64,000 nucleotides of DNA from Rhizobium sp. 11515TR. GTDB lineage: Bacteria; Pseudomonadota; Alphaproteobacteria; Rhizobiales; Rhizobiaceae. Under the pieces are notes generated by a model, which saw only the letters and a program-made list of their open reading frames with translations, was not told where the DNA came from and ran no database searches. A program made the position numbers and the translations under genes. The stretch lies in the NCBI RefSeq assembly GCF_002277895.1, contig NZ_CP022999.1, positions 496,001 to 560,000 on the forward strand, read 5' to 3'. This document shows, piece after piece, positions 1 through 64,000 of this stretch. The stretch's first letter is position 1; every line of letters starts with the position of its first letter.

Positions 1-477
1 TTTGCCTATTCGGATCGAGCTCTACTTGCCGATAAGAACCCGCTGTCCGTTGCTCATTGGGATGCTACGATTGGAATTGTCGAGATCGAAGTCCGCGAGC
101 GCCATTTGCCTGCGCGAAAACAGCGTATGCTGTTCGCAGGGTTCACTGACCAGATTCACGCAGAGTTCTTTCTCGCGGTGGAGCACGACCTTATAGTCCA
201 GGATCACCAGCCCGGAACCCAGCTATACGAATGGCGAGAGAGCTTGCGTGACGAGGCGACGTCGTCGATGAGGTCCGGTCTCTCCAAAAGGCATCGTTTG
301 GCGAGCCTGTGATCTCGACAATAGGTTAAATCGCAATTTGAATAAGACTTCAAACAGTAACAGATATAACGTACGTATAAGTTAAAATATTTACACCTAT
401 TGATAATGTAAAGTTCTTGCACAGCTCAAATATACTCGGGTTTTGCAGGTATTATATACTTTACATTGGAGAAAACT
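1..477. other. No recognisable gene; upstream region of the first hydrolase
   Basis: One forward frame is open from the window edge to a TGA at 310-312 and could be the end of a gene that starts outside, but its translation matches nothing I recognise and a reverse frame (22-207) is open across the same bases. Bases 313-477 are clearly AT-rich, unlike the coding parts, and probably hold the promoter of the hydrolase that starts at 478. Confidence 0.3.
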
Positions 478-1458
478 ATGAAGCACTCCTCTCTTACTGC
501 CACTCGACGTAATGTCGTAGCGGGATCACTTTCCCTTGCGGCCGCCGCGGCCGCCGCGGCCGCCGCCGTAGCGCAACCAGCGTCTGCCGCAAGCAAAAAG
601 AAGCCACAAACGGTGACGTCAGAAAGCCACAACTCTGTTACTGTCAGCGATGGAACGCGAATTTTCTTCAAAGATTGGGGACCGAAAGATGCTCAGCCCA
701 TCGTGTTCCATCATGGCTGGCCCCTTAGCGGCGACGACTGGGACAACCAGATGCTCTTCTTCCTCGGGAAGGGTTATCGGGTAATTGCACATGATCGCCG
801 GGGACACGGCCGGTCTTCGCAAGTAAGCGACGGCCACGATATGGATCACTATGCAGCCGATGTTGCCGCGGTCGTAGAACATCTCGATCTCCGAAACACG
901 ATTCACATCGGTCACTCGACAGGCGGCGGCGAGGCCGCACGCTACACGGCGCGCCATGGCAAAGGTCGCGTATCCAAACTCGTACTGATCGGTGCTGTCC
1001 CGCCGATCATGGTGAAGACTTCCTCAAATCCGGGCGGCCTCCCCATCGAGGTCTTCGATGGATTCCGTACTGCACTCGCGGCCAACCGTTCGCAGTTCTA
1101 CTTTGATGTGGCAAGCGGCCCGTTCTACGGCTTCAACCGTGACGGCGTTAAGTCAAACGACGCAACGATTAAGAACTGGTGGCGTCAGGGGATGACGGGA
1201 GCGGCAAACGCGCACTACTTGGGAATCAAGGCTTTCTCCGAGACGGATTTCACCGAAGACTTGAAGGTCATCGACGTGCCCACACTCGTGCTCCATGGCG
1301 ATGACGATCAGGTGGTCCCGGTTGCGGACTCTGCTGAGCTTTCCGCGAAGCTCCTTCAGAAGCCAACACTGAAGATCTATCCTGGCCTTCCTCACGGCAT
1401 GGCGACAACCCACGCGGATGTCATTAACGCCGACATTCTCGCCTTCATTCAAGCTTGA
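478..1458 (+). CDS. Exported alpha/beta-hydrolase, non-haem chloroperoxidase-like
   Basis: A 326-residue protein of the alpha/beta-hydrolase fold, close in style to cofactor-free chloroperoxidases and esterases. The nucleophile elbow GHSTGG puts the catalytic serine at about residue 147; the acid lies in HGDDDQ and the histidine in GLPHGM near the C-terminus. The N-terminus has a twin-arginine type signal (TRRNVVAG) followed by ten alanines and an SxA-like cleavage region, so export by Tat is inferred. ATG at 478 is preferred over an upstream in-frame TTG at 466 because GGAGA (468-472) sits six bases before it. A strong bidirectional hairpin follows at 1599. The natural substrate is unknown; halogenation activity in this family is often incidental to ester hydrolysis. 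Confidence 0.85.
538..564 (+). repeat. Three tandem GCGGCCGCC units in the signal-peptide codons
   Basis: Three perfect 9-bp copies lie head to tail inside the h-region of the Tat signal of the hydrolase at 478 and encode nine of its ten consecutive alanines. The unit is a multiple of three, so slippage would change only the alanine count and keep the frame. Confidence 0.9.
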
Positions 1459-1598
1459 TCGGTGGGGCGCGAGGCGACGAGCGCCCCTCTTTCATCTGCA
1501 GCATCACAAGCGGCTCGTGGATCAAATAACCACCTGGGAGAAGGCAGTTTTGTTCTCAACGTCGGCCGACCTTCAGATTTTACGCACATCGAGAAATA

Positions 1599-1629
1599 AG
1601 AAAGGTCGCAGAGGTTCTGCGACCTTTCT
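1599..1629. terminator. Bidirectional hairpin terminator between convergent genes
   Basis: A perfect 14-bp stem (1599-1612 with 1616-1629, starting AGAAAGGTCGCAGA) closes a 3-base loop. It lies between the hydrolase ending at 1458 and the leftward gene ending at 1655, and could terminate both. The T-rich ends of the stem are short, so termination is likely but not certain. Confidence 0.7.
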
Positions 1630-1654
1630 AAGCGATTGGTTGCTATGGAGTCAG

Positions 1655-2416
1655 TCAGCGTGTCGGCGGTGGCGTTGCCGTCTTGACCCACTCCGAGTAA
1701 GCGGTGCGTCCAAGGTGGACGTTTGGCCCGGGCATTAACATTCTGTCATCAAGCACCACGCCGAAATACGGCGTCTGCTTGTCGACGACGATCTCACGCT
1801 TGTCGCCAATCTGATGGAGGTACTTCGCCACCGCGTCGGAGATACGGATTGCTTCCGGTCCCGCGATTTCCTTCACGCCATTGGAAGGTGAGCCAACCAC
1901 AACCTCCGCAAGAGCGTCGGCAACGTCATCGGAGAAAATTGGCTGCATCATCGCGGGAGAAAGGTGGACCTTATCACCCTGCGTACCGGACTGAGCGATA
2001 CCGAACATAAATTCGAAAAACTGCGTGGAGTGAACGAGTGTATAAGGAATCTTCGATTCCCGGATAAGATTTTCTTGAACCAGCTTGGCTCGAAAATAGC
2101 CGCTATCCTGCAATCGCTCGGTGCCGACGACCGAAAGCGCCACATGGTGCTTAACTCCGGCAGCTGTCTCGGCGGAAAGCAAGTTACGCCCCGAGGTCTG
2201 GAAGAACTCCATGACAGCCTTATCTTCAAACGACGGAGAATTCGCGACGTCGACTACAACCTGCGCGCCTGCAAGCACTTCCGCGAGTCCCTCACCCGTT
2301 ACAGTGTTCACGCCCGACGCCGGAGATGCCGCAATCACTTCATGCCCCTTGGCCTCAAGGCGCTTCACCAGTTTCGAACCGATCAACCCGGTTCCGCCAA
2401 TCACGACGATTTTCAT
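1655..2416 (-). CDS. NmrA-like NAD(P)-binding protein (atypical SDR), first paralogue
   Basis: A 253-residue single-domain Rossmann protein. The dinucleotide-binding loop GGTGLIG starts at residue 7 and the protein keeps the atypical-SDR/NmrA layout (ALSVVGTERL, then YFRAKLVQENLIR, where the Y and the K stand in the usual catalytic spacing). Family members reduce quinones or sense the NAD(P) state; no substrate can be assigned. It is a clear paralogue of the protein encoded at 3610-4362, sharing the VVGTE, YFRAKLVQENLIR and STQFFE blocks. It lies next to a response regulator gene on the same strand, about 290 bp away. Confidence 0.85.
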   Translation of the reverse strand: MKIVVIGGTGLIGSKLVKRLEAKGHEVIAASPASGVNTVTGEGLAEVLAGAQVVVDVANSPSFEDKAVMEFFQTSGRNLLSAETAAGVKHHVALSVVGTERLQDSGYFRAKLVQENLIRESKIPYTLVHSTQFFEFMFGIAQSGTQGDKVHLSPAMMQPIFSDDVADALAEVVVGSPSNGVKEIAGPEAIRISDAVAKYLHQIGDKREIVVDKQTPYFGVVLDDRMLMPGPNVHLGRTAYSEWVKTATPPPTR

Positions 2417-2447
2417 TGTTCGCTCCTATTACGGTGATCTTTCCACA

Positions 2448-2465
2448 ATACCGGTGATACCGGTA
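2448..2465. promoter_or_regulatory. Direct repeat ATACCGGT upstream of the NmrA-like gene
   Basis: Two copies of ATACCGGT (2448-2455 and 2457-2464) with a 9-bp period lie 32 bp before the start of the leftward gene at 2416. The second copy includes the 8-bp palindrome TACCGGTA. This looks like a regulator-binding site in a promoter region; the binding protein is unknown, though the neighbouring response regulator is an obvious candidate. Confidence 0.35.
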
Positions 2466-2703
2466 CTGAAGATTCGTGCGGTCAGGATTCCAGTCGACGA
2501 GGTCGACCGACGCTCGGTGAAGATTCATCTCAAATGCGACAGGCCGATCAGAGCCTGACCTACGGAAAGTCTAGGGAAATATCCCGATGAGCCTAGTTAA
2601 ACATAGGTTGGGGATGGCCGTTCTCGCGCAAATTACACCGGCCGCCTTGGCGCAGACAAACGCAACTCGTCAAAGAGGAGGCAAAGGGCCAAAGTTCGGC
2701 GGC

Positions 2704-3342
2704 TTAGTCTCGCTGAAGCATTTCAACTTTGCGAACCAAGTCGGGAAGAGAGCGGCTCTGCATTTTGCGCATGACGCTCATGCGGTGGAGCTTGACGGTC
2801 ATCTCACTGATTCCAAGCTCATAGGCAACCTGCTTGTTCATCAAGCCGCTCACGACCGCCAGCATAACCTCGGTCTCCCGCGGTGTAAGTGTGTCGGCCA
2901 GCGACCTCACCCGATCGACCTCAGCAGCGGTGTTGCGACGCTTACAATCCATTTCGATCGCATGATCGACCGCCTCGAGAAGGTCTTTGTTGGAAAACGG
3001 TTTGGTTATGAAGTCGGTAGCTCCCGCCTTCATTGCGCGAACGCTGGTGGGTATGTCCGCGAACGCGGTTAGGAAGATCACCGGGAGTTTGCTTCCTATC
3101 GAAATGAGGCGGTCCTGCAAGTCGAGTCCGGTACCGTCGGGCATCCTGAGATCAACGACAACGCATCCCGGCACTGTGGTGTCGGCTCGTTGAAAAAACT
3201 CGGAGCCGCAAGAGAACGCAGATGCACGCTTCTTTGTGACCAGAAAGAGGTCAAGCAATGTTTCCCGCATCTCGATGTCGTCATCAACCACATAAACAAT
3301 GGGTTCAGCGGGCGCTTCCGGCTCTGCGTTTGTGTTTCGCAT
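2704..3342 (-). CDS. Orphan FixJ/NarL-family response regulator
   Basis: A 212-residue two-domain regulator. The receiver domain (about 14-130) has the acidic pair in VVDDD, the phospho-acceptor in VVDLRMPDG, the conserved threonine in FLTA and the lysine in TKPF. The C-terminal LuxR-type helix-turn-helix (about 145-210) begins LTPRETEVM and contains NKQVAYELGISEMTVK. No histidine kinase gene is within reach, so its input is unknown. It is similar to the regulator at 5225-5857, including the unusual EMTVKLH/EMMVKIH recognition helix. It probably controls nearby oxidoreductase and hydrolase genes, which is inference from position only. Confidence 0.88.
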   Translation of the reverse strand: MRNTNAEPEAPAEPIVYVVDDDIEMRETLLDLFLVTKKRASAFSCGSEFFQRADTTVPGCVVVDLRMPDGTGLDLQDRLISIGSKLPVIFLTAFADIPTSVRAMKAGATDFITKPFSNKDLLEAVDHAIEMDCKRRNTAAEVDRVRSLADTLTPRETEVMLAVVSGLMNKQVAYELGISEMTVKLHRMSVMRKMQSRSLPDLVRKVEMLQRD

Positions 3343-3609
3343 CTCAGTACCACCTTTCAGTCCCGGGGCACGTCAACCTAGCAAGTTGCGCCACAAAGCC
3401 TCAGCCCTCCAGGCCTCTATAGCACAGTTCACCATCGGCGGGACCATAAACCTTAGTTTGGGTCCCTTGCACACATACCAGCTCCACATGTCATCGTTGT
3501 AACCCTGCAAGGGGTGCTGGGAGATTGGGTCAAGCCTACACTTCGTTTAGTCGCAAGGCACGTCGCATACTCCTACGATCTAGAGACTTGCATTATGTTG
3601 GAGTTTCTC

Positions 3610-4362
3610 ATGAAAGTAGTTGTTGTAGGTGCTAGCGGCACCATGGGCTCGAAGGTAGTAAAATACCTCGAGCGCGATGGGCATGACCTCGTAGTGGCGT
3701 CCAAAGAGACCGGCGTCAATGCCTTGACTGGTCACGGCTTGGACGACGCTTTCGATGGTGCGGATACAATAATAGACGTTACGAACTTCGGCTCGTTTGG
3801 GAGCGGTGACGTCCTCGGACTCTTTAAACAAGCGGGAACTAATCTACTGGCGTCGGCAAGGAAGCACAACGTCAAACATTATCTCGCTCTCTCGGTCGTC
3901 GGCACAGAAAGCCTTGTCGAGAACGACTACTTCCGTGCCAAGCTCGTCCAGGAGAACCTCATCCGAGCTTCCGACTTACCCTACACCATCGTCCGATCCA
4001 CACAGTTCTTCGAATATCTGAGCGGTATAGTCAGCACTTCTGCGGACGACGGCGTCATCCAGCTTCCATCACTTCGGCTCCAGCCCGTCGCCGGTGCCGA
4101 AGTCGCAGCCTGGATGGCTAAGCTCACCGCCCAGGAGCCTGAAAACTCAATTGTAGAAATTGGTGGTCCAGAACCGGTTGATTTTATTGATCTTGCAAAC
4201 CAACTGATGACGGTCACCGAAGACGCGCGGCCGGTAACTTCGGATCCGGCAGCACGCTACTTTGGAATCACGGTCCGTCGTGACGGTTTGATCCCGACAA
4301 TGCCTACTGCTCTGGGAAAACTGACGTATCATGACTGGCTGTCGAGAACATCGTACGCTTGA
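3610..4362 (+). CDS. NmrA-like NAD(P)-binding protein (atypical SDR), second paralogue
   Basis: A 250-residue Rossmann-fold protein with the nucleotide loop GASGTMG at residues 7-13 and the same VVGTE, YFRAKLVQENLIR and STQFFE blocks as the protein at 1655-2416. ATG at 3610 is chosen because GGAG at 3600-3603 is six bases upstream and because the protein then begins with the beta-strand MKVVVVGA; an upstream in-frame ATG at 3514 would add a long unrelated N-terminus. It converges on the membrane-protein gene ending at 4399; only a weak 6-bp hairpin (4367-4372 with 4388-4393) lies between them. Substrate unknown. Confidence 0.85.
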   Translation: MKVVVVGASGTMGSKVVKYLERDGHDLVVASKETGVNALTGHGLDDAFDGADTIIDVTNFGSFGSGDVLGLFKQAGTNLLASARKHNVKHYLALSVVGTESLVENDYFRAKLVQENLIRASDLPYTIVRSTQFFEYLSGIVSTSADDGVIQLPSLRLQPVAGAEVAAWMAKLTAQEPENSIVEIGGPEPVDFIDLANQLMTVTEDARPVTSDPAARYFGITVRRDGLIPTMPTALGKLTYHDWLSRTSYA

Positions 4363-4398
4363 GCAGCGTACCAGAACAGGTGGCTCCGGTACGAATTA

Positions 4399-4845
4399 TC
4401 AGCGTTGCCAATCAGCGATGGTGGTCGCGGCGTTTTTGTCCGTCGCTTTAGACTGCGCGCACGCCCAAACAGTGCCAGCAGTGCCGAACAACGCTGGCAG
4501 GCTCACGGCGGGAAAATCGCGTAGCAGAACAGACGCTGAGCAGATGCCAACAGCTACTTCCCACAGGTGGAAGCAGGCGTGAGCGATCAGCCAGAGCGTT
4601 GCGGCAGCCCAGAGCTCAATACGCCGCTCGGGCTTGAACGTACCGATACCGAATGCCAGCGCGATAAATCCTTGGATAAGGCCGATATCCCGGATGAAAT
4701 GCTGATTGTAGAGGCCAGTATCGGTCACCCCGGGAACGAAATAATACCAACCCTCGGGATCATAGAGCATGTGGATCGACAGCCATGCGGCCAGAACCAC
4801 GTTGAACCACACCATTGCGAGTATACAATATTTGAGCATTTGCAT
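4399..4845 (-). CDS. Small integral membrane protein of unknown function
   Basis: A 148-residue protein with about four hydrophobic segments (starting near residues 4, 50, 75 and 110), rich in aromatic residues, with HMLYDPEGWYYFVPGV between the first two. The start at 4845 is supported by AAGGAG six bases upstream; the open frame runs further upstream but that part has non-coding character. I do not recognise a named family. It sits between NmrA-like and response-regulator genes and may belong to the same stress gene group. Confidence 0.7.
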   Translation of the reverse strand: MQMLKYCILAMVWFNVVLAAWLSIHMLYDPEGWYYFVPGVTDTGLYNQHFIRDIGLIQGFIALAFGIGTFKPERRIELWAAATLWLIAHACFHLWEVAVGICSASVLLRDFPAVSLPALFGTAGTVWACAQSKATDKNAATTIADWQR

Positions 4846-5224
4846 TTCAATCTCCTTCGGTTGACTGAAGAAGAAAATATCATCGTGACATACTCGAAAC
4901 TTCCCAAACGAAGGTTTGAGCATCAAGCGCAAAATATGCTGCTGAAAAGGGCCTTGCGGAAATTGCACTTGATGTTCGGGAGGACGAACTGTTTGAAGGA
5001 AAGTACAAATTACTTCGATTTGCGGGCGTCGCATCAAACGAAAACAGCTAGTCGCGATCGAGACGGAAGCTGGGAGCTTGACGCCATGCTCGCGAATGCC
5101 AGCATGCCCTGACTGCGTCTGACCGCTGAGGTCTCTGAAGGTCGGAACTGCAGCGTTGATCTCGCGGCATTAATCGAGCGCCAATCGAGGCGCGTTGACG
5201 TTCACATCCAAATGGAAACAACAT
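4846..5224. other. Intergenic region without a supported gene
   Basis: This 379-bp stretch separates two leftward genes. The forward frame open at 4567-5112 mostly runs antisense to the membrane-protein gene and does not look coding. It should hold the promoter of the gene starting at 4845; I saw no clear operator or hairpin. Confidence 0.4.
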
Positions 5225-5857
5225 TTACCGATAGTTGGACTTGCCGTAAACGAGTTCGAGCTTCTTTATCAGTTGGACGAGCGAGCTCACCTTCATCTTC
5301 TTCATCATACGGCTTCGATGGATCTTCACCATCATTTCGCTCACATTGAGACGGTGCGCGATCTGCTTGTTGAGATCTCCCTCCACTACGTATCTCATGA
5401 CTTCCCGTTCACGGGGAGTCAGCATCTCGATTAATCGTCGCGTGAGGTCGCGTTCCGCAGCTAGCGCTCGAGCTGCCAGATCTCGATTTATGGCACTTCG
5501 CACCGCGGCCAGTACGACCGCATCGTCGAGCGGCTTCAGGAGAAAGTCACACGCGCCACGCCTTATGGCATCGACAGCCATCTGGACGGTCGCATCCCCG
5601 GTCATAAAGACAATTGGCAGCGAACAATTTTGGGCCGCCAATCGTTGCTGCACGTCGAAGCCATCGATTTGTGTGTCCAAAAGCAAGCAACCTGGTGGCC
5701 GGAGCTCGACGGAACCGAGTAACTCCCCACCAGTCTCGAAGCCTCGCGCGTCGATGTTCGCAAGTTCGAGAAGCTTGAGCAGCGAAAGCCGCGTTTCTAC
5801 ATCTTTGTCGACAATAAAAACCCTTGCCATGCCGGGCAACTCTGTTCGATTTGGCAT
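5225..5857 (-). CDS. Orphan FixJ/NarL-family response regulator, second copy
   Basis: A 210-residue regulator. The receiver domain (about 11-125) keeps an acidic site in FIVDKD, the acceptor aspartate in LLLDTQIDG, a threonine in FMTG and the lysine in LKPLD. The LuxR-type DNA-binding domain begins LTPREREVM at about 147 and includes NKQIAHRLNVSEMMVK. The acceptor loop DTQIDG departs from the usual DxxMP, so phosphorylation properties may differ. The start is uncertain: ATG at 5857 or the internal ATG at 5830 (MARVF). No kinase partner is visible. It lies just downstream of the exported hydrolase gene at 5940-6719 on the same strand. Confidence 0.85.
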   Translation of the reverse strand: MPNRTELPGMARVFIVDKDVETRLSLLKLLELANIDARGFETGGELLGSVELRPPGCLLLDTQIDGFDVQQRLAAQNCSLPIVFMTGDATVQMAVDAIRRGACDFLLKPLDDAVVLAAVRSAINRDLAARALAAERDLTRRLIEMLTPREREVMRYVVEGDLNKQIAHRLNVSEMMVKIHRSRMMKKMKVSSLVQLIKKLELVYGKSNYR

Positions 5858-5902
5858 GTGGGTGTCAGAATTCCGTTATTCTCATTGGTGCAGCCGGCTA
5901 GC

Positions 5903-5930
5903 GCAGGAGGTACGGTGAGGTGCCTCCTGC
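5903..5930 (-). terminator. Hairpin between hydrolase and regulator genes
   Basis: GCAGGAGG (5903-5910) pairs perfectly with CCTCCTGC (5923-5930) around a 12-base loop, just downstream of the hydrolase stop at 5940. There is no T-tract, so it may be a weak terminator or an mRNA structure. Confidence 0.4.
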
Positions 5931-5939
5931 CTCAGGTTG

Positions 5940-6719
5940 TCAATTCGCCGAAGCGGCCTCTTCAATAAGCTTTGTCACTTCGCCGGGATGAGAGATCATC
6001 ACGACGTGTGAAGCACCCTGAACTGCGATGGTCTTTCGAGACTTTGCTCGGTCAGCCATCCATTGCAGGGCTTTGGCGGGGATATTTTTGTCTGCATCAC
6101 CGTAGATAAACCACGACGGAATTGCCTTCCACGCCGCCTCCGGGGCAGGCTCTGCGAGCGCCGCGTCAGTGATCGGTCGCTGCGCTACCGCCATGAGGCG
6201 GGCTGTGCCAACCGGAACGTCCGCTGCAAATTGGTTAGGGAAGTTGCTCTGTTCGATATAGAGGTCCTTCGCGCCACTCGGCAGCGCGACGGGTTCTGCC
6301 AGCGTAGGTGCAAGCGAGCTTCCAGGAAACTTAGCGGACAGCTCGGCGGCGGATTCGCCCTTCTCCGGTGCGAAGGCTGCGACAAATACCAGTGCCTTCA
6401 CATTGTGGGCACCAGCTGCTGCGTCGCTTATGACAGAACCGCCATAGGAGTGGCCGACCAGAACGACCGGGCCTTTCAAGGTTTTGATGACACCGGCGAC
6501 GTACTCCCCGTCGTTCTTGATACCCCGTAGGGGATTGGCAACCGCCTTTACAGAGTATCCATCCTTCTCAAGGAGGATAACTACCCGGTTCCAGCTAGAA
6601 GAATCCGCAAAAGCTCCGTGAACCAATACGATTGTGGGTTTTGGCGCTTCTGTATGTCCGGCAATTGAGGACGTCATATAGAGGCCCGCCGCGACCGCGA
6701 GTCGTGCGATATTGCGCAT
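5940..6719 (-). CDS. Exported alpha/beta-hydrolase (pimeloyl-ester esterase-like fold)
   Basis: A 259-residue alpha/beta-hydrolase with a short hydrophobic signal peptide (MRNIARLAVAAGLYMTSSIA). The oxyanion strand motif is LVHGAFADSSSW, the nucleophile serine lies in GHSYGG, the acid is in IYGDADKNIP and the histidine is in GASHVV close to the C-terminus, so the triad is complete. The start at 6719 is supported by AAAGGA about six bases upstream; the longer frame to 6803 lacks such a site. This subgroup is common in soil bacteria as secreted esterase-like proteins of unknown substrate. It may be cotranscribed with the response regulator at 5225-5857. Confidence 0.85.
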   Translation of the reverse strand: MRNIARLAVAAGLYMTSSIAGHTEAPKPTIVLVHGAFADSSSWNRVVILLEKDGYSVKAVANPLRGIKNDGEYVAGVIKTLKGPVVLVGHSYGGSVISDAAAGAHNVKALVFVAAFAPEKGESAAELSAKFPGSSLAPTLAEPVALPSGAKDLYIEQSNFPNQFAADVPVGTARLMAVAQRPITDAALAEPAPEAAWKAIPSWFIYGDADKNIPAKALQWMADRAKSRKTIAVQGASHVVMISHPGEVTKLIEEAASAN

Positions 6720-7313
6720 TTGCTTTCCTTTTATGTTTAACGCCCTACCCACCGCTCGCGCATTGTCATCACATGGGTCGGGAGCACTTGTCCGATCTGA
6801 CAACGAGCGGCACCATCACTCTGATTGTCGTACCGCTGCCACTCAACCCAAACAAAGGTTTGCAGAGCCTATCAACGAAGCTGGAAACGATATCCTACAT
6901 AGCCGTAGGAGATCATCATTTCCGTAAAAGCACCTGTAAATGTTACCAACGGGCATATGAGCGACAGAGCCCCACCGCCCCCATCGAGAAAACCCTCAAC
7001 GCCGTTCTCCCCGAGAGCCGTTCGGCGGCGATGATGATTCTCTCGCGTGCCTTACGACTACGCTTCTGTTGAGGCGCAAGCTCGTCAGCGTTTGGATCTG
7101 GCGCTTCAAAGAGTCGCTCAATGCTCATTTCCTGCGTCTACCACAAGCTTCGACGGCATTCCGCGCTCACGCGTTCCGGAGCTTCCGCTACACTTCAAGC
7201 CAACCACTCGTTTAATTGGCGATCGCAATACACGGGGCTAAACCAAACGTGTGCCGCGGCTCCGGCTGCGGAGTTCCACTAAAATTCCGACTCTGAAAGC
7301 TGAGAGACACCCG
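6720..7313. other. Divergent intergenic region with one inverted repeat
   Basis: A 594-bp region between the leftward hydrolase and the rightward glutathione transferase genes. Short open frames on both strands (for example 6943-7128 and 7047-7241) have no recognisable content. It must hold two divergent promoters; the inverted repeat at 6893-6910 is the only clear candidate site. Confidence 0.45.
6893..6910. promoter_or_regulatory. Inverted repeat TCCTAC-N6-GTAGGA
   Basis: A perfect dyad of two 6-bp half sites with a 6-bp spacer in the divergent region. One half site (TCCTAC) also occurs at about 3570, shortly before the second NmrA-like gene. A NarL-type dimeric regulator would bind such a site; this is inference. 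Confidence 0.35.
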
Positions 7314-7898
7314 ATGAAGCTCTATTATTGCCCATTTGCTTGCAGTCTTGCCGATCATATCGCCTTGGAAGAGGCTGGGATTGAATTCGAGCGCGAGCGG
7401 GTAGACCTCAAAACAAAGGTCACAGCGACGGGGCGGAACTACAACGAATTGACATCAAAGGGATACGTTCCCGCTCTCCAATTGGACAACGGCGAAATCC
7501 TCACCGAGAACGTGGCGATCCTCGACTGGATTGCGTCGCACTACCCCAAGCTCGGCGTTCGGGGAGAATTGGGCCGCACTCGCCTGCTCGAAGCGCTCGC
7601 TTATATCTCCACAGAATTGCATCGTAGCCTGCGTCAGCTGTGGCATCCCGGTAGCGATCAAGAGACGACGGAGGCGCGCAACTCAATCGAGGCTCGGTTC
7701 GAGTTTCTATCGAATAGTCTCGCCGGCGACTACCTGTTTGGTGAAAATTTGACAGTTGCCGACTGCTACCTCTTTGTCATGTTGCTTTGGGCAGAGCGCT
7801 TTGGCATCGAGGTTCCCAATCCGCTTATCGCGTTACGCGAACGGATGCGGGCGCGTCCTGCGGTAAAGGTGGCATTGGCCGTCGAAGGCCTAAGCTGA
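7314..7898 (+). CDS. gstA: Beta-class glutathione S-transferase
   Basis: A 194-residue cytosolic glutathione transferase. It has the bacterial beta-class layout: an N-terminal thioredoxin-like domain starting MKLYYCPFACSLADH, with the class-specific cysteine at position 10, the cis-proline motif GYVPAL and the SNAIL-like glutathione-binding motif LTENVAIL, then an all-helical domain with the N-capping motif LTVADCYLF. It likely conjugates glutathione to electrophiles or reduces mixed disulfides. ATG at 7314 has GAGAG about eight bases upstream. It converges on the short-chain dehydrogenase gene, with a hairpin between them. Confidence 0.9.
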   Translation: MKLYYCPFACSLADHIALEEAGIEFERERVDLKTKVTATGRNYNELTSKGYVPALQLDNGEILTENVAILDWIASHYPKLGVRGELGRTRLLEALAYISTELHRSLRQLWHPGSDQETTEARNSIEARFEFLSNSLAGDYLFGENLTVADCYLFVMLLWAERFGIEVPNPLIALRERMRARPAVKVALAVEGLS

Positions 7899-7906
7899 AT
7901 AACGCC

Positions 7907-7938
7907 CACCGACCCGCTTTTGAAAGGACGGGTCGGTG
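7907..7938. terminator. Hairpin between convergent gst and SDR genes
   Basis: CACCGACCCG (7907-7916) pairs perfectly with CGGGTCGGTG (7929-7938) around a 12-base loop, between stops at 7898 and 7948. Neither side has a long T-run, so termination efficiency is uncertain. Confidence 0.5.
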
Positions 7939-7947
7939 AAAATTTCT

Positions 7948-8694
7948 TCAGGTCAAATGCATGCCGCCATCGACGATCAGTTCGACGCCGTTGACGAAAG
8001 TTCCGTTCGACGCCAAAAACAATGCCGCCTCCGCGAGCTCTTCGGGTCTACCCATGCGACCTGCCGGGATCAAGCCTGCCATGTGAGCCTCGAATCCAGG
8101 TCGGTCGGCGTCGCTCACGCCGAGCTTGCCGAGTATTTCCGTCTCGACCGGACCAGGGCTTAGGATATTTACGCGGATACGACGGTCCCGGAACTCGAGG
8201 GCCCAATTCCGCGCGAATGCTGCTAAAGCCGCTTTCGAGCCAGCGTAGACTGTGTGCTGTGGAAGCACCTTCGTCGCGGCTAAAGAGCTCACAACGATGA
8301 TATTACCACCGTCACGGATCAGTTGTGCAACTGCCTGCACACCGAAAAAGACGCCGCGTGCGTTGATATCGAAATGCCTGTCGAATTCGCTCTCCGTAAC
8401 GTTATTCGAGCTTTCAAGGTTAATCACGCCAGCGTTCGCAACATAGATGTCGATTGCGCCGAACTTACGCTGGACCGTATCGGCCAAGCGTCGATGAAAA
8501 TCGATTTCCGAGACATCGCCACGCACGCCAATTGCTTGGTGGCCGATTTCGGTCACGGCAGCGTCGACGACATCTTGGCGGCGGCCGGTAATCAAGACCT
8601 GCGCGCCCTCCTCAGCGAAGCGCTTTGCCGTCGCCTTCCCGATACCGCTGTTACCTCCAGTTACTACTGCGATTTTTCCTTCAAGTGATTTCAT
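7948..8694 (-). CDS. Short-chain dehydrogenase/reductase (classical SDR)
   Basis: A 248-residue classical SDR. The cofactor loop TGGNSGIG is at residues 12-19, NAGV at about 88, the catalytic serine in VSSLAA, and the YxxxK pair in YAGSKAA; the C-terminal PGPVET and FVNGVELIVDGG blocks are complete. An arginine pair after the second strand (TGRRQ) suggests NADP(H) preference. ATG at 8694 has GGAG eight bases upstream. The substrate cannot be told from sequence. It converges on the glutathione transferase gene. Confidence 0.88.
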   Translation of the reverse strand: MKSLEGKIAVVTGGNSGIGKATAKRFAEEGAQVLITGRRQDVVDAAVTEIGHQAIGVRGDVSEIDFHRRLADTVQRKFGAIDIYVANAGVINLESSNNVTESEFDRHFDINARGVFFGVQAVAQLIRDGGNIIVVSSLAATKVLPQHTVYAGSKAALAAFARNWALEFRDRRIRVNILSPGPVETEILGKLGVSDADRPGFEAHMAGLIPAGRMGRPEELAEAALFLASNGTFVNGVELIVDGGMHLT

Positions 8695-8889
8695 CGATTG
8701 AACTCCGTTTTCGATCTTATTGAAATACGACCTGAAGCCGCGAAGTATTAGTCGGCCAGCAGGCACATCAATCGTTCTTCAGGTTGGTGAATGGGCCGAC
8801 GAGGCATGGCATCCAAGCTTCCCGGATTATGCTTTCCGGCTCGGGCGATAAGTCGGAGGTAATCACCGTCCTCCGACCGCAATTCGAAT

Positions 8890-8926
8890 AGAGCTAGATC
8901 ACAGAGCTAGATCACAGAGCTAGATC
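8890..8926. repeat. Tandem repeat of AGAGCTAGATCAC, 2.8 copies
   Basis: Two perfect copies (8890-8902 and 8903-8915) and a partial third (8916-8926) lie in non-coding sequence. They could be repeated operator sites or a simple slippage product. Confidence 0.85.
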
Positions 8927-9178
8927 GATGTGCGTAGACGATTCACAGGGCTTTATCGACCGCTCCGGCGGCTAGTAATTCGAGTCCGCAGACGTTGAGT
9001 TCCGTCGATGTGGGCCACTCGCCAACGGAGTGGGGTGAGCTGAGAGAACCTGAGAGTACTCGGCATATGGCCGGCTCGGAGGTGAGCGTAAACCTCAATT
9101 TGCACACCGTACTCTAGCCTCTGTGGCACGACGATGTACTAAGGGAGTTGGTTCGCGCGACCGCCTATGCTTGACAGA

Positions 9179-9207
9179 AAACGGCACGGGGATCTCCCGT
9201 GCCGTTT
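9179..9207 (-). terminator. Intrinsic terminator of the catalase gene
   Basis: A perfect 12-bp stem (AAACGGCACGGG with CCCGTGCCGTTT) with a 5-base loop. Read leftward, it is followed by a T-run and lies about 75 bp after the catalase stop at 9281. Confidence 0.75.
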
Positions 9208-9280
9208 CGTGGAGCGCAGAAATCTGCCCTGATACCTGCCGGGAAATCCAAACAGATCGCTGCGCGCACCTCTTGCTTCT

Positions 9281-10723
9281 CTACTGCGCATCAAGATCGA
9301 GTGCAGCCGCAAGTCGAACGCCATAGTCAACGTCAGCTCGGCGGCAGTTCTCGACATGTCGAGCCTTCACGGCCATTGAGACACCGGCCATCGCTCTGAC
9401 CGTATTCGCGATAAGCACCTCTTTCTGCTCTTCACCCATCAAGCGGAAGAGATCACCCGGCTGTTCATAGTGGTCGTCATCGATGCGATGATCATACCGG
9501 TCGGCCGATCCGGCTAGCTCGAGCGGAGGTTCCCGATAATCCGGCTGTTCATCCCAACTTCCACGTGAGTTCGGCACATAGCTCGTTTGAGCACCATAGT
9601 TTCCGTCGATCCGCATGGAGCCATCTCGATGATAAGAATGGTAAGGACAGCGTGGTGAGTTGACCGGAATCTGATGGTGATTGACGCCGAGACGGTATCT
9701 TGCCGCATCGCCGTAGGAGAATAGGCGCGCCTGCAACATTCGGTCGGGCGAAAAGCCCAGACCCGGCACGATATTGGCGGGGGAGAAGGACGCCTGTTCG
9801 ACTTCCGCGAAGAAATTTTCCGGGTTGCGGTTCAGTTCCAGAACTCCAACCTCGATAAGCGGATATTCTGAGTGTCGCCAAACCTTCGTGAGATCGAAAG
9901 GATTGTGCCGATGGGTTTTTGCCTGCTCTTCCGACATAACCTGGATATAGAGCTTCCAGCGTGGATATTCGCCGTTTTCAATGCTTTCGAAGAGATCCCG
10001 TTGATGGCTTTCCCGGTCGCGTCCGATCAAATGAGCTGCCTCGTCATCGGACAGGTTCGCGATACCCTGTTGGGATTTTAGGGTAAACTTCACCCAATGC
10101 CGCTCGTTGGCCGCATTGACCATGCTGAATGTGTGGCTGCCGAAACCATGCATATTCCGGAATGTCTTAGGAATTCCGCGGTCCGACATGATGATTGTCA
10201 CCTGATGCAACGCCTCAGGCAACAAAGTCCAGAAGTCCCAATTGTTCTCAGCACTCCGCATCCCCGTTCGGGGGTCGCGTTTCACCGCGTGATTGAGATC
10301 CGGGAAGCGCAGCGGATCTCGGAAGAAGAAGACAGGGGTATTGTTGCCGACAAGGTCCCAGTTTCCCTGTTCGGTGTAGAACTTGATCGCGAAGCCACGA
10401 ATGTCCCGTTCAGCATCGGCCGCCCCGCGTTCGCCGGCGACCGTTGAGAACCTGATGAAAATCGGCGTTTCTTTGCCAATTTCGGAAAAGAGAGCCGCCT
10501 TGCTGTAACGCGTGACGTCGCTCGTTACCGTGAACCTGCCAAAAGCGCCCGCGCCCTTGGCGTGCATCCGGCGTTCCGGGATGACTTCTCGATCGAAGTG
10601 CGCAAGCTTCTCGATTAGCCAAATGTCCTGGAGCAGCGCCGGCCCACGACGGCCTGCCGTTTCAATATTGAAGTTGTCCGCTACAGGCGCGCCTGCGGCC
10701 GTGGTCAGCTTTCCTTGAGTCAT
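9281..10723 (-). CDS. katA: Clade-3 monofunctional haem catalase
   Basis: A 480-residue small-subunit catalase that disproportionates hydrogen peroxide. The distal histidine is at about 54 in [12 protein letters not shown], the distal asparagine near 128 in [12 protein letters not shown], and the proximal haem-ligand tyrosine near 337 in [14 protein letters not shown]. The protein lacks a signal peptide and lacks the extra C-terminal domain of large catalases, so it is probably a cytoplasmic tetramer. ATG at 10723 is chosen because AAGGG lies eight bases upstream; the open frame continues to 10849 without coding character. It fits the oxidative-stress theme of this region. Confidence 0.95.
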
Positions 10724-11746
10724 GTTCATCGCCCTTGCGTTTGAGTAAAGGCAATAGGCCACCTGCTTCTTCCTCCGTACAGCTATACCCTCGTTTGATT
10801 GCGCTCGATGACGGGAGAATACATCCAGGAAGACAATCTTAAATTGCATTTGCCATGACGCGAATTACTCTTCCTTGGAAAGTTTGAAGCAAGCCCATCG
10901 CCTCAGGTTGCGCTCACCTGTCGCCACCAGCCCGACCGGAGCGTCATGAAAGTTAGATCGAACAATTCGATTTACAGCATGTTTTCAATCCTAAGCCGTA
11001 GGCCACCGTCCATCACCGACGAAAAAATCGTACTGCCTGCATCCTCACATACGATCGTCCCGCCTGCCCCATAGATGTCGATTGCCGGTTACGACACCTC
11101 GTCAATACGGTGATGTACGATCTGTATTTCAGGAAGACTCCGCGGGCTCAACGCCGGCGCTGGCGAGCGGCGCGCGTGCAGATGTCTAGACCGATCATGT
11201 GCCTTGGACGCCACGAAACGGTTGGGAATTCGCGTGTCGATCGGTTTTGCAAACTGGTCTTGAATCGCCAAGCCCCGCAAAAAAGGGCCGTCTTCGGCGG
11301 GAAGACGGCCCACTATGCGGACGCGGCATCCGCAGTCCTCGACAACAAGGGGATGCCGAGGAGAGTCAAGCCGCTTCGGATGAGGGAGGAACGCGGTCTT
11401 GACGGTTTGAGGTTACTCCGTGGGGAATCCTGTAAAAGTTATACGTTGGTTTTGCCTGAACTAATGGTTCGAGACGAACACCTGCAGACCTGCACTGGAG
11501 GATCGACACCGCGATGTTTTCCCCGAAAGCAATTGATCTGCGCTCAACAACCATCTGCTTCTCCCGGTGCATTTCTCTCGTTCATTGACGCGGTATGGTT
11601 GTGTAGGTTGCTATAACTCCTACCGCCAGAACGAGCGTCTCCAGATCTGGATTTCTATCTAGGAACTCTGCTTGTGAGTGTACCGGCCTGACGGCATCTC
11701 TAAACAGATAAACCGACGACAGGGAACATACGACTCCGCAGTTCGC
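10724..11746. other. About 1 kb without a supported gene
   Basis: The longest forward frame (11110-11616) and the short reverse frames have no recognisable motifs and atypical composition. A leftward frame around 10990-11090 is open for about 35 codons and could be the tail of a decayed gene, but I cannot name it. A leftward terminator-like hairpin lies at 11285-11311 with no intact gene close before it, which suggests gene loss here. The catalase promoter should be at the left edge. Confidence 0.4.
11285..11311 (-). terminator. Strong leftward terminator without an obvious upstream gene
   Basis: GGGCCGTCTTC pairs with GAAGACGGCCC around a 5-base loop; on the reverse strand it is followed by six T (A-run at 11279-11284). 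The nearest leftward gene ends about 440 bp earlier, at 11747. Confidence 0.6.
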
Positions 11747-12700
11747 TCACTGCGCTGGAGGCAAGAATTCAGTCAGTGCCGCCGTTACAGCAACGGGTTG
11801 CTCTTCAGGAATCCAATGACCCGCACCCTCAACAACGATAGCGCGAACATTCTTCGCGACATGGCGAATATGCTCTCCATAGACGGCACCTAGTCCTCCG
11901 ATCCCGCTCATCGCAAGAACAGGCATTTCTAACTTATTCTCAGCGAATATCTTGTTGGCGGCAACATCCTCGGGAAATGCGCGGTAATACTCAAAGCCCG
12001 CGCGAAGTGCTCCTGGCTGTGAATATGAGCGGCCATATATCTCGTCCGCTTCATTGTCGAACGCGCGCGAATTCACGCCCTCCACGTTGTGAAACCATTT
12101 GAGATACGCTAACTCACGTCCGGCGATCAACATTTCCGGAACGTCACGCAGTGCGTGGAACCTAAAATGCCAGGTGCGCGGCCCCTTGACCCACTCGTCC
12201 CATGGATCAATCCCCGGTAGTGGTACATCAAGAATTGCCAGCGTCTTCACCTCGTCAGGATGTTGGGCTGCATAGGCGTAGACGACCATCCCGCCCATGT
12301 CGTGTCCTATTAGATTTATTGCGGGGCCAAGGCCAAGATTGTTGACCAGCTTCCGGATATCTTGTGCGATCGCCGCCTTCTCATATCCTGCTACCGGCTT
12401 CGCTGTATCGCCTAACCCGCGGAGATCGGGCGCGAGAACCGTATACCCGCGGGCTGCTAACTCTGGCATTACGTAGCGCCACATATAGGAAGTCGTGCCC
12501 CAGCCATGAAGAAGGACAACCGTCTGAGGACCGCCACGCGCTAGCAAATAGTGATAATTGACGCCATCAACATCCGATTTGCCATCAACTATCGAATTTG
12601 ACGCACCAGGCGCTCTATCAGCCGCCATGACTTCCGTCATCCAAACGGTACCCCACGCGAAAACTGCAAGCATTAGAGCAGTCGTAGCAAGTCTGCGCAT
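11747..12700 (-). CDS. Exported alpha/beta-hydrolase, epoxide-hydrolase-like
   Basis: A 317-residue protein with an N-terminal hydrophobic signal sequence (about 26 residues ending near VMAA). The core is an alpha/beta-hydrolase with HGWGTTSYMW (oxyanion region) and the nucleophile elbow GHDMGG, in which aspartate replaces serine; this is typical of epoxide hydrolases and haloalkane or haloacetate dehalogenases, which form an alkyl-enzyme ester. The histidine lies in GAGHWIPEEQP. A cap domain spans about residues 160-240. The substrate is not predictable, but a detoxification role fits the neighbours. Confidence 0.85.
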   Translation of the reverse strand: MRRLATTALMLAVFAWGTVWMTEVMAADRAPGASNSIVDGKSDVDGVNYHYLLARGGPQTVVLLHGWGTTSYMWRYVMPELAARGYTVLAPDLRGLGDTAKPVAGYEKAAIAQDIRKLVNNLGLGPAINLIGHDMGGMVVYAYAAQHPDEVKTLAILDVPLPGIDPWDEWVKGPRTWHFRFHALRDVPEMLIAGRELAYLKWFHNVEGVNSRAFDNEADEIYGRSYSQPGALRAGFEYYRAFPEDVAANKIFAENKLEMPVLAMSGIGGLGAVYGEHIRHVAKNVRAIVVEGAGHWIPEEQPVAVTAALTEFLPPAQ

Positions 12701-12914
12701 TTTAGACTCCGAGTTGTCACACGAAGTGTCTCAAGACGCGAAATGGCTTCCCGCGTCTATAGAACGATCGTATGCAAGCTCATTCGTAAAGCCAGCGGCG
12801 GGCATCGCCCTAAGTCAAAGCGTATACTCGCGCCAATACTCCAGGGTCCCATATTGGCCCGGCCCCACCTCCGTTATCGTTGAATGGAATTCAAACCCCG
12901 GTGAGGGCATAGCT

Positions 12915-13097
12915 TTATCCTGTCTCGTTGTCATCGCTCTCAGAAACGGGCTTTCGGAGGATGGGCTTCGGAGTCCGGTCTCCAACCTTGACTTTGATAC
13001 GTCTTCCAAGTGGTCGAAAGTCTGGTCCGAGAGCAGAGCCAAACGAGCTCCCCTTCGACGTTTGGCTATCGTCATGCATTTTCTTTTCGTCAGACAT
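12915..13097 (-). CDS. Small charged protein at the end of the AAA-protease operon
   Basis: A 60-residue protein beginning MSDEKKMHDDSQTSK, acidic at both ends with a basic centre (RPLGRRIKVKVGD). It starts 20 bp after the phosphoesterase stop; AGGAG lies about 14 bases before the ATG, and a TTG at 13121 that overlaps the previous stop is an alternative start. I do not recognise a family. Its position makes it a likely last gene of the leftward operon. Competing short frames overlap it, so confidence is limited. Confidence 0.4.
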   Translation of the reverse strand: MSDEKKMHDDSQTSKGSSFGSALGPDFRPLGRRIKVKVGDRTPKPILRKPVSESDDNETG

Positions 13098-13117
13098 TGC
13101 TCTGGTGTCCGCTCCTA

Positions 13118-13888
13118 TCAACCGATCTCTACAACCATTTGCGGATCATAACCCGTATGCTCACCTGGATATCCCCGCGGATTGCACACAACCCGCGTGC
13201 GGGCGATTATGTAGTCGCTCTGATTATGCAGATGCCCGTGCACCCATAAATCAGGACCGTGAGCTGCAATCATGTCGTCGAGGTTCGATGCGTAGCAGGG
13301 GCTCAGCGGATCACCAATGAAACGCGGCGAGAGAGACCGCCAGCTCGGTGCATGATGTGTGACAACCACAACTTTGCGATCCTGCGCAACGGCAAGCGCA
13401 CCATCCAGAAAAGAGGTGGCCTCCACATGCTTTCGATAAAGGTGGATCGGCTTCAAGCGTCGGTATGGATTTCTCGACCACTTGATCTTCCGATAGTCAT
13501 TCATGCCACTTTCGGCCGCAGCCATTGCCAATATGGGATCTGAACCGAGAAGCCGATAGTCAGTCCACAATGTGGTGCCCAGGAAAAGGACACCTCCGAT
13601 AATGGCGGAGTCATTCTCAAGGTAGTAGAATCCGGGATGCCGCACGGCAGTCTCCCGTGCGCGATCGATGCTTTCGATGAGGGCTGCTCCGTAGGTCTCG
13701 TGATTGCCAGCGACAAAAACCACGGGCATCTTTGGCAAGACGTTTGCCGCGAGCCATTCAATACTGGGGACAATGCCCTTGTTGAGGATATCACCCGCGC
13801 AAATCATGATGTCTGCTTCCGGCGGTTCCGTCAGGAAACGAATTGCGCCGAATTCGAGATGCAGGTCCGAAGCGATCCAAGCCTTCAT
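13118..13888 (-). CDS. Calcineurin-like metallophosphoesterase
   Basis: A 256-residue metallophosphoesterase of the calcineurin superfamily. All five metal-binding blocks are visible: SDLHLEF at residue 7, GDI near 32, GNHE near 61, the THHAP block and GHLH near 217. It has no signal peptide. Family members cleave phosphomono- or diesters, including nucleotides and nucleic acid ends; the substrate is unknown. Its ATG overlaps the stop of the AAA-protease gene by four bases, which indicates translational coupling and a shared role. Confidence 0.9.
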   Translation of the reverse strand: MKAWIASDLHLEFGAIRFLTEPPEADIMICAGDILNKGIVPSIEWLAANVLPKMPVVFVAGNHETYGAALIESIDRARETAVRHPGFYYLENDSAIIGGVLFLGTTLWTDYRLLGSDPILAMAAAESGMNDYRKIKWSRNPYRRLKPIHLYRKHVEATSFLDGALAVAQDRKVVVVTHHAPSWRSLSPRFIGDPLSPCYASNLDDMIAAHGPDLWVHGHLHNQSDYIIARTRVVCNPRGYPGEHTGYDPQMVVEIG

Positions 13889-15783
13889 GACGTTTTCTCC
13901 CCATCGAGCGCATGCCGGATTTCCGCCGCCGACAGCTCCTGCCGCTCAGACAAGAGCCGTGCCAGCGCCTCAACTTGTACCCGTCGTTCCGCAAGGATTT
14001 CGGTCGCTCTCGCTAGCTCCGTGTCCAGTCGCTGCCGCACGGTGCCCTGTAGCTGACGATCTTGACGGCGCATGTTTTCCCATGGTCTCTGGCCGTATCC
14101 CATGTCCATCAGAAGGTCATCGCCGAAGCCCAAACTCCTTTCCATCATGGTAGCCGTGTCATTTGCTAAACCAAGGTCGCCTTTCGCATCGCCGCCCGCC
14201 CCCGTGGAGTGGTCTCCGAGGATGACCCGTTCAGCTGCCATCCCTGCCAGAAGGATCGCGATCTGGTCGCGGAAATGGCAAGCCTTCCCCATGTAGGGAA
14301 TGAGATCCTGAAACTGCGTTTCACCGAGATTGCCGTAGGCTGCTTTCGAGCTTTTGCCGCTCCGGATCCACACCTTCACGAGGGCTTCCGGTCGCAGAAC
14401 GTGTCCGACAACCGCATGCCCGATTTCGTGAACCGCAAGGCGAAACCGTTCTTCCTCTGTGAATGGAACGCTCGGCGGCATCGCATCGGTGACGTCAGTT
14501 GCCCGGATCACGGCCCGTCCTGATTTTCTCGCAAGGCGACGCGCATCGCGGGCAAGCTTTTCGATATCTGCCCCTGTCCAACCTTCAGATTGGCGGACGA
14601 ACTCCGTCAAATCACCCAGTTCGTGGCCTGGCAAATGATACTCGATAATCGCCCGCCGCGCTTCCTCGTCGGGCAACGGGATTTCGACGACCTTCTCCAA
14701 ACGCCCGGGTCTCAGAAGGGCGGGGTCGATGCGGTCCGCATCGTTCGTGGCGGCAACAACAACCACACCCTCCCTTCCCCCGGCCGGATCAAGGCACTCC
14801 AGAAGCCCGTTGATAACCTGTCTCTTGTAATCATGGTGGGGATCGTTCTGATTTGTCCGGCGGTCGCCGAAGCTATCGAACTCGTCGAGGAAAAGGATGG
14901 CCGGACGCTCATCCTGAGCCCTTTTGAACGCCCCACGCATTGCCTTTAGCATGTCACCAAGATGGCCCTTGGCCTGCCACGCAGCCGCCGATTCAGAGAT
15001 AAAGTTGACTCTGCAACTATTCGCGAGTGCCAAGGCGTAGGTAGTTTTTCCGCACCCAGGAGGACCACACAAGACAACGCCGCGGTCGACGTCGCGCCAC
15101 TCGATCTCGCCTTGTTGCCAAAGACGCAGGTCCTCAGCCAACTGCATGCCCCAAACTTTCGCCTCCCCATAGCCAGCAAGGTGTTCGAGACGCGTTTTCG
15201 CATTTTCAGGCCGCGGAGGCGGCTCCGACTCCCGAGTCGGCTGCGTCCTGCTTTGCATTTGGCGGACGACACGCGAAATCGGCCTTCCACGGCGCATGGC
15301 CGCGTGAATATCATGCAAGCTCTGAGTGGCAAGGTAGCTGGCCTCCTCGGCGGTCATCGGCAAACTGAGTTCTCGGGCCGCGGCCATCCACAGTTTCGGC
15401 TCAGGCGGATGAAGCACAATGCGTTGGTCGAGGACCATTCCCAATTCGGCAGAGATCTGGGTCTCATCACTGTAGAAAAGCACTGCTCGGTTGGTGTTCC
15501 TGAATCTCTGGACCAAGCCCCAACCCGACTGGGAAATGGCTTTGGCACAATCCACGGAAACCGGCCGGTCACCGTTCTCGGAAACTGCATAGAAAGGATC
15601 GAGAAGGTCGCGGGTCGCCGCTAGATAAGCTTCAAAGTCATCAAGACTCTGCAGCTTGACGGCAACAACAAAGCAGGTGGCTGAAAGAAACGGCCTAATC
15701 GCCCGCCTCACCGCCATCTGTGCGACGATGATTGGAAGACTGAGGGGCTGTCGTTCCGAACGCAACGAAATTAACGATCTCAT
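13885..15783 (-). CDS. Soluble FtsH-like AAA+ ATPase with M41 zinc-peptidase domain
   Basis: A 632-residue protein. A unique N-terminal region (1-200) precedes an AAA+ module: Walker A GPPGCGKT (240-247), Walker B ILFLDEFD (296-303), sensor ATND, and arginine fingers in LRPGRLEK. A C-terminal M41-type peptidase follows, with the zinc site HEIGH (452-456) and the distant aspartate ligand in GDAKGDLGLAND (about 536). Unlike true FtsH it shows no clear transmembrane pair, so it is probably cytosolic. It should unfold and degrade specific substrates, which are unknown. ATG at 15783 has AGAGG six bases upstream. It is the second gene of a four-gene operon. Confidence 0.9.
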   Translation of the reverse strand: MRSLISLRSERQPLSLPIIVAQMAVRRAIRPFLSATCFVVAVKLQSLDDFEAYLAATRDLLDPFYAVSENGDRPVSVDCAKAISQSGWGLVQRFRNTNRAVLFYSDETQISAELGMVLDQRIVLHPPEPKLWMAAARELSLPMTAEEASYLATQSLHDIHAAMRRGRPISRVVRQMQSRTQPTRESEPPPRPENAKTRLEHLAGYGEAKVWGMQLAEDLRLWQQGEIEWRDVDRGVVLCGPPGCGKTTYALALANSCRVNFISESAAAWQAKGHLGDMLKAMRGAFKRAQDERPAILFLDEFDSFGDRRTNQNDPHHDYKRQVINGLLECLDPAGGREGVVVVAATNDADRIDPALLRPGRLEKVVEIPLPDEEARRAIIEYHLPGHELGDLTEFVRQSEGWTGADIEKLARDARRLARKSGRAVIRATDVTDAMPPSVPFTEEERFRLAVHEIGHAVVGHVLRPEALVKVWIRSGKSSKAAYGNLGETQFQDLIPYMGKACHFRDQIAILLAGMAAERVILGDHSTGAGGDAKGDLGLANDTATMMERSLGFGDDLLMDMGYGQRPWENMRRQDRQLQGTVRQRLDTELARATEILAERRVQVEALARLLSERQELSAAEIRHALDGEKTS

Positions 15784-15820
15784 GGTGGGCCTCTTTGGAA
15801 TCGATGATGAAGGGGCAGGC

Positions 15821-16435
15821 TCAGCCCTTTATTCGTCTCACCATCGTTTCAGGCCCAATGAGCGCGTCATCAAGCTCGATTTCCAGCAAGCCCTGAAGAA
15901 TGAGTGAGGCAAGCGCGGCGACGGGCTGCGTTTCCCTGATCACCCGCATGCAGTCCGCAAATGAGAGTAGGCCCTCCTCATCCAACGCGCCAAGAAGGCG
16001 CACACGATCCCCGAGCGGCACGTTGTGCCCGCTGTAACGGAGCAGATCGCGGGCGTTTTTCAATCGGTAGCCGTCATAGATTTCCGAGCTGTCGACCTGG
16101 CGATACCGATAGCCCAACATGCTCGCCGCCTCGCAGAGAACTTCCGAGCAAAGCACTGGCTTTCGGTCCGGCGCATCCAGCATCCACCGAACTCCGGTGC
16201 TGTCGACCATCTCGAAATCCGACGCGTATTTGGGCGCGGCCAGATGTAGCGGCGGCGGAGCTGAATTCCACGAGATAACCGCGGCATTCAAATCGAGAAT
16301 GCATGCGAGATCCCGCGCGGCTTTCGAACGGAAATTGCTTACAGGTGGAGATTTCAGCGACGGATGTAGGTTTGGAACCTTGAGCGAGCTCGCCGTTAAA
16401 CGGCGTGTATTGCCAATATGATCCTGTGATGCCAT
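15821..16435 (-). CDS. TnsA-like protein with degraded nuclease motif, first gene of operon
   Basis: A 204-residue protein. Residues about 40-90 align by eye with the TnsA nuclease fold: SKAARDLACILD, then KYASDFEMVDSTGVRW and DAPDRKP, where TnsA has a glutamate, PDF aspartate and a lysine. The glutamate position is not evident and the lysine context is altered, so catalysis is doubtful. The C-terminal half (NARDLLRYSGHNVP onward) resembles the TnsA helical domain. ATG at 16435 is supported by GAGG about seven bases upstream. The gap to the AAA-protease gene is 37 bp, so they are likely cotranscribed. The family call is inference and a search could change it. Confidence 0.45.
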   Translation of the reverse strand: MASQDHIGNTRRLTASSLKVPNLHPSLKSPPVSNFRSKAARDLACILDLNAAVISWNSAPPPLHLAAPKYASDFEMVDSTGVRWMLDAPDRKPVLCSEVLCEAASMLGYRYRQVDSSEIYDGYRLKNARDLLRYSGHNVPLGDRVRLLGALDEEGLLSFADCMRVIRETQPVAALASLILQGLLEIELDDALIGPETMVRRIKG

Positions 16436-16896
16436 GTCTGACCTCAATACAAACGTAATGGACACCTCCGCTTTCGCGGTAGCGTTCAACGTATTCGTAT
16501 CGGGAACAGTCCAATCATCGACATAGCAGAGAGAACTCTCTTCATTAGCCAAACGGAATTTGCCGAAAGGCTAGCGCGGTGTGCTTAACAAAGGATTACC
16601 GAGCCGCGGACGCCCGCGTGCGCACCCCTATCTACGTGGCAAACTATCACGTCGAACGTCGCATGATCGATGTAATTTGCGTCACGGGTATGATGCTGAA
16701 GAAAATCACGAAGTAGAGATTCGTTAAATTTTGTGCACTGCAACACTAAAAATACACACCAATCTTCCGCTAAACCCTTCCTCAAACCAATGGTAACTTC
16801 CTATATTTCAGGGGATAACTTCTCGTTGTTATTGCAGGATGGCCTTTTCACTTTCTAATTAGCTTCAGCCTTAAATTGTAAGCTGGGTTTAATCGC
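16436..16896. other. Divergent promoter region between two unusual loci
   Basis: A 461-bp region between the leftward TnsA-like operon and the rightward KAP NTPase gene. The part from about 16700 is AT-rich (for example TAAATTTTGTG and ATTAGCTTCAGCC), unlike the flanking coding DNA. No gene is supported. Both operons probably start transcription here. Confidence 0.45.
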
Positions 16897-19800
16897 ATGT
16901 CCGATTCCGAAGTAGCTCGTGTTATTCTGCTCGATGAACCCTCTTCTGAAGATCTCTTTCACGGCAAAGGGCATGACCGCACGGCATCGGCGTTAGCGGC
17001 GGCAATCCGCGACTTCCGTCGGGCCGATCGAGCTATTGGTCTCGACGGCGCTTGGGGTTCTGGAAAATCGAGCGTGGTTGGCATCGCGGAGCGCAAGCTT
17101 CAGGACGGGAACGGCAAAACGAAATATCATTTCTTCACTTTCGATATCTGGAAATCGCAAGGCTCTGCATTCCGACGCTCGTTTCTCGAAAGGCTTGTCT
17201 CATGGGCGAAGGCGAGCTTTCCAAACAAGACCAAAACACTGACCGAGATTGAGAAGAATATCAAAGGCAAGACCCGCGAGGTCGATACTAACAGTAGTCC
17301 ACGCCTCGGTTTGTACGGAATTGGCGTACTCCTGTCTGTTCCCCTGCTTCCCGTCTATCTACTATGGAGCAAGGATATTTTCGACAAGCTGGCCAATAAG
17401 AACAACGAAGCCGACTTTCTTTGGTCGTGGCCGATGGTCTTTATCTATGTATTTCTGTTGATCACACTCGTCACCGCCGCGTTCAAATATCGAAAACTTC
17501 CAATCGCAGATGGCGGGCGTTGGGAAAGAATTGGCCTGGCGATCTCGCAGACCCTTCTCATCGGCGCTAAACAATTCGAACGCCAGACGGTCAAACAATA
17601 CATCCGGGAGGTTGACCCGAATGACTTCGAGTTCCAATCCGTGCTGCGCGAGATATTGGGAGCAATCCAGGATGATCACACCCGGATCATCATCGTCCTG
17701 GATAATATTGACCGCCTACCCAGCGAGGAAATCGATGAATATTGGGCGATGGTGCGCTCTATTTTTTCGCGGTCCCACACGGACGGTAGCGGAACGAAGC
17801 ATAGTCATATAACGGCTATCGTTCCCTACGATCGAAACCACATTGCTCCCGCAAAGGAGCAGAGCAACTCCTCCACCCTTCGTGCAAAGGAGCTTTTCGC
17901 GAAGACCTTCGACGAGGTACTAAACGTAGCACCACCCGTAATGTCCAACACCCGCGAATTCTTTGACCAAAAGGTCCGCCAGGCGCTCCCGCGGTTTGCC
18001 GACGAGGACGGCCTATTCCGGGTCTATCTCATCTTCAACTGGCTGATCGATAAGGAAGGAGGAAAGGCAACTCCCCGCCAGGTGATAGCCTTTATCAATG
18101 AAGTGAGCGGTCTCTTTGCGCTGCACAGCGGCCGTATCCCACTTCCAACAGCCGCTGCCTATCTTGCCGTTCGCGACAGACTGGAAGCGTCGCCTTCCCT
18201 TCTGGCGAAAGAGAAGATCGTCGACGACCAGCTCAGGTCGCTGGCCGCCGACGCCAGCCTGGATAAGCATCTGGCCTCAATTCTCTTCAACGTCGAGCCG
18301 GACTTGGCCTTCCAGCTTCTTCTCGACGCAGAACTGAGGAGTGCGATTGGCGAGAGCACGCCCGATCGTCTTATTGCACTTTCGAACTCTCCAGGTTTCG
18401 GTGTGCGCATAGACGAGGTGTTTGGGAACGGCGTCGCTGAGTGGAGGAGCGCAGGGAGATTGGCCACCGCGATCGGTAACATTTGCGACCTGCTCAATAC
18501 CTACAACGGTGACGGCGCTGACCTTGTGCGACAGTCTGCCATCGAGGCGTTCCTAGCGACAGAGGCCATTAGTACATTTGAAGAAGTGCGGTTTCGGAAA
18601 CTTATCCGCACGTCAGCAAAGGAAGAGCGAACGAAGATCATCGAGCACCTCCTCTCGACGATCGTGGCCAGAATTGGGCCGCCCGATAAGATCGATGATG
18701 TCACAGGCAGTCGGTTGGCAAGTCTTTTCTCAACGATCGCGGAGGAAGTCCATGCTCTGGACCCTACCATCGGACTCGAAGGGATTTGGAAAAGAGTCGC
18801 GCTTCCTGCAGATTTGCTGCTGATATTCGGCTTCGCGCTTGCTTCATGCACGCTCGAAGTCACTTTGGCAAAGCTTGCGAAGCCCACCCTCGACCTCTCG
18901 GCGGAAGCGGAGTTCCTGAAACAAGCTGCCATTGATCGGCCTGGGGATACCTTCTTGGTCCTGGGCGAGTTCAGAAAGGCTGGAATCCTCACCGATGACT
19001 GCCTACTCACGATCAGCACCAGACTTTCGACAGCCTTGATGGAGGAAAGTGAAGATAACGATCTATTTGCGTCGCAAGCCAAGCTGATGGGCAAAGCATG
19101 GGCACTAATGTCTTTGGCGGCCCGCAAGAAGAATGATCTTTCGGCGTTGCAAAAGGATGCGACATTCTACGAAAACATGCACGCCGCCTTCTCGAAAAGC
19201 CCGGAAAGCGAGGCTCTACCCTTTGCACTTCTCGTCTTAGAAGAGCCGTACATCGGCGGGAAACTCGGCATACCTGTTCGTATCGCGCCAAATGGGCAGG
19301 CGATTTCTGCTGCACAAGAGGAGTTTGCCTGGCTCACTGGTGTGCTCAACGGAGACACTCTTCTAGCTGACAAGCAGATAGACGTCTTCACGAATGAACT
19401 GAATTCGTACTCTCGCGTGCCACATTGGATATTTTACGGGCGCGACAATCCGAACAATAAGCTCGCTCCTGCGGTGACCCGCTCTGCGTTTGCGAATTCG
19501 AAGATCCCATGGATTGCTTCCGTAGACATCATACGGATCTACGCTTACCTGAAGACAATTCTTGAAGCCGAGATCGAGACAATTCTTCCTGGTCTTGGGC
19601 AACGCATAGCGGCAGGATCTTTGGATAAGTTGACAATTGACGGTCTGCCCCTCCAACTGTTGTCGGACACGGTCAAGTATGCACAAACTGAATGGAAAAC
19701 GTTCCATGATCGCACCGCCGCGGTTCTGGATTCAGTATCAAAAGACGAGTGGCTCGGGCATTTCATCGCTGGTGACAATTACTTCCAGCTTCTCATCGCG

Positions 19801-20355
19801 AAGGTGCAATCCTCAGGCTATTGCCCGGATTCAACCGAGATCAGAGATAGCCTCTTACGTTTCGTACTTGGCGTGCTGGACGGCACCAATGCCCCGGCAC
19901 AGGCGATATACGATCCGGTTTTGGATGCCTTCGACTCAAACTATCATCTCGAGTTCTTCAGGCTCGTCCGCGAAAAGGTAAGTGGTGTATCGGTCGAAAC
20001 GATAACCACGGCCGCCCAAATCATGCCTAAGTTGATGGTGAGGGTTATCCAGTCGGGCGAAAAGCAAAAAGCTGAAAAAGAGAATCTTATACGCTTTATT
20101 CTCTGGCCTGCATTGGAAGGAGGAGTATTCACAATCATCGACGCCTTCCTCGAACTTCCGAGAAAGGTCGTGGCAGATTTTGTGCGCTCCTCCGACAAGA
20201 GTGTACAGGATACATTGGAACCTGCTTTGCGGGCCTTGTTGAAGCGCAGCGACTACCAATACGTCCGACGCGTGACCGAACATCTTCAGGGCAGAAGGTC
20301 GAAAACCCTTATCCAAACACTCTTTGGCCTGCCCGCTAAGGACGATGACGAATAG
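16897..20355 (+). CDS. Large KAP-family P-loop NTPase with two membrane segments
   Basis: A 1152-residue protein. The N-terminal KAP NTPase domain has Walker A GAWGSGKSS (51-59) and Walker B in IIIVLDNIDRLP (about 265-276). Two hydrophobic segments (about 133-153 and 174-194) interrupt the domain between the two motifs, as in many KAP proteins, and would anchor it at the inner membrane with the NTPase inside. Residues after about 400 form a long, mostly helical region without a recognised domain. KAP NTPases include phage-exclusion proteins; a defence role here is inferred from family and context. The shine-dalgarno site is weak. A PIN-domain gene follows 267 bp later. Confidence 0.85.
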   Translation: MSDSEVARVILLDEPSSEDLFHGKGHDRTASALAAAIRDFRRADRAIGLDGAWGSGKSSVVGIAERKLQDGNGKTKYHFFTFDIWKSQGSAFRRSFLERLVSWAKASFPNKTKTLTEIEKNIKGKTREVDTNSSPRLGLYGIGVLLSVPLLPVYLLWSKDIFDKLANKNNEADFLWSWPMVFIYVFLLITLVTAAFKYRKLPIADGGRWERIGLAISQTLLIGAKQFERQTVKQYIREVDPNDFEFQSVLREILGAIQDDHTRIIIVLDNIDRLPSEEIDEYWAMVRSIFSRSHTDGSGTKHSHITAIVPYDRNHIAPAKEQSNSSTLRAKELFAKTFDEVLNVAPPVMSNTREFFDQKVRQALPRFADEDGLFRVYLIFNWLIDKEGGKATPRQVIAFINEVSGLFALHSGRIPLPTAAAYLAVRDRLEASPSLLAKEKIVDDQLRSLAADASLDKHLASILFNVEPDLAFQLLLDAELRSAIGESTPDRLIALSNSPGFGVRIDEVFGNGVAEWRSAGRLATAIGNICDLLNTYNGDGADLVRQSAIEAFLATEAISTFEEVRFRKLIRTSAKEERTKIIEHLLSTIVARIGPPDKIDDVTGSRLASLFSTIAEEVHALDPTIGLEGIWKRVALPADLLLIFGFALASCTLEVTLAKLAKPTLDLSAEAEFLKQAAIDRPGDTFLVLGEFRKAGILTDDCLLTISTRLSTALMEESEDNDLFASQAKLMGKAWALMSLAARKKNDLSALQKDATFYENMHAAFSKSPESEALPFALLVLEEPYIGGKLGIPVRIAPNGQAISAAQEEFAWLTGVLNGDTLLADKQIDVFTNELNSYSRVPHWIFYGRDNPNNKLAPAVTRSAFANSKIPWIASVDIIRIYAYLKTILEAEIETILPGLGQRIAAGSLDKLTIDGLPLQLLSDTVKYAQTEWKTFHDRTAAVLDSVSKDEWLGHFIAGDNYFQLLIAKVQSSGYCPDSTEIRDSLLRFVLGVLDGTNAPAQAIYDPVLDAFDSNYHLEFFRLVREKVSGVSVETITTAAQIMPKLMVRVIQSGEKQKAEKENLIRFILWPALEGGVFTIIDAFLELPRKVVADFVRSSDKSVQDTLEPALRALLKRSDYQYVRRVTEHLQGRRSKTLIQTLFGLPAKDDDE

Positions 20356-20622
20356 GCGACAGCTTCTGCGCGAAATTCGGTTTCCTGAGCGTTCCAATCT
20401 CAGATGTAAGCACGCCTGAAGCGATATGCCTCAGGATCTGGGAAACGCAGAGAGCGCATTGATGCCATCGATCGCATCTTGGTTTTGATCGACGGCCCCC
20501 CTGATTGGAAGGACCGCCATACAAAACCTCTGCACCATCGCCGCTCGCCTTTTGGCGTTAACCACCTATTAACTATATCCGGCGACCGTTAGACATCGAT
20601 TTGGCTGACGCGGATCGCACTT

Positions 20623-21147
20623 ATGGCCAGTGACATTTTTTTGCTAGATACAACGGTGCTTAGTCACGCGGAGAAGAAGAAGCCGCACCCGGCTCTCGCC
20701 CAATGGCTGGCCGCACAATCATCTCTCGCAATTCCATTCGCAGCATTCGTCGAGGTGGAAACAGGGATTATCGAACGACAGCGATCAAATCCCAAAAGAG
20801 CTGCCGAGTTGCGAACTTGGCTGGACGGTCTGTTGGAAACACAGTTCATCTTTCCGGCGCTCACGCCCGAAGTTGCCCATGTGCAAGCCAAGATGATTTG
20901 CTGCAGGCAGTTGACCGATCTCTGGTACAGAGATCAATGCGACACTAGGAAGCCTGGGCAGGATCTTTCGATAGCCGCAGTGGCAAGTGTCTACGGGTTT
21001 CCGATAGCAAGCCTCGATGGCGACTTTGAGCGAATAGGCCGCTATTTCCCTCTTCCGGGCGTCTACAATCCGGCGTTCGACATGTGGGTAGTGCCCCGCA
21101 GTGACCCGCGCGAAGCAAACCTTGAGCACCAGTTAGTGGTTGCATAG
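20623..21147 (+). CDS. VapC-like PIN-domain ribonuclease
   Basis: A 174-residue PIN-domain protein. The acidic site is visible: aspartate in FLLDTTVLS (residue 8), glutamate in FVEVETG, aspartate in GQDLSIAAVAS and aspartate in SLDGDFERIG. The family cleaves tRNA or other RNA with magnesium. Normally a VapB-type antitoxin gene precedes vapC, but the 267 bp upstream has no such frame, so this copy is an orphan or uses the preceding KAP gene or another partner. The C-terminal 25 residues extend beyond the usual PIN length. Confidence 0.8.
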   Translation: MASDIFLLDTTVLSHAEKKKPHPALAQWLAAQSSLAIPFAAFVEVETGIIERQRSNPKRAAELRTWLDGLLETQFIFPALTPEVAHVQAKMICCRQLTDLWYRDQCDTRKPGQDLSIAAVASVYGFPIASLDGDFERIGRYFPLPGVYNPAFDMWVVPRSDPREANLEHQLVVA

Positions 21148-21213
21148 TTGTATTATCATGCTCTTGCGACACCTGCGGTCTCCATCTTCGGCTGCACGTG
21201 CGTGCGTACTGAG

Positions 21214-21290
21214 GGGCCCGTAGCTCAATTGGTTAGAGCCGTCGGCTCATAACTGATTGGTTGCAGGTTCGAACCCTGCCGGGCCCACCA
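21214..21290 (+). tRNA. tRNA-Met (anticodon CAT)
   Basis: A full cloverleaf is readable: acceptor GGGCCCG (21214-21220) pairs with CGGGCCC (21280-21286), the D-arm has GCTC/GAGC, the anticodon loop is CTCATAA, and the T-arm is GCAGG-TTCGAAC-CCTGC. The discriminator A and encoded CCA end at 21290. The acceptor starts with a paired G, so it is an elongator-type methionine tRNA, although a tRNA-Ile with modified CAT is not excluded. Mobile-element sequence begins downstream. Confidence 0.93.
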
Positions 21291-21296
21291 CCTCGT

Positions 21297-21545
21297 CTAG
21301 TTCGTCACGAACGATGATTCTTTCGTCAATACGATTGCGCTGGCGGGCATTGTTTTTATTGCGAAAATTTCCTCAGAGACGCATTTCTCCTCACTGACTA
21401 CGCTGACATCAACACGAAGTTCCTGGCGTAAAAGTTGGAGTAGCGTTTTATTTTTCCTGCAAAGACGGTCTAGATCGTTTGGCGGATGCCGTGTGCCATG
21501 GATCGCATTGGCCGCAGCCTCAGGAGCAATGACGATGTCTGGCAT
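21297..21545 (-). CDS. Small hypothetical protein beside tRNA-Met
   Basis: An 82-residue protein beginning MPDIVIAPEAAANAIHG. GGAGGAG lies six bases before ATG 21545; another in-frame ATG at 21551 is too close to that site. No family recognised. It ends seven bases from the tRNA 3' end on the opposite strand. Confidence 0.5.
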   Translation of the reverse strand: MPDIVIAPEAAANAIHGTRHPPNDLDRLCRKNKTLLQLLRQELRVDVSVVSEEKCVSEEIFAIKTMPASAIVLTKESSFVTN

Positions 21546-21657
21546 TTTCATCTCCTCCCGTACTCTAGGTAGTTGAAATCCTTCTACAACATGGAATCTC
21601 GACCGCCGGCCAAATTACCCTTCAGAATAGGAGAAATCTCGTCAAGCAGGTTTCAAC

Positions 21658-22056
21658 ATGTCACAGGACACGGCCGCATCGGCGGAATTCATCAAAAACG
21701 CAGTGCTGGAATCGTACTTCAGTCTTAATCTGACGGGACTTTCATCCACTGAGCGACAGCTTATTTCAGACAAAATCGATCTGGTTGCCTCAAGCATAGC
21801 GGGCGTTGATGGTCTTCTGGACGAGATTGTTGATAGGATACGAACGCGCCCGCTTCGGTCGAAGTTGCTTACCTTGATATTAGGTTTCCGCCATAAAGCT
21901 ATCATGCTGGGTTTGGGAAACATCAACAGAAGGCTCTCAGTGGCGTCGAGAACTCCAGCGCTACCAATTTCCCTAGTTCAGGCAAGGGATGCGGTAATCC
22001 GCGCCGATCGGCTCATCCAGGACATTATCTCCCAATCAAAATTATCTTTTCATTGA
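21658..22056 (+). CDS. Hypothetical helical protein
   Basis: A 132-residue protein, predicted mostly alpha-helical from its residue pattern (SSTERQLISDKIDLVASSIAG). No signal peptide, membrane segment or known motif is evident. The only nearby ribosome-site-like sequence is AGG at 21648-21650. The next gene starts 50 bp downstream, so the two may be cotranscribed. I cannot assign a function. Confidence 0.5.
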   Translation: MSQDTAASAEFIKNAVLESYFSLNLTGLSSTERQLISDKIDLVASSIAGVDGLLDEIVDRIRTRPLRSKLLTLILGFRHKAIMLGLGNINRRLSVASRTPALPISLVQARDAVIRADRLIQDIISQSKLSFH

Positions 22057-22105
22057 TACCCTGCTGCTAAATCAACTGTCGGACATCCGGCGGTGCGGCG
22101 CAGTT

Positions 22106-22501
22106 TTGCAGGATTACGAAGCTTTCTTTGAGACGTATGAAGGGGAAAATACTCAAGAGGCGCGCGATGCCTACGGGTTTTTCCGTTTCAGAGCTGAAGC
22201 GGTTCTTGACGTCATTAATGAACTCGGACCGCACGACACTGAACTTGCCCTCGCAAATGCCGCTCGTGAGTTAGTTTGCGCCGAGATAATTGGTTACAGG
22301 TTCCAGGCGCTTCAGCGATATCCGATTTTGGAGGATGCGATCTTCATCATGGATGTCGATCACGCGGAACTAAACCTCACGCCTGGTGGGTCAGTTTCAT
22401 ATCGTAGGGACTGGATGGATCGCGAAGACACGCTCGTCCGCGCTTTTTTAGCTGATCGTTATCCACCGCTGGCACAACTTATCGACGACGTCGAAGTTTG
22501 A
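22106..22501 (+). CDS. Hypothetical acidic protein
   Basis: A 131-residue acidic protein with a likely TTG start (no ATG in frame near the beginning). It contains EAFFETYEGENTQEARDA and ends with the acidic tail LIDDVEV. No recognised family. It follows the helical protein at 21658-22056 and converges on the broken HNH-nuclease gene ending at 22523. Confidence 0.5.
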   Translation: MQDYEAFFETYEGENTQEARDAYGFFRFRAEAVLDVINELGPHDTELALANAARELVCAEIIGYRFQALQRYPILEDAIFIMDVDHAELNLTPGGSVSYRRDWMDREDTLVRAFLADRYPPLAQLIDDVEV

Positions 22502-22696
22502 TCTTGCACCAGATGCAAGAACCTAGTTGATGAGGTTCACCGCAGCGGTCCGGATAGCATCAATCAGCCTCCTGAATGAAGCGTCATCCCCTGCACCCTT
22601 CCAACGGTTCGCGAAGCGACACACAACTTGCAAGTTGCCCTGTTCGTAGTGCCCGTCACTATTGATCTGGAGTTGCCCCTTAAAAACCGGACCGGA

Positions 22697-23527
22697 TCAG
22701 GTTTCTGTTTGACGGTTTAAGAACTCACGAGGCGAGCAATACCCCAATGCCTTATGCGGGTGAAGGGTGTTGTAGTGTTCGAACCATGAGGGCAGTTTCG
22801 CGATGACGGTTATGGCGTCCGGCAAGGGGTTGACCGAGACGTAATCGCGCTTGAAGGTTTTGACGAAGGCTTCGGCCATCCCGTTGGACTGGGGGCTGCG
22901 AACAGGCGTTGAACATGGCTCCATGCCGATATCGACGAGCAGCGACCTGGTATCCTTTGCGATGAAGCAGGAGCCGTTGTCGGTCAACCATTCGATTGGC
23001 TTTGGAAGGGTGTTGACGAGACCGAAGCGGTTCTCAACAGCCGTGATGACAAGGTCCTGGACGTCCTCGCTCTTGATGCCCTCGGTTGTCGCTACATGGG
23101 CAATGGCCTCGCGATCACAGCAATCGAGAGCGAAGGCAACGCGCACCTTCTCTTTATTGTCGCAGCCGATTTCGAAGCCGTCTGAACACCAGCGTAAATT
23201 CGACTGCTCGACAGCAACACGGCCATCGTGGCGACGGGTGTCGATTGCACCGGTGTGGCGCTGAAGGAGCATGCCGTGAACCTTCATCACCCGATAGACG
23301 CGCTTGGCATTCGGCCATGGACGGCTTTCGCTGCTGGCTTTACGGCGCAGGATCGCGTGAACCCGGCGATATCCGTAGGTCGGCATGTCGTCGATGATCG
23401 TCTTGATCTCATCCAGCAGTGCCTGATCGGCGAGCGGCGGCCGCCCTCTGGCTCTGGAAGGACGTTGCTTCACACGTTCCGCAATGTTGGATCGGGCGAC
23501 ACCAAGGGTCTCGCACACCGCCGTCAT
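22697..23527 (-). CDS. IS3-family transposase OrfB (DDE integrase core)
   Basis: A 276-residue transposase subunit. An HTH_21 region (YGYRRVHAILRRK) precedes the rve-type catalytic core with aspartates in WCSDGFEIG and WLTDNGSCF and the glutamate in SNGMAEAFVKTFKRDY. In vivo it is made as an OrfAB fusion: in the -1 frame the sequence upstream of this start continues KKTPVALALVAEGWFA, reached from orfA at a run of seven A (23569-23575 on this strand). The element looks intact, so it may be active. Confidence 0.93.
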   Translation of the reverse strand: MTAVCETLGVARSNIAERVKQRPSRARGRPPLADQALLDEIKTIIDDMPTYGYRRVHAILRRKASSESRPWPNAKRVYRVMKVHGMLLQRHTGAIDTRRHDGRVAVEQSNLRWCSDGFEIGCDNKEKVRVAFALDCCDREAIAHVATTEGIKSEDVQDLVITAVENRFGLVNTLPKPIEWLTDNGSCFIAKDTRSLLVDIGMEPCSTPVRSPQSNGMAEAFVKTFKRDYVSVNPLPDAITVIAKLPSWFEHYNTLHPHKALGYCSPREFLNRQTET

Positions 23528-23916
23528 CGCGAACCATCCTTCGGCAACGAGAGCGAGCGCAACAGGTGTTTTTTTGACCCTGATGCTATCTCAAGCGCTT
23601 CTTTGAGGATTTCGCCTTCCATCGTCTTCTTGCCGAGGAGGCGCTGCAGCTCTTTCACCTGGTTCTGAAGCGCTCTGTATTCGGATGCTGGGACGACCTC
23701 TTCCTGCGATGCAGTGGCCGTCAGTGCACCCTGCGCCGCAAGTTTGCGCCAGGCGAACAACTGGTTCGGCTGAATCCCATGCCGTCGCGCAACGATGCTG
23801 ACCGTGACGTCAGGCTCGTAGGTCTCCTGGACTATCGCGAGCTTCTCCGCTGTCGACCAGCGGCGGCGGCGCTCAGGGCCGGACAGCACTTCTATCTTAG
23901 GTATGTGATTGGTCAT
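23524..23916 (-). CDS. IS3-family OrfA (helix-turn-helix, leucine zipper)
   Basis: A 130-residue DNA-binding subunit beginning MTNHIPKIEVLSG. It has an HTH (VSIVARRHGIQPNQLFAWRK) and a leucine-rich coil (YRALQNQVKELQRLLGKK) for dimerisation. Its end overlaps orfB by four bases. The A7 slippery run at 23569-23575 lies in GSKKHLL and would allow the -1 frameshift to OrfAB. Confidence 0.9.
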   Translation of the reverse strand: MTNHIPKIEVLSGPERRRRWSTAEKLAIVQETYEPDVTVSIVARRHGIQPNQLFAWRKLAAQGALTATASQEEVVPASEYRALQNQVKELQRLLGKKTMEGEILKEALEIASGSKKHLLRSLSLPKDGSR

Positions 23917-24867
23917 AATGGGCACATTACTCCTAACACTTAACAAGTGGGAGATCGTGTCCGGGGATTTAGGGGGCCACTACATGATCCGATCAAGCGA
24001 GCAGAATAATTCGGGATCGCCGCCATTCTCCGGGTAATCAAGTTTCAGCCCCGTCAATGCACAATAGCCTTCCTGTATCGCTATCAGATCAGAGATATAG
24101 TTGGAAAGGGCCATACGATCAAGAAAGCGAACCTCTTTGTTCTTGAGGGTACGCTCGACTTTTTGTCCGTTCGACGTCTGTGCCGTCTTGAATGCAGTGT
24201 CGGCCATACGCTTTTCGGGCATGAGCTCTAAAGCGAGCTCGTATGCTGCCCTTTCCTGACCGACGATATAAGTTACCTCAGCTTGCTTTGTTTTCGCAGC
24301 GTCGAATTTTCGTTTCCATTCTTCTTGTGCATGCCATAGCTCCAGAGGATCTCCCGCGATCAGAGCGAGAGCATACGCTGCATTGTCTGCGCTCAGCGGT
24401 CGAAGTGTTGACTGTGTAGTAAGGAAGTCCTTGGCCTTCGGATGCAGGGTGTGCCACAGCAATGGCTGTCCGTTTCGACAGACATTTTTCCACGGGTCAC
24501 ATGGCTTATGGCAGACTACCACGTGGCGGCGCGCTCCGACGGGTTCTACAACGTCACGGATGAAGTATGCAGGGCTTGCCTGAGATGTGGTCCACCATAT
24601 CCGGTCGCCATCCTTGTGTATCCAGACGTCACCGCTAGTCTCGCTGACCGTTGTCATCAGTCCGTACCATGTGCTGGCAACCGTGCGTGTTGCAAGAACA
24701 CCCCGCACGGTCTTGTTCTTCATGCCATCTTGGATGTACCCCTCTTTATCGCCAGCTTCCCAAAGCCGCTGAGCTTCCACCCGATTTAATGTCGCGACAG
24801 TCGCGTGCTCCCTACAATACGGCCAAAGAAAATTCTCCTCCCCGAATACGGCAGCAATGACTTTCAC

Positions 24868-25190
24868 GACAGATCAATCCCCCTGGCTTTTAACAGGGGT
24901 TTACCCACTGTAAGTTGCTAACAAGTGAATGGAGATAGAGGGCATTCATATTAAAACTGCTTTCATTCGTCCAGCGCAACGGACATTGACTGCCACCGGA
25001 GGCTGCGGCAGCCTGACGTAAAATCCTGAAGGTAATTCGACCATACGATGATCCGTCGTCTAGGCGCAGCCAGCTGTGGACAATTAGAACAGAGGGAGAA
25101 CCCAAATGGCTTCCAGTTCTCTTTTCGGGCACAATGATACAAACCTTGTCCGCACCCTTGGGCAAGCCGCCCGCAGAACCTCATGAGTGC
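24868..25190. other. Intergenic region without a supported gene
   Basis: A 323-bp stretch upstream of the broken HNH-nuclease gene. Short leftward frames (for example 24890-25165) show no motif. A small inverted repeat CCCCTG/CAGGGG sits at about 24879-24897. It should carry the nuclease promoter. Confidence 0.35.
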
Positions 25191-25601
25191 CTAGCCGTTC
25201 TTCCGAGGGCGTCCGCCCTTGGCACCGTTGGCACGGCTTGCCTCCACCTTTGCCGGTGAACGGGATTGACCGCCTCGGCGCTGCATATCCATGAACTTTG
25301 CCGTACCGAATATGCCGTTCATCAACCCAGCGATGGTAAAATCCACGTCCAGGCTTTCCCAATGCAGACCGGTCTGGCCGAGAAGCTCCACCTCGGCCAA
25401 CTGCGCAACGGTTGCATTCTCCAGTCCCTGCATCGATCGGGCAGGCACCATGAACGCAGCGCCGTTGGTAAATTCCACGACAATGCGGCCGGATGCCTCA
25501 TCGAAACGGGCCGATGCTGGGATGGGTGCGCGGACGCGTTCTACCTCTCCCCTCGCGGTAGCTTCTCGGTAGTGACGATCTTCAAAGACAACTTCACCCA
25601 T
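25191..25601 (-). CDS. DUF2442-family protein, partner of a DUF4160 protein
   Basis: A 136-residue protein with the DUF2442 core (IVVEFTNGAAFMVPARSM to LHWESLDVDFTIAGLMNGIFG) and a basic tail (GAKGGRPRKNG). In many bacteria such genes directly follow a DUF4160 gene, and the pair is suspected to be a toxin-antitoxin module; here the ATG overlaps the upstream DUF4160 frame by eight bases. The basic C-terminus may bind DNA. Assignment to antitoxin or toxin role is not established from sequence. Confidence 0.75.
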   Translation of the reverse strand: MGEVVFEDRHYREATARGEVERVRAPIPASARFDEASGRIVVEFTNGAAFMVPARSMQGLENATVAQLAEVELLGQTGLHWESLDVDFTIAGLMNGIFGTAKFMDMQRRGGQSRSPAKVEASRANGAKGGRPRKNG

Positions 25602-25821
25602 GGATGCTCTCCCATTTTTCGATGAACAGGCGCTTGTTCGCCTGAACAATGGCAAGGGCCGCGCTCAAATCCCGCTTCCTCAATCCCCGGTTTGATATCA
25701 CCGCAAGATCGAGGATATTGATACGGGCTTCCCCATCTCCATAGACATGGGTGTGCGCCGGTTCGTGGTCATCCGTGAAAATGACAAATCGCATTCCTGC
25801 TTCGCGGAGAACGGTGACCAT
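25594..25821 (-). CDS. DUF4160-family small protein
   Basis: A 75-residue protein with the DUF4160 signature: TVLREAGMRFVIFTDDHEP followed by AHTHVYGDGEARI and a C-terminal helix ending EKWESIHG. It is the first gene of a two-gene unit with the DUF2442 protein. Paired architecture suggests a toxin-antitoxin-like module; this is inference from the usual gene neighbourhood of these families. Confidence 0.8.
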   Translation of the reverse strand: MVTVLREAGMRFVIFTDDHEPAHTHVYGDGEARINILDLAVISNRGLRKRDLSAALAIVQANKRLFIEKWESIHG

Positions 25822-26522
25822 GCTCTATAATAACCTAACAACTTGGGTTTTTAAAGAGCCGTGAGGCGTTCGACTGACGCTTTCGAGCGCGAAAGGCACC
25901 GACGCATTTGAGTAAGTGGCATCTCTTATAACGCCGGTTATCTGAGATATCGCCTATGCTGGAGATTTTTTCGGCAGGCCCAAGGAGACCGATTGCTTTT
26001 CCCTTTTGAGAGAGCAAATGGCACCTTTGCAAGAAGCCGTGTAACCCCAATTTTCCTGTCGCTGCGGATGTGGAAGATCAATGCAATAGATCGACGACCA
26101 ACCAACAAGCGCTGTGCCAGGTGATGCCCGCGTCGAAGGACGCCTCGCGGTATTTTGTGAGTTTTGTGTCATCTGCAGGAAGCTTGAGGGTTACCCCTCG
26201 CTTTGATAGCTTCATCACCATGAGTGATCATACAGTGAAAAGCTAGGCGATCTGGCAAGCGTTGACTACCGTGAACGCTCCGCTACCGATCCACGTCGAT
26301 GCTGAGACCTTGCTGGCGTGCCTGAATCTTTCAACGACCGACCGTCGTTGGTGGCCACACGTATGAGCCTTCTTCAGAGAAGTCGGCGTCGAAGTCATCA
26401 TGGACATGGTTGTAGCAGGCTCGACTACATTCGATAGTCTATCAAAGGCGATTTCATTCTGGACGTCGAAGAGGACTACGAAAATGCGCGATGGATACGC
26501 GAGATGGTTGCGATCCCATAAG
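25822..26522. other. About 700 bp of apparently decayed or non-coding DNA
   Basis: No intact gene is supported. A forward frame near 26440-26520 reads FILDVEEDYENARWIREMV, which has coding character but is cut by stops on both sides, suggesting a gene remnant. The partner gene expected downstream of the antitoxin-like frame at 26523-26720 is not intact in this stretch. Confidence 0.35.
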
Positions 26523-26720
26523 CTAGCTGTCGACAGGCCCACCTCTTGCCAGGAATTGGCCCGCAGGTTCCTTGTCTTCATGAGAGATAAATCGAATCTC
26601 GAAAAAACCGTCGTTGTCACGGATTTTCTGCAGCTTACCGGACTTAGCTTCATCCAAGACTTCACGGATGCGCCTTTCGGCATCCGCCCTGTTCCATTCC
26701 TGCAGATGCCCAGTCAACAT
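26523..26720 (-). CDS. Phd/YefM-like antitoxin candidate
   Basis: A 65-residue protein with RIREVLDEAKSGKLQKIRD then EPAGQFLARGGP, resembling Phd-type antitoxins with an N-terminal DNA-binding part and a C-terminal toxin-binding tail. GAGGAG lies four bases before the ATG at 26720. No intact toxin follows on the same strand, so it may be an orphan left after decay of its partner. Family assignment is tentative. Confidence 0.45.
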   Translation of the reverse strand: MLTGHLQEWNRADAERRIREVLDEAKSGKLQKIRDNDGFFEIRFISHEDKEPAGQFLARGGPVDS

Positions 26721-27223
26721 TCGGCTCCTCCAATGGGCCTAAACTATACCCCGGCATTCCGACCCTGGAAAGCACGATCCTAGTAGAATTAAGGACCCTG
26801 CAATCAGAACAGATACACAACATGTGTTGTACATATCAAGAATATCGGTCTGCACCCAGTTAAAAGCGAGCAGCACTGCGGGTACCGCCTTTCACTGGTA
26901 GTCTTGCGGCAGCAACCTCTCAAACTGTCGCGCCAAGAACTTCCTGTGCTGTTGGAGATGACGCTCGACCCCGATTTTGGATCTGCCTTGTGGTCAAACT
27001 CTGAAAACCGTCTGGAAAACAGCGGTTACGGGAGCACCGAAAGAGCAAAACGTCGGCTATGGTTAACGAAATCCAGTACCGGCATAAGTTGTAGCACACC
27101 CATCCGCGTCGATGCCTATAACTTGTCGCGAACGAAAGACGCTGCGGTATCGAGTTCTTGAATATTGAGCGCGGGAAATTTTCGCAGATTTCTTTGGTGG
27201 CAAGGAAAATTCGATGTGAAAGA

Positions 27224-27276
27224 ATTTACGACGGCGCGACTAGCGACGCTCGCGCCACCTGGGAAAAATCGTAAAT
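27224..27276. repeat. Nested inverted repeats in non-coding DNA
   Basis: ATTTACGA (27224-27231) pairs with TCGTAAAT (27269-27276), and inside it GGCGCGA (27233-27239) pairs with TCGCGCC (27250-27256). The spacing is asymmetric, with a 12-base bulge on the right side. Confidence 0.55.
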
Positions 27277-27742
27277 CCGAAACGCCTATATAGATAACTC
27301 TTGCTCTCCCCGCGCGACCAAAACCGGGATAGGAAGCCCGGCGTTCCGGCGCTCGAACGAATACAAGCCGAGTGTGCTGTACCGACCCTTATCAAGGGCT
27401 CCCAGCCACCCTCTAAACGGGTACCGCGGGATGCGAACCACGAGCTTCGCGAACATTTCCTAATGTCATCTAGCAAAGAAGACCACTCATGAACGACAAG
27501 AAAATTCACAGCGATTTCTTGAATTTTTCAAGGAAATCAACGAATAAACGAGTTCTTGAATTTTCCTACGACCTCAAGCAAGTCAAGCAGCGCGACGAAA
27601 TTCAGACCATCGTCCTTGGGTTGTATTCTTCGCATGACGCCATGTTCCAATAGATCGTCTCGGGGTCTTTGAAAGCTTGAACAAAGGCCGACGAACGTCT
27701 TATATGAGACCTACCGGTGCCAATTGATTGGTGCCGAAAATC

Positions 27743-27775
27743 AAAACGGGCCGCTCCGCAAAAGCGACCCGTTTT
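27743..27775. terminator. Terminator-like hairpin
   Basis: AAAACGGGCCGCT (27743-27755) pairs with AGCGACCCGTTTT (27763-27775) with one mismatch and a 7-base loop, followed by T. It would work in both directions, but no clear gene ends just before it on either side. Confidence 0.55.
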
Positions 27776-28151
27776 TAGATGTCGCAACTCAATCGCACTT
27801 GGTTGCGGCTTATGGTTTTCAACTAAGGAGAAAAAAACCATGCAATATATGTAGCCGCACACCCACCAAAAATCAAACGGGAAACCGGTTGCCATCTCCG
27901 TATGACGCGTAAATCGTTAACGGCAGGTCGCGATCCTGTGTCTCACGCTCGCCGGATGTAGATCTCCGAGACAACCACATGTCCTGGAGATCGGCAGGAC
28001 CAAAGACTAACGCGCTGGTATAGCATGAGGGAGGATTGGCCTTCCTGTGTCGAACCACGCCTGCCAGTCGGGTCTGCACCAAACGGCGCTCAGTTTTTGT
28101 TTTTCACCCAATAAGCCGCCGCCTTCGCGCGCGGCAACGGAGAAGTGTGCC

Positions 28152-28307
28152 ATGCCCAAGCCTAAAGAAGCCATATCCGCGTTCCTCACCGATCTACTCG
28201 ACATTGAGCGTCTCCCCTTCTCCGAACTTGAGGTCGTTCCCGTAGAAGAGGAGATCGCGAGAATGCTCTGCAAGGTTTCCGACCGACCCGGCCCATGCGG
28301 TCTGTAA
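28152..28307 (+). CDS. Small hypothetical protein
   Basis: A 51-residue acidic protein (MPKPKEAISAFLTDLLDIER, later VVPVEEEIARML). GGAGAAG at 28139-28145 lies seven bases before the ATG. No family recognised; codon pattern looks coding. Confidence is low because of its size. Confidence 0.38.
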   Translation: MPKPKEAISAFLTDLLDIERLPFSELEVVPVEEEIARMLCKVSDRPGPCGL

Positions 28308-28943
28308 AGCTCGAATTTGAGTATGTCGCCTTCGCGGAGACCCAGTTCCCGCGATTGGCGCAACTATGGGAGCATCATCATGCAATTCAGGTTGGAAAAG
28401 CGATATGGGGAAGGCCAACTCGCACACCGATATCCGAGCTGCGCCGGAAGGAAACAGCCCATCGGTTCGCTTCATCGAAAATTAACCTTTGCCAGCGACG
28501 CTTTTGTTCAAGTTGGTCCTCTTTTCGGCCAACGCACGGAGAGAAGCAATGCTGGCGATACGAATAACGGCCCAAGCAGCTTCGACTTTGAACTAGGCGT
28601 TAGCTTGTTCCGGTCGATGTCTGCGATGCTGAACGACGCAGATTGCACGAAGACCGGTATGGCAGTTGATCACAATTGTGATCATACGCCGGAAGTCCGC
28701 TCAACAACAACACGCCGCGGCTACGCGAGCAATTGCTTGCTCGGAAATGTCGTCGTCGACATGCGCGTTGCATCCGTGTTCTCCAAGCGTCTTCCCGTCG
28801 AATTCCGATAGCAGCTCCGACCAAGTTACCTGGTCGGTTTCCCATCATAGCCGCCCCACGCACTGCGTGAGACGGCGGATTCTTGAACTTCGTGGGCCTA
28901 GCCTTCGCGAGTGGCGAGAGCTTGTACCTTGAGGAAGCGAACA
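28308..28943. other. Intergenic region with overlapping weak frames and a palindrome
   Basis: Forward frames 28295-28567 and 28317-28811 overlap in different phases, and neither is convincing. The 18-bp perfect palindrome at 28668-28685 is the main structure. The promoter of the gene at 28944 should lie near the right end. Confidence 0.35.
28668..28685. promoter_or_regulatory. Perfect 18-bp palindrome TGATCACAATTGTGATCA
   Basis: Every base pairs in the dyad. It lies 259 bp upstream of the gene at 28944 in a stretch without a convincing gene, and has the size of a dimeric regulator site. The arms face the opposite way to a CRP/FNR site. Confidence 0.45.
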
Positions 28944-29525
28944 ATGAAAAAATCCCGCAAATCGAATCTCCGCAAATACGCGGATATGCGCCTCAACAAT
29001 GAACCCGGAGAGGTGATCTCAAACGATCGGCTACATCGCCATATCAACTGGCTTGCCCAAGACGAACGAAACTTTGGTCCTGCCACAGCATTGGAGATGT
29101 TCGGGCAAGTCTTCCCGTCCTCATCTTCGGTGCCGCTATGGCTCCGTCCCGGAACGCCTAAACAGTGCTTTGTAAACGCGACAGCCATCGCACTTTCTCG
29201 CGACGATGCCGTGTACGCCGAGGGATACGCGCTGTGCGAGGACGTTCCGGTACCGCTTCACCACGCCTGGGTCATCAATCGGAGGGGGGCGGTCATCGAG
29301 ACCACCTGGGAGCTCGGTCCATCGCATTGTTACCTGGGAATTCCATTCAAAACTGATTTCGTTGCCCAGGTTCTGCTGGAAGATGGGCAATGTGGTCTTC
29401 TGGATCCTCCGCTGATGCGTCGCCGAGCCAGCTCTCCCGATCAATTCAGACAAATCGTCGAGTTCGGGTTCGGAACTAAAATCGAACCGCTTCCCGCATC
29501 GGCGATCGGGAGGACGCTGCGATGA
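28944..29525 (+). CDS. Hypothetical protein with conserved-looking Cys and His blocks
   Basis: A 193-residue protein beginning MKKSRKSNLRKYADMR. The central region reads CFVNATAIAL, then YAEGYALCEDVPVPLHHAWV, then VIETTW and YLGIPF. A cysteine at the head of a helix followed by HAW and a further polar residue is the arrangement seen in papain-like and NlpC-like cysteine hydrolases, so an enzymatic role is possible but unproven. ATG at 28944 is preceded by AGGAAG. It lies just upstream of the tnsA gene and may be cargo of, or an accessory to, the Tn7-like element. Confidence 0.65.
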   Translation: MKKSRKSNLRKYADMRLNNEPGEVISNDRLHRHINWLAQDERNFGPATALEMFGQVFPSSSSVPLWLRPGTPKQCFVNATAIALSRDDAVYAEGYALCEDVPVPLHHAWVINRRGAVIETTWELGPSHCYLGIPFKTDFVAQVLLEDGQCGLLDPPLMRRRASSPDQFRQIVEFGFGTKIEPLPASAIGRTLR

Positions 29526-30480
29526 TTATCAGCAACGCGACACATCGTTCCGACTACGGAGCCGGCATCAATTTGGTCGGCGATATGGCCTGCAGCACAC
29601 CCAAAGCATGGGGTCGCCGATGGGTTTTCGGACGCAGCAAACCACGTCACTCGCTGCATTTCACCGCAGCGTTCTGCCACCGTCCTTTCAAGATACCCAG
29701 CAATCTAAGGTCATTGAGAAGCAAGAAGGGCTTAACTACCCCGCGCCCGCGTAACTCCACATGCCAGAGGGCTCAGATGCCTGGAATTGATCCGTCATTC
29801 ATCATCGCCGCCATGCTCCAGCGCCGCAATGGGATCGATATGATCTCGAAGGCCTACGAGCAAACAACGGTTTATGCCAAGCCGGACCGCCTCACTCGGA
29901 AACAGCCATCATTTTCAAACGACAATGCCGGTCAGAATTTGCTCAGTGGTGAACCGGATATCGACTGGGACTCAGCATATCCAGAGACTGGTGCGGCGGC
30001 CCGCAAGATTGCCTTGCGCAACAAACCAGGCACCAAACCAGTAGAACATCGCAAGAGCATTGTTACAAACCGCGTTCAGGCGATTGATCCGAACACCAAT
30101 ACCCGTCTTCGCCTGGAGAGCAGTCTTGAGCACGATGCGATGATCATGTTCATGGCCGACCCAAAAGTCGTGGCGATTCAGGCTCAATTCGGTCCCGTAT
30201 GGTTCAAGCGCGAAGACGTCTGGCACAAGCACTACTTCGACCTTTGTGTGGATTACGCCTCAGGCTGCCGTGGCCTTTTTGCCGTCCGCCATCAAAAAAA
30301 AGCAGCCGAAGTCGAGCACGATCTTGAACTCATCCGCAGCCACGACTTGCGCAACCACGCTCACTTCGCACGTGTTCTGACCGAGAAGATCATCACCAGG
30401 CCGGCCGTTTACAGTGCCTCCTGTCAGTACCGGAGCAATACTCCCCACTAGTGCCGTTTGAATCTTCCCCAGGTGCTGCG

Positions 30481-30520
30481 GCCGCCGGTCTTCCGGGGCG
30501 CGCCCCGGAAGACCGGCGGC
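30481..30520. repeat. Perfect 40-bp palindrome inside the IS21 left end
   Basis: Twenty bases starting GCCGCCGGTCTTCC are followed without spacer by their exact reverse complement. It lies between the IS terminus and istA. In RNA it would form a very stable hairpin that could block transcription entering from outside the element. Confidence 0.9.
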
Positions 30521-30565
30521 GCGTCATCGCCGATACTCCTTCCGATGGTCGGAAGGGGGATATTG

Positions 30566-32703
<2,138 letters not shown>

Positions 32704-33009
32704 TTGGGGAATTTTACTTCGGCACTTCTGGGGAAAATTCACGCGGCATTGACACCTCCCAGATTCTCCGTGCCAGGCGGTTAAACAACGAAGAGAACAA
32801 TCGGCTGGTGATGAACGCGTTGAAGGAAGCCGGCGGTGTCGCACGAGTAGCCGACGTGCTGTCTGGCATCCCCGATCTGACCGTTAGCTGCGCATGGGAT
32901 GCTCTTTGGGCGTTGATCGGGCGCGGTCAAGTGGCCCACCACCATATCCGCGCCCATCAGGTCAACCTGGAATTTCACTCGTTAATCCGTCTTACAGAAG
33001 GAGTCGATC

Positions 33010-35433
33010 ATGAACATTGCTAACCGTCCCTCAAGTTCAGCATTTACGAAGTTCGCCATCGAACCGGACGATCTAGTTACTGTCTACGGACATCCGATGC
33101 GTCTCGTCGGCCAATCGGGGGAAAATGTCATCCTGCAATCGATCACCGGCAATCTGAAGGCAAAGCCCAGATCGTACAGCTGGCAACTGATCTCCAAGTT
33201 TCTTGGCATGGGCAAACTCGAGATTGAAAAAGGCCATTTCGGCGTGCCTGCCGAAATCAAGCGGTCGCAGAGGGAAGCGTGCCCCGGGCTTGAACCGGAG
33301 ACAGTTTTGCGGGCGCGCATGGTTTCCGAGTTTCTCGCCCAGGAATATGGGGAGGACAACATCAATGAAATTGCTCATCGTTCCAGAAACGACATCGAAA
33401 GATTTATGGCCGTCTTCAAAGTGGAAAACGCGGCACTGATTCAAGAAGCACGACACAGCATTGAAAAGAAGGGCAAAGGTAAGCTCTTCGTGAGCCCGCG
33501 TCAGTTTCTGCGTCTCGTAAAAAAGTTCGAAGATGGACATCTGCAGCCGGAATCACTGGCAGATCGCCGAGCAGGACGCTCTGGCTCCGGCAGCACATTC
33601 ACTCGCGACGAGCTGACCTTTCAGCTTCGTTTCGCCGATGAGTATCGTACGCCTGATAAAAAGACCATCAAGCAATGCTGGCTCGATATGCACTTGGCCA
33701 ACCGCACGCTCATTAAGCAGGGACAGCCCAGCTATAGACTTCCATCGCTTTCGACCTTCCGGAGGTTGGTAAAGGAGGGCAACGACTTTCTTAATGAAGC
33801 AGGTCAATCAACGAACGTGGAGAGAATTAAGCGGAAGTACGATTTTAAACAGCGAGGTCTCCAGCCGGATCGCCCTTTGCAGATCGTGGAGATGGACGAA
33901 CACGAATTCGATCTCATGGTGTTATGCACCAAGAATGGCATCTGGAATTACCTACATCCAGAGGTAAGAGCACGGATCGAGAAGATTCGCAGGGCGTGGA
34001 TTTGCGTGGCATTGGACGCATTCACGCGCTCTGTATGCGGGATGAAAATTCTGAGAGGCAGCCCGGATGCTAGCTCGGCCGTGGCTACCCTTGCGATGGT
34101 CGCACGAACCAAAGACAAAATCGCCGCTTCGGTTGGCGCACTGACAGAATGGCCGCAGTGCGGCACGCCGGAGGCGATCCACACAGATGCGGGAGCGGGC
34201 TTCGTCTCGGCGAAGTTCGAGTTAGCGTGCATGATGTTCACAGGCACCCATCGTATCCCACCATCGAAGCATCCCCACCTGAGAGCAAGGGTCGAGCGAT
34301 TTTTCAAAACTCTCAATCAGAGATACATTCATTTCTTTCAAGGTCGTACGTTCTCCAACCCACTCTTGAAAGATCAGTACGATTCAACAAAGCACGCCAC
34401 GATCACCGATGAGGAATTGTCTGATCTTCTGGTACGCCTCATCGTCGATTGCTACCACAACACCAAGCATCGCTCTCTCGGTATGACGCCACTTGAGGCC
34501 TGGTACCGTGGGTCACAACTTGCGAAAGGCGCAGTTGCTCCGCCACCGAGCGCGCGGGAGTACCGCGAAGCATTTGGAGCTACGCTAACCGTCAAAATTG
34601 GTACTGCCGGGATCGAAATTCTTGGAAATATCTATTCCAGCCCGAAGCTGCTCGAGATCCGGAAAAAATGGTTCGACTCCACGTTAATCGTTCGCATGAG
34701 CGACGAGGATATCTCCACGATTTCTGTCAAACACAAGTTCCTGCACAAATGGATCGACGTGCCCGCGGTTTTCACCGGTCTCAAGGGAACTACACTCGAG
34801 GAGTGGGGAGAAACCGTTCGTTATCTCAAAGAAACCTTTCCCGGTGGGCACGAGCATAGTCAGCAAACTGTGATGCAGGCCATGGCGGCCGTGAAGGAGG
34901 TCATCCGCAAGTCTAAGTCGCGCCCTGGTGTCATTTTGCATACGCCGCTCGAGGAAAAGATCGCTCGGTATCAGGAAACGGCCAACTCCTTCCACTACAA
35001 CCAGCGGCAGGAATACGACTACGGACAGTACATTGGGACTGTGGAGACGAGCGACGACAAGCTTGAGGAATTCTTCGACGACGGTTTCGAGGCGGCGGTC
35101 TTCAATGAAGACAGCGAGAATCCCCTGCTGGGTACCGATGTTAGTAGAATGTTCGAGAAGGCCGACCCATTCGCCCCCGAAGACGGAAGCTTCGATAGAT
35201 CCGCCTTTGTTTCCGACGCCAAGCGCCTGCTTCCTCCCGACCAGCGGGCCGATGACGAAAATAGTACGACTCGTCGCAGCAAAAGGAAGACGGCTCCGCG
35301 GGCCGCCAAGGCGTCCACATTGAGATCGGATAATCCGCCGCCTACTCCTGAAAATGAACCTGTCAGGAGCGAAACCGAACAGACGCAACCAAAGAGCTTC
35401 GGGTTCGAGCGCCGCCCGAGGAGGGAAAAATAA
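33010..35433 (+). CDS. tnsB: TnsB/TniA-like DDE transposase of a Tn7-like element
   Basis: An 807-residue transposase of the retroviral-integrase superfamily. N-terminal DNA-binding domains precede the catalytic core: D296 in VEMDEHEFDL, D393 in IHTDAGAGF and E429 in RARVERFFKT. A Mu-type beta-barrel domain (about 520-600) and a long acidic, then basic, C-terminal tail follow; in Tn7 the TnsB tail contacts TnsC. AAGGAG lies six bases before the ATG. The start overlaps the end of tnsA by 14 bases and the stop overlaps tnsC (TAATG), so the four genes form one operon. The protein appears intact. Confidence 0.93.
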   Translation: MNIANRPSSSAFTKFAIEPDDLVTVYGHPMRLVGQSGENVILQSITGNLKAKPRSYSWQLISKFLGMGKLEIEKGHFGVPAEIKRSQREACPGLEPETVLRARMVSEFLAQEYGEDNINEIAHRSRNDIERFMAVFKVENAALIQEARHSIEKKGKGKLFVSPRQFLRLVKKFEDGHLQPESLADRRAGRSGSGSTFTRDELTFQLRFADEYRTPDKKTIKQCWLDMHLANRTLIKQGQPSYRLPSLSTFRRLVKEGNDFLNEAGQSTNVERIKRKYDFKQRGLQPDRPLQIVEMDEHEFDLMVLCTKNGIWNYLHPEVRARIEKIRRAWICVALDAFTRSVCGMKILRGSPDASSAVATLAMVARTKDKIAASVGALTEWPQCGTPEAIHTDAGAGFVSAKFELACMMFTGTHRIPPSKHPHLRARVERFFKTLNQRYIHFFQGRTFSNPLLKDQYDSTKHATITDEELSDLLVRLIVDCYHNTKHRSLGMTPLEAWYRGSQLAKGAVAPPPSAREYREAFGATLTVKIGTAGIEILGNIYSSPKLLEIRKKWFDSTLIVRMSDEDISTISVKHKFLHKWIDVPAVFTGLKGTTLEEWGETVRYLKETFPGGHEHSQQTVMQAMAAVKEVIRKSKSRPGVILHTPLEEKIARYQETANSFHYNQRQEYDYGQYIGTVETSDDKLEEFFDDGFEAAVFNEDSENPLLGTDVSRMFEKADPFAPEDGSFDRSAFVSDAKRLLPPDQRADDENSTTRRSKRKTAPRAAKASTLRSDNPPPTPENEPVRSETEQTQPKSFGFERRPRREK

Positions 35434-36479
35434 TGTCCGAACAAAGCCGTAACTATCTCTCTCGGGAACTACTGCGTAAGCGGGTAACGGCAAAAATTAT
35501 CGATCGGGCAGCGCTGCTCCAGGATCTGAGTGAGGTTTACGTCACTACCGATCGAGACAGGGAGATGACGATGGAGTTGGAAGTGATGATTGCCCATATG
35601 TTGAACCCGAATACCCGGGCTGGCTATGCTGTAGCCGTTACCGGACCGTCCGGAGCCGGGAAAAGTACTCTGGTCAACCAGAGGCTCGATGCGACGACCG
35701 AGTTCGAGACATTCGATGATGGGTATGGCAACGATGTGGAATTTTGTCTCCGTGTGCAGACACCCTCGTCTTGCACAGCCCTCACCCTCGGTACAGCGAT
35801 CCTTACCGCCTCCGGGTATCCCCTACAGAAGATGAGAGACGAAGACGAGGTCTGGAGGACAGTGCGGAATAGGCTGCAGCGGAAGATGCACAAAGTCATC
35901 TTTCTCGATGAATTCCAGCACGTCCTGAAGGGGTCACAGGCGAAGGGAGCTGCCCATCTAACCAACCAGATCAAGTTGCTTATGCAGGATCCCGACTGGC
36001 CTGTATGGCTAATTATCGCTGGTATTCCGGACATCATGGAGTTCGTCAATCGCGACGTCTGGCAACAGGCGGATCGCCGGATCGGCGAAATCTCTATTGA
36101 TGGGCTCACCGATACAGAGGGCGATATCGAGCAGACTCGAGAGATGATCAAGGTGTTTGCCGAGACCTGCAAGCTCAAACTTGCGCTCCCCCTGCTCGAT
36201 GATTTCATTCGCCAGTTAATGCATGGCGCTTTGTGGCGCTTCGGTATCTCTATCCAACTCACCAAACGGTCGATTGAATCGGCCCTTTGGGACGAGAAGG
36301 GAAATTCATCGCTCAGCCATGCCCATTTCGTCGATGGTTACCGCCGCCTCTCGCGATGCACCAGGGTCAGCAACGTCTTTATGTCTCCCGACTGGCGGCG
36401 TATTCAGCGTGAAATAGGAAGGAATGGCAAACTCACGTCTAGTTTCAAACTTCTCGACCGGGAGCTCGAAAGGCTGTGA
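35433..36479 (+). CDS. tnsC: TnsC/TniB-like AAA+ transposition regulator
   Basis: A 348-residue AAA+ ATPase. Walker A is GPSGAGKST (about 70-78), Walker B is VIFLDEFQHVL (about 153-163), and the sensor region contains IAGIPDIMEF and RRIGEISI. In Tn7-type systems TnsC links target-site proteins (TniQ/TnsD) to the TnsA-TnsB transposase and controls target immunity. Overlaps at both ends (TAATG with tnsB, GTGA with tniQ) indicate translational coupling. No damage is visible. Confidence 0.93.
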   Translation: MSEQSRNYLSRELLRKRVTAKIIDRAALLQDLSEVYVTTDRDREMTMELEVMIAHMLNPNTRAGYAVAVTGPSGAGKSTLVNQRLDATTEFETFDDGYGNDVEFCLRVQTPSSCTALTLGTAILTASGYPLQKMRDEDEVWRTVRNRLQRKMHKVIFLDEFQHVLKGSQAKGAAHLTNQIKLLMQDPDWPVWLIIAGIPDIMEFVNRDVWQQADRRIGEISIDGLTDTEGDIEQTREMIKVFAETCKLKLALPLLDDFIRQLMHGALWRFGISIQLTKRSIESALWDEKGNSSLSHAHFVDGYRRLSRCTRVSNVFMSPDWRRIQREIGRNGKLTSSFKLLDRELERL

Positions 36480-38341
36480 GCGGCTTGTTGCGCGTCCCCT
36501 TTTTCGACGATGAGACGTTGCTCAGCTATTTGGCACGGATGGGGCGTGCCAACGGCCGCAACAGTCTCCGAGGCTTTCTCAACGACATCGGATTTGAGCC
36601 GCTAAGCATTTATCGTGGAAACGAGGCCGAGGTTGCGCGGCTTGCCGAACTCTTCGGGGTGCACCATGGCCGAATGCTAGATGCACGGATTGTCGCAAAC
36701 AGCGACAACACGGTGGGTTTTGCGGGCGGGAGGTTCAACAGGTTTGGTCTCTGGCGAACGAGATTTCGGGTTTGCTCCGAATGTTTGGCGGAGGATGAAA
36801 TGAATCCGTCCAGAATGCCAGGTACCCGCCGATACGCTCGTGCGATTTGGATGCTTTCGAGCGTGAAAACTTGCGTCAAGCACGGGCGAGCGCTTGTCGC
36901 GCTCCATGGAAGCAATTCAATGTGTCCCGACTTTCTTCGGACACTCGATGGAGCTAGCGAGTTCCTCTCGACAGCCTTGGCACCAACGTCTGAGCTGGAA
37001 CCAACTGGCTTTGAGAAATTTGTATCCGAACGTTTGGGAGGAAAGCGGGAGCATGGCACTATCCTTAATGCGGCCTCCATCTCGACTGCAATCGACATGT
37101 GCCAGTTGCTTGGAATGGCGCATAGATTTGGAAGGACGTTCCGCTTTCGCAAGACACCCGAAAATGACCTCCGCGCAGCATACGATTGCGGGTACCGTGC
37201 ACTACTTGGAGAAACTAAGGGAGTTAATTCAGTCTTGGACGCAATTATTGCGACCACGACGAAGAGCAATAAGCGCGCGGGGAATGTTCTCTACGGCAGG
37301 CTTTACCGGGCGCTGCGCAAACAGGAAAGCAGCCACGAATATGATTCCATCAGGGATATGATCCGGCAACACGCCATCGACAGAATGCATGTACTCGACA
37401 ATTCAGAATTCTTTGGATCAGTTGCGGATACCGAGTGGACCAGCATCAGAACGGTGGCTGTTAAAGCCGGACTTGCGGATGAGACAGTTCGTACCTTCCT
37501 GTCATCACAGAATCTAATCCAAGGCGATGCGTCGGCCGGTGAACAGATCTTCGTCGGTGCGGAGGTGGCGCGGATGGCAGTTGAAACTCTCAGCGATTCC
37601 ATCGAGCTTCCTGAAGCGAGCAGGACTCTTGGCTGGAGTATCTTTGAGTGCCGCCGTCTCGTAACAGAGGGCATCATTGTGCCAATTGTTTCGCGTGCCA
37701 AGAAGGGCGTTGGCACCCGCACACGATACTCCCGAGCCGCAATCATCCAGTTGAAAGCCGAGTTGATTGCACCGGGCGGCGAGCAGATTCCCGATCTCAT
37801 CTCGTTGCGAAGCGCGCTCCGCCATTTCCAGGACTCTTCTGGCAAGGTGCTCCGCACGGTCTTTGGTCAGAAACTATCACGTCTGGCGTATGCGGAACGC
37901 GGGTCGCTGCTCGACGGACTAAAGGTAGACCTCTTGGAGCTCAAATCGGTACTGGAACCAGTTCACGGACTCGATGCGAATGCCGTCTGCAAGCGACTGT
38001 CGATCTCTCGCCGGAGTTTGCCTTGGTTGGTGGCCAACGGCGTACTCAGAAGCATGAGCAACACGGGCTATGCGATTACCCTCGAATCGATTGAGCGCTT
38101 TGAACGAGACTATGTCACCGGAATCGGGCTGGCCAACCAAGGTACATTGCATCCAGCGACCATTGGCGCGCGAACGCGGCATCGAAACATCGTACCTGCA
38201 TTCCCGCCAGAAGATGTTTGTAGTCTAGTCTTCCATCGAACGGATGCGCCCTACTTGCTGGCTGACGATCAGGTCGTCGTAAAAGGACGTGCGCGCAAGG
38301 GCAAGAGCTCGAAATCCCGGAGGCAGCGTTCACCCAGGTAA
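36476..38341 (+). CDS. tniQ: TniQ/TnsD-like target-selection protein
   Basis: A 621-residue protein. The N-terminal TniQ domain (1-170) starts PFFDDETLLSYLARMG and carries the zinc-finger pattern CSECL ... CVKHGRAL (C-x2-C and C-x2-H). The long C-terminal part (about 200-600) looks like several helix-turn-helix units (for example CKRLSISRRSLPWLVANGVL), as in TnsD proteins that recognise a fixed attachment site; its length favours site-specific targeting over the short TniQ of CRISPR-associated elements. Start is GTG at 36476, overlapping the tnsC stop. The target site is unknown. Confidence 0.9.
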   Translation: MSGLLRVPFFDDETLLSYLARMGRANGRNSLRGFLNDIGFEPLSIYRGNEAEVARLAELFGVHHGRMLDARIVANSDNTVGFAGGRFNRFGLWRTRFRVCSECLAEDEMNPSRMPGTRRYARAIWMLSSVKTCVKHGRALVALHGSNSMCPDFLRTLDGASEFLSTALAPTSELEPTGFEKFVSERLGGKREHGTILNAASISTAIDMCQLLGMAHRFGRTFRFRKTPENDLRAAYDCGYRALLGETKGVNSVLDAIIATTTKSNKRAGNVLYGRLYRALRKQESSHEYDSIRDMIRQHAIDRMHVLDNSEFFGSVADTEWTSIRTVAVKAGLADETVRTFLSSQNLIQGDASAGEQIFVGAEVARMAVETLSDSIELPEASRTLGWSIFECRRLVTEGIIVPIVSRAKKGVGTRTRYSRAAIIQLKAELIAPGGEQIPDLISLRSALRHFQDSSGKVLRTVFGQKLSRLAYAERGSLLDGLKVDLLELKSVLEPVHGLDANAVCKRLSISRRSLPWLVANGVLRSMSNTGYAITLESIERFERDYVTGIGLANQGTLHPATIGARTRHRNIVPAFPPEDVCSLVFHRTDAPYLLADDQVVVKGRARKGKSSKSRRQRSPR

Positions 38342-38649
38342 GAAGTGATGATCCTGCAATAGCGCCTGCTCTTGGCGATAAGAAGCCGAGCCCCTTGATG
38401 CGTACGGTGGCGGCCCATACCAATTTCCGCCTACTGACCTAAAAGCTCAGGCGTGGCCATGCTGCCGCAAGGTATGGGAGAAGTGGAGCCGTCAGCAATT
38501 GCTACAGGTCAACTATCTCGGCGACGGTCGTTCGAGGTGCAAGTGGCGGCGCGGATCTTGCGTCCGCACTCTGGCTAGGAAAGCGGCCAATAATCAGGAC
38601 ATAATACCCAATTAATTTTTTCTTACTTACGGTTATATATGGAGAAATC
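38342..38649. other. Intergenic region between tniQ and fic
   Basis: About 308 bp. The right part (38590-38640) is AT-rich and ends with TATATATGGAGAAATC, which supplies a ribosome site for the small frame at 38650 and possibly a -10-like TATATA. No gene seen in the rest. Confidence 0.4.
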
Positions 38650-38712
38650 ATGATCTCCAATATGGCCAAAGAAGCGGCCAAGAAGTTGGTCAAACATGAC
38701 GGCGCGCGATGA
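38650..38712 (+). CDS. Twenty-residue leader-like frame overlapping fic
   Basis: MISNMAKEAAKKLVKHDGAR with GGAGAA three bases before the ATG. It overlaps the fic start at 38696 in another phase, so it may couple translation of fic. Fic toxins often have a small antitoxin gene overlapping their start, but this peptide is much shorter than VbhA-type antitoxins and has no visible inhibitory (S/T)xxxE(G/N) motif. Confidence 0.3.
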   Translation: MISNMAKEAAKKLVKHDGAR

Positions 38713-39889
38713 CGGCGAAAGCATTGGTCTTTTCGAACCCCTTCTCGTTTCCGAAGGGGCAAAGTCCCGCGCCAAGTTGAACGATCTCGCGCTTTCGTTG
38801 GCCGAGAAATCAGCGGCATTCTCATCGTCTCTACCCCCGGCGATCGCTGCTTCCCTCGCCAATCTCGTCAGGGCTGTGAACTGCTACTACAGCAACCTGA
38901 TCGAAAGTCACAACACGCACCTGATCGATATCGAGCGGGCAATGCATGATGACTATAGCGATGGCGCAAGGAAGCGCGATCTCCAACTGGAGGCGCGCGC
39001 GCACATCGCTGTTCAGAAATGGATCGACGATGACGTGATTGATGCCGCACCTTTTTCTACAGAGGTAATTTGCGAAATTCACAGGCGGTTCTGCGAGCTC
39101 CTTCCACCAGAACTCCTTCTGGTGGAGACCAGCAAAGGCGATGAGAAAGTAACGGTAGAGCCAGGCGCTATCAGGACGAGAGACGTTAAGGTCGGTCGGC
39201 ACGTGGCAGTCAGCCCTGGATCAGTGCCACGGTTTCTCGCCCGTATGGAGCAGGGCTACAAGTCGGTTGGTAGGATCGATAGGATTCTCATTGCCGCCTA
39301 CGGCCATCATCGCCTCCTTTGGGTCCACCCTTTCCTGGACGGCAACGGCCATGTCGCAAGACTTGTGTCCTATGCAGCGCTAAGGTCCACTATCGATATG
39401 AGAGGCCTGTGGTCGGTGGCGCGTGGCCTCGCGCAGCGAGAAAAGGAATATATGTCGCGCCTTCAGTCATGCGACGAGCCGCGTCATAGGAACCTCGACG
39501 GAGCAGGAACACTCAGCGAAGACGCGCTCGCCAGCTTCGCGGAATTCTTTCTGGAAACCTGCATCGACTAGGTGGATTTCATGAGCAGTCTGATGCAACC
39601 GGACAAACTGCGAGACCAGGTGCTGACATGGGCTAGGGAGGAGATGCGCGCGGGGACACTCCCACCAAGGTCTGAAGCGGTGCTGACAGCCATTCTTTAT
39701 CGAGGAGAGCTGGAGCGTGCCGACGTCGTGACCTTGACGGGAGCAAGCGACAGGTCAGCCCGGCGATTGACAGCAACCCTGATCAAATCCGGGGTCGTCC
39801 AGTCTGAAACGTCCCGTACTCCTCTCCGGCTGGCGTTTCCGCTCGCGCTAGCGGTGAGACTCCTACCCGGACTTCTCCCAGAAGACTGA
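38696..39889 (+). pseudogene. fic: Fic-domain protein gene with an in-frame TAG stop
   Basis: The first part (38696-39571) encodes 291 residues with the Fic core HPFLDGNGHVAR (near residue 218), where the usual arginine of HxFxDGNGRxxR is histidine. The adjoining frame (39572-39889) follows the TAG at 39569-39571 without a phase change and encodes VDFMSSLMQPDKLRDQ and a winged-helix domain (LTGASDRSARRLTATLIKSG). Fic proteins of this class carry that wing on the same chain, and glutamine is common where the stop stands, so a CAG to TAG change is likely. Fic proteins transfer AMP to target proteins. The truncated N-terminal product may still be made. Confidence 0.8.
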
Positions 39890-40530
39890 TTGCGAAGCTT
39901 TCTGAATTAGGTAGGAAATGCACAAGGTTTGGCGATCGTGAATTCTCTCATAGCCGATCTTCGGATGATAATTTTTACGGTCGGCATCTTGTGGCATTCG
40001 CTACCTAATTCCGCACTTTTCGCGATCCTGTCTCATTTCTCGATACCAGATTCTACTTACATGTCTCGTTAGCTAACGCGCTGTGAGAGCGGTTGAATGC
40101 AGATTAAGAAATCTTGGCATCTAAAATTACCTTTTTTTGTTAGTGTAAAAGAACGTCCATGCCATCTCGGTGAGCCTCAGATGGCTATCCGGAACAATCC
40201 ACCGGCGAGCCAGTCGCTGTAGTATCGGAAGCGGTTCGGCACGCTCTCGTCGTCACAACGAAGATGAAGTTCGATGTTGTTGTATTAAGCCTTGCTGTCT
40301 GCCGATAACGACATACCCTTGAACGACTGCGGACGTTCGCGCATGGAGCGGGTCTGACTGTAGAAAGTTGCCGTTCGGCAAAATCGGTTGTTTGGACCAT
40401 CTTCAAAACTCCCATCTAAAACGAGAGTGTTCCAAGTGTGCGTCGGCGGCAAGTGGGATAGGTGCGTCTCACAGCCCAATAGCGCTTGATTCTCCCTAAG
40501 ACGTGCCGGAGAGTTCGATGACGGATTCGC
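39890..40530. other. Intergenic region between fic and IS66, possible gene remnant
   Basis: No intact gene. The reverse strand around 40170-40310 reads in pieces like former coding DNA (for example CDDESVPNRFRYYSDWLAGG), interrupted by stops. Left part is AT-rich. The last eight bases (40523-40530, GGATTCGC) are the IS66 target duplication. Confidence 0.4.
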
Positions 40531-40608
40531 GTAAGCCCACGGTGAGGGCCGTCTTGCGAGGTTGATGCGAACATCGGAAGTCCTAGTGCAAACACTAGGA
40601 GTAGTCCT

Positions 40609-41019
40609 ATGACCAAGCATCCGATTGAAGTTATCATGTCTGTCGAGCGCCGTCGGCGCTGGTCTCGCGAGGACAAAGAGCGACTGGTTGCAGCCTGCCT
40701 TGAGCCTGGTGCGGTTCTTTCCGAGATTGCCCGTGCGGCCGGCATCCACGTGAGCCAACTCTTTCGGTGGCGCAAGGAACTCTGCCGGATCGAGGAGCCG
40801 TCGACGCAGGTGTCGAGCGCCTTGGTGCCCGTAATCGTTTCGGAGGCCGCGCCGGCAGCCCAGCCCGCTGCCTCAGAAGCGCCGGCCTCATCGCATCCCC
40901 GCCGGAAGCGCAGCGATGTGACGATTGATCTGGGCCGCGGTCGTCGTGTCCGTGTGGACAGCGACATCGACACGGAGGCACTTGGCCGCATTCTCGATTG
41001 TGTGCTGGGTCGGCGATGA
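40609..41019 (+). CDS. tnpA: IS66 accessory protein TnpA
   Basis: A 136-residue protein with an N-terminal HTH of the IS66 OrfA/TnpA type (RRRWSREDKERLVAACLEPG then SEIARAAGIHVSQLFRWRKE). It likely binds the element ends. AGGAGTA lies just before the ATG. The stop overlaps tnpB (ATGA). Confidence 0.93.
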   Translation: MTKHPIEVIMSVERRRRWSREDKERLVAACLEPGAVLSEIARAAGIHVSQLFRWRKELCRIEEPSTQVSSALVPVIVSEAAPAAQPAASEAPASSHPRRKRSDVTIDLGRGRRVRVDSDIDTEALGRILDCVLGRR

Positions 41020-41363
41020 TCCCGGTTCCTGCTGGTGTGAAGGTCTGGCTGGCGACCGGCCATACGGACATGCGCAAGGGCTTTCCCGGTCTGTCGCTGA
41101 TGGTGCAAGAGACACTGAAGCGCGATCCGATGTGTGGGCACCTGTTCGTGTTCCGCGGGCGTGGCGGCGGCCTGATCAAGGTCATCTGGCATGATGGTCA
41201 GGGAGCCTGCCTGTTCACGAAGAAGTTGGAACGTGGACGCTTCATATGGCCGTCGGCGGCCGATGGGACGGTCGTGATTACGCCTGGGCAGCTCGGTTAT
41301 TTGCTGGAAGGTATCGACTGGCGGATGCCGCAAAAGACCTGGCGACCAACCTCGGTTGGATGA
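41016..41363 (+). CDS. tnpB: IS66 accessory protein TnpB (Orf2)
   Basis: A 115-residue protein with the IS66 Orf2 signature: VKVWLATGHTDMRKGFPGLS, then FVFRGRGGGLIKVIWHDGQG and FTKKLERGRFIWP. It is required for IS66-type transposition, but its mechanism is poorly known; it is not related to IS200/605 TnpB nucleases. ATG overlaps the tnpA stop by four bases. Confidence 0.95.
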   Translation: MIPVPAGVKVWLATGHTDMRKGFPGLSLMVQETLKRDPMCGHLFVFRGRGGGLIKVIWHDGQGACLFTKKLERGRFIWPSAADGTVVITPGQLGYLLEGIDWRMPQKTWRPTSVG

Positions 41364-41408
41364 GCAAAAACACTGGAATAGCGGGGGCGAATATGATTCC
41401 ATCTGGCC

Positions 41409-43064
41409 ATGAACAGCCCTGTCGACCAGCTTCCAGATGACCTTGCCAGTGCGCTCGCGCTGCTGGCGGAAGAGCGAGCGCTGCGTGTTGCTGCCGAGGT
41501 GGAAGCGGCGACAGCCAAGGCGGAAGCTGCCAGCGCAAAAGCGCTCGTATCACATTCCGAGGCGCTGATCGCGCGGCTGAAGCTGGAGATCGAGAAGGTC
41601 CGCCGAGAGCTTTACGGCAGCCGCTCTGAGCGCACGGCGCGGCTTCTCGAACAGATGGAACTGCAACTCGAAGAACTCGAAGCTGATGCCGGCGAAGACG
41701 AACTCGCGGCAGAGATGGTTGCCAAAAGCTCGACCGTCAGGGCCTTCGAGCGCAAGCGTCCGTCACGCAAGCCCTTTCCTGAACAGCTGCCGCGCGAGCG
41801 CGTCGTTATTGCCGCCCCATCCAGTTGCCCATGCTGTGGATCGGCCAAGCTGTCGAAGCTCGGCGAGGATATCACCGAGACCCTGGAGGTCATCCCGCGT
41901 CAGTGGAAGGTTATCCAGACGGTGCGGGAGAAGTTCACCTGCCGCGAGTGCGAGAAGATCACGCAGCCGCCAGCACCCTTCCATGTGACACCCCGCGGCT
42001 TTGCCGGCCCGAACCTTCTGGCGATGATCCTGTTCGAGAAGTACGCCCAGCATCAGCCGCTCAATCGCCAGAGCGAGCGCTATGCCCGAGAGGGGATCGA
42101 TCTCAGCCTGTCAACGCTTGCCGATCAGGTCGGCGCGTGTGCTGCAGCCCTGAAGCCAATCCATTCGTTGATCGAGGCCCATGTCCTAGCGGCCGAGCGG
42201 CTGCATGGCGACGACACGACCGTGCCGATCCTGGCGAAGGGAAAGACCGATACCGGCCGCATCTGGACCTACGTTCGGGACGATCGGCCGTTCGCCGGAC
42301 AGTCACCGCCCGCCGCCCTCTACTATTCCTCTCGGGATCGGCGGCAGGAGCATCCAGAGCGACATCTGAAGACCTTCACCGGCATTCTGCAGGCGGATGC
42401 CTATGGCGGCTATAACCCGCTGTTCAAGGCAGATCGCGATCCCGCGCCTCTGCGCCAAGCACTCTGCTGGGCACATTCGCGCCGCAAGTTCTTCGTGCTG
42501 GCCGACATTGCCACGAACGCCAAACGTGGCAGCAAAGCCGCACCGATCTCACCAATGGCATTGGAGGCCGTCAAACGGATCGATGCCCTGTTCGATATCG
42601 AACGGGAGATCAACGGTCTTAGCCCCGAGCAGCGCCAGGAGCGCCGCCGCAAAGACAGCCAGCCGCTCGTCGAGGAACTGCATGACTGGCTCCAAACCGA
42701 GCGGGCAAAGCTGTCGCGCAGTTCTCCTGTCTCTGAGCCGATCGACTACATGTTGAAGCGCTGGAACGGCTTCACGGCCTTCCTCGAAGACGGCCGGATT
42801 TGCCTGACGAATAATGCCGCCGAACGCGCGCTCAGAGGCTTTGCTCTCGGAAGAAAGTCATGGCTCTTCGCTGGATCGGATCGTGGTGCTGATCGTGCCG
42901 CCTTCATGGCCACGCTGATCATGACCGCCAAGCTTAATGACATCGACCCACAGGCTTGGCTCGCCGGCGTTCTCGCCAACATTGCCGACACGCCGATCAG
43001 CAGGCTGGAGCAATTGCTGCCGTGGAACTGGAAACCGACGCAAACAGCAGCCGTTGCGGCATAG
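41409..43064 (+). CDS. tnpC: IS66 transposase TnpC
   Basis: A 551-residue DDE transposase. An N-terminal coiled coil (about 15-85, alanine/glutamate-rich) precedes a zinc-binding region (CPCCGSAKL and CRECEK), then the catalytic core with HGDDTTVPIL, LQADAYGGYN and the late glutamate in NNAAERALRGFALGRKSW. The C-terminal IS66_C segment (FAGSDRGADRAAFM onward) is complete. No frameshift or stop is visible, so the element may be functional. Confidence 0.95.
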   Translation: MNSPVDQLPDDLASALALLAEERALRVAAEVEAATAKAEAASAKALVSHSEALIARLKLEIEKVRRELYGSRSERTARLLEQMELQLEELEADAGEDELAAEMVAKSSTVRAFERKRPSRKPFPEQLPRERVVIAAPSSCPCCGSAKLSKLGEDITETLEVIPRQWKVIQTVREKFTCRECEKITQPPAPFHVTPRGFAGPNLLAMILFEKYAQHQPLNRQSERYAREGIDLSLSTLADQVGACAAALKPIHSLIEAHVLAAERLHGDDTTVPILAKGKTDTGRIWTYVRDDRPFAGQSPPAALYYSSRDRRQEHPERHLKTFTGILQADAYGGYNPLFKADRDPAPLRQALCWAHSRRKFFVLADIATNAKRGSKAAPISPMALEAVKRIDALFDIEREINGLSPEQRQERRRKDSQPLVEELHDWLQTERAKLSRSSPVSEPIDYMLKRWNGFTAFLEDGRICLTNNAAERALRGFALGRKSWLFAGSDRGADRAAFMATLIMTAKLNDIDPQAWLAGVLANIADTPISRLEQLLPWNWKPTQTAAVAA

Positions 43065-43072
43065 GATCAACG

Positions 43073-43348
43073 ATGGATCGCAAAGCCAACCGAGCTATCA
43101 TTCGGAAAATATTGCTCACCGAGTGGGACCCCATCGGGGTGTCGGACATTCCTGAAGCGCGAGACGAATATGATGCCTATGCCGATACCGTCTTTGGCAT
43201 GCTGGCCAACCAAACCGCCTCAGTTGAGGCCATCGCCCAGTATCTCTTCAAGATCGCGACCGAGCACATGGGGCTCTCGTACCCAGAACTTACAGAGCGC
43301 TGCGATAAGGCGGCAAGAGCCGTCGCGGCATTTCAGTCAGACCGCTGA
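43073..43348 (+). CDS. Small IS66-associated protein
   Basis: A 91-residue protein (MDRKANRAIIRKILLTEWDP, later EYDAYADTVFGMLA) found as a fourth frame at the end of some rhizobial IS66 elements. It lies inside the element, between tnpC and the right end. Function unknown. Confidence 0.75.
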   Translation: MDRKANRAIIRKILLTEWDPIGVSDIPEARDEYDAYADTVFGMLANQTASVEAIAQYLFKIATEHMGLSYPELTERCDKAARAVAAFQSDR

Positions 43349-43442
43349 ACCTACACAGCATCAGCGCCAGGTGCGGCAATCACCGGATGCTTACGGATTC
43401 GCTCGCGCAAAAAAACATACAATATCAATGCCTTAGGGTTTT

Positions 43443-43526
43443 GGGACATCTCAGTGTGAATTTCGGGACATATTTGAATAAATTCCTACCTCTAACTCAT
43501 TGATATTATTGAATCCTTTGGGTCAT
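43443..43526. repeat. GGGACAT repeats, two copies spaced 22 bp plus a variant
   Basis: GGGACAT at 43443-43449 and 43465-43471 (22-bp period), and GGGTCAT at 43520-43526; the last two share further bases (TTGAAT.. and AATTTC-like flanks). They lie in AT-rich DNA between IS66 and the hairpin at 43545. They could be transposase-binding sites of a Tn7-like element end. Confidence 0.35.
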
Positions 43527-43544
43527 CTTTTTTGAATTTCTACA

Positions 43545-43586
43545 CGGATTGGCGCCTTCTCCGCGGAATGAGAAGACGCCAATCCG
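43545..43586 (-). terminator. Long hairpin downstream of the IalB-family gene
   Basis: CGGATTGGCGCCTTCTC (43545-43561) pairs with GAGAAGACGCCAATCCG (43570-43586) with one mismatch and an 8-base loop. It lies 62 bp after the leftward gene ending at 43648. The T-tract expected for a leftward terminator is missing and is replaced by TGTAGAAATTC. Confidence 0.6.
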
Positions 43587-43647
43587 CTTGGCCGCTACAC
43601 AACCCACCGCAACGAAATCGCCGGTAGATCCTCGGACGCCGCCTGCC

Positions 43648-44148
43648 TCACCGGCAAGTTTCTATTCGCTTCAATGCGGCGGTAATGCCGGAGAGAGAGT
43701 AGGAATAGCTCGTCTCGGTGCCTCGCTTCGAGGTTGCCTGCAGCTGTAGCTGCGCACCGCCTTTCATGGCGTTGACCATGGTCGGCTCCTGCGATTCGTT
43801 CCTTACCCAGCCGTGCCGGTCTTTCGTAAACATCGGGAATGTCTTGTCGCCAACCGTCGCCGTCATCGGCTCGCCGTCTTTCAGGTCATAGCCCATCGCG
43901 GCTTCCGGAACCAGTTTGTCACCGGGAGACAGGCGCGAGACGATGAAGAAATTGTCGCCGTGGTCGACACCGGCGGGCTGCTGCGCAACCGGCCTCGATA
44001 AGACATAGCAACTGACACTATCGCCGGTCTTATAAGAATATGCACCCCAGTGATCGAATTGATCGATACGGACGGGCACTTCCGCATGCGCGATACCGGC
44101 GCTGAATGCGACGAAGACCAGAGCGGGGGCGAAATTTCTTGCAAACAT
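43648..44148 (-). CDS. Invasion-associated locus B (IalB) family protein
   Basis: A 166-residue exported protein. A signal peptide (MFARNFAPALVFVAFSAGIA, cleaved near AHA) precedes the IalB-type domain with WGAYSYKTGDSVSCYVLS, DHGDNFFIVS, GDKTFPMF and a C-terminal cysteine in IETCR that could pair with the cysteine of SCYVLS. Members are common periplasmic proteins of Rhizobiales; in Bartonella IalB is linked to erythrocyte invasion, but in rhizobia the role is unknown. It is the first core-like gene after the mobile region. Confidence 0.85.
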   Translation of the reverse strand: MFARNFAPALVFVAFSAGIAHAEVPVRIDQFDHWGAYSYKTGDSVSCYVLSRPVAQQPAGVDHGDNFFIVSRLSPGDKLVPEAAMGYDLKDGEPMTATVGDKTFPMFTKDRHGWVRNESQEPTMVNAMKGGAQLQLQATSKRGTETSYSYSLSGITAALKRIETCR

Positions 44149-44506
44149 GGTTTCCTGCCATTTCTTGTTTCAAGGACATTGAAAGCGAGAGATGCACTCA
44201 CACGCGCGGCAGTTTCGGTGCGGTGCGTTATCCGATTGTTAATGTCTTTGTTAAAATTTGTTCATGTTAGGAAACACGCAAGAAACCATATGTGGGAAGA
44301 ACACAACCTCGTCGACATTGACGATCAGTTCACAGTTTGCGCTGTTCCATCCGCTGCATCCATGCACATATAGCCGCCTGAACCTACGGCTTTTGCAAGC
44401 CATGCTATAAGACGCAAGCAAGCGGCACCTTTGACGCGCCGGTTTCTGCATGGACATGCGTGATGCAAAAACAGGCCGTGCTAACCGGATATAATAGGAT
44501 TGTACC
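44149..44506. other. Divergent intergenic region
   Basis: 358 bp between the leftward IalB-family gene and the rightward monooxygenase gene. No gene is supported and no clear operator was seen; it should hold two promoters. Confidence 0.45.
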
Positions 44507-45529
44507 ATGAAGAAGATCGGTTTCCTTTCATTCGGCCACTGGACGCCCTCGCCCCAGTCGCAAACGCGGTCGGCAGCCGACACGCTGCTGCAATCGATCG
44601 ATCTGGCGGTCGCGGCCGAGCAATTGGGCGCGGATGGCGCCTATTTTCGCGTGCATCATTTCGCACGTCAGCTCGCATCGCCCTTCCCGCTGCTGGCAGC
44701 TGTCGGCGCAAAGACCAGCCGCATCGAAACCGGCACCGCCGTCATCGACATGCGCTATGAAAATCCATTCTACATGGCCGAGGATGCGGGCGCTGCCGAT
44801 CTTATCGCCGGCGGCAGGCTGCAGCTCGGCATCAGCCGCGGCTCACCGGAACAGGTGATCGACGGATGGCGCCATTTCGGCTATGCACCGATGGAAGACG
44901 AGAGCGATGCCGATATGGGGCGCAGGCATGCCGAAGTGCTGCTCGATCTCTTGCGCGGTGAGGGATTTGCACAACCCAATCCGCGGCCGATGTTCCCCAA
45001 TCCTCCCGGTCTCCTACGTCTAGAGCCGCATTCCGAAGGCTTGCGTGACCGGATCTGGTGGGGTGCGTCCTCCAATGCCACGGCCGTATGGGCGGCAAAG
45101 CTCGGCATGAACCTGCAAAGCTCGACCCTCAAGGACGACGAGACCGGCCAGCCCTTCCACGTCCAGCAGGCCGATCAGATCAGGCTCTATCGCGAGGCCT
45201 GGAAAGAAGCCGGACACAAGCGCGAGCCGCGGGTTTCGGTCAGCCGCAGCATCTTCGCGTTGGTCAACGATCTCGACCGCGCCTATTTCGGCCAGAGCGG
45301 CAAGGATGCCGACAAGATCGGCTTCATCGATGAAAAGACGCGCGCCATTTTCGGCCGCAGCTATGCCGCGGAACCGGATGTGCTGATCGAGGAGCTGGCA
45401 AAGGACGAAGCCATCGCCGCGGCCGACACCCTGCTGCTGACGGTGCCAAACCAGCTTGGAGTCGACTATAACGCCCATGTCATCGAGAGCATCCTGACGC
45501 ATGTCGCACCGGCACTGGGTTGGCGCTAG
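44507..45529 (+). CDS. Luciferase-like (LLM) flavin-dependent monooxygenase
   Basis: A 340-residue TIM-barrel flavoprotein of the bacterial-luciferase family. Typical blocks are visible: FLSFGHWTP at the start, AEQLGADGAYFRVHHFA, IETGTAVIDMRYENP, and GGRLQLGISRGSP, which lines the flavin pocket. Such enzymes oxidise diverse substrates with reduced FMN from a separate reductase. The substrate is unknown; no reductase gene is adjacent. It converges on the efflux gene with a hairpin between them. Confidence 0.9.
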   Translation: MKKIGFLSFGHWTPSPQSQTRSAADTLLQSIDLAVAAEQLGADGAYFRVHHFARQLASPFPLLAAVGAKTSRIETGTAVIDMRYENPFYMAEDAGAADLIAGGRLQLGISRGSPEQVIDGWRHFGYAPMEDESDADMGRRHAEVLLDLLRGEGFAQPNPRPMFPNPPGLLRLEPHSEGLRDRIWWGASSNATAVWAAKLGMNLQSSTLKDDETGQPFHVQQADQIRLYREAWKEAGHKREPRVSVSRSIFALVNDLDRAYFGQSGKDADKIGFIDEKTRAIFGRSYAAEPDVLIEELAKDEAIAAADTLLLTVPNQLGVDYNAHVIESILTHVAPALGWR

Positions 45530-45559
45530 GACGGTCCTGAAACAGGAAGAGACAAAACT

Positions 45560-45592
45560 GACCACCCGCGAAGCTGACCTCCGCGGGCGGTC
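45560..45592. terminator. Hairpin between convergent LLM and MFS genes
   Basis: GACCACCCGCG (45560-45570) pairs with CGCGGGCGGTC (45582-45592) with one mismatch around an 11-base loop, between stops at 45529 and 45632. A short A-run on the left and T-run on the right fit a bidirectional terminator. Confidence 0.55.
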
Positions 45593-45631
45593 GTTTCAGA
45601 TTTATCCGCTGCGGGGCACAAGCTTGGCAGA

Positions 45632-46828
45632 TCAAGCCAAGGTGTTGTGACGCCGCAGCCTATGGAGTGCTGCCAATACCAGCAGCCCCATGAGGGTGGA
45701 GAAAGCCACAAGCGGCCATGCGCTATCGCCATCCAACCCGGTGACCGTCAGCGTCCCGACGACACTCACGATCAGGCTCTGAATGCAGAAATAAAACGCC
45801 ACCGCAGATCCGGCGATATCGCCGAACTCAGCCAGGGCTCCATTCGCCGTGACCGATCCTGCAAAGACGATGCCGACCGCCATGATCCACATCGGCAGCA
45901 CGAAGCTCGCGAAGGACGGCACCCCGTAGAGCTGACCGAGAACAAGAGCTGCCGCACCGACGAGAAGCAATCCCATGCCCCGCGCAACGCAGCCCGCCAC
46001 ACCCCATCTTTCGACAAACCATCCGGCAAAGCGTGCCGTAGCGATCATCACGACAGCAACCGTTGCAAAGGCGATGCTGAAGCCGAGCTCGGAATAGCCA
46101 GCTCTGCCGATCAGCACGCGGGGAGCGGTCGAGAAGAACACGAAGAACGTCCCCATTCCCGCACTGAAGGCGAGCGTATAGGTCCAGAACGATCGGCTTC
46201 TGAAGATCGGCCAAATCGACCGGCGCGGCCCGATCGAGCCTTGAGGTCTCGTTTCATGCCATTTCGCCATGGCGTGAAAGGTCGCGGCCAATGCCAGAAG
46301 CGAAAGCAATATAAAGATGGCACGCCACCCGAACTGGTCGGCAATCATCGCTCCGGCAATCGGACCGAGCGCCGGCACGAAGGAAAGTATCGAACCAAAC
46401 GTGGCGTAGATAATGGCCTGCTCCGGACGGTTGCCGTAGACATCCCGCACGGTCGCGAAGGTCGCGACCAAGGCTGCCGATGCGCCGATGGCCTGCAGCA
46501 GGCGGCATAGCACGAAGACAGGTGCACCCCATGACAGGGCCGCTCCGAGAGAGGCAACGGCAAACAGAACGGCACCGGAAAGCAGGACCGGGCGACGGCC
46601 GATGCGATCCGAAAGAGGGCCGAACACGACCTGTCCGAGACCCAGCATGATCATATAGAGGCTCAATGTCAGCTGGACTACCGCAGGCGTGGTGTTGAGA
46701 ATGCCGGGCATCGACGGCACGACAGGAAGGTAGATATCCATGGCCAGCGAGGCGAGGATATCAAAAGGCGCCATCAGCAGCAGTGCCGCCGGCAGCGAGT
46801 AAGCCCAGGACGGGCGTATGTCAGACAT
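45632..46828 (-). CDS. CmlA/FloR-like MFS phenicol or multidrug efflux pump
   Basis: A 398-residue major-facilitator protein with about 12 membrane segments. It matches the DHA1 Bcr/CflA group and specifically the CmlA/FloR pattern: YSLPAALLLMAPFDILASLA, MDIYLPVVPSMP, the loop 2-3 motif GPLSDRIGRRPVLL and the later MGTFFVFFSTAP block. CmlA and FloR export chloramphenicol and florfenicol using the proton gradient; whether this chromosomal-type homologue does so is inference. A 9-bp hairpin (46902-46928) lies in its leader region, but no leader peptide of the cmlA type could be established. Confidence 0.85.
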   Translation of the reverse strand: MSDIRPSWAYSLPAALLLMAPFDILASLAMDIYLPVVPSMPGILNTTPAVVQLTLSLYMIMLGLGQVVFGPLSDRIGRRPVLLSGAVLFAVASLGAALSWGAPVFVLCRLLQAIGASAALVATFATVRDVYGNRPEQAIIYATFGSILSFVPALGPIAGAMIADQFGWRAIFILLSLLALAATFHAMAKWHETRPQGSIGPRRSIWPIFRSRSFWTYTLAFSAGMGTFFVFFSTAPRVLIGRAGYSELGFSIAFATVAVVMIATARFAGWFVERWGVAGCVARGMGLLLVGAAALVLGQLYGVPSFASFVLPMWIMAVGIVFAGSVTANGALAEFGDIAGSAVAFYFCIQSLIVSVVGTLTVTGLDGDSAWPLVAFSTLMGLLVLAALHRLRRHNTLA

Positions 46829-47161
46829 GAGAAAATTCCGCTCGAAAGAGAGATCGGGCGGCGCCTGCCACTGGCATCAAAGGGAATGAGTTCGACAGCA
46901 CGCCGCAACAACAAAAAGCTGTTGCGGCTTATCTATCTGCTGACTTGGAATTCCCCATGCCGATGGCCTCGTGGCGATATACGTGATGACCACCTGCCTG
47001 TAGCAGATGACATCGGACCGGGCAATGATGTTGCAACGGGCGTGGTCGCAACCCTCACCTGCAATGCGGTCAACTGCGCATCGAAAATGACGTGAAAATC
47101 TAATGAATTTTTAACCATAACTATGCCCTAACTACTTGTAATTTCTTTCTTGGAGCAGATT
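46829..47161. other. Divergent intergenic region with a leader hairpin
   Basis: 333 bp between the efflux gene and the chemoreceptor gene. GCCGCAACA (46902-46910) pairs with TGTTGCGGC (46920-46928). The stretch 47090-47150 is AT-rich and probably holds the chemoreceptor promoter. No gene seen. Confidence 0.45.
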
Positions 47162-48664
47162 ATGGTGCGCGCATCGAAAATGGACGAGCTAGATGATAGG
47201 CTCGACTTTGTTGGACTGGGACAGGATGCCAGGCAGGCTCTTTCGGAGCTGCAGCCGACTATCGAATCCGCCGTCAAAGGCTCTCTCGATACCTTTTACG
47301 AGAAGATCACCAAACATCCGGCGATGTCGAAATTCTTTTCGTCGCAGCAGCATGTGCACCACGCCAAATCCAAGCAGCAGGACCATTGGAAGACGATCGC
47401 GTCAGGCAAATACGGACCCGATTATGTCGAAGCGGTCTCGGCGGTCGGCAGGACCCATGCCCGTCTCGGCCTCGAGCCGCGCTGGTACATTGGCGGCTAC
47501 GCCTTGATCCTCGAAGGGATGGTGCGTTCGATCGTTGCGCAGCAGCTCAATGGTTTCATGCTGCGCAAGCACGAACAAGCCCTGTCTCGGCGGTTGTCGG
47601 CGATCGTCAAGGCCGCCCTCGTTGACATGGATTACGGCATTTCGGTTTACCTGCAGGTGCTCGCCGATGAGCGCGACCGCGCAGAATCCGAGCGGGCTGC
47701 AGCACAGCGCGAGCAGGAACGCGCGCTTAACGCACTCGGCGTAGCGCTGAACGGACTTGCGAACGGCGACCTGACGGCTGATATCACAGAAGCCCTTTCG
47801 GCCGAATTCGAGGTCCTGAAGAGCAACTACAACGAGTCGCTCGCATCCCTCGGCACTGCAATGCAGCGCATCGAAGATTCGGTGACACGCGTTCGCGACG
47901 AAGCCGGTTCAATCTCGTCTGCCGCTGACAACATGGCAAGGCGCACGGAACAACAAGCCTCTGCGCTCGAGGAAAGTGCCGCTGCGATCGACCAGATCAC
48001 CACGATTTCCGAACAGACCGCCGAGCGGACGCGCGAGGTTCAGGCAATCGTCAAGGAATCCGCCTCGGAGGCGGAACGCTCGCGCGAGGTCGTGCAGCAG
48101 GCCGTGTCAGCCATGGGCGATATCGAAACCTCGTCGCGCAAGATGACCGATATCATCTCCGTCATCGATGACATCGCCTTCCAGACGAACCTTCTGGCGT
48201 TGAACGCCGGCGTCGAGGCGGCGAGAGCGGGCGAACAGGGCAAGGGCTTCGCCGTCGTCGCGCAGGAAGTCCGCGAATTGGCGCAGCGTTCGGCGACCGC
48301 CGCAAAGGAAATCAAGGATCTGATCGACAGGTCATCCAACGATGTGCGTCGCGGCGTCGAACTGGTCAACAGAACCGGCGAGGCGCTGGCGCTCATCGGC
48401 AATCAGGTGGCTTCCATCGACCGGAATGTCGGCGCCATCGCCCGCTCGACGCAGGAACAAGCCGTCGGCATCAGCGAGATCAATTCCGCCGTCCGCAACA
48501 TGGATCAGATGACGCAGCAGAATGTCGCGCTGATGGAGGAGACGAATGCCTCGACGCGGCACCTCGCCGATATCAGCAACGAACTCGCCGGTCTGGTCGG
48601 ACGCTTCAAGACGGTGCGTTCGGGAACGCGGACAGGCGCTGTCAGGCTGAAACTCGCAAGCTGA
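47162..48664 (+). CDS. Globin-coupled methyl-accepting chemotaxis protein
   Basis: A 500-residue soluble chemoreceptor. Residues 1-180 form a sensor globin with the proximal haem histidine at about 99 in [23 protein letters not shown]-like segment (about 195-250, [13 protein letters not shown]) leads to the MCP signalling domain with the conserved hairpin tip [20 protein letters not shown] and [20 protein letters not shown]. There are no membrane segments and no C-terminal methylesterase-docking pentapeptide. It probably senses oxygen or other haem ligands for aerotaxis, as HemAT does. ATG 47162 has GGAG six bases upstream; an in-frame TTG at 47150 is less likely. Confidence 0.92.
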
Positions 48665-48738
48665 AGCGGTCGATGACGTCGTTAGCACTTTCAATGAGAT
48701 GGCTCCGGACAATAGTTCGGGGCCGTTTTGCCGCGCAT

Positions 48739-49617
48739 TTAGCTCGGCATCTCCTCAATTTCCGCCAACAGCCATTGGCGAAACACCTTCATCGACGCCG
48801 TTTCCGCTCGCGATTTCAAGCGCGTCAGCCAGTAGCTGCCGGTCATCGCCGTGATCTGGAACGGCTGCATGATCCTGCCGGCCTCGATGTCATGGGAAAA
48901 CATCGCGACGGGCACGAGCGCGACGCCAACGCCTCGCGCAGCCGCCTCCACGAGCGTCAACGACGAATCGAACATCCAACCGCGAAGATGCGGCGGCGGC
49001 AGACCCGCCACCCTGAACCAGAGCGACCATTCGTCCACCCGATAGGATCGTAACAGCTCGACATCGGTGAGATCGGCAGGCGTATGCAATCGCGCGCCGA
49101 TATCGGGCGTGCAAACCGGGGAGAGCGGCGCATCCATGAGATGGATCGCTTCTGTTCCATGCCAGGCGCCGTCACCGAAACGCAGGAAGAAATCCAACCC
49201 GTCGAGCACCATATCGGCGCGATTGTTGTTAGTCTTTAGGCGCAGATCGACGTGCGGGTGCTGCGCCTTGAAGCTCGCGAGGCGCGGCAAAAGCCAGCCG
49301 ATCGCGAAAGTCCCGACGACGCCGATCGTCAGGATTTCGTCAAAATTTCCTTCCTCCAGCTGGCTGAGTGTGGCGCTCATGCGGCGAAAGGCATCGGTCA
49401 GCACCGGCAACAGCGCGTGCCCCTCATCGGTCAGCGCCAGGCCGCGCGGCAGGCGCTTGAAAAGGGTTACACCCAGCACGTCTTCCAGCGCCTTGACCTG
49501 ATGGCTGATCGCCGTCTGCGTAACCCGGAGTTCGAGGCCAGCCCGCGTAAAACTGCAATGCCGCGCCGAGGCCTCGAAAACGCGCAGCGCGTTCAGCGGC
49601 AGCTGGGAAATATCCAT
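48739..49617 (-). CDS. ampR: AmpR-like LysR-family regulator of beta-lactamase
   Basis: A 292-residue LysR-type regulator. The N-terminal HTH reads LPLNALRVFEASARHCSFTR and TQTAISHQVKALEDVLG; the effector domain (about 90-290) is complete. It belongs to the GcvA/AmpR subgroup and is divergent from a class A beta-lactamase gene with 170 bp between, the classical ampR-bla layout. AmpR binds cell-wall muropeptides and switches bla expression on when beta-lactams disturb peptidoglycan recycling. A glycine-cleavage-type role is less likely in this context. Confidence 0.85.
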   Translation of the reverse strand: MDISQLPLNALRVFEASARHCSFTRAGLELRVTQTAISHQVKALEDVLGVTLFKRLPRGLALTDEGHALLPVLTDAFRRMSATLSQLEEGNFDEILTIGVVGTFAIGWLLPRLASFKAQHPHVDLRLKTNNNRADMVLDGLDFFLRFGDGAWHGTEAIHLMDAPLSPVCTPDIGARLHTPADLTDVELLRSYRVDEWSLWFRVAGLPPPHLRGWMFDSSLTLVEAAARGVGVALVPVAMFSHDIEAGRIMQPFQITAMTGSYWLTRLKSRAETASMKVFRQWLLAEIEEMPS

Positions 49618-49787
49618 TTGTGTCCTAGGACCAAGTTTTTCTCATGTCTAAGCCCAGAATTGATCGTTTGTCTAGGGCAGAAAGCAGAGCCATAGTCTGC
49701 CTCGCAAGGTGATTTGCAGGGTCCCAATGACGTCCACGAGACCCGAGACGCACCGAGTTGCTCAACATCAATCGAAGTGGAAACGTG
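49618..49787. promoter_or_regulatory. ampR-bla divergent control region
   Basis: A 170-bp region between divergent starts. It includes TCCTAGGA near its left end and related GTCTAAGCCC and GTCTAGGGCA segments that could be half sites for the LysR-type regulator. The exact operator (T-N11-A type) cannot be fixed by eye. Confidence 0.5.
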
Positions 49788-50681
49788 ATGACGATCTTAT
49801 TGTCGCGCCGGCAAAGCCTTGCCGGCAGCTTGCTTGCGCTGCCTGTTCTGGCAGAACTTAGCGCGGTTGGACGTGCTGCAGACGCTAATACGGGCGAGAC
49901 GCAGCTCGCTGCGCTCGAAAGCAGGCATCCAGGCCGCATCTGCGTCAGCATTCTCGACATGGGGAGCGGCAAGCGCATCGAGCATCGCGCCGGCGAGCGC
50001 ATCCTGATGTGCAGCACCTTCAAGGCGCTGGCCGCAGCTCTTGTGCTTGCCCGGGTCGACAAGGGCGATGAGAAGCTCGACCGGCGCATTCACTATAAGA
50101 AGGGCGATCTCATCGACTATTCTCCGGCGACCGAACCCAATGCCGGAGACAATGGCATGACGGTTGGCGAACTTTGTGCGGCCGCCGTGACGCTCAGCGA
50201 CAATACCGCGGCCAATCTCTTGCTCGCGAGCTTTGGCGGCCCGAAGGCGGTGACGGCTTTCTGTCGTAGCCTCGGCGACGATCTCACGCGCCTTGACCGC
50301 ACAGAACCTACATTGAACTACCACGACACTCCGGACGATCAACGCGATACGACGACGGCTTCGGCCATGCTGGAAAATCTGCGGCGGCTTCTGTTTACCG
50401 ATGTACTGACAGCCGCCTCGCGATCGCAATTGGCCGCCTGGCTGATCACCAACAAGACGGGTGATGCGCGCTTGCGCGCCGGCCTTCCGAAGGACTGGCT
50501 GGTTGGCGACAAGACGGGGACAAACGGCAACAAAGCCGGCAATGCCAATGATATCGCGGTGCTGTGGCCAGCAAGCCGTGCGCCCATCATCGTGACAGCC
50601 TATTGCGAGATACCGGAAATCACAGCCGACGAGCGCAACGCCGTCATTGCGGAGATCGGCCGGATCGTTGCGGCGATCTGA
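49788..50681 (+). CDS. bla: Class A beta-lactamase, Tat-exported
   Basis: A 297-residue class A serine beta-lactamase. All catalytic blocks are present: STFK (serine at residue 76, Ambler 70), SDN (137-139, Ambler 130-132), the omega-loop glutamate in EPTLN (173, Ambler 166) and KTG (242-244, Ambler 234-236). The N-terminus has a twin-arginine signal (LSRRQSLAGSLLALP), so the enzyme should act in the periplasm. A cysteine precedes the active serine (MCSTFK), as in many CTX-M and carbapenemase relatives. ATG 49788 follows GTG 49785 and is the better start. It is controlled by the divergent ampR. Confidence 0.93.
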   Translation: MTILLSRRQSLAGSLLALPVLAELSAVGRAADANTGETQLAALESRHPGRICVSILDMGSGKRIEHRAGERILMCSTFKALAAALVLARVDKGDEKLDRRIHYKKGDLIDYSPATEPNAGDNGMTVGELCAAAVTLSDNTAANLLLASFGGPKAVTAFCRSLGDDLTRLDRTEPTLNYHDTPDDQRDTTTASAMLENLRRLLFTDVLTAASRSQLAAWLITNKTGDARLRAGLPKDWLVGDKTGTNGNKAGNANDIAVLWPASRAPIIVTAYCEIPEITADERNAVIAEIGRIVAAI

Positions 50682-50775
50682 GATCATACGCACCGGATAA
50701 CAGCCGTCGCCAATCATCGCTTCCTTTTCGGCCATGCGATCCTGCACGGTCAATCATCACAATGAGGATATCATC

Positions 50776-51969
50776 TTGAATATACGTGCCAATTCCTTGC
50801 AGAAGTTCGGTATCGTCGCAGGCTGCCTTTTCTATGGGATCGGTGCCCACGCCGCCGAAGTCGATGACCGGGAGCAGCTGGAGCGAGCTGTCAACGAGAT
50901 CATTCGTCCGCTCATGAAGAATAACGACGTGCCGGGCATGGCGATCGCGATTACCGTCAAGGGCAAGCGCTACATCTTCAACTATGGCGTCGCCTCGAAG
51001 GAGAGCGGCCAGAAGGTGACGAACGACACGATCTTCGAGCTCGGCTCCATCAGCAAGACCTTTACAGCAGCCCTTGGCTCCTACGCCCAGATCAGCGGAA
51101 AGCTCTCCTTCTCCGACAAGGCGACGAAATATATGCCGGAGCTTGCGGGTACCAGTTTCGACAGGATCAGCCTCCTCGATCTCGCCACATATTCGGCCGG
51201 CGGTCTGCCTCTGCAGTTTCCCAATGGGGTAACGGATCAGGGCAAGATGGTTGCCTATTATCGCAACTGGCATCCTTCCTTCGCGCCCGGCACCTATAGG
51301 CAATATTCCAATCCCAGCATCGGCCTGTTCGGTTACCTAGCGGCGCAGGCGATGGGCGAGCCGTTTGACACGCTGATGCAGGACAAAATTCTTTCCGGTC
51401 TCAACCTCAACCACACTTATGTCCGCGTTCCACAGGCGGAGATGGGCAACTATGCCTATGGCTATTCGAAGCAGGGCAAGCCGATCCGCGTCAATGGTGG
51501 CGTTTTCGACACGCAGGCCTATGGCATCAAGACTACGAGCTCCGACATGCTTGCCTTTCTCGAAGCCAATATGGGCGAGGCAAAGCTCGACGGCAGACTT
51601 CAGCAGGCGATCGATGCGACGCATGTCGGCTATTATAGGGTCGACAACACGACGCAAGCCCTCGGTTGGGAGATCTACGCCTATCCGACGACGCTTGCCC
51701 GGCTGCTTGCCGGTAACTCGTCCGACATGGCACGTGAGCCGCATAAGATCACCCGCCTCGATCCACCGCAGCAGGCGCGCAAGGATGTCCTTCTGAACAA
51801 GACGGGTTCGACGAACGGCTTCGGCGCCTATGCGGCCTTCATACCCGCGCGGCAGGTCGGCATCGTCCTGCTGGCAAACAGGAATTTTCCGATCCCTGCG
51901 CGCGTTTCGTCGGTCTACAAGATTCTGACCGCCGTCGAAAACCTGCCCGGATTGAGCGAGGCAAAATAG
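50776..51969 (+). CDS. ampC: Class C beta-lactamase (AmpC family)
   Basis: A 397-residue class C serine beta-lactamase. The motifs SISK (serine about 91), YSN (about 177-179) and KTG (about 342-344, in NKTGSTNGFGAY) are all present, with normal spacing. Starting at TTG 50776, with GAGG eight bases upstream, gives a typical signal peptide ending GIGAHA; an ATG at 50734 in the same frame would add 14 polar residues. It lies 94 bp after the class A gene in the same direction and may share its AmpR control. It should hydrolyse cephalosporins in the periplasm. Confidence 0.92.
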   Translation: MNIRANSLQKFGIVAGCLFYGIGAHAAEVDDREQLERAVNEIIRPLMKNNDVPGMAIAITVKGKRYIFNYGVASKESGQKVTNDTIFELGSISKTFTAALGSYAQISGKLSFSDKATKYMPELAGTSFDRISLLDLATYSAGGLPLQFPNGVTDQGKMVAYYRNWHPSFAPGTYRQYSNPSIGLFGYLAAQAMGEPFDTLMQDKILSGLNLNHTYVRVPQAEMGNYAYGYSKQGKPIRVNGGVFDTQAYGIKTTSSDMLAFLEANMGEAKLDGRLQQAIDATHVGYYRVDNTTQALGWEIYAYPTTLARLLAGNSSDMAREPHKITRLDPPQQARKDVLLNKTGSTNGFGAYAAFIPARQVGIVLLANRNFPIPARVSSVYKILTAVENLPGLSEAK

Positions 51970-52215
51970 AGACCGGGCTCGAAGGTTTGGTCCGCTCCAA
52001 CAAATGGCCGACTCCAGCAAAAGCTGACGGGTCGGCCAGTATCATTGCACGCAGCACCAATCGCCAAGCTCTGACATATGTGACGATATGCCATGTCGTA
52101 CATGTATGAAGCAGGCTGTTTCAAATGCATTCTGGCTGTCTGGTAGCGACGTATTTGACGTATTTAGAGCGTCAAGTTCGGTTCATGAAGAGGTCGCCAC
52201 CGCCGGATACGGGCA

Positions 52216-53136
52216 TCAGGCAGTGGCAAGTTCACCTGCTTCCTGCCAATTGCGCAACAAGGCAAACAGCTCCGCGCGATCCTTTACATCGAGTTGCGGC
52301 ACGCCTGGAACGCGAACGGGGCCGACCTTCAGGCCGGAATAGGTGACGGCCTCCTTGACGACGGTGACGTTTGTTCCGTTGCGGAACTTGGTGCGCATGC
52401 GTTCGAAGGGCTCGAGCTCGTTGACGATGGCGCGGGCAGCGGCAAAATCACCCTTCTCCAAAGCTGCATGCACAGCAAGCGACAGCTTCGGAGCAACATT
52501 GACGAGGCCCGACGTGAAGCCCCTCGCGCCGGCGGCGGCGAATGTGGGGGCCCAGCTCTCAGCGAGACCGCAGACGAACAGCGCGCCGTTCGGATCGGAA
52601 GCTGCGATCGCCCTTGAAAGCAGCATCAGATCCGTCGTCGCAAACTTGATGCCGGCAATGTTGCCGTGGCCGGCCAGACGGACCATGTCGTCGACGCTGA
52701 AGCCTTCGGCACGGACATAGGCAACGAGCGGGAGCGGCGAAGCCTCCGCCAGATCGCGAAAATAGTCGATCTGCGAGCCGGGTGCGGCGAACGGATCCAC
52801 CGGTTGATGCGACATGACGGCGGAGGCGCCGATCGAGGCTGCATCCTTCGCCATCTGGATCGCCTCGCGCAATGAACGGCCGATCGCCGCCGTCACCGGC
52901 GCCTTGCCTTCGACACCCTTGATCGCAGCTTCGTGGACGCGGCGGATTTCTCCCGGCGTCAGCGCATAGAATTCGCCCGTATTGCCCGCTGCTACGATGT
53001 TATGAATCCCGGCAGCCGCTACCCGCTGATAGACCTGAGCGGTGACGCGTGGTTCCACTTCGCCACTTCCATCATAGGCCGTGACCGGAACACCCGAGAC
53101 GCCGGTCAGCACCTGCCGCATGGTTTCAATGCTCAT
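52216..53136 (-). CDS. DapA-family aldolase/dehydratase (DHDPS superfamily)
   Basis: A 306-residue class I aldolase of the dihydrodipicolinate-synthase superfamily. The GNTGEF loop (about 48-53), a tyrosine in VAYVRAEG and the Schiff-base lysine in GIKFATTD (about 160) are visible. Next to an enolase-superfamily sugar-acid dehydratase and a solute importer, it more likely cleaves or dehydrates a 2-keto-3-deoxy sugar acid than makes lysine precursors. ATG 53136 has TAGGAAG just upstream. It is cotranscribed with, or follows, the GntR gene at 53225-53941. Confidence 0.87.
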   Translation of the reverse strand: MSIETMRQVLTGVSGVPVTAYDGSGEVEPRVTAQVYQRVAAAGIHNIVAAGNTGEFYALTPGEIRRVHEAAIKGVEGKAPVTAAIGRSLREAIQMAKDAASIGASAVMSHQPVDPFAAPGSQIDYFRDLAEASPLPLVAYVRAEGFSVDDMVRLAGHGNIAGIKFATTDLMLLSRAIAASDPNGALFVCGLAESWAPTFAAAGARGFTSGLVNVAPKLSLAVHAALEKGDFAAARAIVNELEPFERMRTKFRNGTNVTVVKEAVTYSGLKVGPVRVPGVPQLDVKDRAELFALLRNWQEAGELATA

Positions 53137-53224
53137 CTTCCTACCCTTACCCTTTATCATCCATCGAGACGCAAACGAGGAGACGTAAAGAAGACATCAC
53201 CTCGCCTTCGCCTCATCCAATTCT

Positions 53225-53941
53225 CTATACGCCCTGGAACATGCGGGCGCGTGCATTCAAGATATGTCGCTTCATGGCGTCGTGAGCCTCGGTTTCCTGC
53301 CGCGCGAAAATCGCCTGTACGATGACGGCATGCTCATCCTGAACACTGCGGATCTGCTCTGGCGTCCGCTTGAGGCTGAGGCTGCGGGTCACGGAATGAC
53401 CGATGGCGAAGTGCGGCCGGAACAATTCGCGGACGGTGATATGGAACTGATTGCCGGTCGCGATCGCAATGGCGTCGTGCAGTTCCTGATCCTCTTCAGC
53501 ACCAAGGCGGCCTTCGCCGAGACACTGTTCGATCTTTTGAAGCGCCAGTGTGATCCGTTCCCTATCGGCCGTCTGCCAGTTGCGCGCCGCAAGCTCGGCC
53601 GCCTCTGCCTCAAGCCCGGCGCGAAATTCGAAAAAGCGTTGGACATCGGCAAGCGATCCCACAGGCACCATTTTCAGGACCGAGGAATCCGGCCTTTGCC
53701 TCACATAGGAACCCGACCCCTTGCGCGACACGATCAAACCATCCATGCGCAGCCGCTCCAGAGCGTCGCGCACAACAGGTCGCGACGCGCCGAACATTTC
53801 CGCGAGCTTGGCTTCCGCCGGCAGCCGCTCATTCACCGGAAAGGTTCCATCCGCGATCATGGCGACAATCCTCTCGTAGATGATATCGCCGAAGCGCGTC
53901 GCGCCCACACCGGAATCGTTGGCGACAGAGAGTTTCATCAT
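53225..53941 (-). CDS. GntR-family (FadR subgroup) transcription regulator
   Basis: A 238-residue regulator. The winged HTH (about 15-85) includes RLPAEAKLAEMFGASRPVVR and LIVSRKGSGSYV; the C-terminal FCD-type all-helical domain (about 95-235) keeps the metal-binding histidine pattern (ELHDAI, and a later HIL). Such regulators bind sugar acids or related carboxylates. It faces the ABC-importer operon across 209 bp and probably represses both sides until substrate appears. Confidence 0.9.
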   Translation of the reverse strand: MMKLSVANDSGVGATRFGDIIYERIVAMIADGTFPVNERLPAEAKLAEMFGASRPVVRDALERLRMDGLIVSRKGSGSYVRQRPDSSVLKMVPVGSLADVQRFFEFRAGLEAEAAELAARNWQTADRERITLALQKIEQCLGEGRLGAEEDQELHDAIAIATGNQFHITVRELFRPHFAIGHSVTRSLSLKRTPEQIRSVQDEHAVIVQAIFARQETEAHDAMKRHILNARARMFQGV

Positions 53942-54150
53942 CGTCCTTCATGAATGCCGGCCAGCGACAGCCATAGCGCATTTCCTGCGCGACAGGGCTA
54001 CTAAATCTGTAAAAATCTGTCAACTCTTGTAATTATCTGAGAACGTAATATGGTCTCGACGCTGCGCCAGAGGGGTGCATGGCGACGGGGCGGGAGCCTG
54101 TCGCATCGGTCGAGGCAAAACCCGGCCGAAGTCAAAATGGGAGGGATTCG
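53942..54150. promoter_or_regulatory. Divergent control region of the sugar-acid cluster
   Basis: A 209-bp region between gntR and the binding-protein gene. The AT-rich part (54000-54050) has TCTGTAAAAATCTGTC and CTTGTAATTATCTGAG, a likely promoter and operator area for the GntR protein. No exact dyad could be settled by eye. Confidence 0.45.
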
Positions 54151-56097
54151 ATGCGCGATGAAATATTGTCCCGCGGCGTGAGCAGACGTGCTGTCCTCGG
54201 CGGCATGGCAGGAATGGCAGCCCTATCTCTGGCCGGTCGGGTCAACGCCGCCGATGCAGGTGGCGAAGCACCCGCCCTGGCTGCGCTCGTCAAGGATGGC
54301 AAGCTGCCGCCGCTGGCCGACCGGCTGCCGAAAAAGCCGATGATAGTCACCCCTTACGAAAAAGTCGGCACTTATGGCGGCACCTTACGACGCGGCCTGC
54401 GCGGCTCGTCCGACCACAACGGTATCCTGCGCATGGTGGGCAACCAGAGCCTGGTACGCTGGAACCTTGAGTTCACTCAGGTCCTGCCGAACCTCGCCGA
54501 GCGCTGGGACGTCAATGCCGACGCCTCGCAATTCACCTTCTATCTCATCCAAGGTGCACGCTGGTCCGACGGCCAGCCGTTCACGGCAGATGACGTCGTT
54601 TTCGCCATAGAGGATTGCGTCAAGAATACCGATCTCTATAGCGCGACGCCGGCTCAGCTCTCCGTCGCCGGCAAGGCAGTCGATGTCACGAAGATTGACG
54701 ACTATACGGTGAAATTTACCTTTGCCGCTCCGAACGCGCTTTATCTGGAAAATCTCGCAACCCCGCTCGGCCAGCATCCAACGCTGTTTCCGAAGCACTA
54801 TTGCAGCCAGTTCTTGCCCAAATACAATCCGAACGTCGCAGAGGATGCGAAGAAGGCCGGCGTCAGCAGTTGGCCCGAACTCTTCCGCGCCCGCTGCGGC
54901 GACATCGAAATCCCTTCGCGGTGGGGCAATCCGGACAAGCCGACACTCGATCCCTGGGTCGTCAAGGAACCCTATACCGGCGGCGCAACCCGCGTCGTCA
55001 TGACCCGCAACCCATACTTCTGGCAGGTCGATACATCAGGCAACCAGCTTCCTTATGTCGACGAGATCAATTTCGGCATCTCGCAGGATGTGGAATCGCT
55101 GATGCTGAATGTCATCTCCGGCAAGATCGATATTCAGGAGCGCCATATCAGCGTGTTGGCCAACAAGCCGACACTCTCGCAGAACATGAAGAAAGGCGAT
55201 TATCGCCTTCTAACCCTTATCCCTTCCACATCGCAGCAATGCCAGATTTACTTCAACATTACCCATAAAGATCCGGCCATGCGCAAGATGTTTGCCGACA
55301 AATCGGTCCGGCAGGCACTCTCGCTCGGTATCAACCGGCAGGAAATCATCGACATCGTCTACTTCGGCCAAAGCCAGCCCTACCAGGCTGGACCACGGCC
55401 AGAGCATCCCTGGTACAACGAGAAATACGCGCGGCAATTCACCGACTACGATCCAGACAAGGCAGGCGCGATGCTCGATCAGGCCGGCTACGGCAAGAAG
55501 GATGCAAACGGCTTTCGTCTGAGGCCGGACGGCCAGAAAGTCTTCTTCGCTGTCGACGTCATACCGACCCTCTATCCCGATCTGGTCGATGCCCTCGAAC
55601 TGGTGAAGGCGCATTGGGCCCAGATCGGCGTCGACATGAAGGTCAACACGATCGAGCGTGCGCTTTACTACACCCGTGGCGACGACAATGCCCATGATGC
55701 CCAGGTCTGGCCAGGGCCTGGCGGCCTCGATCCGATGCTTGATCCGCGCGATTTCTTCGCTTTCCACCCGCAGGGTTCGCGCTACGCCATTCCATGGTCG
55801 GTCTGGTATACGTCGAACGGCAAACAGGGCGAGGAGCCGCCGGAGAGCCAAAAGAAGCGCATGAAGCTTTTCGACGAGGCGCGCTCGACGGCCGATCTCG
55901 ACAAGCGCGGCGCCGTCATGAAGCAGATCTTCGACATCGCCGCCGAAGAATTTGAAACCGTTGGACTTTGTCTAGCCGTCGGCGGCTTCGGTATCATCCG
56001 CAATAACCTGCACAATGTTCCGGAAAAGCAGCCGGACAGCTGGTCCTGGCCCAATCCAGGACCGGCCATGCCGCAGCAATTCTTCTTCACCAGTTGA
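54151..56097 (+). CDS. ABC importer substrate-binding protein (peptide/sugar family 5)
   Basis: A 648-residue extracytoplasmic binding protein of SBP family 5. It has a twin-arginine signal (SRGVSRRAVLGGMAGMAALS) and the family fold with GARWSDGQPFTADDVVFAIE and a later VRQALSLGINRQEIIDIVYFG. Although related to dipeptide-binding proteins, large members of this group in Rhizobiales bind sugars or sugar acids; the neighbouring dehydratase suggests that here. ATG 54151 has GGAGGG six bases upstream. Its stop overlaps an upstream extension of the permease frame by four bases. Confidence 0.9.
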   Translation: MRDEILSRGVSRRAVLGGMAGMAALSLAGRVNAADAGGEAPALAALVKDGKLPPLADRLPKKPMIVTPYEKVGTYGGTLRRGLRGSSDHNGILRMVGNQSLVRWNLEFTQVLPNLAERWDVNADASQFTFYLIQGARWSDGQPFTADDVVFAIEDCVKNTDLYSATPAQLSVAGKAVDVTKIDDYTVKFTFAAPNALYLENLATPLGQHPTLFPKHYCSQFLPKYNPNVAEDAKKAGVSSWPELFRARCGDIEIPSRWGNPDKPTLDPWVVKEPYTGGATRVVMTRNPYFWQVDTSGNQLPYVDEINFGISQDVESLMLNVISGKIDIQERHISVLANKPTLSQNMKKGDYRLLTLIPSTSQQCQIYFNITHKDPAMRKMFADKSVRQALSLGINRQEIIDIVYFGQSQPYQAGPRPEHPWYNEKYARQFTDYDPDKAGAMLDQAGYGKKDANGFRLRPDGQKVFFAVDVIPTLYPDLVDALELVKAHWAQIGVDMKVNTIERALYYTRGDDNAHDAQVWPGPGGLDPMLDPRDFFAFHPQGSRYAIPWSVWYTSNGKQGEEPPESQKKRMKLFDEARSTADLDKRGAVMKQIFDIAAEEFETVGLCLAVGGFGIIRNNLHNVPEKQPDSWSWPNPGPAMPQQFFFTS

Positions 56098-56183
56098 TTA
56101 CGCCGATCACGCGCCGCCTTGCCAGGGCGGCGCTTTCCTTGATGCGGAGCTGCCCGTGGCAGCACTCACTGCGAGAAACAGCC

Positions 56184-57170
56184 ATGCTGGTCTTCATCGG
56201 TAAACGCCTCTTGTGGATGATCCCATCCCTTTTCGCCATCAGCTTCCTGGCCTTCGTGCTGATCCAGCTGCCTCCCGGCGACTATGTGACGACCTATATC
56301 GCCACGCTCGCCTCTTCGAATGAAGTGGTCGATCAGAACACGGCTGCCCAATTGCGCGAACGCTTCGGCCTCGACCAGCCGATGCTCATCCAATATCTGA
56401 AATGGATGTGGGGCATTCTTTCGCGCGGCGATTTCGGTATCTCGTTCGAATGGCAGCAGCCTGTCTCCGGCCTTATCTGGGAGCGCATGGCGCTGACGCT
56501 CATTCTGGCGCTTGCAGCGCTGATCGCCACCTGGGCGATCGCGCTGCCGATCGGCGTCTATTCCGCTGTCAAGAAATATTCGATCGGCGATTATTTCTTT
56601 ACTGCCTTCACCTTTCTCGGGCTTGCCATTCCCTCCTTCCTGCTGGCGCTGGTGCTGATGTATGTCGCAGCCGTCGAGTTCGGCCAGGATGTCGGCGGCC
56701 TGTTCTCCACCGAATTCGAGACGGCGTCCTGGAGCATCGCCAAGATGCTGGATCTGCTCTCGCATTTGTGGCTGCCGGTCGTCATTCTTGCCGTTTCTTC
56801 TACCGCAAGCCTCATCCGCGTCATGCGCGCCAATATGCTCGATGAGCTGCCGAAACCCTATGTGACGACGGCGCGCGCTAAAGGCCTCTCCGAGTTCCGG
56901 CTGCTGGTCAAATATCCGCTGCGCATAGCGCTCAATCCATTCATCTCCACCATCGCATGGCTGCTGCCCAATCTCATTTCGGGATCCGTCGTCGTCGCGA
57001 TCGTTCTCAACCTGCCGACGGCGGCGCCATTGCTGCTGCAGGCGCTGATGGCGCAGGACATGTATCTGGCCGGTGCTTTCGTGCTGCTGATCTGCGCGCT
57101 GACGCTGATCGGGTCACTCATCAGTGACATTCTGCTTGCCCTCGTCGATCCCCGCATCCGGTTGGAATAG
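56184..57170 (+). CDS. ABC importer permease, DppB type
   Basis: A 328-residue inner-membrane permease with six hydrophobic segments. It starts MLVFIGKRLLWMIPSLFAIS and holds the EAA-type cytoplasmic loop (YVTTARAKGLSEFRLLVKYP). It pairs with the permease encoded at 57179. The ATG at 56184 is chosen because it gives the usual DppB N-terminus; the frame is open from 56094. It is 86 bp after the binding-protein gene. Confidence 0.9.
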   Translation: MLVFIGKRLLWMIPSLFAISFLAFVLIQLPPGDYVTTYIATLASSNEVVDQNTAAQLRERFGLDQPMLIQYLKWMWGILSRGDFGISFEWQQPVSGLIWERMALTLILALAALIATWAIALPIGVYSAVKKYSIGDYFFTAFTFLGLAIPSFLLALVLMYVAAVEFGQDVGGLFSTEFETASWSIAKMLDLLSHLWLPVVILAVSSTASLIRVMRANMLDELPKPYVTTARAKGLSEFRLLVKYPLRIALNPFISTIAWLLPNLISGSVVVAIVLNLPTAAPLLLQALMAQDMYLAGAFVLLICALTLIGSLISDILLALVDPRIRLE

Positions 57171-57178
57171 GAGCACCC

Positions 57179-58300
57179 ATGGCCGATATCGCCGTCACAA
57201 ACCTGCGCCCTGACCGCAACGCAGTGGCATCGCAGTGGCAGCTGATCTGGTGGGCTTTCCGCCGACACAAGCTTGCCATGGTCGCCCTCGTCGTCGCCAT
57301 ACTGATGTATATCGTCGCGATCGCGCCCGGCTTCTTTGCCATCAATGACCCCAATCAGCAGAATGCACGCGCAACCTTTCACCCGCCGCAGAAGGTGCAT
57401 TTCTTCGATACGGACAACGGCTTTTCCTTCGGGCTGCACTACTATCCGCTAAAGCTCACACGCGATCCGGAAACGCTTGCGCCGATCTTCAAGGAAGACA
57501 CGACCAAGCGCGTCTCAATCAGCCTGTTCGGGCGCGGCTACGAATATTCCGTGCTTGGTCTCTTCACGAGCAACATCCATTTATTGGCATCCTCGGACAA
57601 ATCGACGCCACTCCTACTATTTGGAGCGGATCGGCTCGGCCGCGACGTCTTCAGCCGCACCGTCCAAGGCGGGCAGATTTCGCTATCGATCGGCCTCGTC
57701 GGCGTGTTCTTTTCACTTCTACTCGGTATCGTTCTTGGAGGGATTTCAGGCTATTACGGCGGCAAGCTCGACTTCTTCATCCAGCGCTTGATCGACTTCG
57801 TGCTATCGCTGCCGACCATTCCGATCTGGCTCGCTATGGCGGCCGCCCTGCCGCAAGGCTGGCCGGCGGCACTGCAATATATGATGATCACGATCATCCT
57901 ATCCTTGACCGGCTGGGCACAGCTTGCCCGCGTCGTGCGCGGCCGCTTCCTGTCGCTGCGAACGGAAGAGTTTGTCGCCGCAGCCAGGCTCGACGGCGCC
58001 AGCGAAGGGCGCATCATCTTCCGCCATATGCTGCCGAGCTTCGCCAGCCACATCATCGCCTCTATCACGCTTGCCGTGCCGGCGATGATCCTAGCCGAGA
58101 CGTCCCTCTCCTTCCTGGGGCTCGGCCTGCAGCCGCCGACCATTTCCTGGGGCGTGCTGCTGCGCGAGGCGCAGAACATTCGCTCAATCGCAACCGCACC
58201 ATGGCTCTTCCTGCCAGGTGTCGCCGTCGTCATCGCCGTCATGGCCCTGAACCTTCTCGGCGATGGCCTGCGCGATGCGGCCGATCCCTACAACAAATGA
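57179..58300 (+). CDS. ABC importer permease, DppC type
   Basis: A 373-residue permease. One N-terminal membrane segment (about 34-55) is followed by a long periplasmic stretch (to about 145) and five further segments, as in DppC/OppC. The EAA loop reads FVAAARLDGASEGRIIFRHM. GGAG at 57169-57172 lies shortly before the ATG. Eight bases separate it from the preceding permease gene. Confidence 0.9.
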   Translation: MADIAVTNLRPDRNAVASQWQLIWWAFRRHKLAMVALVVAILMYIVAIAPGFFAINDPNQQNARATFHPPQKVHFFDTDNGFSFGLHYYPLKLTRDPETLAPIFKEDTTKRVSISLFGRGYEYSVLGLFTSNIHLLASSDKSTPLLLFGADRLGRDVFSRTVQGGQISLSIGLVGVFFSLLLGIVLGGISGYYGGKLDFFIQRLIDFVLSLPTIPIWLAMAAALPQGWPAALQYMMITIILSLTGWAQLARVVRGRFLSLRTEEFVAAARLDGASEGRIIFRHMLPSFASHIIASITLAVPAMILAETSLSFLGLGLQPPTISWGVLLREAQNIRSIATAPWLFLPGVAVVIAVMALNLLGDGLRDAADPYNK

Positions 58301-58307
58301 GGCGGGC

Positions 58308-60029
<1,722 letters not shown>

Positions 60030-60155
60030 TGCCTTCCCTCGACAACGCCGCAACGCCCATTTTCCACGAGCCAGGCTTCGCCGCGATGCGCGCAACGATT
60101 TCCCCACCTGCGGCAGCTCCCATGCCGCATTCATGTCAATCGATAGAAGGAAGAA

Positions 60156-61346
60156 ATGATGAAGATCGACCGCATGCGGGTATTCGTGACCCGCGACAAG
60201 GATCGCCCGCGCGTTATCGTGGCGCTGGATACGGATGACGGACTGACGGGCTGGGGCGAGTGCTACAATCACGGCCCCGATTTGGCACTGCCGCCGATCC
60301 TCGACTATCTCTACGGTTTCCTCGCCGGCCAGGATCCAAGCCGCGTCGACTATCTCGTCAACCTGCTGATCCAGCAGAGCCGCTTCCCGCCGGGCGCGCT
60401 TGGCCTTTCGGCCATTTCCGCGCTCGATCATTGTCTCTGGGATCTCTCGGCAAAGGCGCTCAATGTTCCGGTCTACAAGCTGCTCGGCGGCGCGGTGCGC
60501 GATCGCATCAAGGTCTATGCCGGCGTCTACACCGCACCGGATGCGCCGGCTGCCCGCGATGAGCTTGACCGTCTGAACGCCGAATGGGGCTTTACCGCCT
60601 TCAAGCTCAGCCCATGGCGCATCGACATGCACGCCCATCGCTGGGGCAATGTCGTCAAGGCATCGGCCGACTATTTCCGTTCGCTGCGCGAGACCGTGCG
60701 CGACGACTATGAGATCGCCTTCGACGCCCATGCGAAAATCTTCGAGCCGGTCGCCGCTCGCCAGCTCGGTAATGCGCTGGCTCCTTACGATCCGCTTTTC
60801 TACGAGGAGCCGCTGCGGCCCGAAAACATCGAGATGTGGGGCGAGCTGAAACAGGGTCTCAATTGCGTGCTCGCGACCGGCGAATCCCTTTATAATCGCA
60901 ACGAGTTCCTGCGCCTGCTGCAGGTCAAGGGCGCCGACTTGATCCAGCCCGACATCTGCGTCGTCGGCGGCATCAGCGAGATGCGGCGCATCGCGACGAT
61001 CGCCGAGGCGCATTTCGTCGGCGTTGCTCCGCATAACCCGATGGGTCCGCTCGCGACTGCCGTCAACGTGCATTTCTCGGCCGCCGCGCAGAACTTCAAA
61101 ATCCTCGAATACCGGCTGCCGAAGGGTCAGGCTTATGTCTATGGCGGCAACGAGGTCGAGCAGCGACAGGGCGAAACCCGCTATGTCGTCGATCCCTATC
61201 TGCCGAAGGATGGCTATCTCGAACTCAGACCCGACCGTCCCGGCTGGGGCGTCGAGATGGATGAAAAGGCCATGGAAGAGGAAGGCTATATCCATTGGCA
61301 GCGGCGCGTGCCCAAACGTCCGGATGGTTCCTACGCCTTTGCGTGA
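60156..61346 (+). CDS. Enolase-superfamily sugar-acid dehydratase (galactonate/mannonate type)
   Basis: A 396-residue member of the mandelate-racemase subgroup of the enolase superfamily. Metal ligands are visible in IAFDAHAK (aspartate), FYEEPL (glutamate) and ATGESLYNR (glutamate), with the catalytic histidine in VAPHNPMGP, as in D-galactonate and related acid-sugar dehydratases. It should convert an imported aldonate to a 2-keto-3-deoxy acid, which the DapA-like protein at 52216 could then process. It follows the transporter operon after 126 bp; AAGGAAG precedes the ATG. ATG 60159 is an equivalent start. The exact sugar acid is unknown. Confidence 0.9.
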   Translation: MMKIDRMRVFVTRDKDRPRVIVALDTDDGLTGWGECYNHGPDLALPPILDYLYGFLAGQDPSRVDYLVNLLIQQSRFPPGALGLSAISALDHCLWDLSAKALNVPVYKLLGGAVRDRIKVYAGVYTAPDAPAARDELDRLNAEWGFTAFKLSPWRIDMHAHRWGNVVKASADYFRSLRETVRDDYEIAFDAHAKIFEPVAARQLGNALAPYDPLFYEEPLRPENIEMWGELKQGLNCVLATGESLYNRNEFLRLLQVKGADLIQPDICVVGGISEMRRIATIAEAHFVGVAPHNPMGPLATAVNVHFSAAAQNFKILEYRLPKGQAYVYGGNEVEQRQGETRYVVDPYLPKDGYLELRPDRPGWGVEMDEKAMEEEGYIHWQRRVPKRPDGSYAFA

Positions 61347-61373
61347 GCTTGGTATCAGCACCTGAAAAAATTG

Positions 61374-61393
61374 GGGCGGCCATTGGGCCGCCT
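61374..61393 (-). terminator. Terminator of the leftward MFS gene
   Basis: GGCGGCC (61375-61381) pairs with GGCCGCC (61386-61392) around ATTG. Read leftward it is followed by six T (A-run at 61365-61370). It may also stop the rightward dehydratase transcript ending at 61346. Confidence 0.65.
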
Positions 61394-61431
61394 CTCTCAT
61401 TTGGTGGATGCGTTTACAAGCGTGAGCGCAA

Positions 61432-62742
61432 TTATCTCACGCGGGCTGTGTTCGGATTGCCGAGATCTTCTCGCCGGGGTGTGCGCGGTATCATGCGTCC
61501 GATCACAAGGACCAACAGCACCGCAATCAGAAGGCAGGCGGCCAGGAAGAACATCGGCGCAATCGTGCTTCCCGTGGAATCCTTGATCCAGGGCACGACG
61601 TTCTGGGCGATGAAGCCGCCGAGATTGCCGACGGAGTTGATCGCGGCAAGGCCTGCGGCGGCCCCCGCTCCCTGCAGGAAGCGGGACGGCAAGCTCCAGA
61701 ACACCGGCTGGCCCGCGAAGATACCGGCCGCCGCAATGGAGAGGAAAACAAACTGCAGCGTATGGTCGGGAATAACGGCGGATAACACCAGGCTTACGGC
61801 GCCGACCAGCGCGGGAATGACGATATAGGGCGTCTTGGACTCCGCCTTGTCCGCTGCACGCGGCACGGCATAAAGAGCGATGGCGACGAGAATCCACGGG
61901 ATGATGTTCAGGAAGCCGTTCGTCGTGTTGCTGACGCCGAAATTCTTTACGATCGTCGGCAGCCAGTAGCTGAGGCCATAGGCGGCGAGCGGGAAACCGA
62001 TATAGCAAAGCGCCATCAGCAGCACGCGCGGATTGACGAGCGCCTTAAAGCCATCGGCGGCGTTCTGCTCCATGCCAGAATTTTCCACCGCGAGCCGGTC
62101 CTTCAGCCAGTTCTTTTCCGTATCGTCGAGGAACGTCGCTTGGGACGGCAGATCCGGCAGGTAAAACAGGGTGATGAAGCCGGCAATAATGGCTGGGATA
62201 CCGGTCACCAGGAAGACCCATTGCCAGCCGGCAATACCATAAAGCCCGTTCAAGTCCAGCAGCACACCACCAAGCGGCGCACCGATCGCATTGGCGAAGG
62301 CGCTGAAGATCATGAAAAGCCCGACCATCGTGCCGCGATAGGCGGATGGATACCAAAGGGTCAGCAGATAGAGTACGCCTGGAAAAAATCCGGCCTCGCA
62401 AGCCCCCAGCAGGAAGCGAAGAATATAGAACATGGTCGCATTCTGCGTATAGGCAAGCGCGACCGTGACCGCGCCCCAGGAGATCAGAATGCGTGCAAAC
62501 CACCTGCTGGCTCCGAACCTGTCCAAAAGCAGATTGCTCGGCACCTCGAAGATGAAATAGCCGATGAAGAACAGCGACGCACCAAGGCCATAGGCATATT
62601 CGCTCATGCCGAGCGCATCGACCATCTCAAGCTTGGCGTAACTGACATTCTGGCGATCGATATAGGCGATCAGATAGAGGATACCCAGAAAGGGCATAAG
62701 CCTCCAGGTGATCTTGGAAATAAGCTGCTTCTCATCAATCAC
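61432..62742 (-). CDS. MFS transporter, anion:cation symporter (ACS) family
   Basis: A 436-residue MFS permease with 12 segments. It has the ACS-family start (WRLMPFLGILYLIAYIDRQN), the loop motif SNLLLDRFGASRW and the segment 4-5 region GACEAGFFPGVLYLLTLWYP. Relatives import tartrate, glucarate, galactonate and other organic or sugar acids by proton symport. Next to a sugar-acid dehydratase gene it probably offers a second route for the same or a related substrate. It converges on the dehydratase gene. Confidence 0.9.
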   Translation of the reverse strand: MIDEKQLISKITWRLMPFLGILYLIAYIDRQNVSYAKLEMVDALGMSEYAYGLGASLFFIGYFIFEVPSNLLLDRFGASRWFARILISWGAVTVALAYTQNATMFYILRFLLGACEAGFFPGVLYLLTLWYPSAYRGTMVGLFMIFSAFANAIGAPLGGVLLDLNGLYGIAGWQWVFLVTGIPAIIAGFITLFYLPDLPSQATFLDDTEKNWLKDRLAVENSGMEQNAADGFKALVNPRVLLMALCYIGFPLAAYGLSYWLPTIVKNFGVSNTTNGFLNIIPWILVAIALYAVPRAADKAESKTPYIVIPALVGAVSLVLSAVIPDHTLQFVFLSIAAAGIFAGQPVFWSLPSRFLQGAGAAAGLAAINSVGNLGGFIAQNVVPWIKDSTGSTIAPMFFLAACLLIAVLLVLVIGRMIPRTPRREDLGNPNTARVR

Positions 62743-62899
62743 GCCTCTTCCTCCCTGAAAGATGATTATGATTGATATAGATAGCGCAACTCAGCGTTTA
62801 TCAATGCACCGAGTCATAAAGCTCATTCGACTTCGTGATGGAAAACGAACGAGCTGGCTCCTTCAAAGCGAAGACGTCGGTCAGCCGGCGGCTCGCGCT

Positions 62900-63106
62900 T
62901 CAAGCGACGCGTTCGAACTGCGTGCGGATATGCTCGATATAGTGCTGGCCGGGCGACGGCGCTTTCACCATGGCGATCGCCGCCTTCTGCGGAACGCCGG
63001 TGAATTGACGCTCCTCACCATTCTTGAAGCGGATGTAAAGCCGTCCGTCATCCGGGCGGAAATAGACTGATTTGATGATTTTTGACGAAACCGGGAGCTC
63101 TTGCAT
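62900..63106 (-). CDS. KTSC-domain small protein
   Basis: A 68-residue protein with the KTSC fold: SSKIIKSVYFRPDDGRLYIR, then FKNGEERQFTGVP and HYIEHIRTQFE. KTSC domains occur alone or fused to nucleic-acid enzymes such as lysyl-tRNA synthetases; the stand-alone form has no known function. Confidence 0.82.
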   Translation of the reverse strand: MQELPVSSKIIKSVYFRPDDGRLYIRFKNGEERQFTGVPQKAAIAMVKAPSPGQHYIEHIRTQFERVA

Positions 63107-63222
63107 GGGTCACCTTACCTCTGGCTCGCTTTGTCGCATGAAAACCGAAATATTGGGTGAAGCGACCTAGTTAATCAAAGATAGAGTTGCAGCGCTCGAT
63201 TTTATCGATTGCGCCCAGCACC

Positions 63223-63654
63223 TTAACGATCCTGCGGAAGTGCAGCCTCGGCATAGAGAGATGCGAACTCCGCACTTGGCGGTATCGGCTTGATGATGTC
63301 GATCAAGACGCCGTTCGGATCGGCCGTGATGAAATGACGCTGACCGAAATCCTCGTTGCGGATGGCAAGCAGGATCGGCAGGCCGGCCGCCTGCAAGCGC
63401 CTATGAACGGCATCGACATCATCCACTTCAAAGTTGAGCAATAAGCCCGCGACCTTACCGCGCCCCTGCGGCGGAATCGTCTCATGCTGCCCATTCAGAA
63501 TGGCGAGATTGACAGCGCTGTGCTCAGCCGACTGCAGATGGACGTACCAATCACTGGTGAAACTCTCCTGAAAGCCGAAATGCTTCACGTAAAAGGCAGC
63601 GGTTTCCTCGACGCGCTCAGTCATGATCACCGGATAATAGCTCGTTACCTTCAT
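63223..63654 (-). CDS. VOC/glyoxalase-superfamily protein
   Basis: A 143-residue protein with two beta-alpha-beta-beta-beta units of the vicinal-oxygen-chelate fold ([15 protein letters not shown] and [15 protein letters not shown], ending in [14 protein letters not shown], where metal-ligand glutamate is replaced). It may bind or detoxify an aromatic or electrophilic compound. It is divergent from a TetR gene across a short operator region, so it is probably controlled by it. Confidence 0.85.
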
Positions 63655-63687
63655 GCTTCACTTCCCCCTTCAAAAGACATACAATCT

Positions 63688-63716
63688 GCCTGTATTATTT
63701 CGAATAACATACAGGC
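63688..63716. promoter_or_regulatory. Dyad operator GCCTGTAT-N13-ATACAGGC
   Basis: A perfect inverted repeat with 8-bp arms (63688-63695 and 63709-63716) in the 69-bp gap between the divergent VOC and TetR genes, eight bases before the TetR start. It is a strong candidate binding site for the TetR protein, which would control both genes. Confidence 0.65.
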
Positions 63717-63723
63717 TGCATGC

Positions 63724-64000
63724 ATGCAAGATCCACGCTCCAATCGTGAAAGAACCGAGAAGACCAAGGCTGCACTCATCGCGGCTGCCCGCGCCTTGTT
63801 CGTGGAAAAGGGCTATGCCGAGACCTCGACGCCGGAGATCGTGGCCGCCGCCGGTATCACGCGCGGCGCGCTCTATCATCATTTCGAGGACAAGCGCGCG
63901 CTCTTTCGCGCTGTCGTCAAAGAGGAAGCGCTCGCAGTGAAAGCCGCCATAGACAAGGCGACCCCTGATCAGCTTGCGCCACGCACCGCCCTCATTGCCG
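63724..64000 (+). CDS. TetR-family regulator, cut by the window end
   Basis: The first 92 residues are visible. They carry the TetR HTH: RERTEKTKAALIAAARALFV, then STPEIVAAAGITRGALYHHF and EDKRALFRAVV. The ligand domain lies outside the window. ATG 63724 follows the dyad at 63688-63716 directly, so self-repression is likely. It is divergent from the VOC-protein gene. Confidence 0.9.
   Translation, partial: MQDPRSNRERTEKTKAALIAAARALFVEKGYAETSTPEIVAAAGITRGALYHHFEDKRALFRAVVKEEALAVKAAIDKATPDQLAPRTALIA

Follow-up and report, generated by a model that had tools for sequence, protein, structure and literature searches.

The locus lies in a 64,000-nucleotide stretch of Rhizobium sp. 11515TR DNA (hereafter, the window), where four leftward frames, free of internal stops, encode proteins of 204, 632, 256 and 60 aa and are spaced by 37, -4 and 20 bp, a layout proposed by an earlier sequence-only reading and borne out by coordinates and translations. 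The window also holds a Tn7-like tnsA-tnsB-tnsC-tniQ set at 29.5-38.3 kb. The features are as follows:

15821..16435, minus strand: TnsA-like protein "TA" (P0001, 204 aa), with a profile relation to TnsA; Ala in the Glu column, Asp retained, Lys lost
13885..15783, minus strand: AAA+/M41 zinc protease (P0002, 632 aa) with intact ATPase and HExGH sites, without clear membrane segments
13118..13888, minus strand: calcineurin-like metallophosphoesterase (P0003, 256 aa); Metallophos match, optional third gene
12915..13097, minus strand: 60-aa frame (P0004); unsupported, a mechanical ORF only
29522..30451, plus strand: tnsA; no Pfam match, catalytic Glu and Asp columns occupied, with Arg standing where Lys is expected
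30458..32703, plus strand: IS21-type element that separates tnsA from tnsB; carries transposase and IstB frames
33010..35433, plus strand: tnsB; rve and Mu-transpos_C, both under the Pfam cut-offs; also a row of profile A3
35433..36479, plus strand: tnsC/TniB-family AAA ATPase
36476..38341, plus strand: tniQ

The conserved unit of the operon is TA and the protease: a protease gene lies downstream of TA in 61 of 76 loci, in 59 of them within 600 bp on the same strand and in two as overlapping frames (60 stretches around places from the set of 80 TA places supplied gene context). The sequence-only reading would have been undone by a gene order confined to this strain; the first two genes keep theirs, TA then protease, far beyond it. 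Its four-gene set was ruled out as a unit, since the phosphoesterase gene follows within 400 bp of the protease in only 9 of 59 TA-protease pairs and the 60-aa frame is unsupported. The phosphoesterase P0003 matches Metallophos in Pfam (55.5 bits), displays the D-x-H, GD, GNHE, THH and GHxH motifs, and resembles PDC-S10 (E 4.8e-12). P0004 has no family match; tblastn against 17 loci gave a single 20-residue match (L016, E 0.001), and alignment with the annotated 60-aa frame of that locus scored no better than shuffled sequence. An Rfam scan returned nothing but a tRNA in four stretches, and a scan of viral_contigs no relative. No description of the TA-protease pair was found in a literature search whose scope excluded most subscription journals and which took in text from PMC8649781, PMC10293859, PMC12326709, PMC10910872 and PMC11406308.

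TA had been said to resemble TnsA while lacking an obvious catalytic glutamate, and both observations extend to the whole family. Profile-profile comparison (hhalign) relates the TA family to TnsA at 99.2% (E 1.3e-18) over 215 columns, the C-terminal part included, and so speaks against the first protein being unrelated to TnsA; a single-sequence AlphaFold model of P0001 was poor (mean pLDDT 44.9), and a PDB sequence search with A1 returned nothing sensible. NF033179 (TnsA_like_Actin) matches 11 of 13 family members at E <= 0.1 (best 6.4e-9), P0001 itself reaching E 0.065 and 12.7 bits, under the curated cut-off of 110; Pfam matches neither P0001 nor any of the 13. In the family alignment, none of the 65 TA has the catalytic Glu, which 46 of 54 operon TnsA possess; all 65 have the catalytic Asp, as do 51 of the 54, and the Lys column holds Lys or Arg in just 3 of the 65 TA. 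All 65 TA form a single clade apart from TnsA in the tree (support 0.985). TA is thus probably a nuclease-dead TnsA paralogue, although an Asp two residues past the Glu column, retained in 62 of 65, could in principle replace the Glu catalytically. The start of P0001 at 16435 matches a start in an aligned R. leguminosarum relative, the record of which annotates a later one. Small frames 5' of divergent proteases in L129, L132 and L139 resemble the C-terminal part of TA; they have no HMMER match and reach 0.3-4.2% probability singly, yet jointly 39.7% (E 0.0003, in register), a hint that they may be reduced TA.

P0002 matches Pfam AAA (110.8 bits), AAA lid 3 and Peptidase_M41 (46.9 bits, cut-off 29.9), and residues G240, G243, G245-K246 (Walker A), D300-E301, R358, R361, H452-E453, G455-H456 and D536 are invariant in 13 aligned protease members. 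Its highest 19-residue hydropathy is 1.28, whereas the two segments of the housekeeping FtsH encoded in this genome reach 2.36 and 2.07; in their first 230 residues, the 59 paired proteases peak at 1.92 at most, with a median of 1.18. By these hydropathy values there is no clear membrane segment. The description of P0002 as an FtsH-like ATPase and zinc peptidase without clear membrane segments stands. Residues 1-226 have no Pfam match at E <= 1. Given AAA and M41 domains of the FtsH type, P0002 might be viewed as an ordinary duplicated protease for quality control that travels along with what is left of a decayed TnsA. We regard this as highly improbable: P0002 scores 194.9 bits against FtsH_fam, far under the cut-off of 600, and lacks membrane segments of FtsH strength, and TA does not look like random decay, because its full length is kept in 65 relatives with a coherent loss of the active site. 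Related proteases occur in other Alphaproteobacteria, with no TA seen close by.

The strongest link, missed by the sequence-only reading, is to Tn7-like transposons: the TA-protease pair accompanies those that bear TnsA, in Rhizobiaceae and in some other Rhizobiales. Among 394 Rhizobiaceae-family genomes, which are not independent of one another, TA is present in 45 of the 53 with a TnsB of at least 330 bits versus 13 of the 341 others, a threshold chosen after the score gap was visible and a TnsB profile made of 20 TnsBs from loci fetched for the TA gene, nearly all of them near the pair (at most two TnsB candidates were scored per genome, and the figures come from the candidates listed, with low scores lying outside). 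The alternative criterion of TnsB frames of at least 650 aa gave, by hand count, 46 of 60 versus 12 of 334. Where genomes have only weaker, mostly TniA-type TnsB matches there is no association (TA in 3 of 60 versus 10 of 281). Proximity follows the same trend: of 71 TA places, 34 have a TnsB no more than 20 kb away, versus 0.7 expected at random if one genome size of 5.5 Mb is assumed (the 71 comprise 68 of 80 places and three from another search, the 12 left out being mostly weak or partial). Moreover, 5 of the 8 genomes with TnsB and without TA keep an A2-type protease (370-727 bits), four of them on the same contig and no farther than about 9 kb from TnsB. On plasmids, 7 of the TnsB records (among 60 of 70 listed) belong to the 15 TA records. 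Rhizobium accounts for 7 of the listed records in which the window TnsB has a relative, and TA is present in 6 of these. Plasmid records CP090109 and CP090116 are close relatives.

Co-occurrence and proximity with tnsB thus place the pair with Tn7-like transposons, with exceptions. No TnsB is found on the same contig for 26 of 71 TA places, and of nine 50-kb plasmid stretches, seven yielded no tns gene, although five of those seven plasmids have a TnsB 37-96 kb off. Conversely, 24 of 68 strong TnsB places have neither TA nor a seen protease within 50 kb; the remaining 44 (counted with a TA set of 67 of 80 places) are a lower bound, because the protease search covered 29 whole genomes in addition to one at class level. 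G546, G577 and G617 have no A2-type protease at all, G617 being 85% complete and without even a visible FtsH. Of the 13 genomes with TA and without a strong TnsB, six (G023, G187, G584, G312, G340 and G397) lack this protease family, and for this reason their TA may be a remnant. Transposon ends emerged neither from inverted repeats in the window, nor from direct repeats in clusters that have inverted copies farther off (29 loci), nor from comparison with relatives. On contig C1 no empty site was seen, and synteny is lost where an AAA ATPase gene (RarA-like by eye) ends and close to a tRNA-Leu. The pair's place inside the element is accordingly at most putative. In the window, the tns set is disrupted while the TA-protease operon is intact: tnsA has apparently been cut short by the IS21 element, and the operon is therefore probably a relic of an element that has lost its mobility, or lives independently of it.

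The pair moves between transposon backbones: L099 and L104 share 90% protease identity and only 44% TnsB identity, and pairwise distances of TA and the M41 protease correlate at r 0.78, versus 0.46-0.47 with TnsB. The pair occurs on either side of the tns genes and in either orientation. In support of its link to the transposon, M41 and TnsB distances do correlate (r 0.46, permutation P 0.0002, 18 loci), and L099 and L106 have collinear DNA, 71% identical, over a stretch that starts upstream of TA and reaches nearly to the end of tnsB.

The pair's association with these transposons suggests that they bring along a protein-dismantling machine of their own. Host ClpX disassembles Mu transposition complexes. 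It has been hypothesized to act likewise on type I-F CASTs (PMC12326709). Our leading reading, tentative and put at somewhat under an even chance, is a two-gene module in which the TA adaptor hands transposition proteins to the protease. TA would retain the docking surfaces of TnsA and bind TnsB, TnsC or the DNA-bound complex, delivering one of these to the protease, presumably a hexamer, which would unfold or degrade the Tns protein, such that the post-transposition complex is dismantled or the transposase limited.

The strongest rival to the adaptor reading is anti-phage defence, with the transposon merely the carrier and TA sensing phage DNA or protein and releasing or directing the protease, which would degrade phage or host proteins. 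Tn7-like elements carry many defence systems (PMC8649781; in its main text, no word beginning with protease, peptidase, M41 or metallophos occurs). Near the pair lie a CBASS operon containing HORMA and AAA genes, an S8 peptidase and AAA pair (IetAS-like by annotation) and a KwaB-like gene, and BrxC/D, BrxA, KAP and SIR2 domains, and DNA methylases are found in 7 of 97 scanned neighbors (97 of 104 picked). Also in keeping with defence cargo are the similarity of the P0002 AAA domain to IetA (98.8 bits), the PDC-S10 likeness of the phosphoesterase, and the pair's switching of backbones and distance from tns genes in some plasmids. However, random cargo is not expected to be so tied to TnsA-bearing elements while showing no association with the weaker, mostly TniA-type ones, nor to be built on a TnsA paralogue; the closest NCBIfam defence model, IteA, scores P0002 at 96.5 bits, far below its cut-off of 510. 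The PADLOC library has no model for TA. We consider defence possible but rather doubtful. If defence is the function, the system is one that joins a dead transposase subunit to an M41 protease.

A dead paralogue so strongly linked to its own class of element could alternatively serve inter-element exclusion, joining incoming related Tn7-like complexes and delivering them to the protease, and thereby guarding the resident element or site. Retention of the pair where tns genes are broken (the window) or distant (plasmids) fits this idea, as do the two strong TnsB places in 15 of the 53 strong-TnsB genomes (at most two scored per genome). Yet the genome of the window, G000, carries two tns sets, and a separate pair accompanies each of them (at L011 and in the window), so exclusion is not absolute, although the window set is broken; we deem this explanation unlikely.

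Owing to the strong link of the pair to Tn7-like transposons, a transposition-related role is at least as likely as phage defence. Returning to the adaptor reading, its broader form is that the pair is a near-core component of Rhizobiales TnsA-bearing Tn7-like elements, i.e., a dead-TnsA adaptor with an AAA+ protease as an element-linked counterpart of ClpX, which we put forward as possible, with slightly less confidence than the adaptor reading. Were the pair to act on transposition complexes, these transposons would bring with them a machine for disassembly or control. How the complexes are removed after insertion, a question at present linked to host ClpX and a practical limitation of CAST tools (PMC12326709), would then become testable with a natural partner.

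Among known systems, TnsA endonuclease shares with TA homology at the profile level and the conserved Asp; TA differs in its missing catalytic Glu and nearly always missing Lys/Arg, its separate clade and its partner gene, which is an AAA+ protease and not tnsB. P0002 shares with FtsH and other AAA+ M41 proteases the AAA, lid and M41 domains and their intact sites, and departs from FtsH in its lack of membrane segments of FtsH strength, its N-terminal part and its score, far under the cut-off. IetAS is similar in that the operon combines an AAA domain near IetA with predicted protease activity, but no operon protein matches S8, ATPase and peptidase are fused in one M41-type protein, and P0002 falls below the NCBIfam IetA cut-off. 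Like the defence cargo of Tn7-like elements (PMC8649781), the pair sits with tns genes amid defence genes; unlike it, the pair follows the transposon class. Finally, ClpX, a remodeller of Mu complexes and, by hypothesis, of CAST complexes (PMC12326709), is likewise an AAA+ unfoldase/protease tied to a Mu/Tn7-type transposase, but it is a host protein and not of the M41 type, whereas the protease described here, a putative remodeller, is element-linked and has a TnsA-derived partner.

The gene for the leading protein of the operon, P0001, or a relative (together, TA) and the adjoining AAA+/M41 protease gene form a pair that is real and conserved. Translation of the window confirmed four leftward frames on contig C2 of the 7.07-Mb genome, placed and spaced (37, -4 and 20 bp) as the sequence-only reading had described. 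The protease, P0002, comprises AAA, lid and M41 domains, with catalytic residues invariant across an alignment of 13 members, and its hydropathy revealed no membrane segment of FtsH strength, as had been proposed. The identity of P0003 as a phosphoesterase also stood (a metallophosphoesterase domain match), whereas P0004, taken for a small protein, is a mere open frame. With P0004 so reduced and a phosphoesterase gene within 400 bp after the protease in just 9 of 59 pairs, the proposed four-gene set fell as a unit. The conserved unit is the TA-protease pair: among 76 loci with TA (at least 60 bits), the protease lay within 600 bp downstream in 59 and as an overlapping frame in 2 more, so that this gene order is kept beyond the strain; in the others a contig end or insertion sequence cuts in, or the protease is absent. 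A family of small proteins of ~110-225 aa (cluster 8) directly follows TA, before or without the protease, at L093, L095, L102, L105, L112 and L113.

As a single query, P0001 found relatives in 6/297 genomes of the order, and the TA profile found them in 58/394 Rhizobiaceae-family genomes, spanning 32/109 genera. At class level the profile matched 6/385 genomes, the five besides the window's own being weak; in four of the weak loci (three genomes), the matched gene was a tnsA adjoining tnsB. The window's genome holds a second pair copy with its own tns set on contig C1 (L011). This copy sits in a ~56-kb island (G000:C1:2241347-2297296) that runs from where an AAA ATPase gene ends, judged RarA-like by eye, to tRNA-Leu(taa); at the left edge of the island, synteny is lost with the four relatives compared.

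Alone, P0001 gave only a trace match to a TnsA model (E 0.065), and NF033179 matched 11/13 TA members (best E 6.4e-9). Profile-profile comparison of 65 TA with 54 operon TnsA sequences established the suspected kinship (99.2%, E 1.3e-18, 215 columns), and all 65 TA fall in a single clade (support 0.985). In the alignment, the TnsA catalytic Glu stands opposite Ala, Asp opposite Asp, and Lys opposite variable residues. The Glu, of which the sequence-only reading saw no obvious trace, occurs in 0/65 TA vs 46/54 operon TnsA, Lys or Arg in the Lys column in 3/65 vs 49/54, and the Asp in 65/65 vs 51/54. Together, these column counts and the profile homology identify TA, at sequence level, as TnsA-like by descent, without the active site that defines a TnsA endonuclease. 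TA has likely lost DNA cutting; this falls short of proof, because a further Asp, two residues past the Glu column, is kept in 62/65. Among the operon TnsA themselves, 6/54 have another residue in the Glu column (L060, L075, L087, L116, L143, L013) and two more have a gap; given these six, some Tn7-like elements may be replicative.

The window carries its own tns set, which reads divergently from the operon at a distance of 13 kb, an order common among the loci:

29522-30451, + strand, tnsA
33010-38341, + strand, tnsB, tnsC and tniQ

An IS21-type element separates tnsA from tnsB, with genes of IS3 and IS66 type in the vicinity. The stretch from operon to tns genes contains genes for a KAP-type NTPase and a PIN-domain protein. 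The KAP-family protein (1152 aa, 16897-20355, divergent from the operon) weakly resembles the PifA and QatA models. A PIN-domain gene family (cluster 3) recurs near the pair in 20 loci (e.g., L011:7960-8586, L084:9091-9711), in several between tnsA and TA.

Neighbour clustering found one or more of the tnsA, tnsB, tnsC and tniQ families within the fetched flanks of 27/78 loci, commonly ordered tniQ-tnsC-tnsB-tnsA divergent from TA-protease, or TA-protease-tnsA-tnsB-tnsC-tniQ on one strand. Eighteen pairs have TnsB in the stretch; in 14 of them, counted by eye, 0-3 frames separate pair and tns genes, and the window is among the other four. Around 71 TA places, the TnsB profile matched within 5 kb at 17, 10 kb at 25, 20 kb at 34 (0.7 expected at random) and 50 kb at 42; at 26, TnsB was absent from the contig. 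Mutually similar, exonuclease-like (by eye) proteins of 313-329 aa (L129:12479-13468, L160:1617-2558) stand between divergent M41 protease and tnsA. Two element pairs share a noncoding segment of 70-97 bp (80-81% identity) ~400-500 bp upstream of tnsA, which could be a leader RNA or end sequence; Rfam gave no match to it in the scanned loci L084, L012 and L071:

L012:8003-8073 and L071:17878-17947, first element pair, pairing-rich by eye
L084:9959-10054 and L086:10923-11018, second element pair, pairing-rich by eye

Across the same 394 genomes, TA was present in 45/53 with strong TnsB (at least 330 bits) and in 13/341 without it (Fisher odds ratio 142, uncorrected for kinship); an initial control set of 66 genomes lacking TA yielded a single TnsB exceeding 330 bits. 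Where the only TnsB matches were weaker and mostly of TniA type, no association appeared (TA in 3/60 vs 10/281). TA and strong TnsB tend to co-occur within genera too: in genus g139, for instance, G313 and G535 have both, and G412, G582 and G621 neither. Of eight genomes with strong TnsB and no TA, five hold a pair-family protease (370-727 bits), which in four lies ~2-9 kb from TnsB on one contig; G546 and G577 have none, nor was one found in G617, a genome 85% complete in which not even FtsH showed up. Seven control genomes gave protease-profile matches of only 211-253 bits, the window genome's housekeeping FtsH scoring 251.7. Among 72,556 plasmid records, 15 carry TA and 70 carry relatives of the window TnsB; the best 60 of these 70 include 7 TA records (CP090109 and CP090116 being close relatives) and 7 Rhizobium records, 6 with TA. 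TA-TnsB distances in plasmids are 11-96 kb, and one further TA record, the eighth, NZ_CP021802.1, shows a TnsB match of 262 bits within the fetched stretch.

Several results argue against a core transposon role. TA and protease co-vary more closely (r 0.78) than either does with TnsB (r 0.46-0.47; permutation P 0.0002 each, 18 loci), and L099 and L104 represent a swap, with proteases 90% identical and TnsB 44%. Seven of nine 50-kb plasmid stretches held no tns gene, 24/68 strong TnsB places had neither TA nor a visible protease within 50 kb, and 13 TA-bearing genomes lack strong TnsB (pair-family protease in 7, absent in 6). Related proteases occur in 11/341 other alphaproteobacterial genomes, with no TA seen in short flanks, and 12 of the 24 plasmid records with the protease are not TA records (including Shinella, Methylorubrum and Bosea); beside one chromosomal relative, L200, a phosphoesterase gene adjoins. 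Pair neighbourhoods also hold many defence genes, and the pair could be anti-phage defence cargo, a reading that we regard as possible and as the strongest rival. One ~22-kb stretch of an R. acidisoli plasmid (L213:9289-31827) holds tnsA-B-C-tniQ, then a CHAT protein and an S8 peptidase and AAA pair, together with TA-protease-phosphoesterase and a KwaB-like gene.

In the simplest reading, TA would keep TnsA interaction surfaces without cutting DNA and guide the protease to a partner for unfolding or degradation, since the protease has the full ATPase and peptidase residue set. A Tns protein is the favoured client, because the pair is tied to TnsA-bearing and not TniA-type elements; that the pair instead acts on incoming related Tn7-like elements seems improbable. 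We infer this TA-guided mechanism as a whole. No description of a dead-TnsA/protease pair was found in the literature searched, and the locus is better understood as such a Tn7-associated pair than as a defence operon of four genes. Among known systems, ClpX improves I-F CAST integration, and a proposed role for it is to take the complex apart after transposition (PMC12326709).
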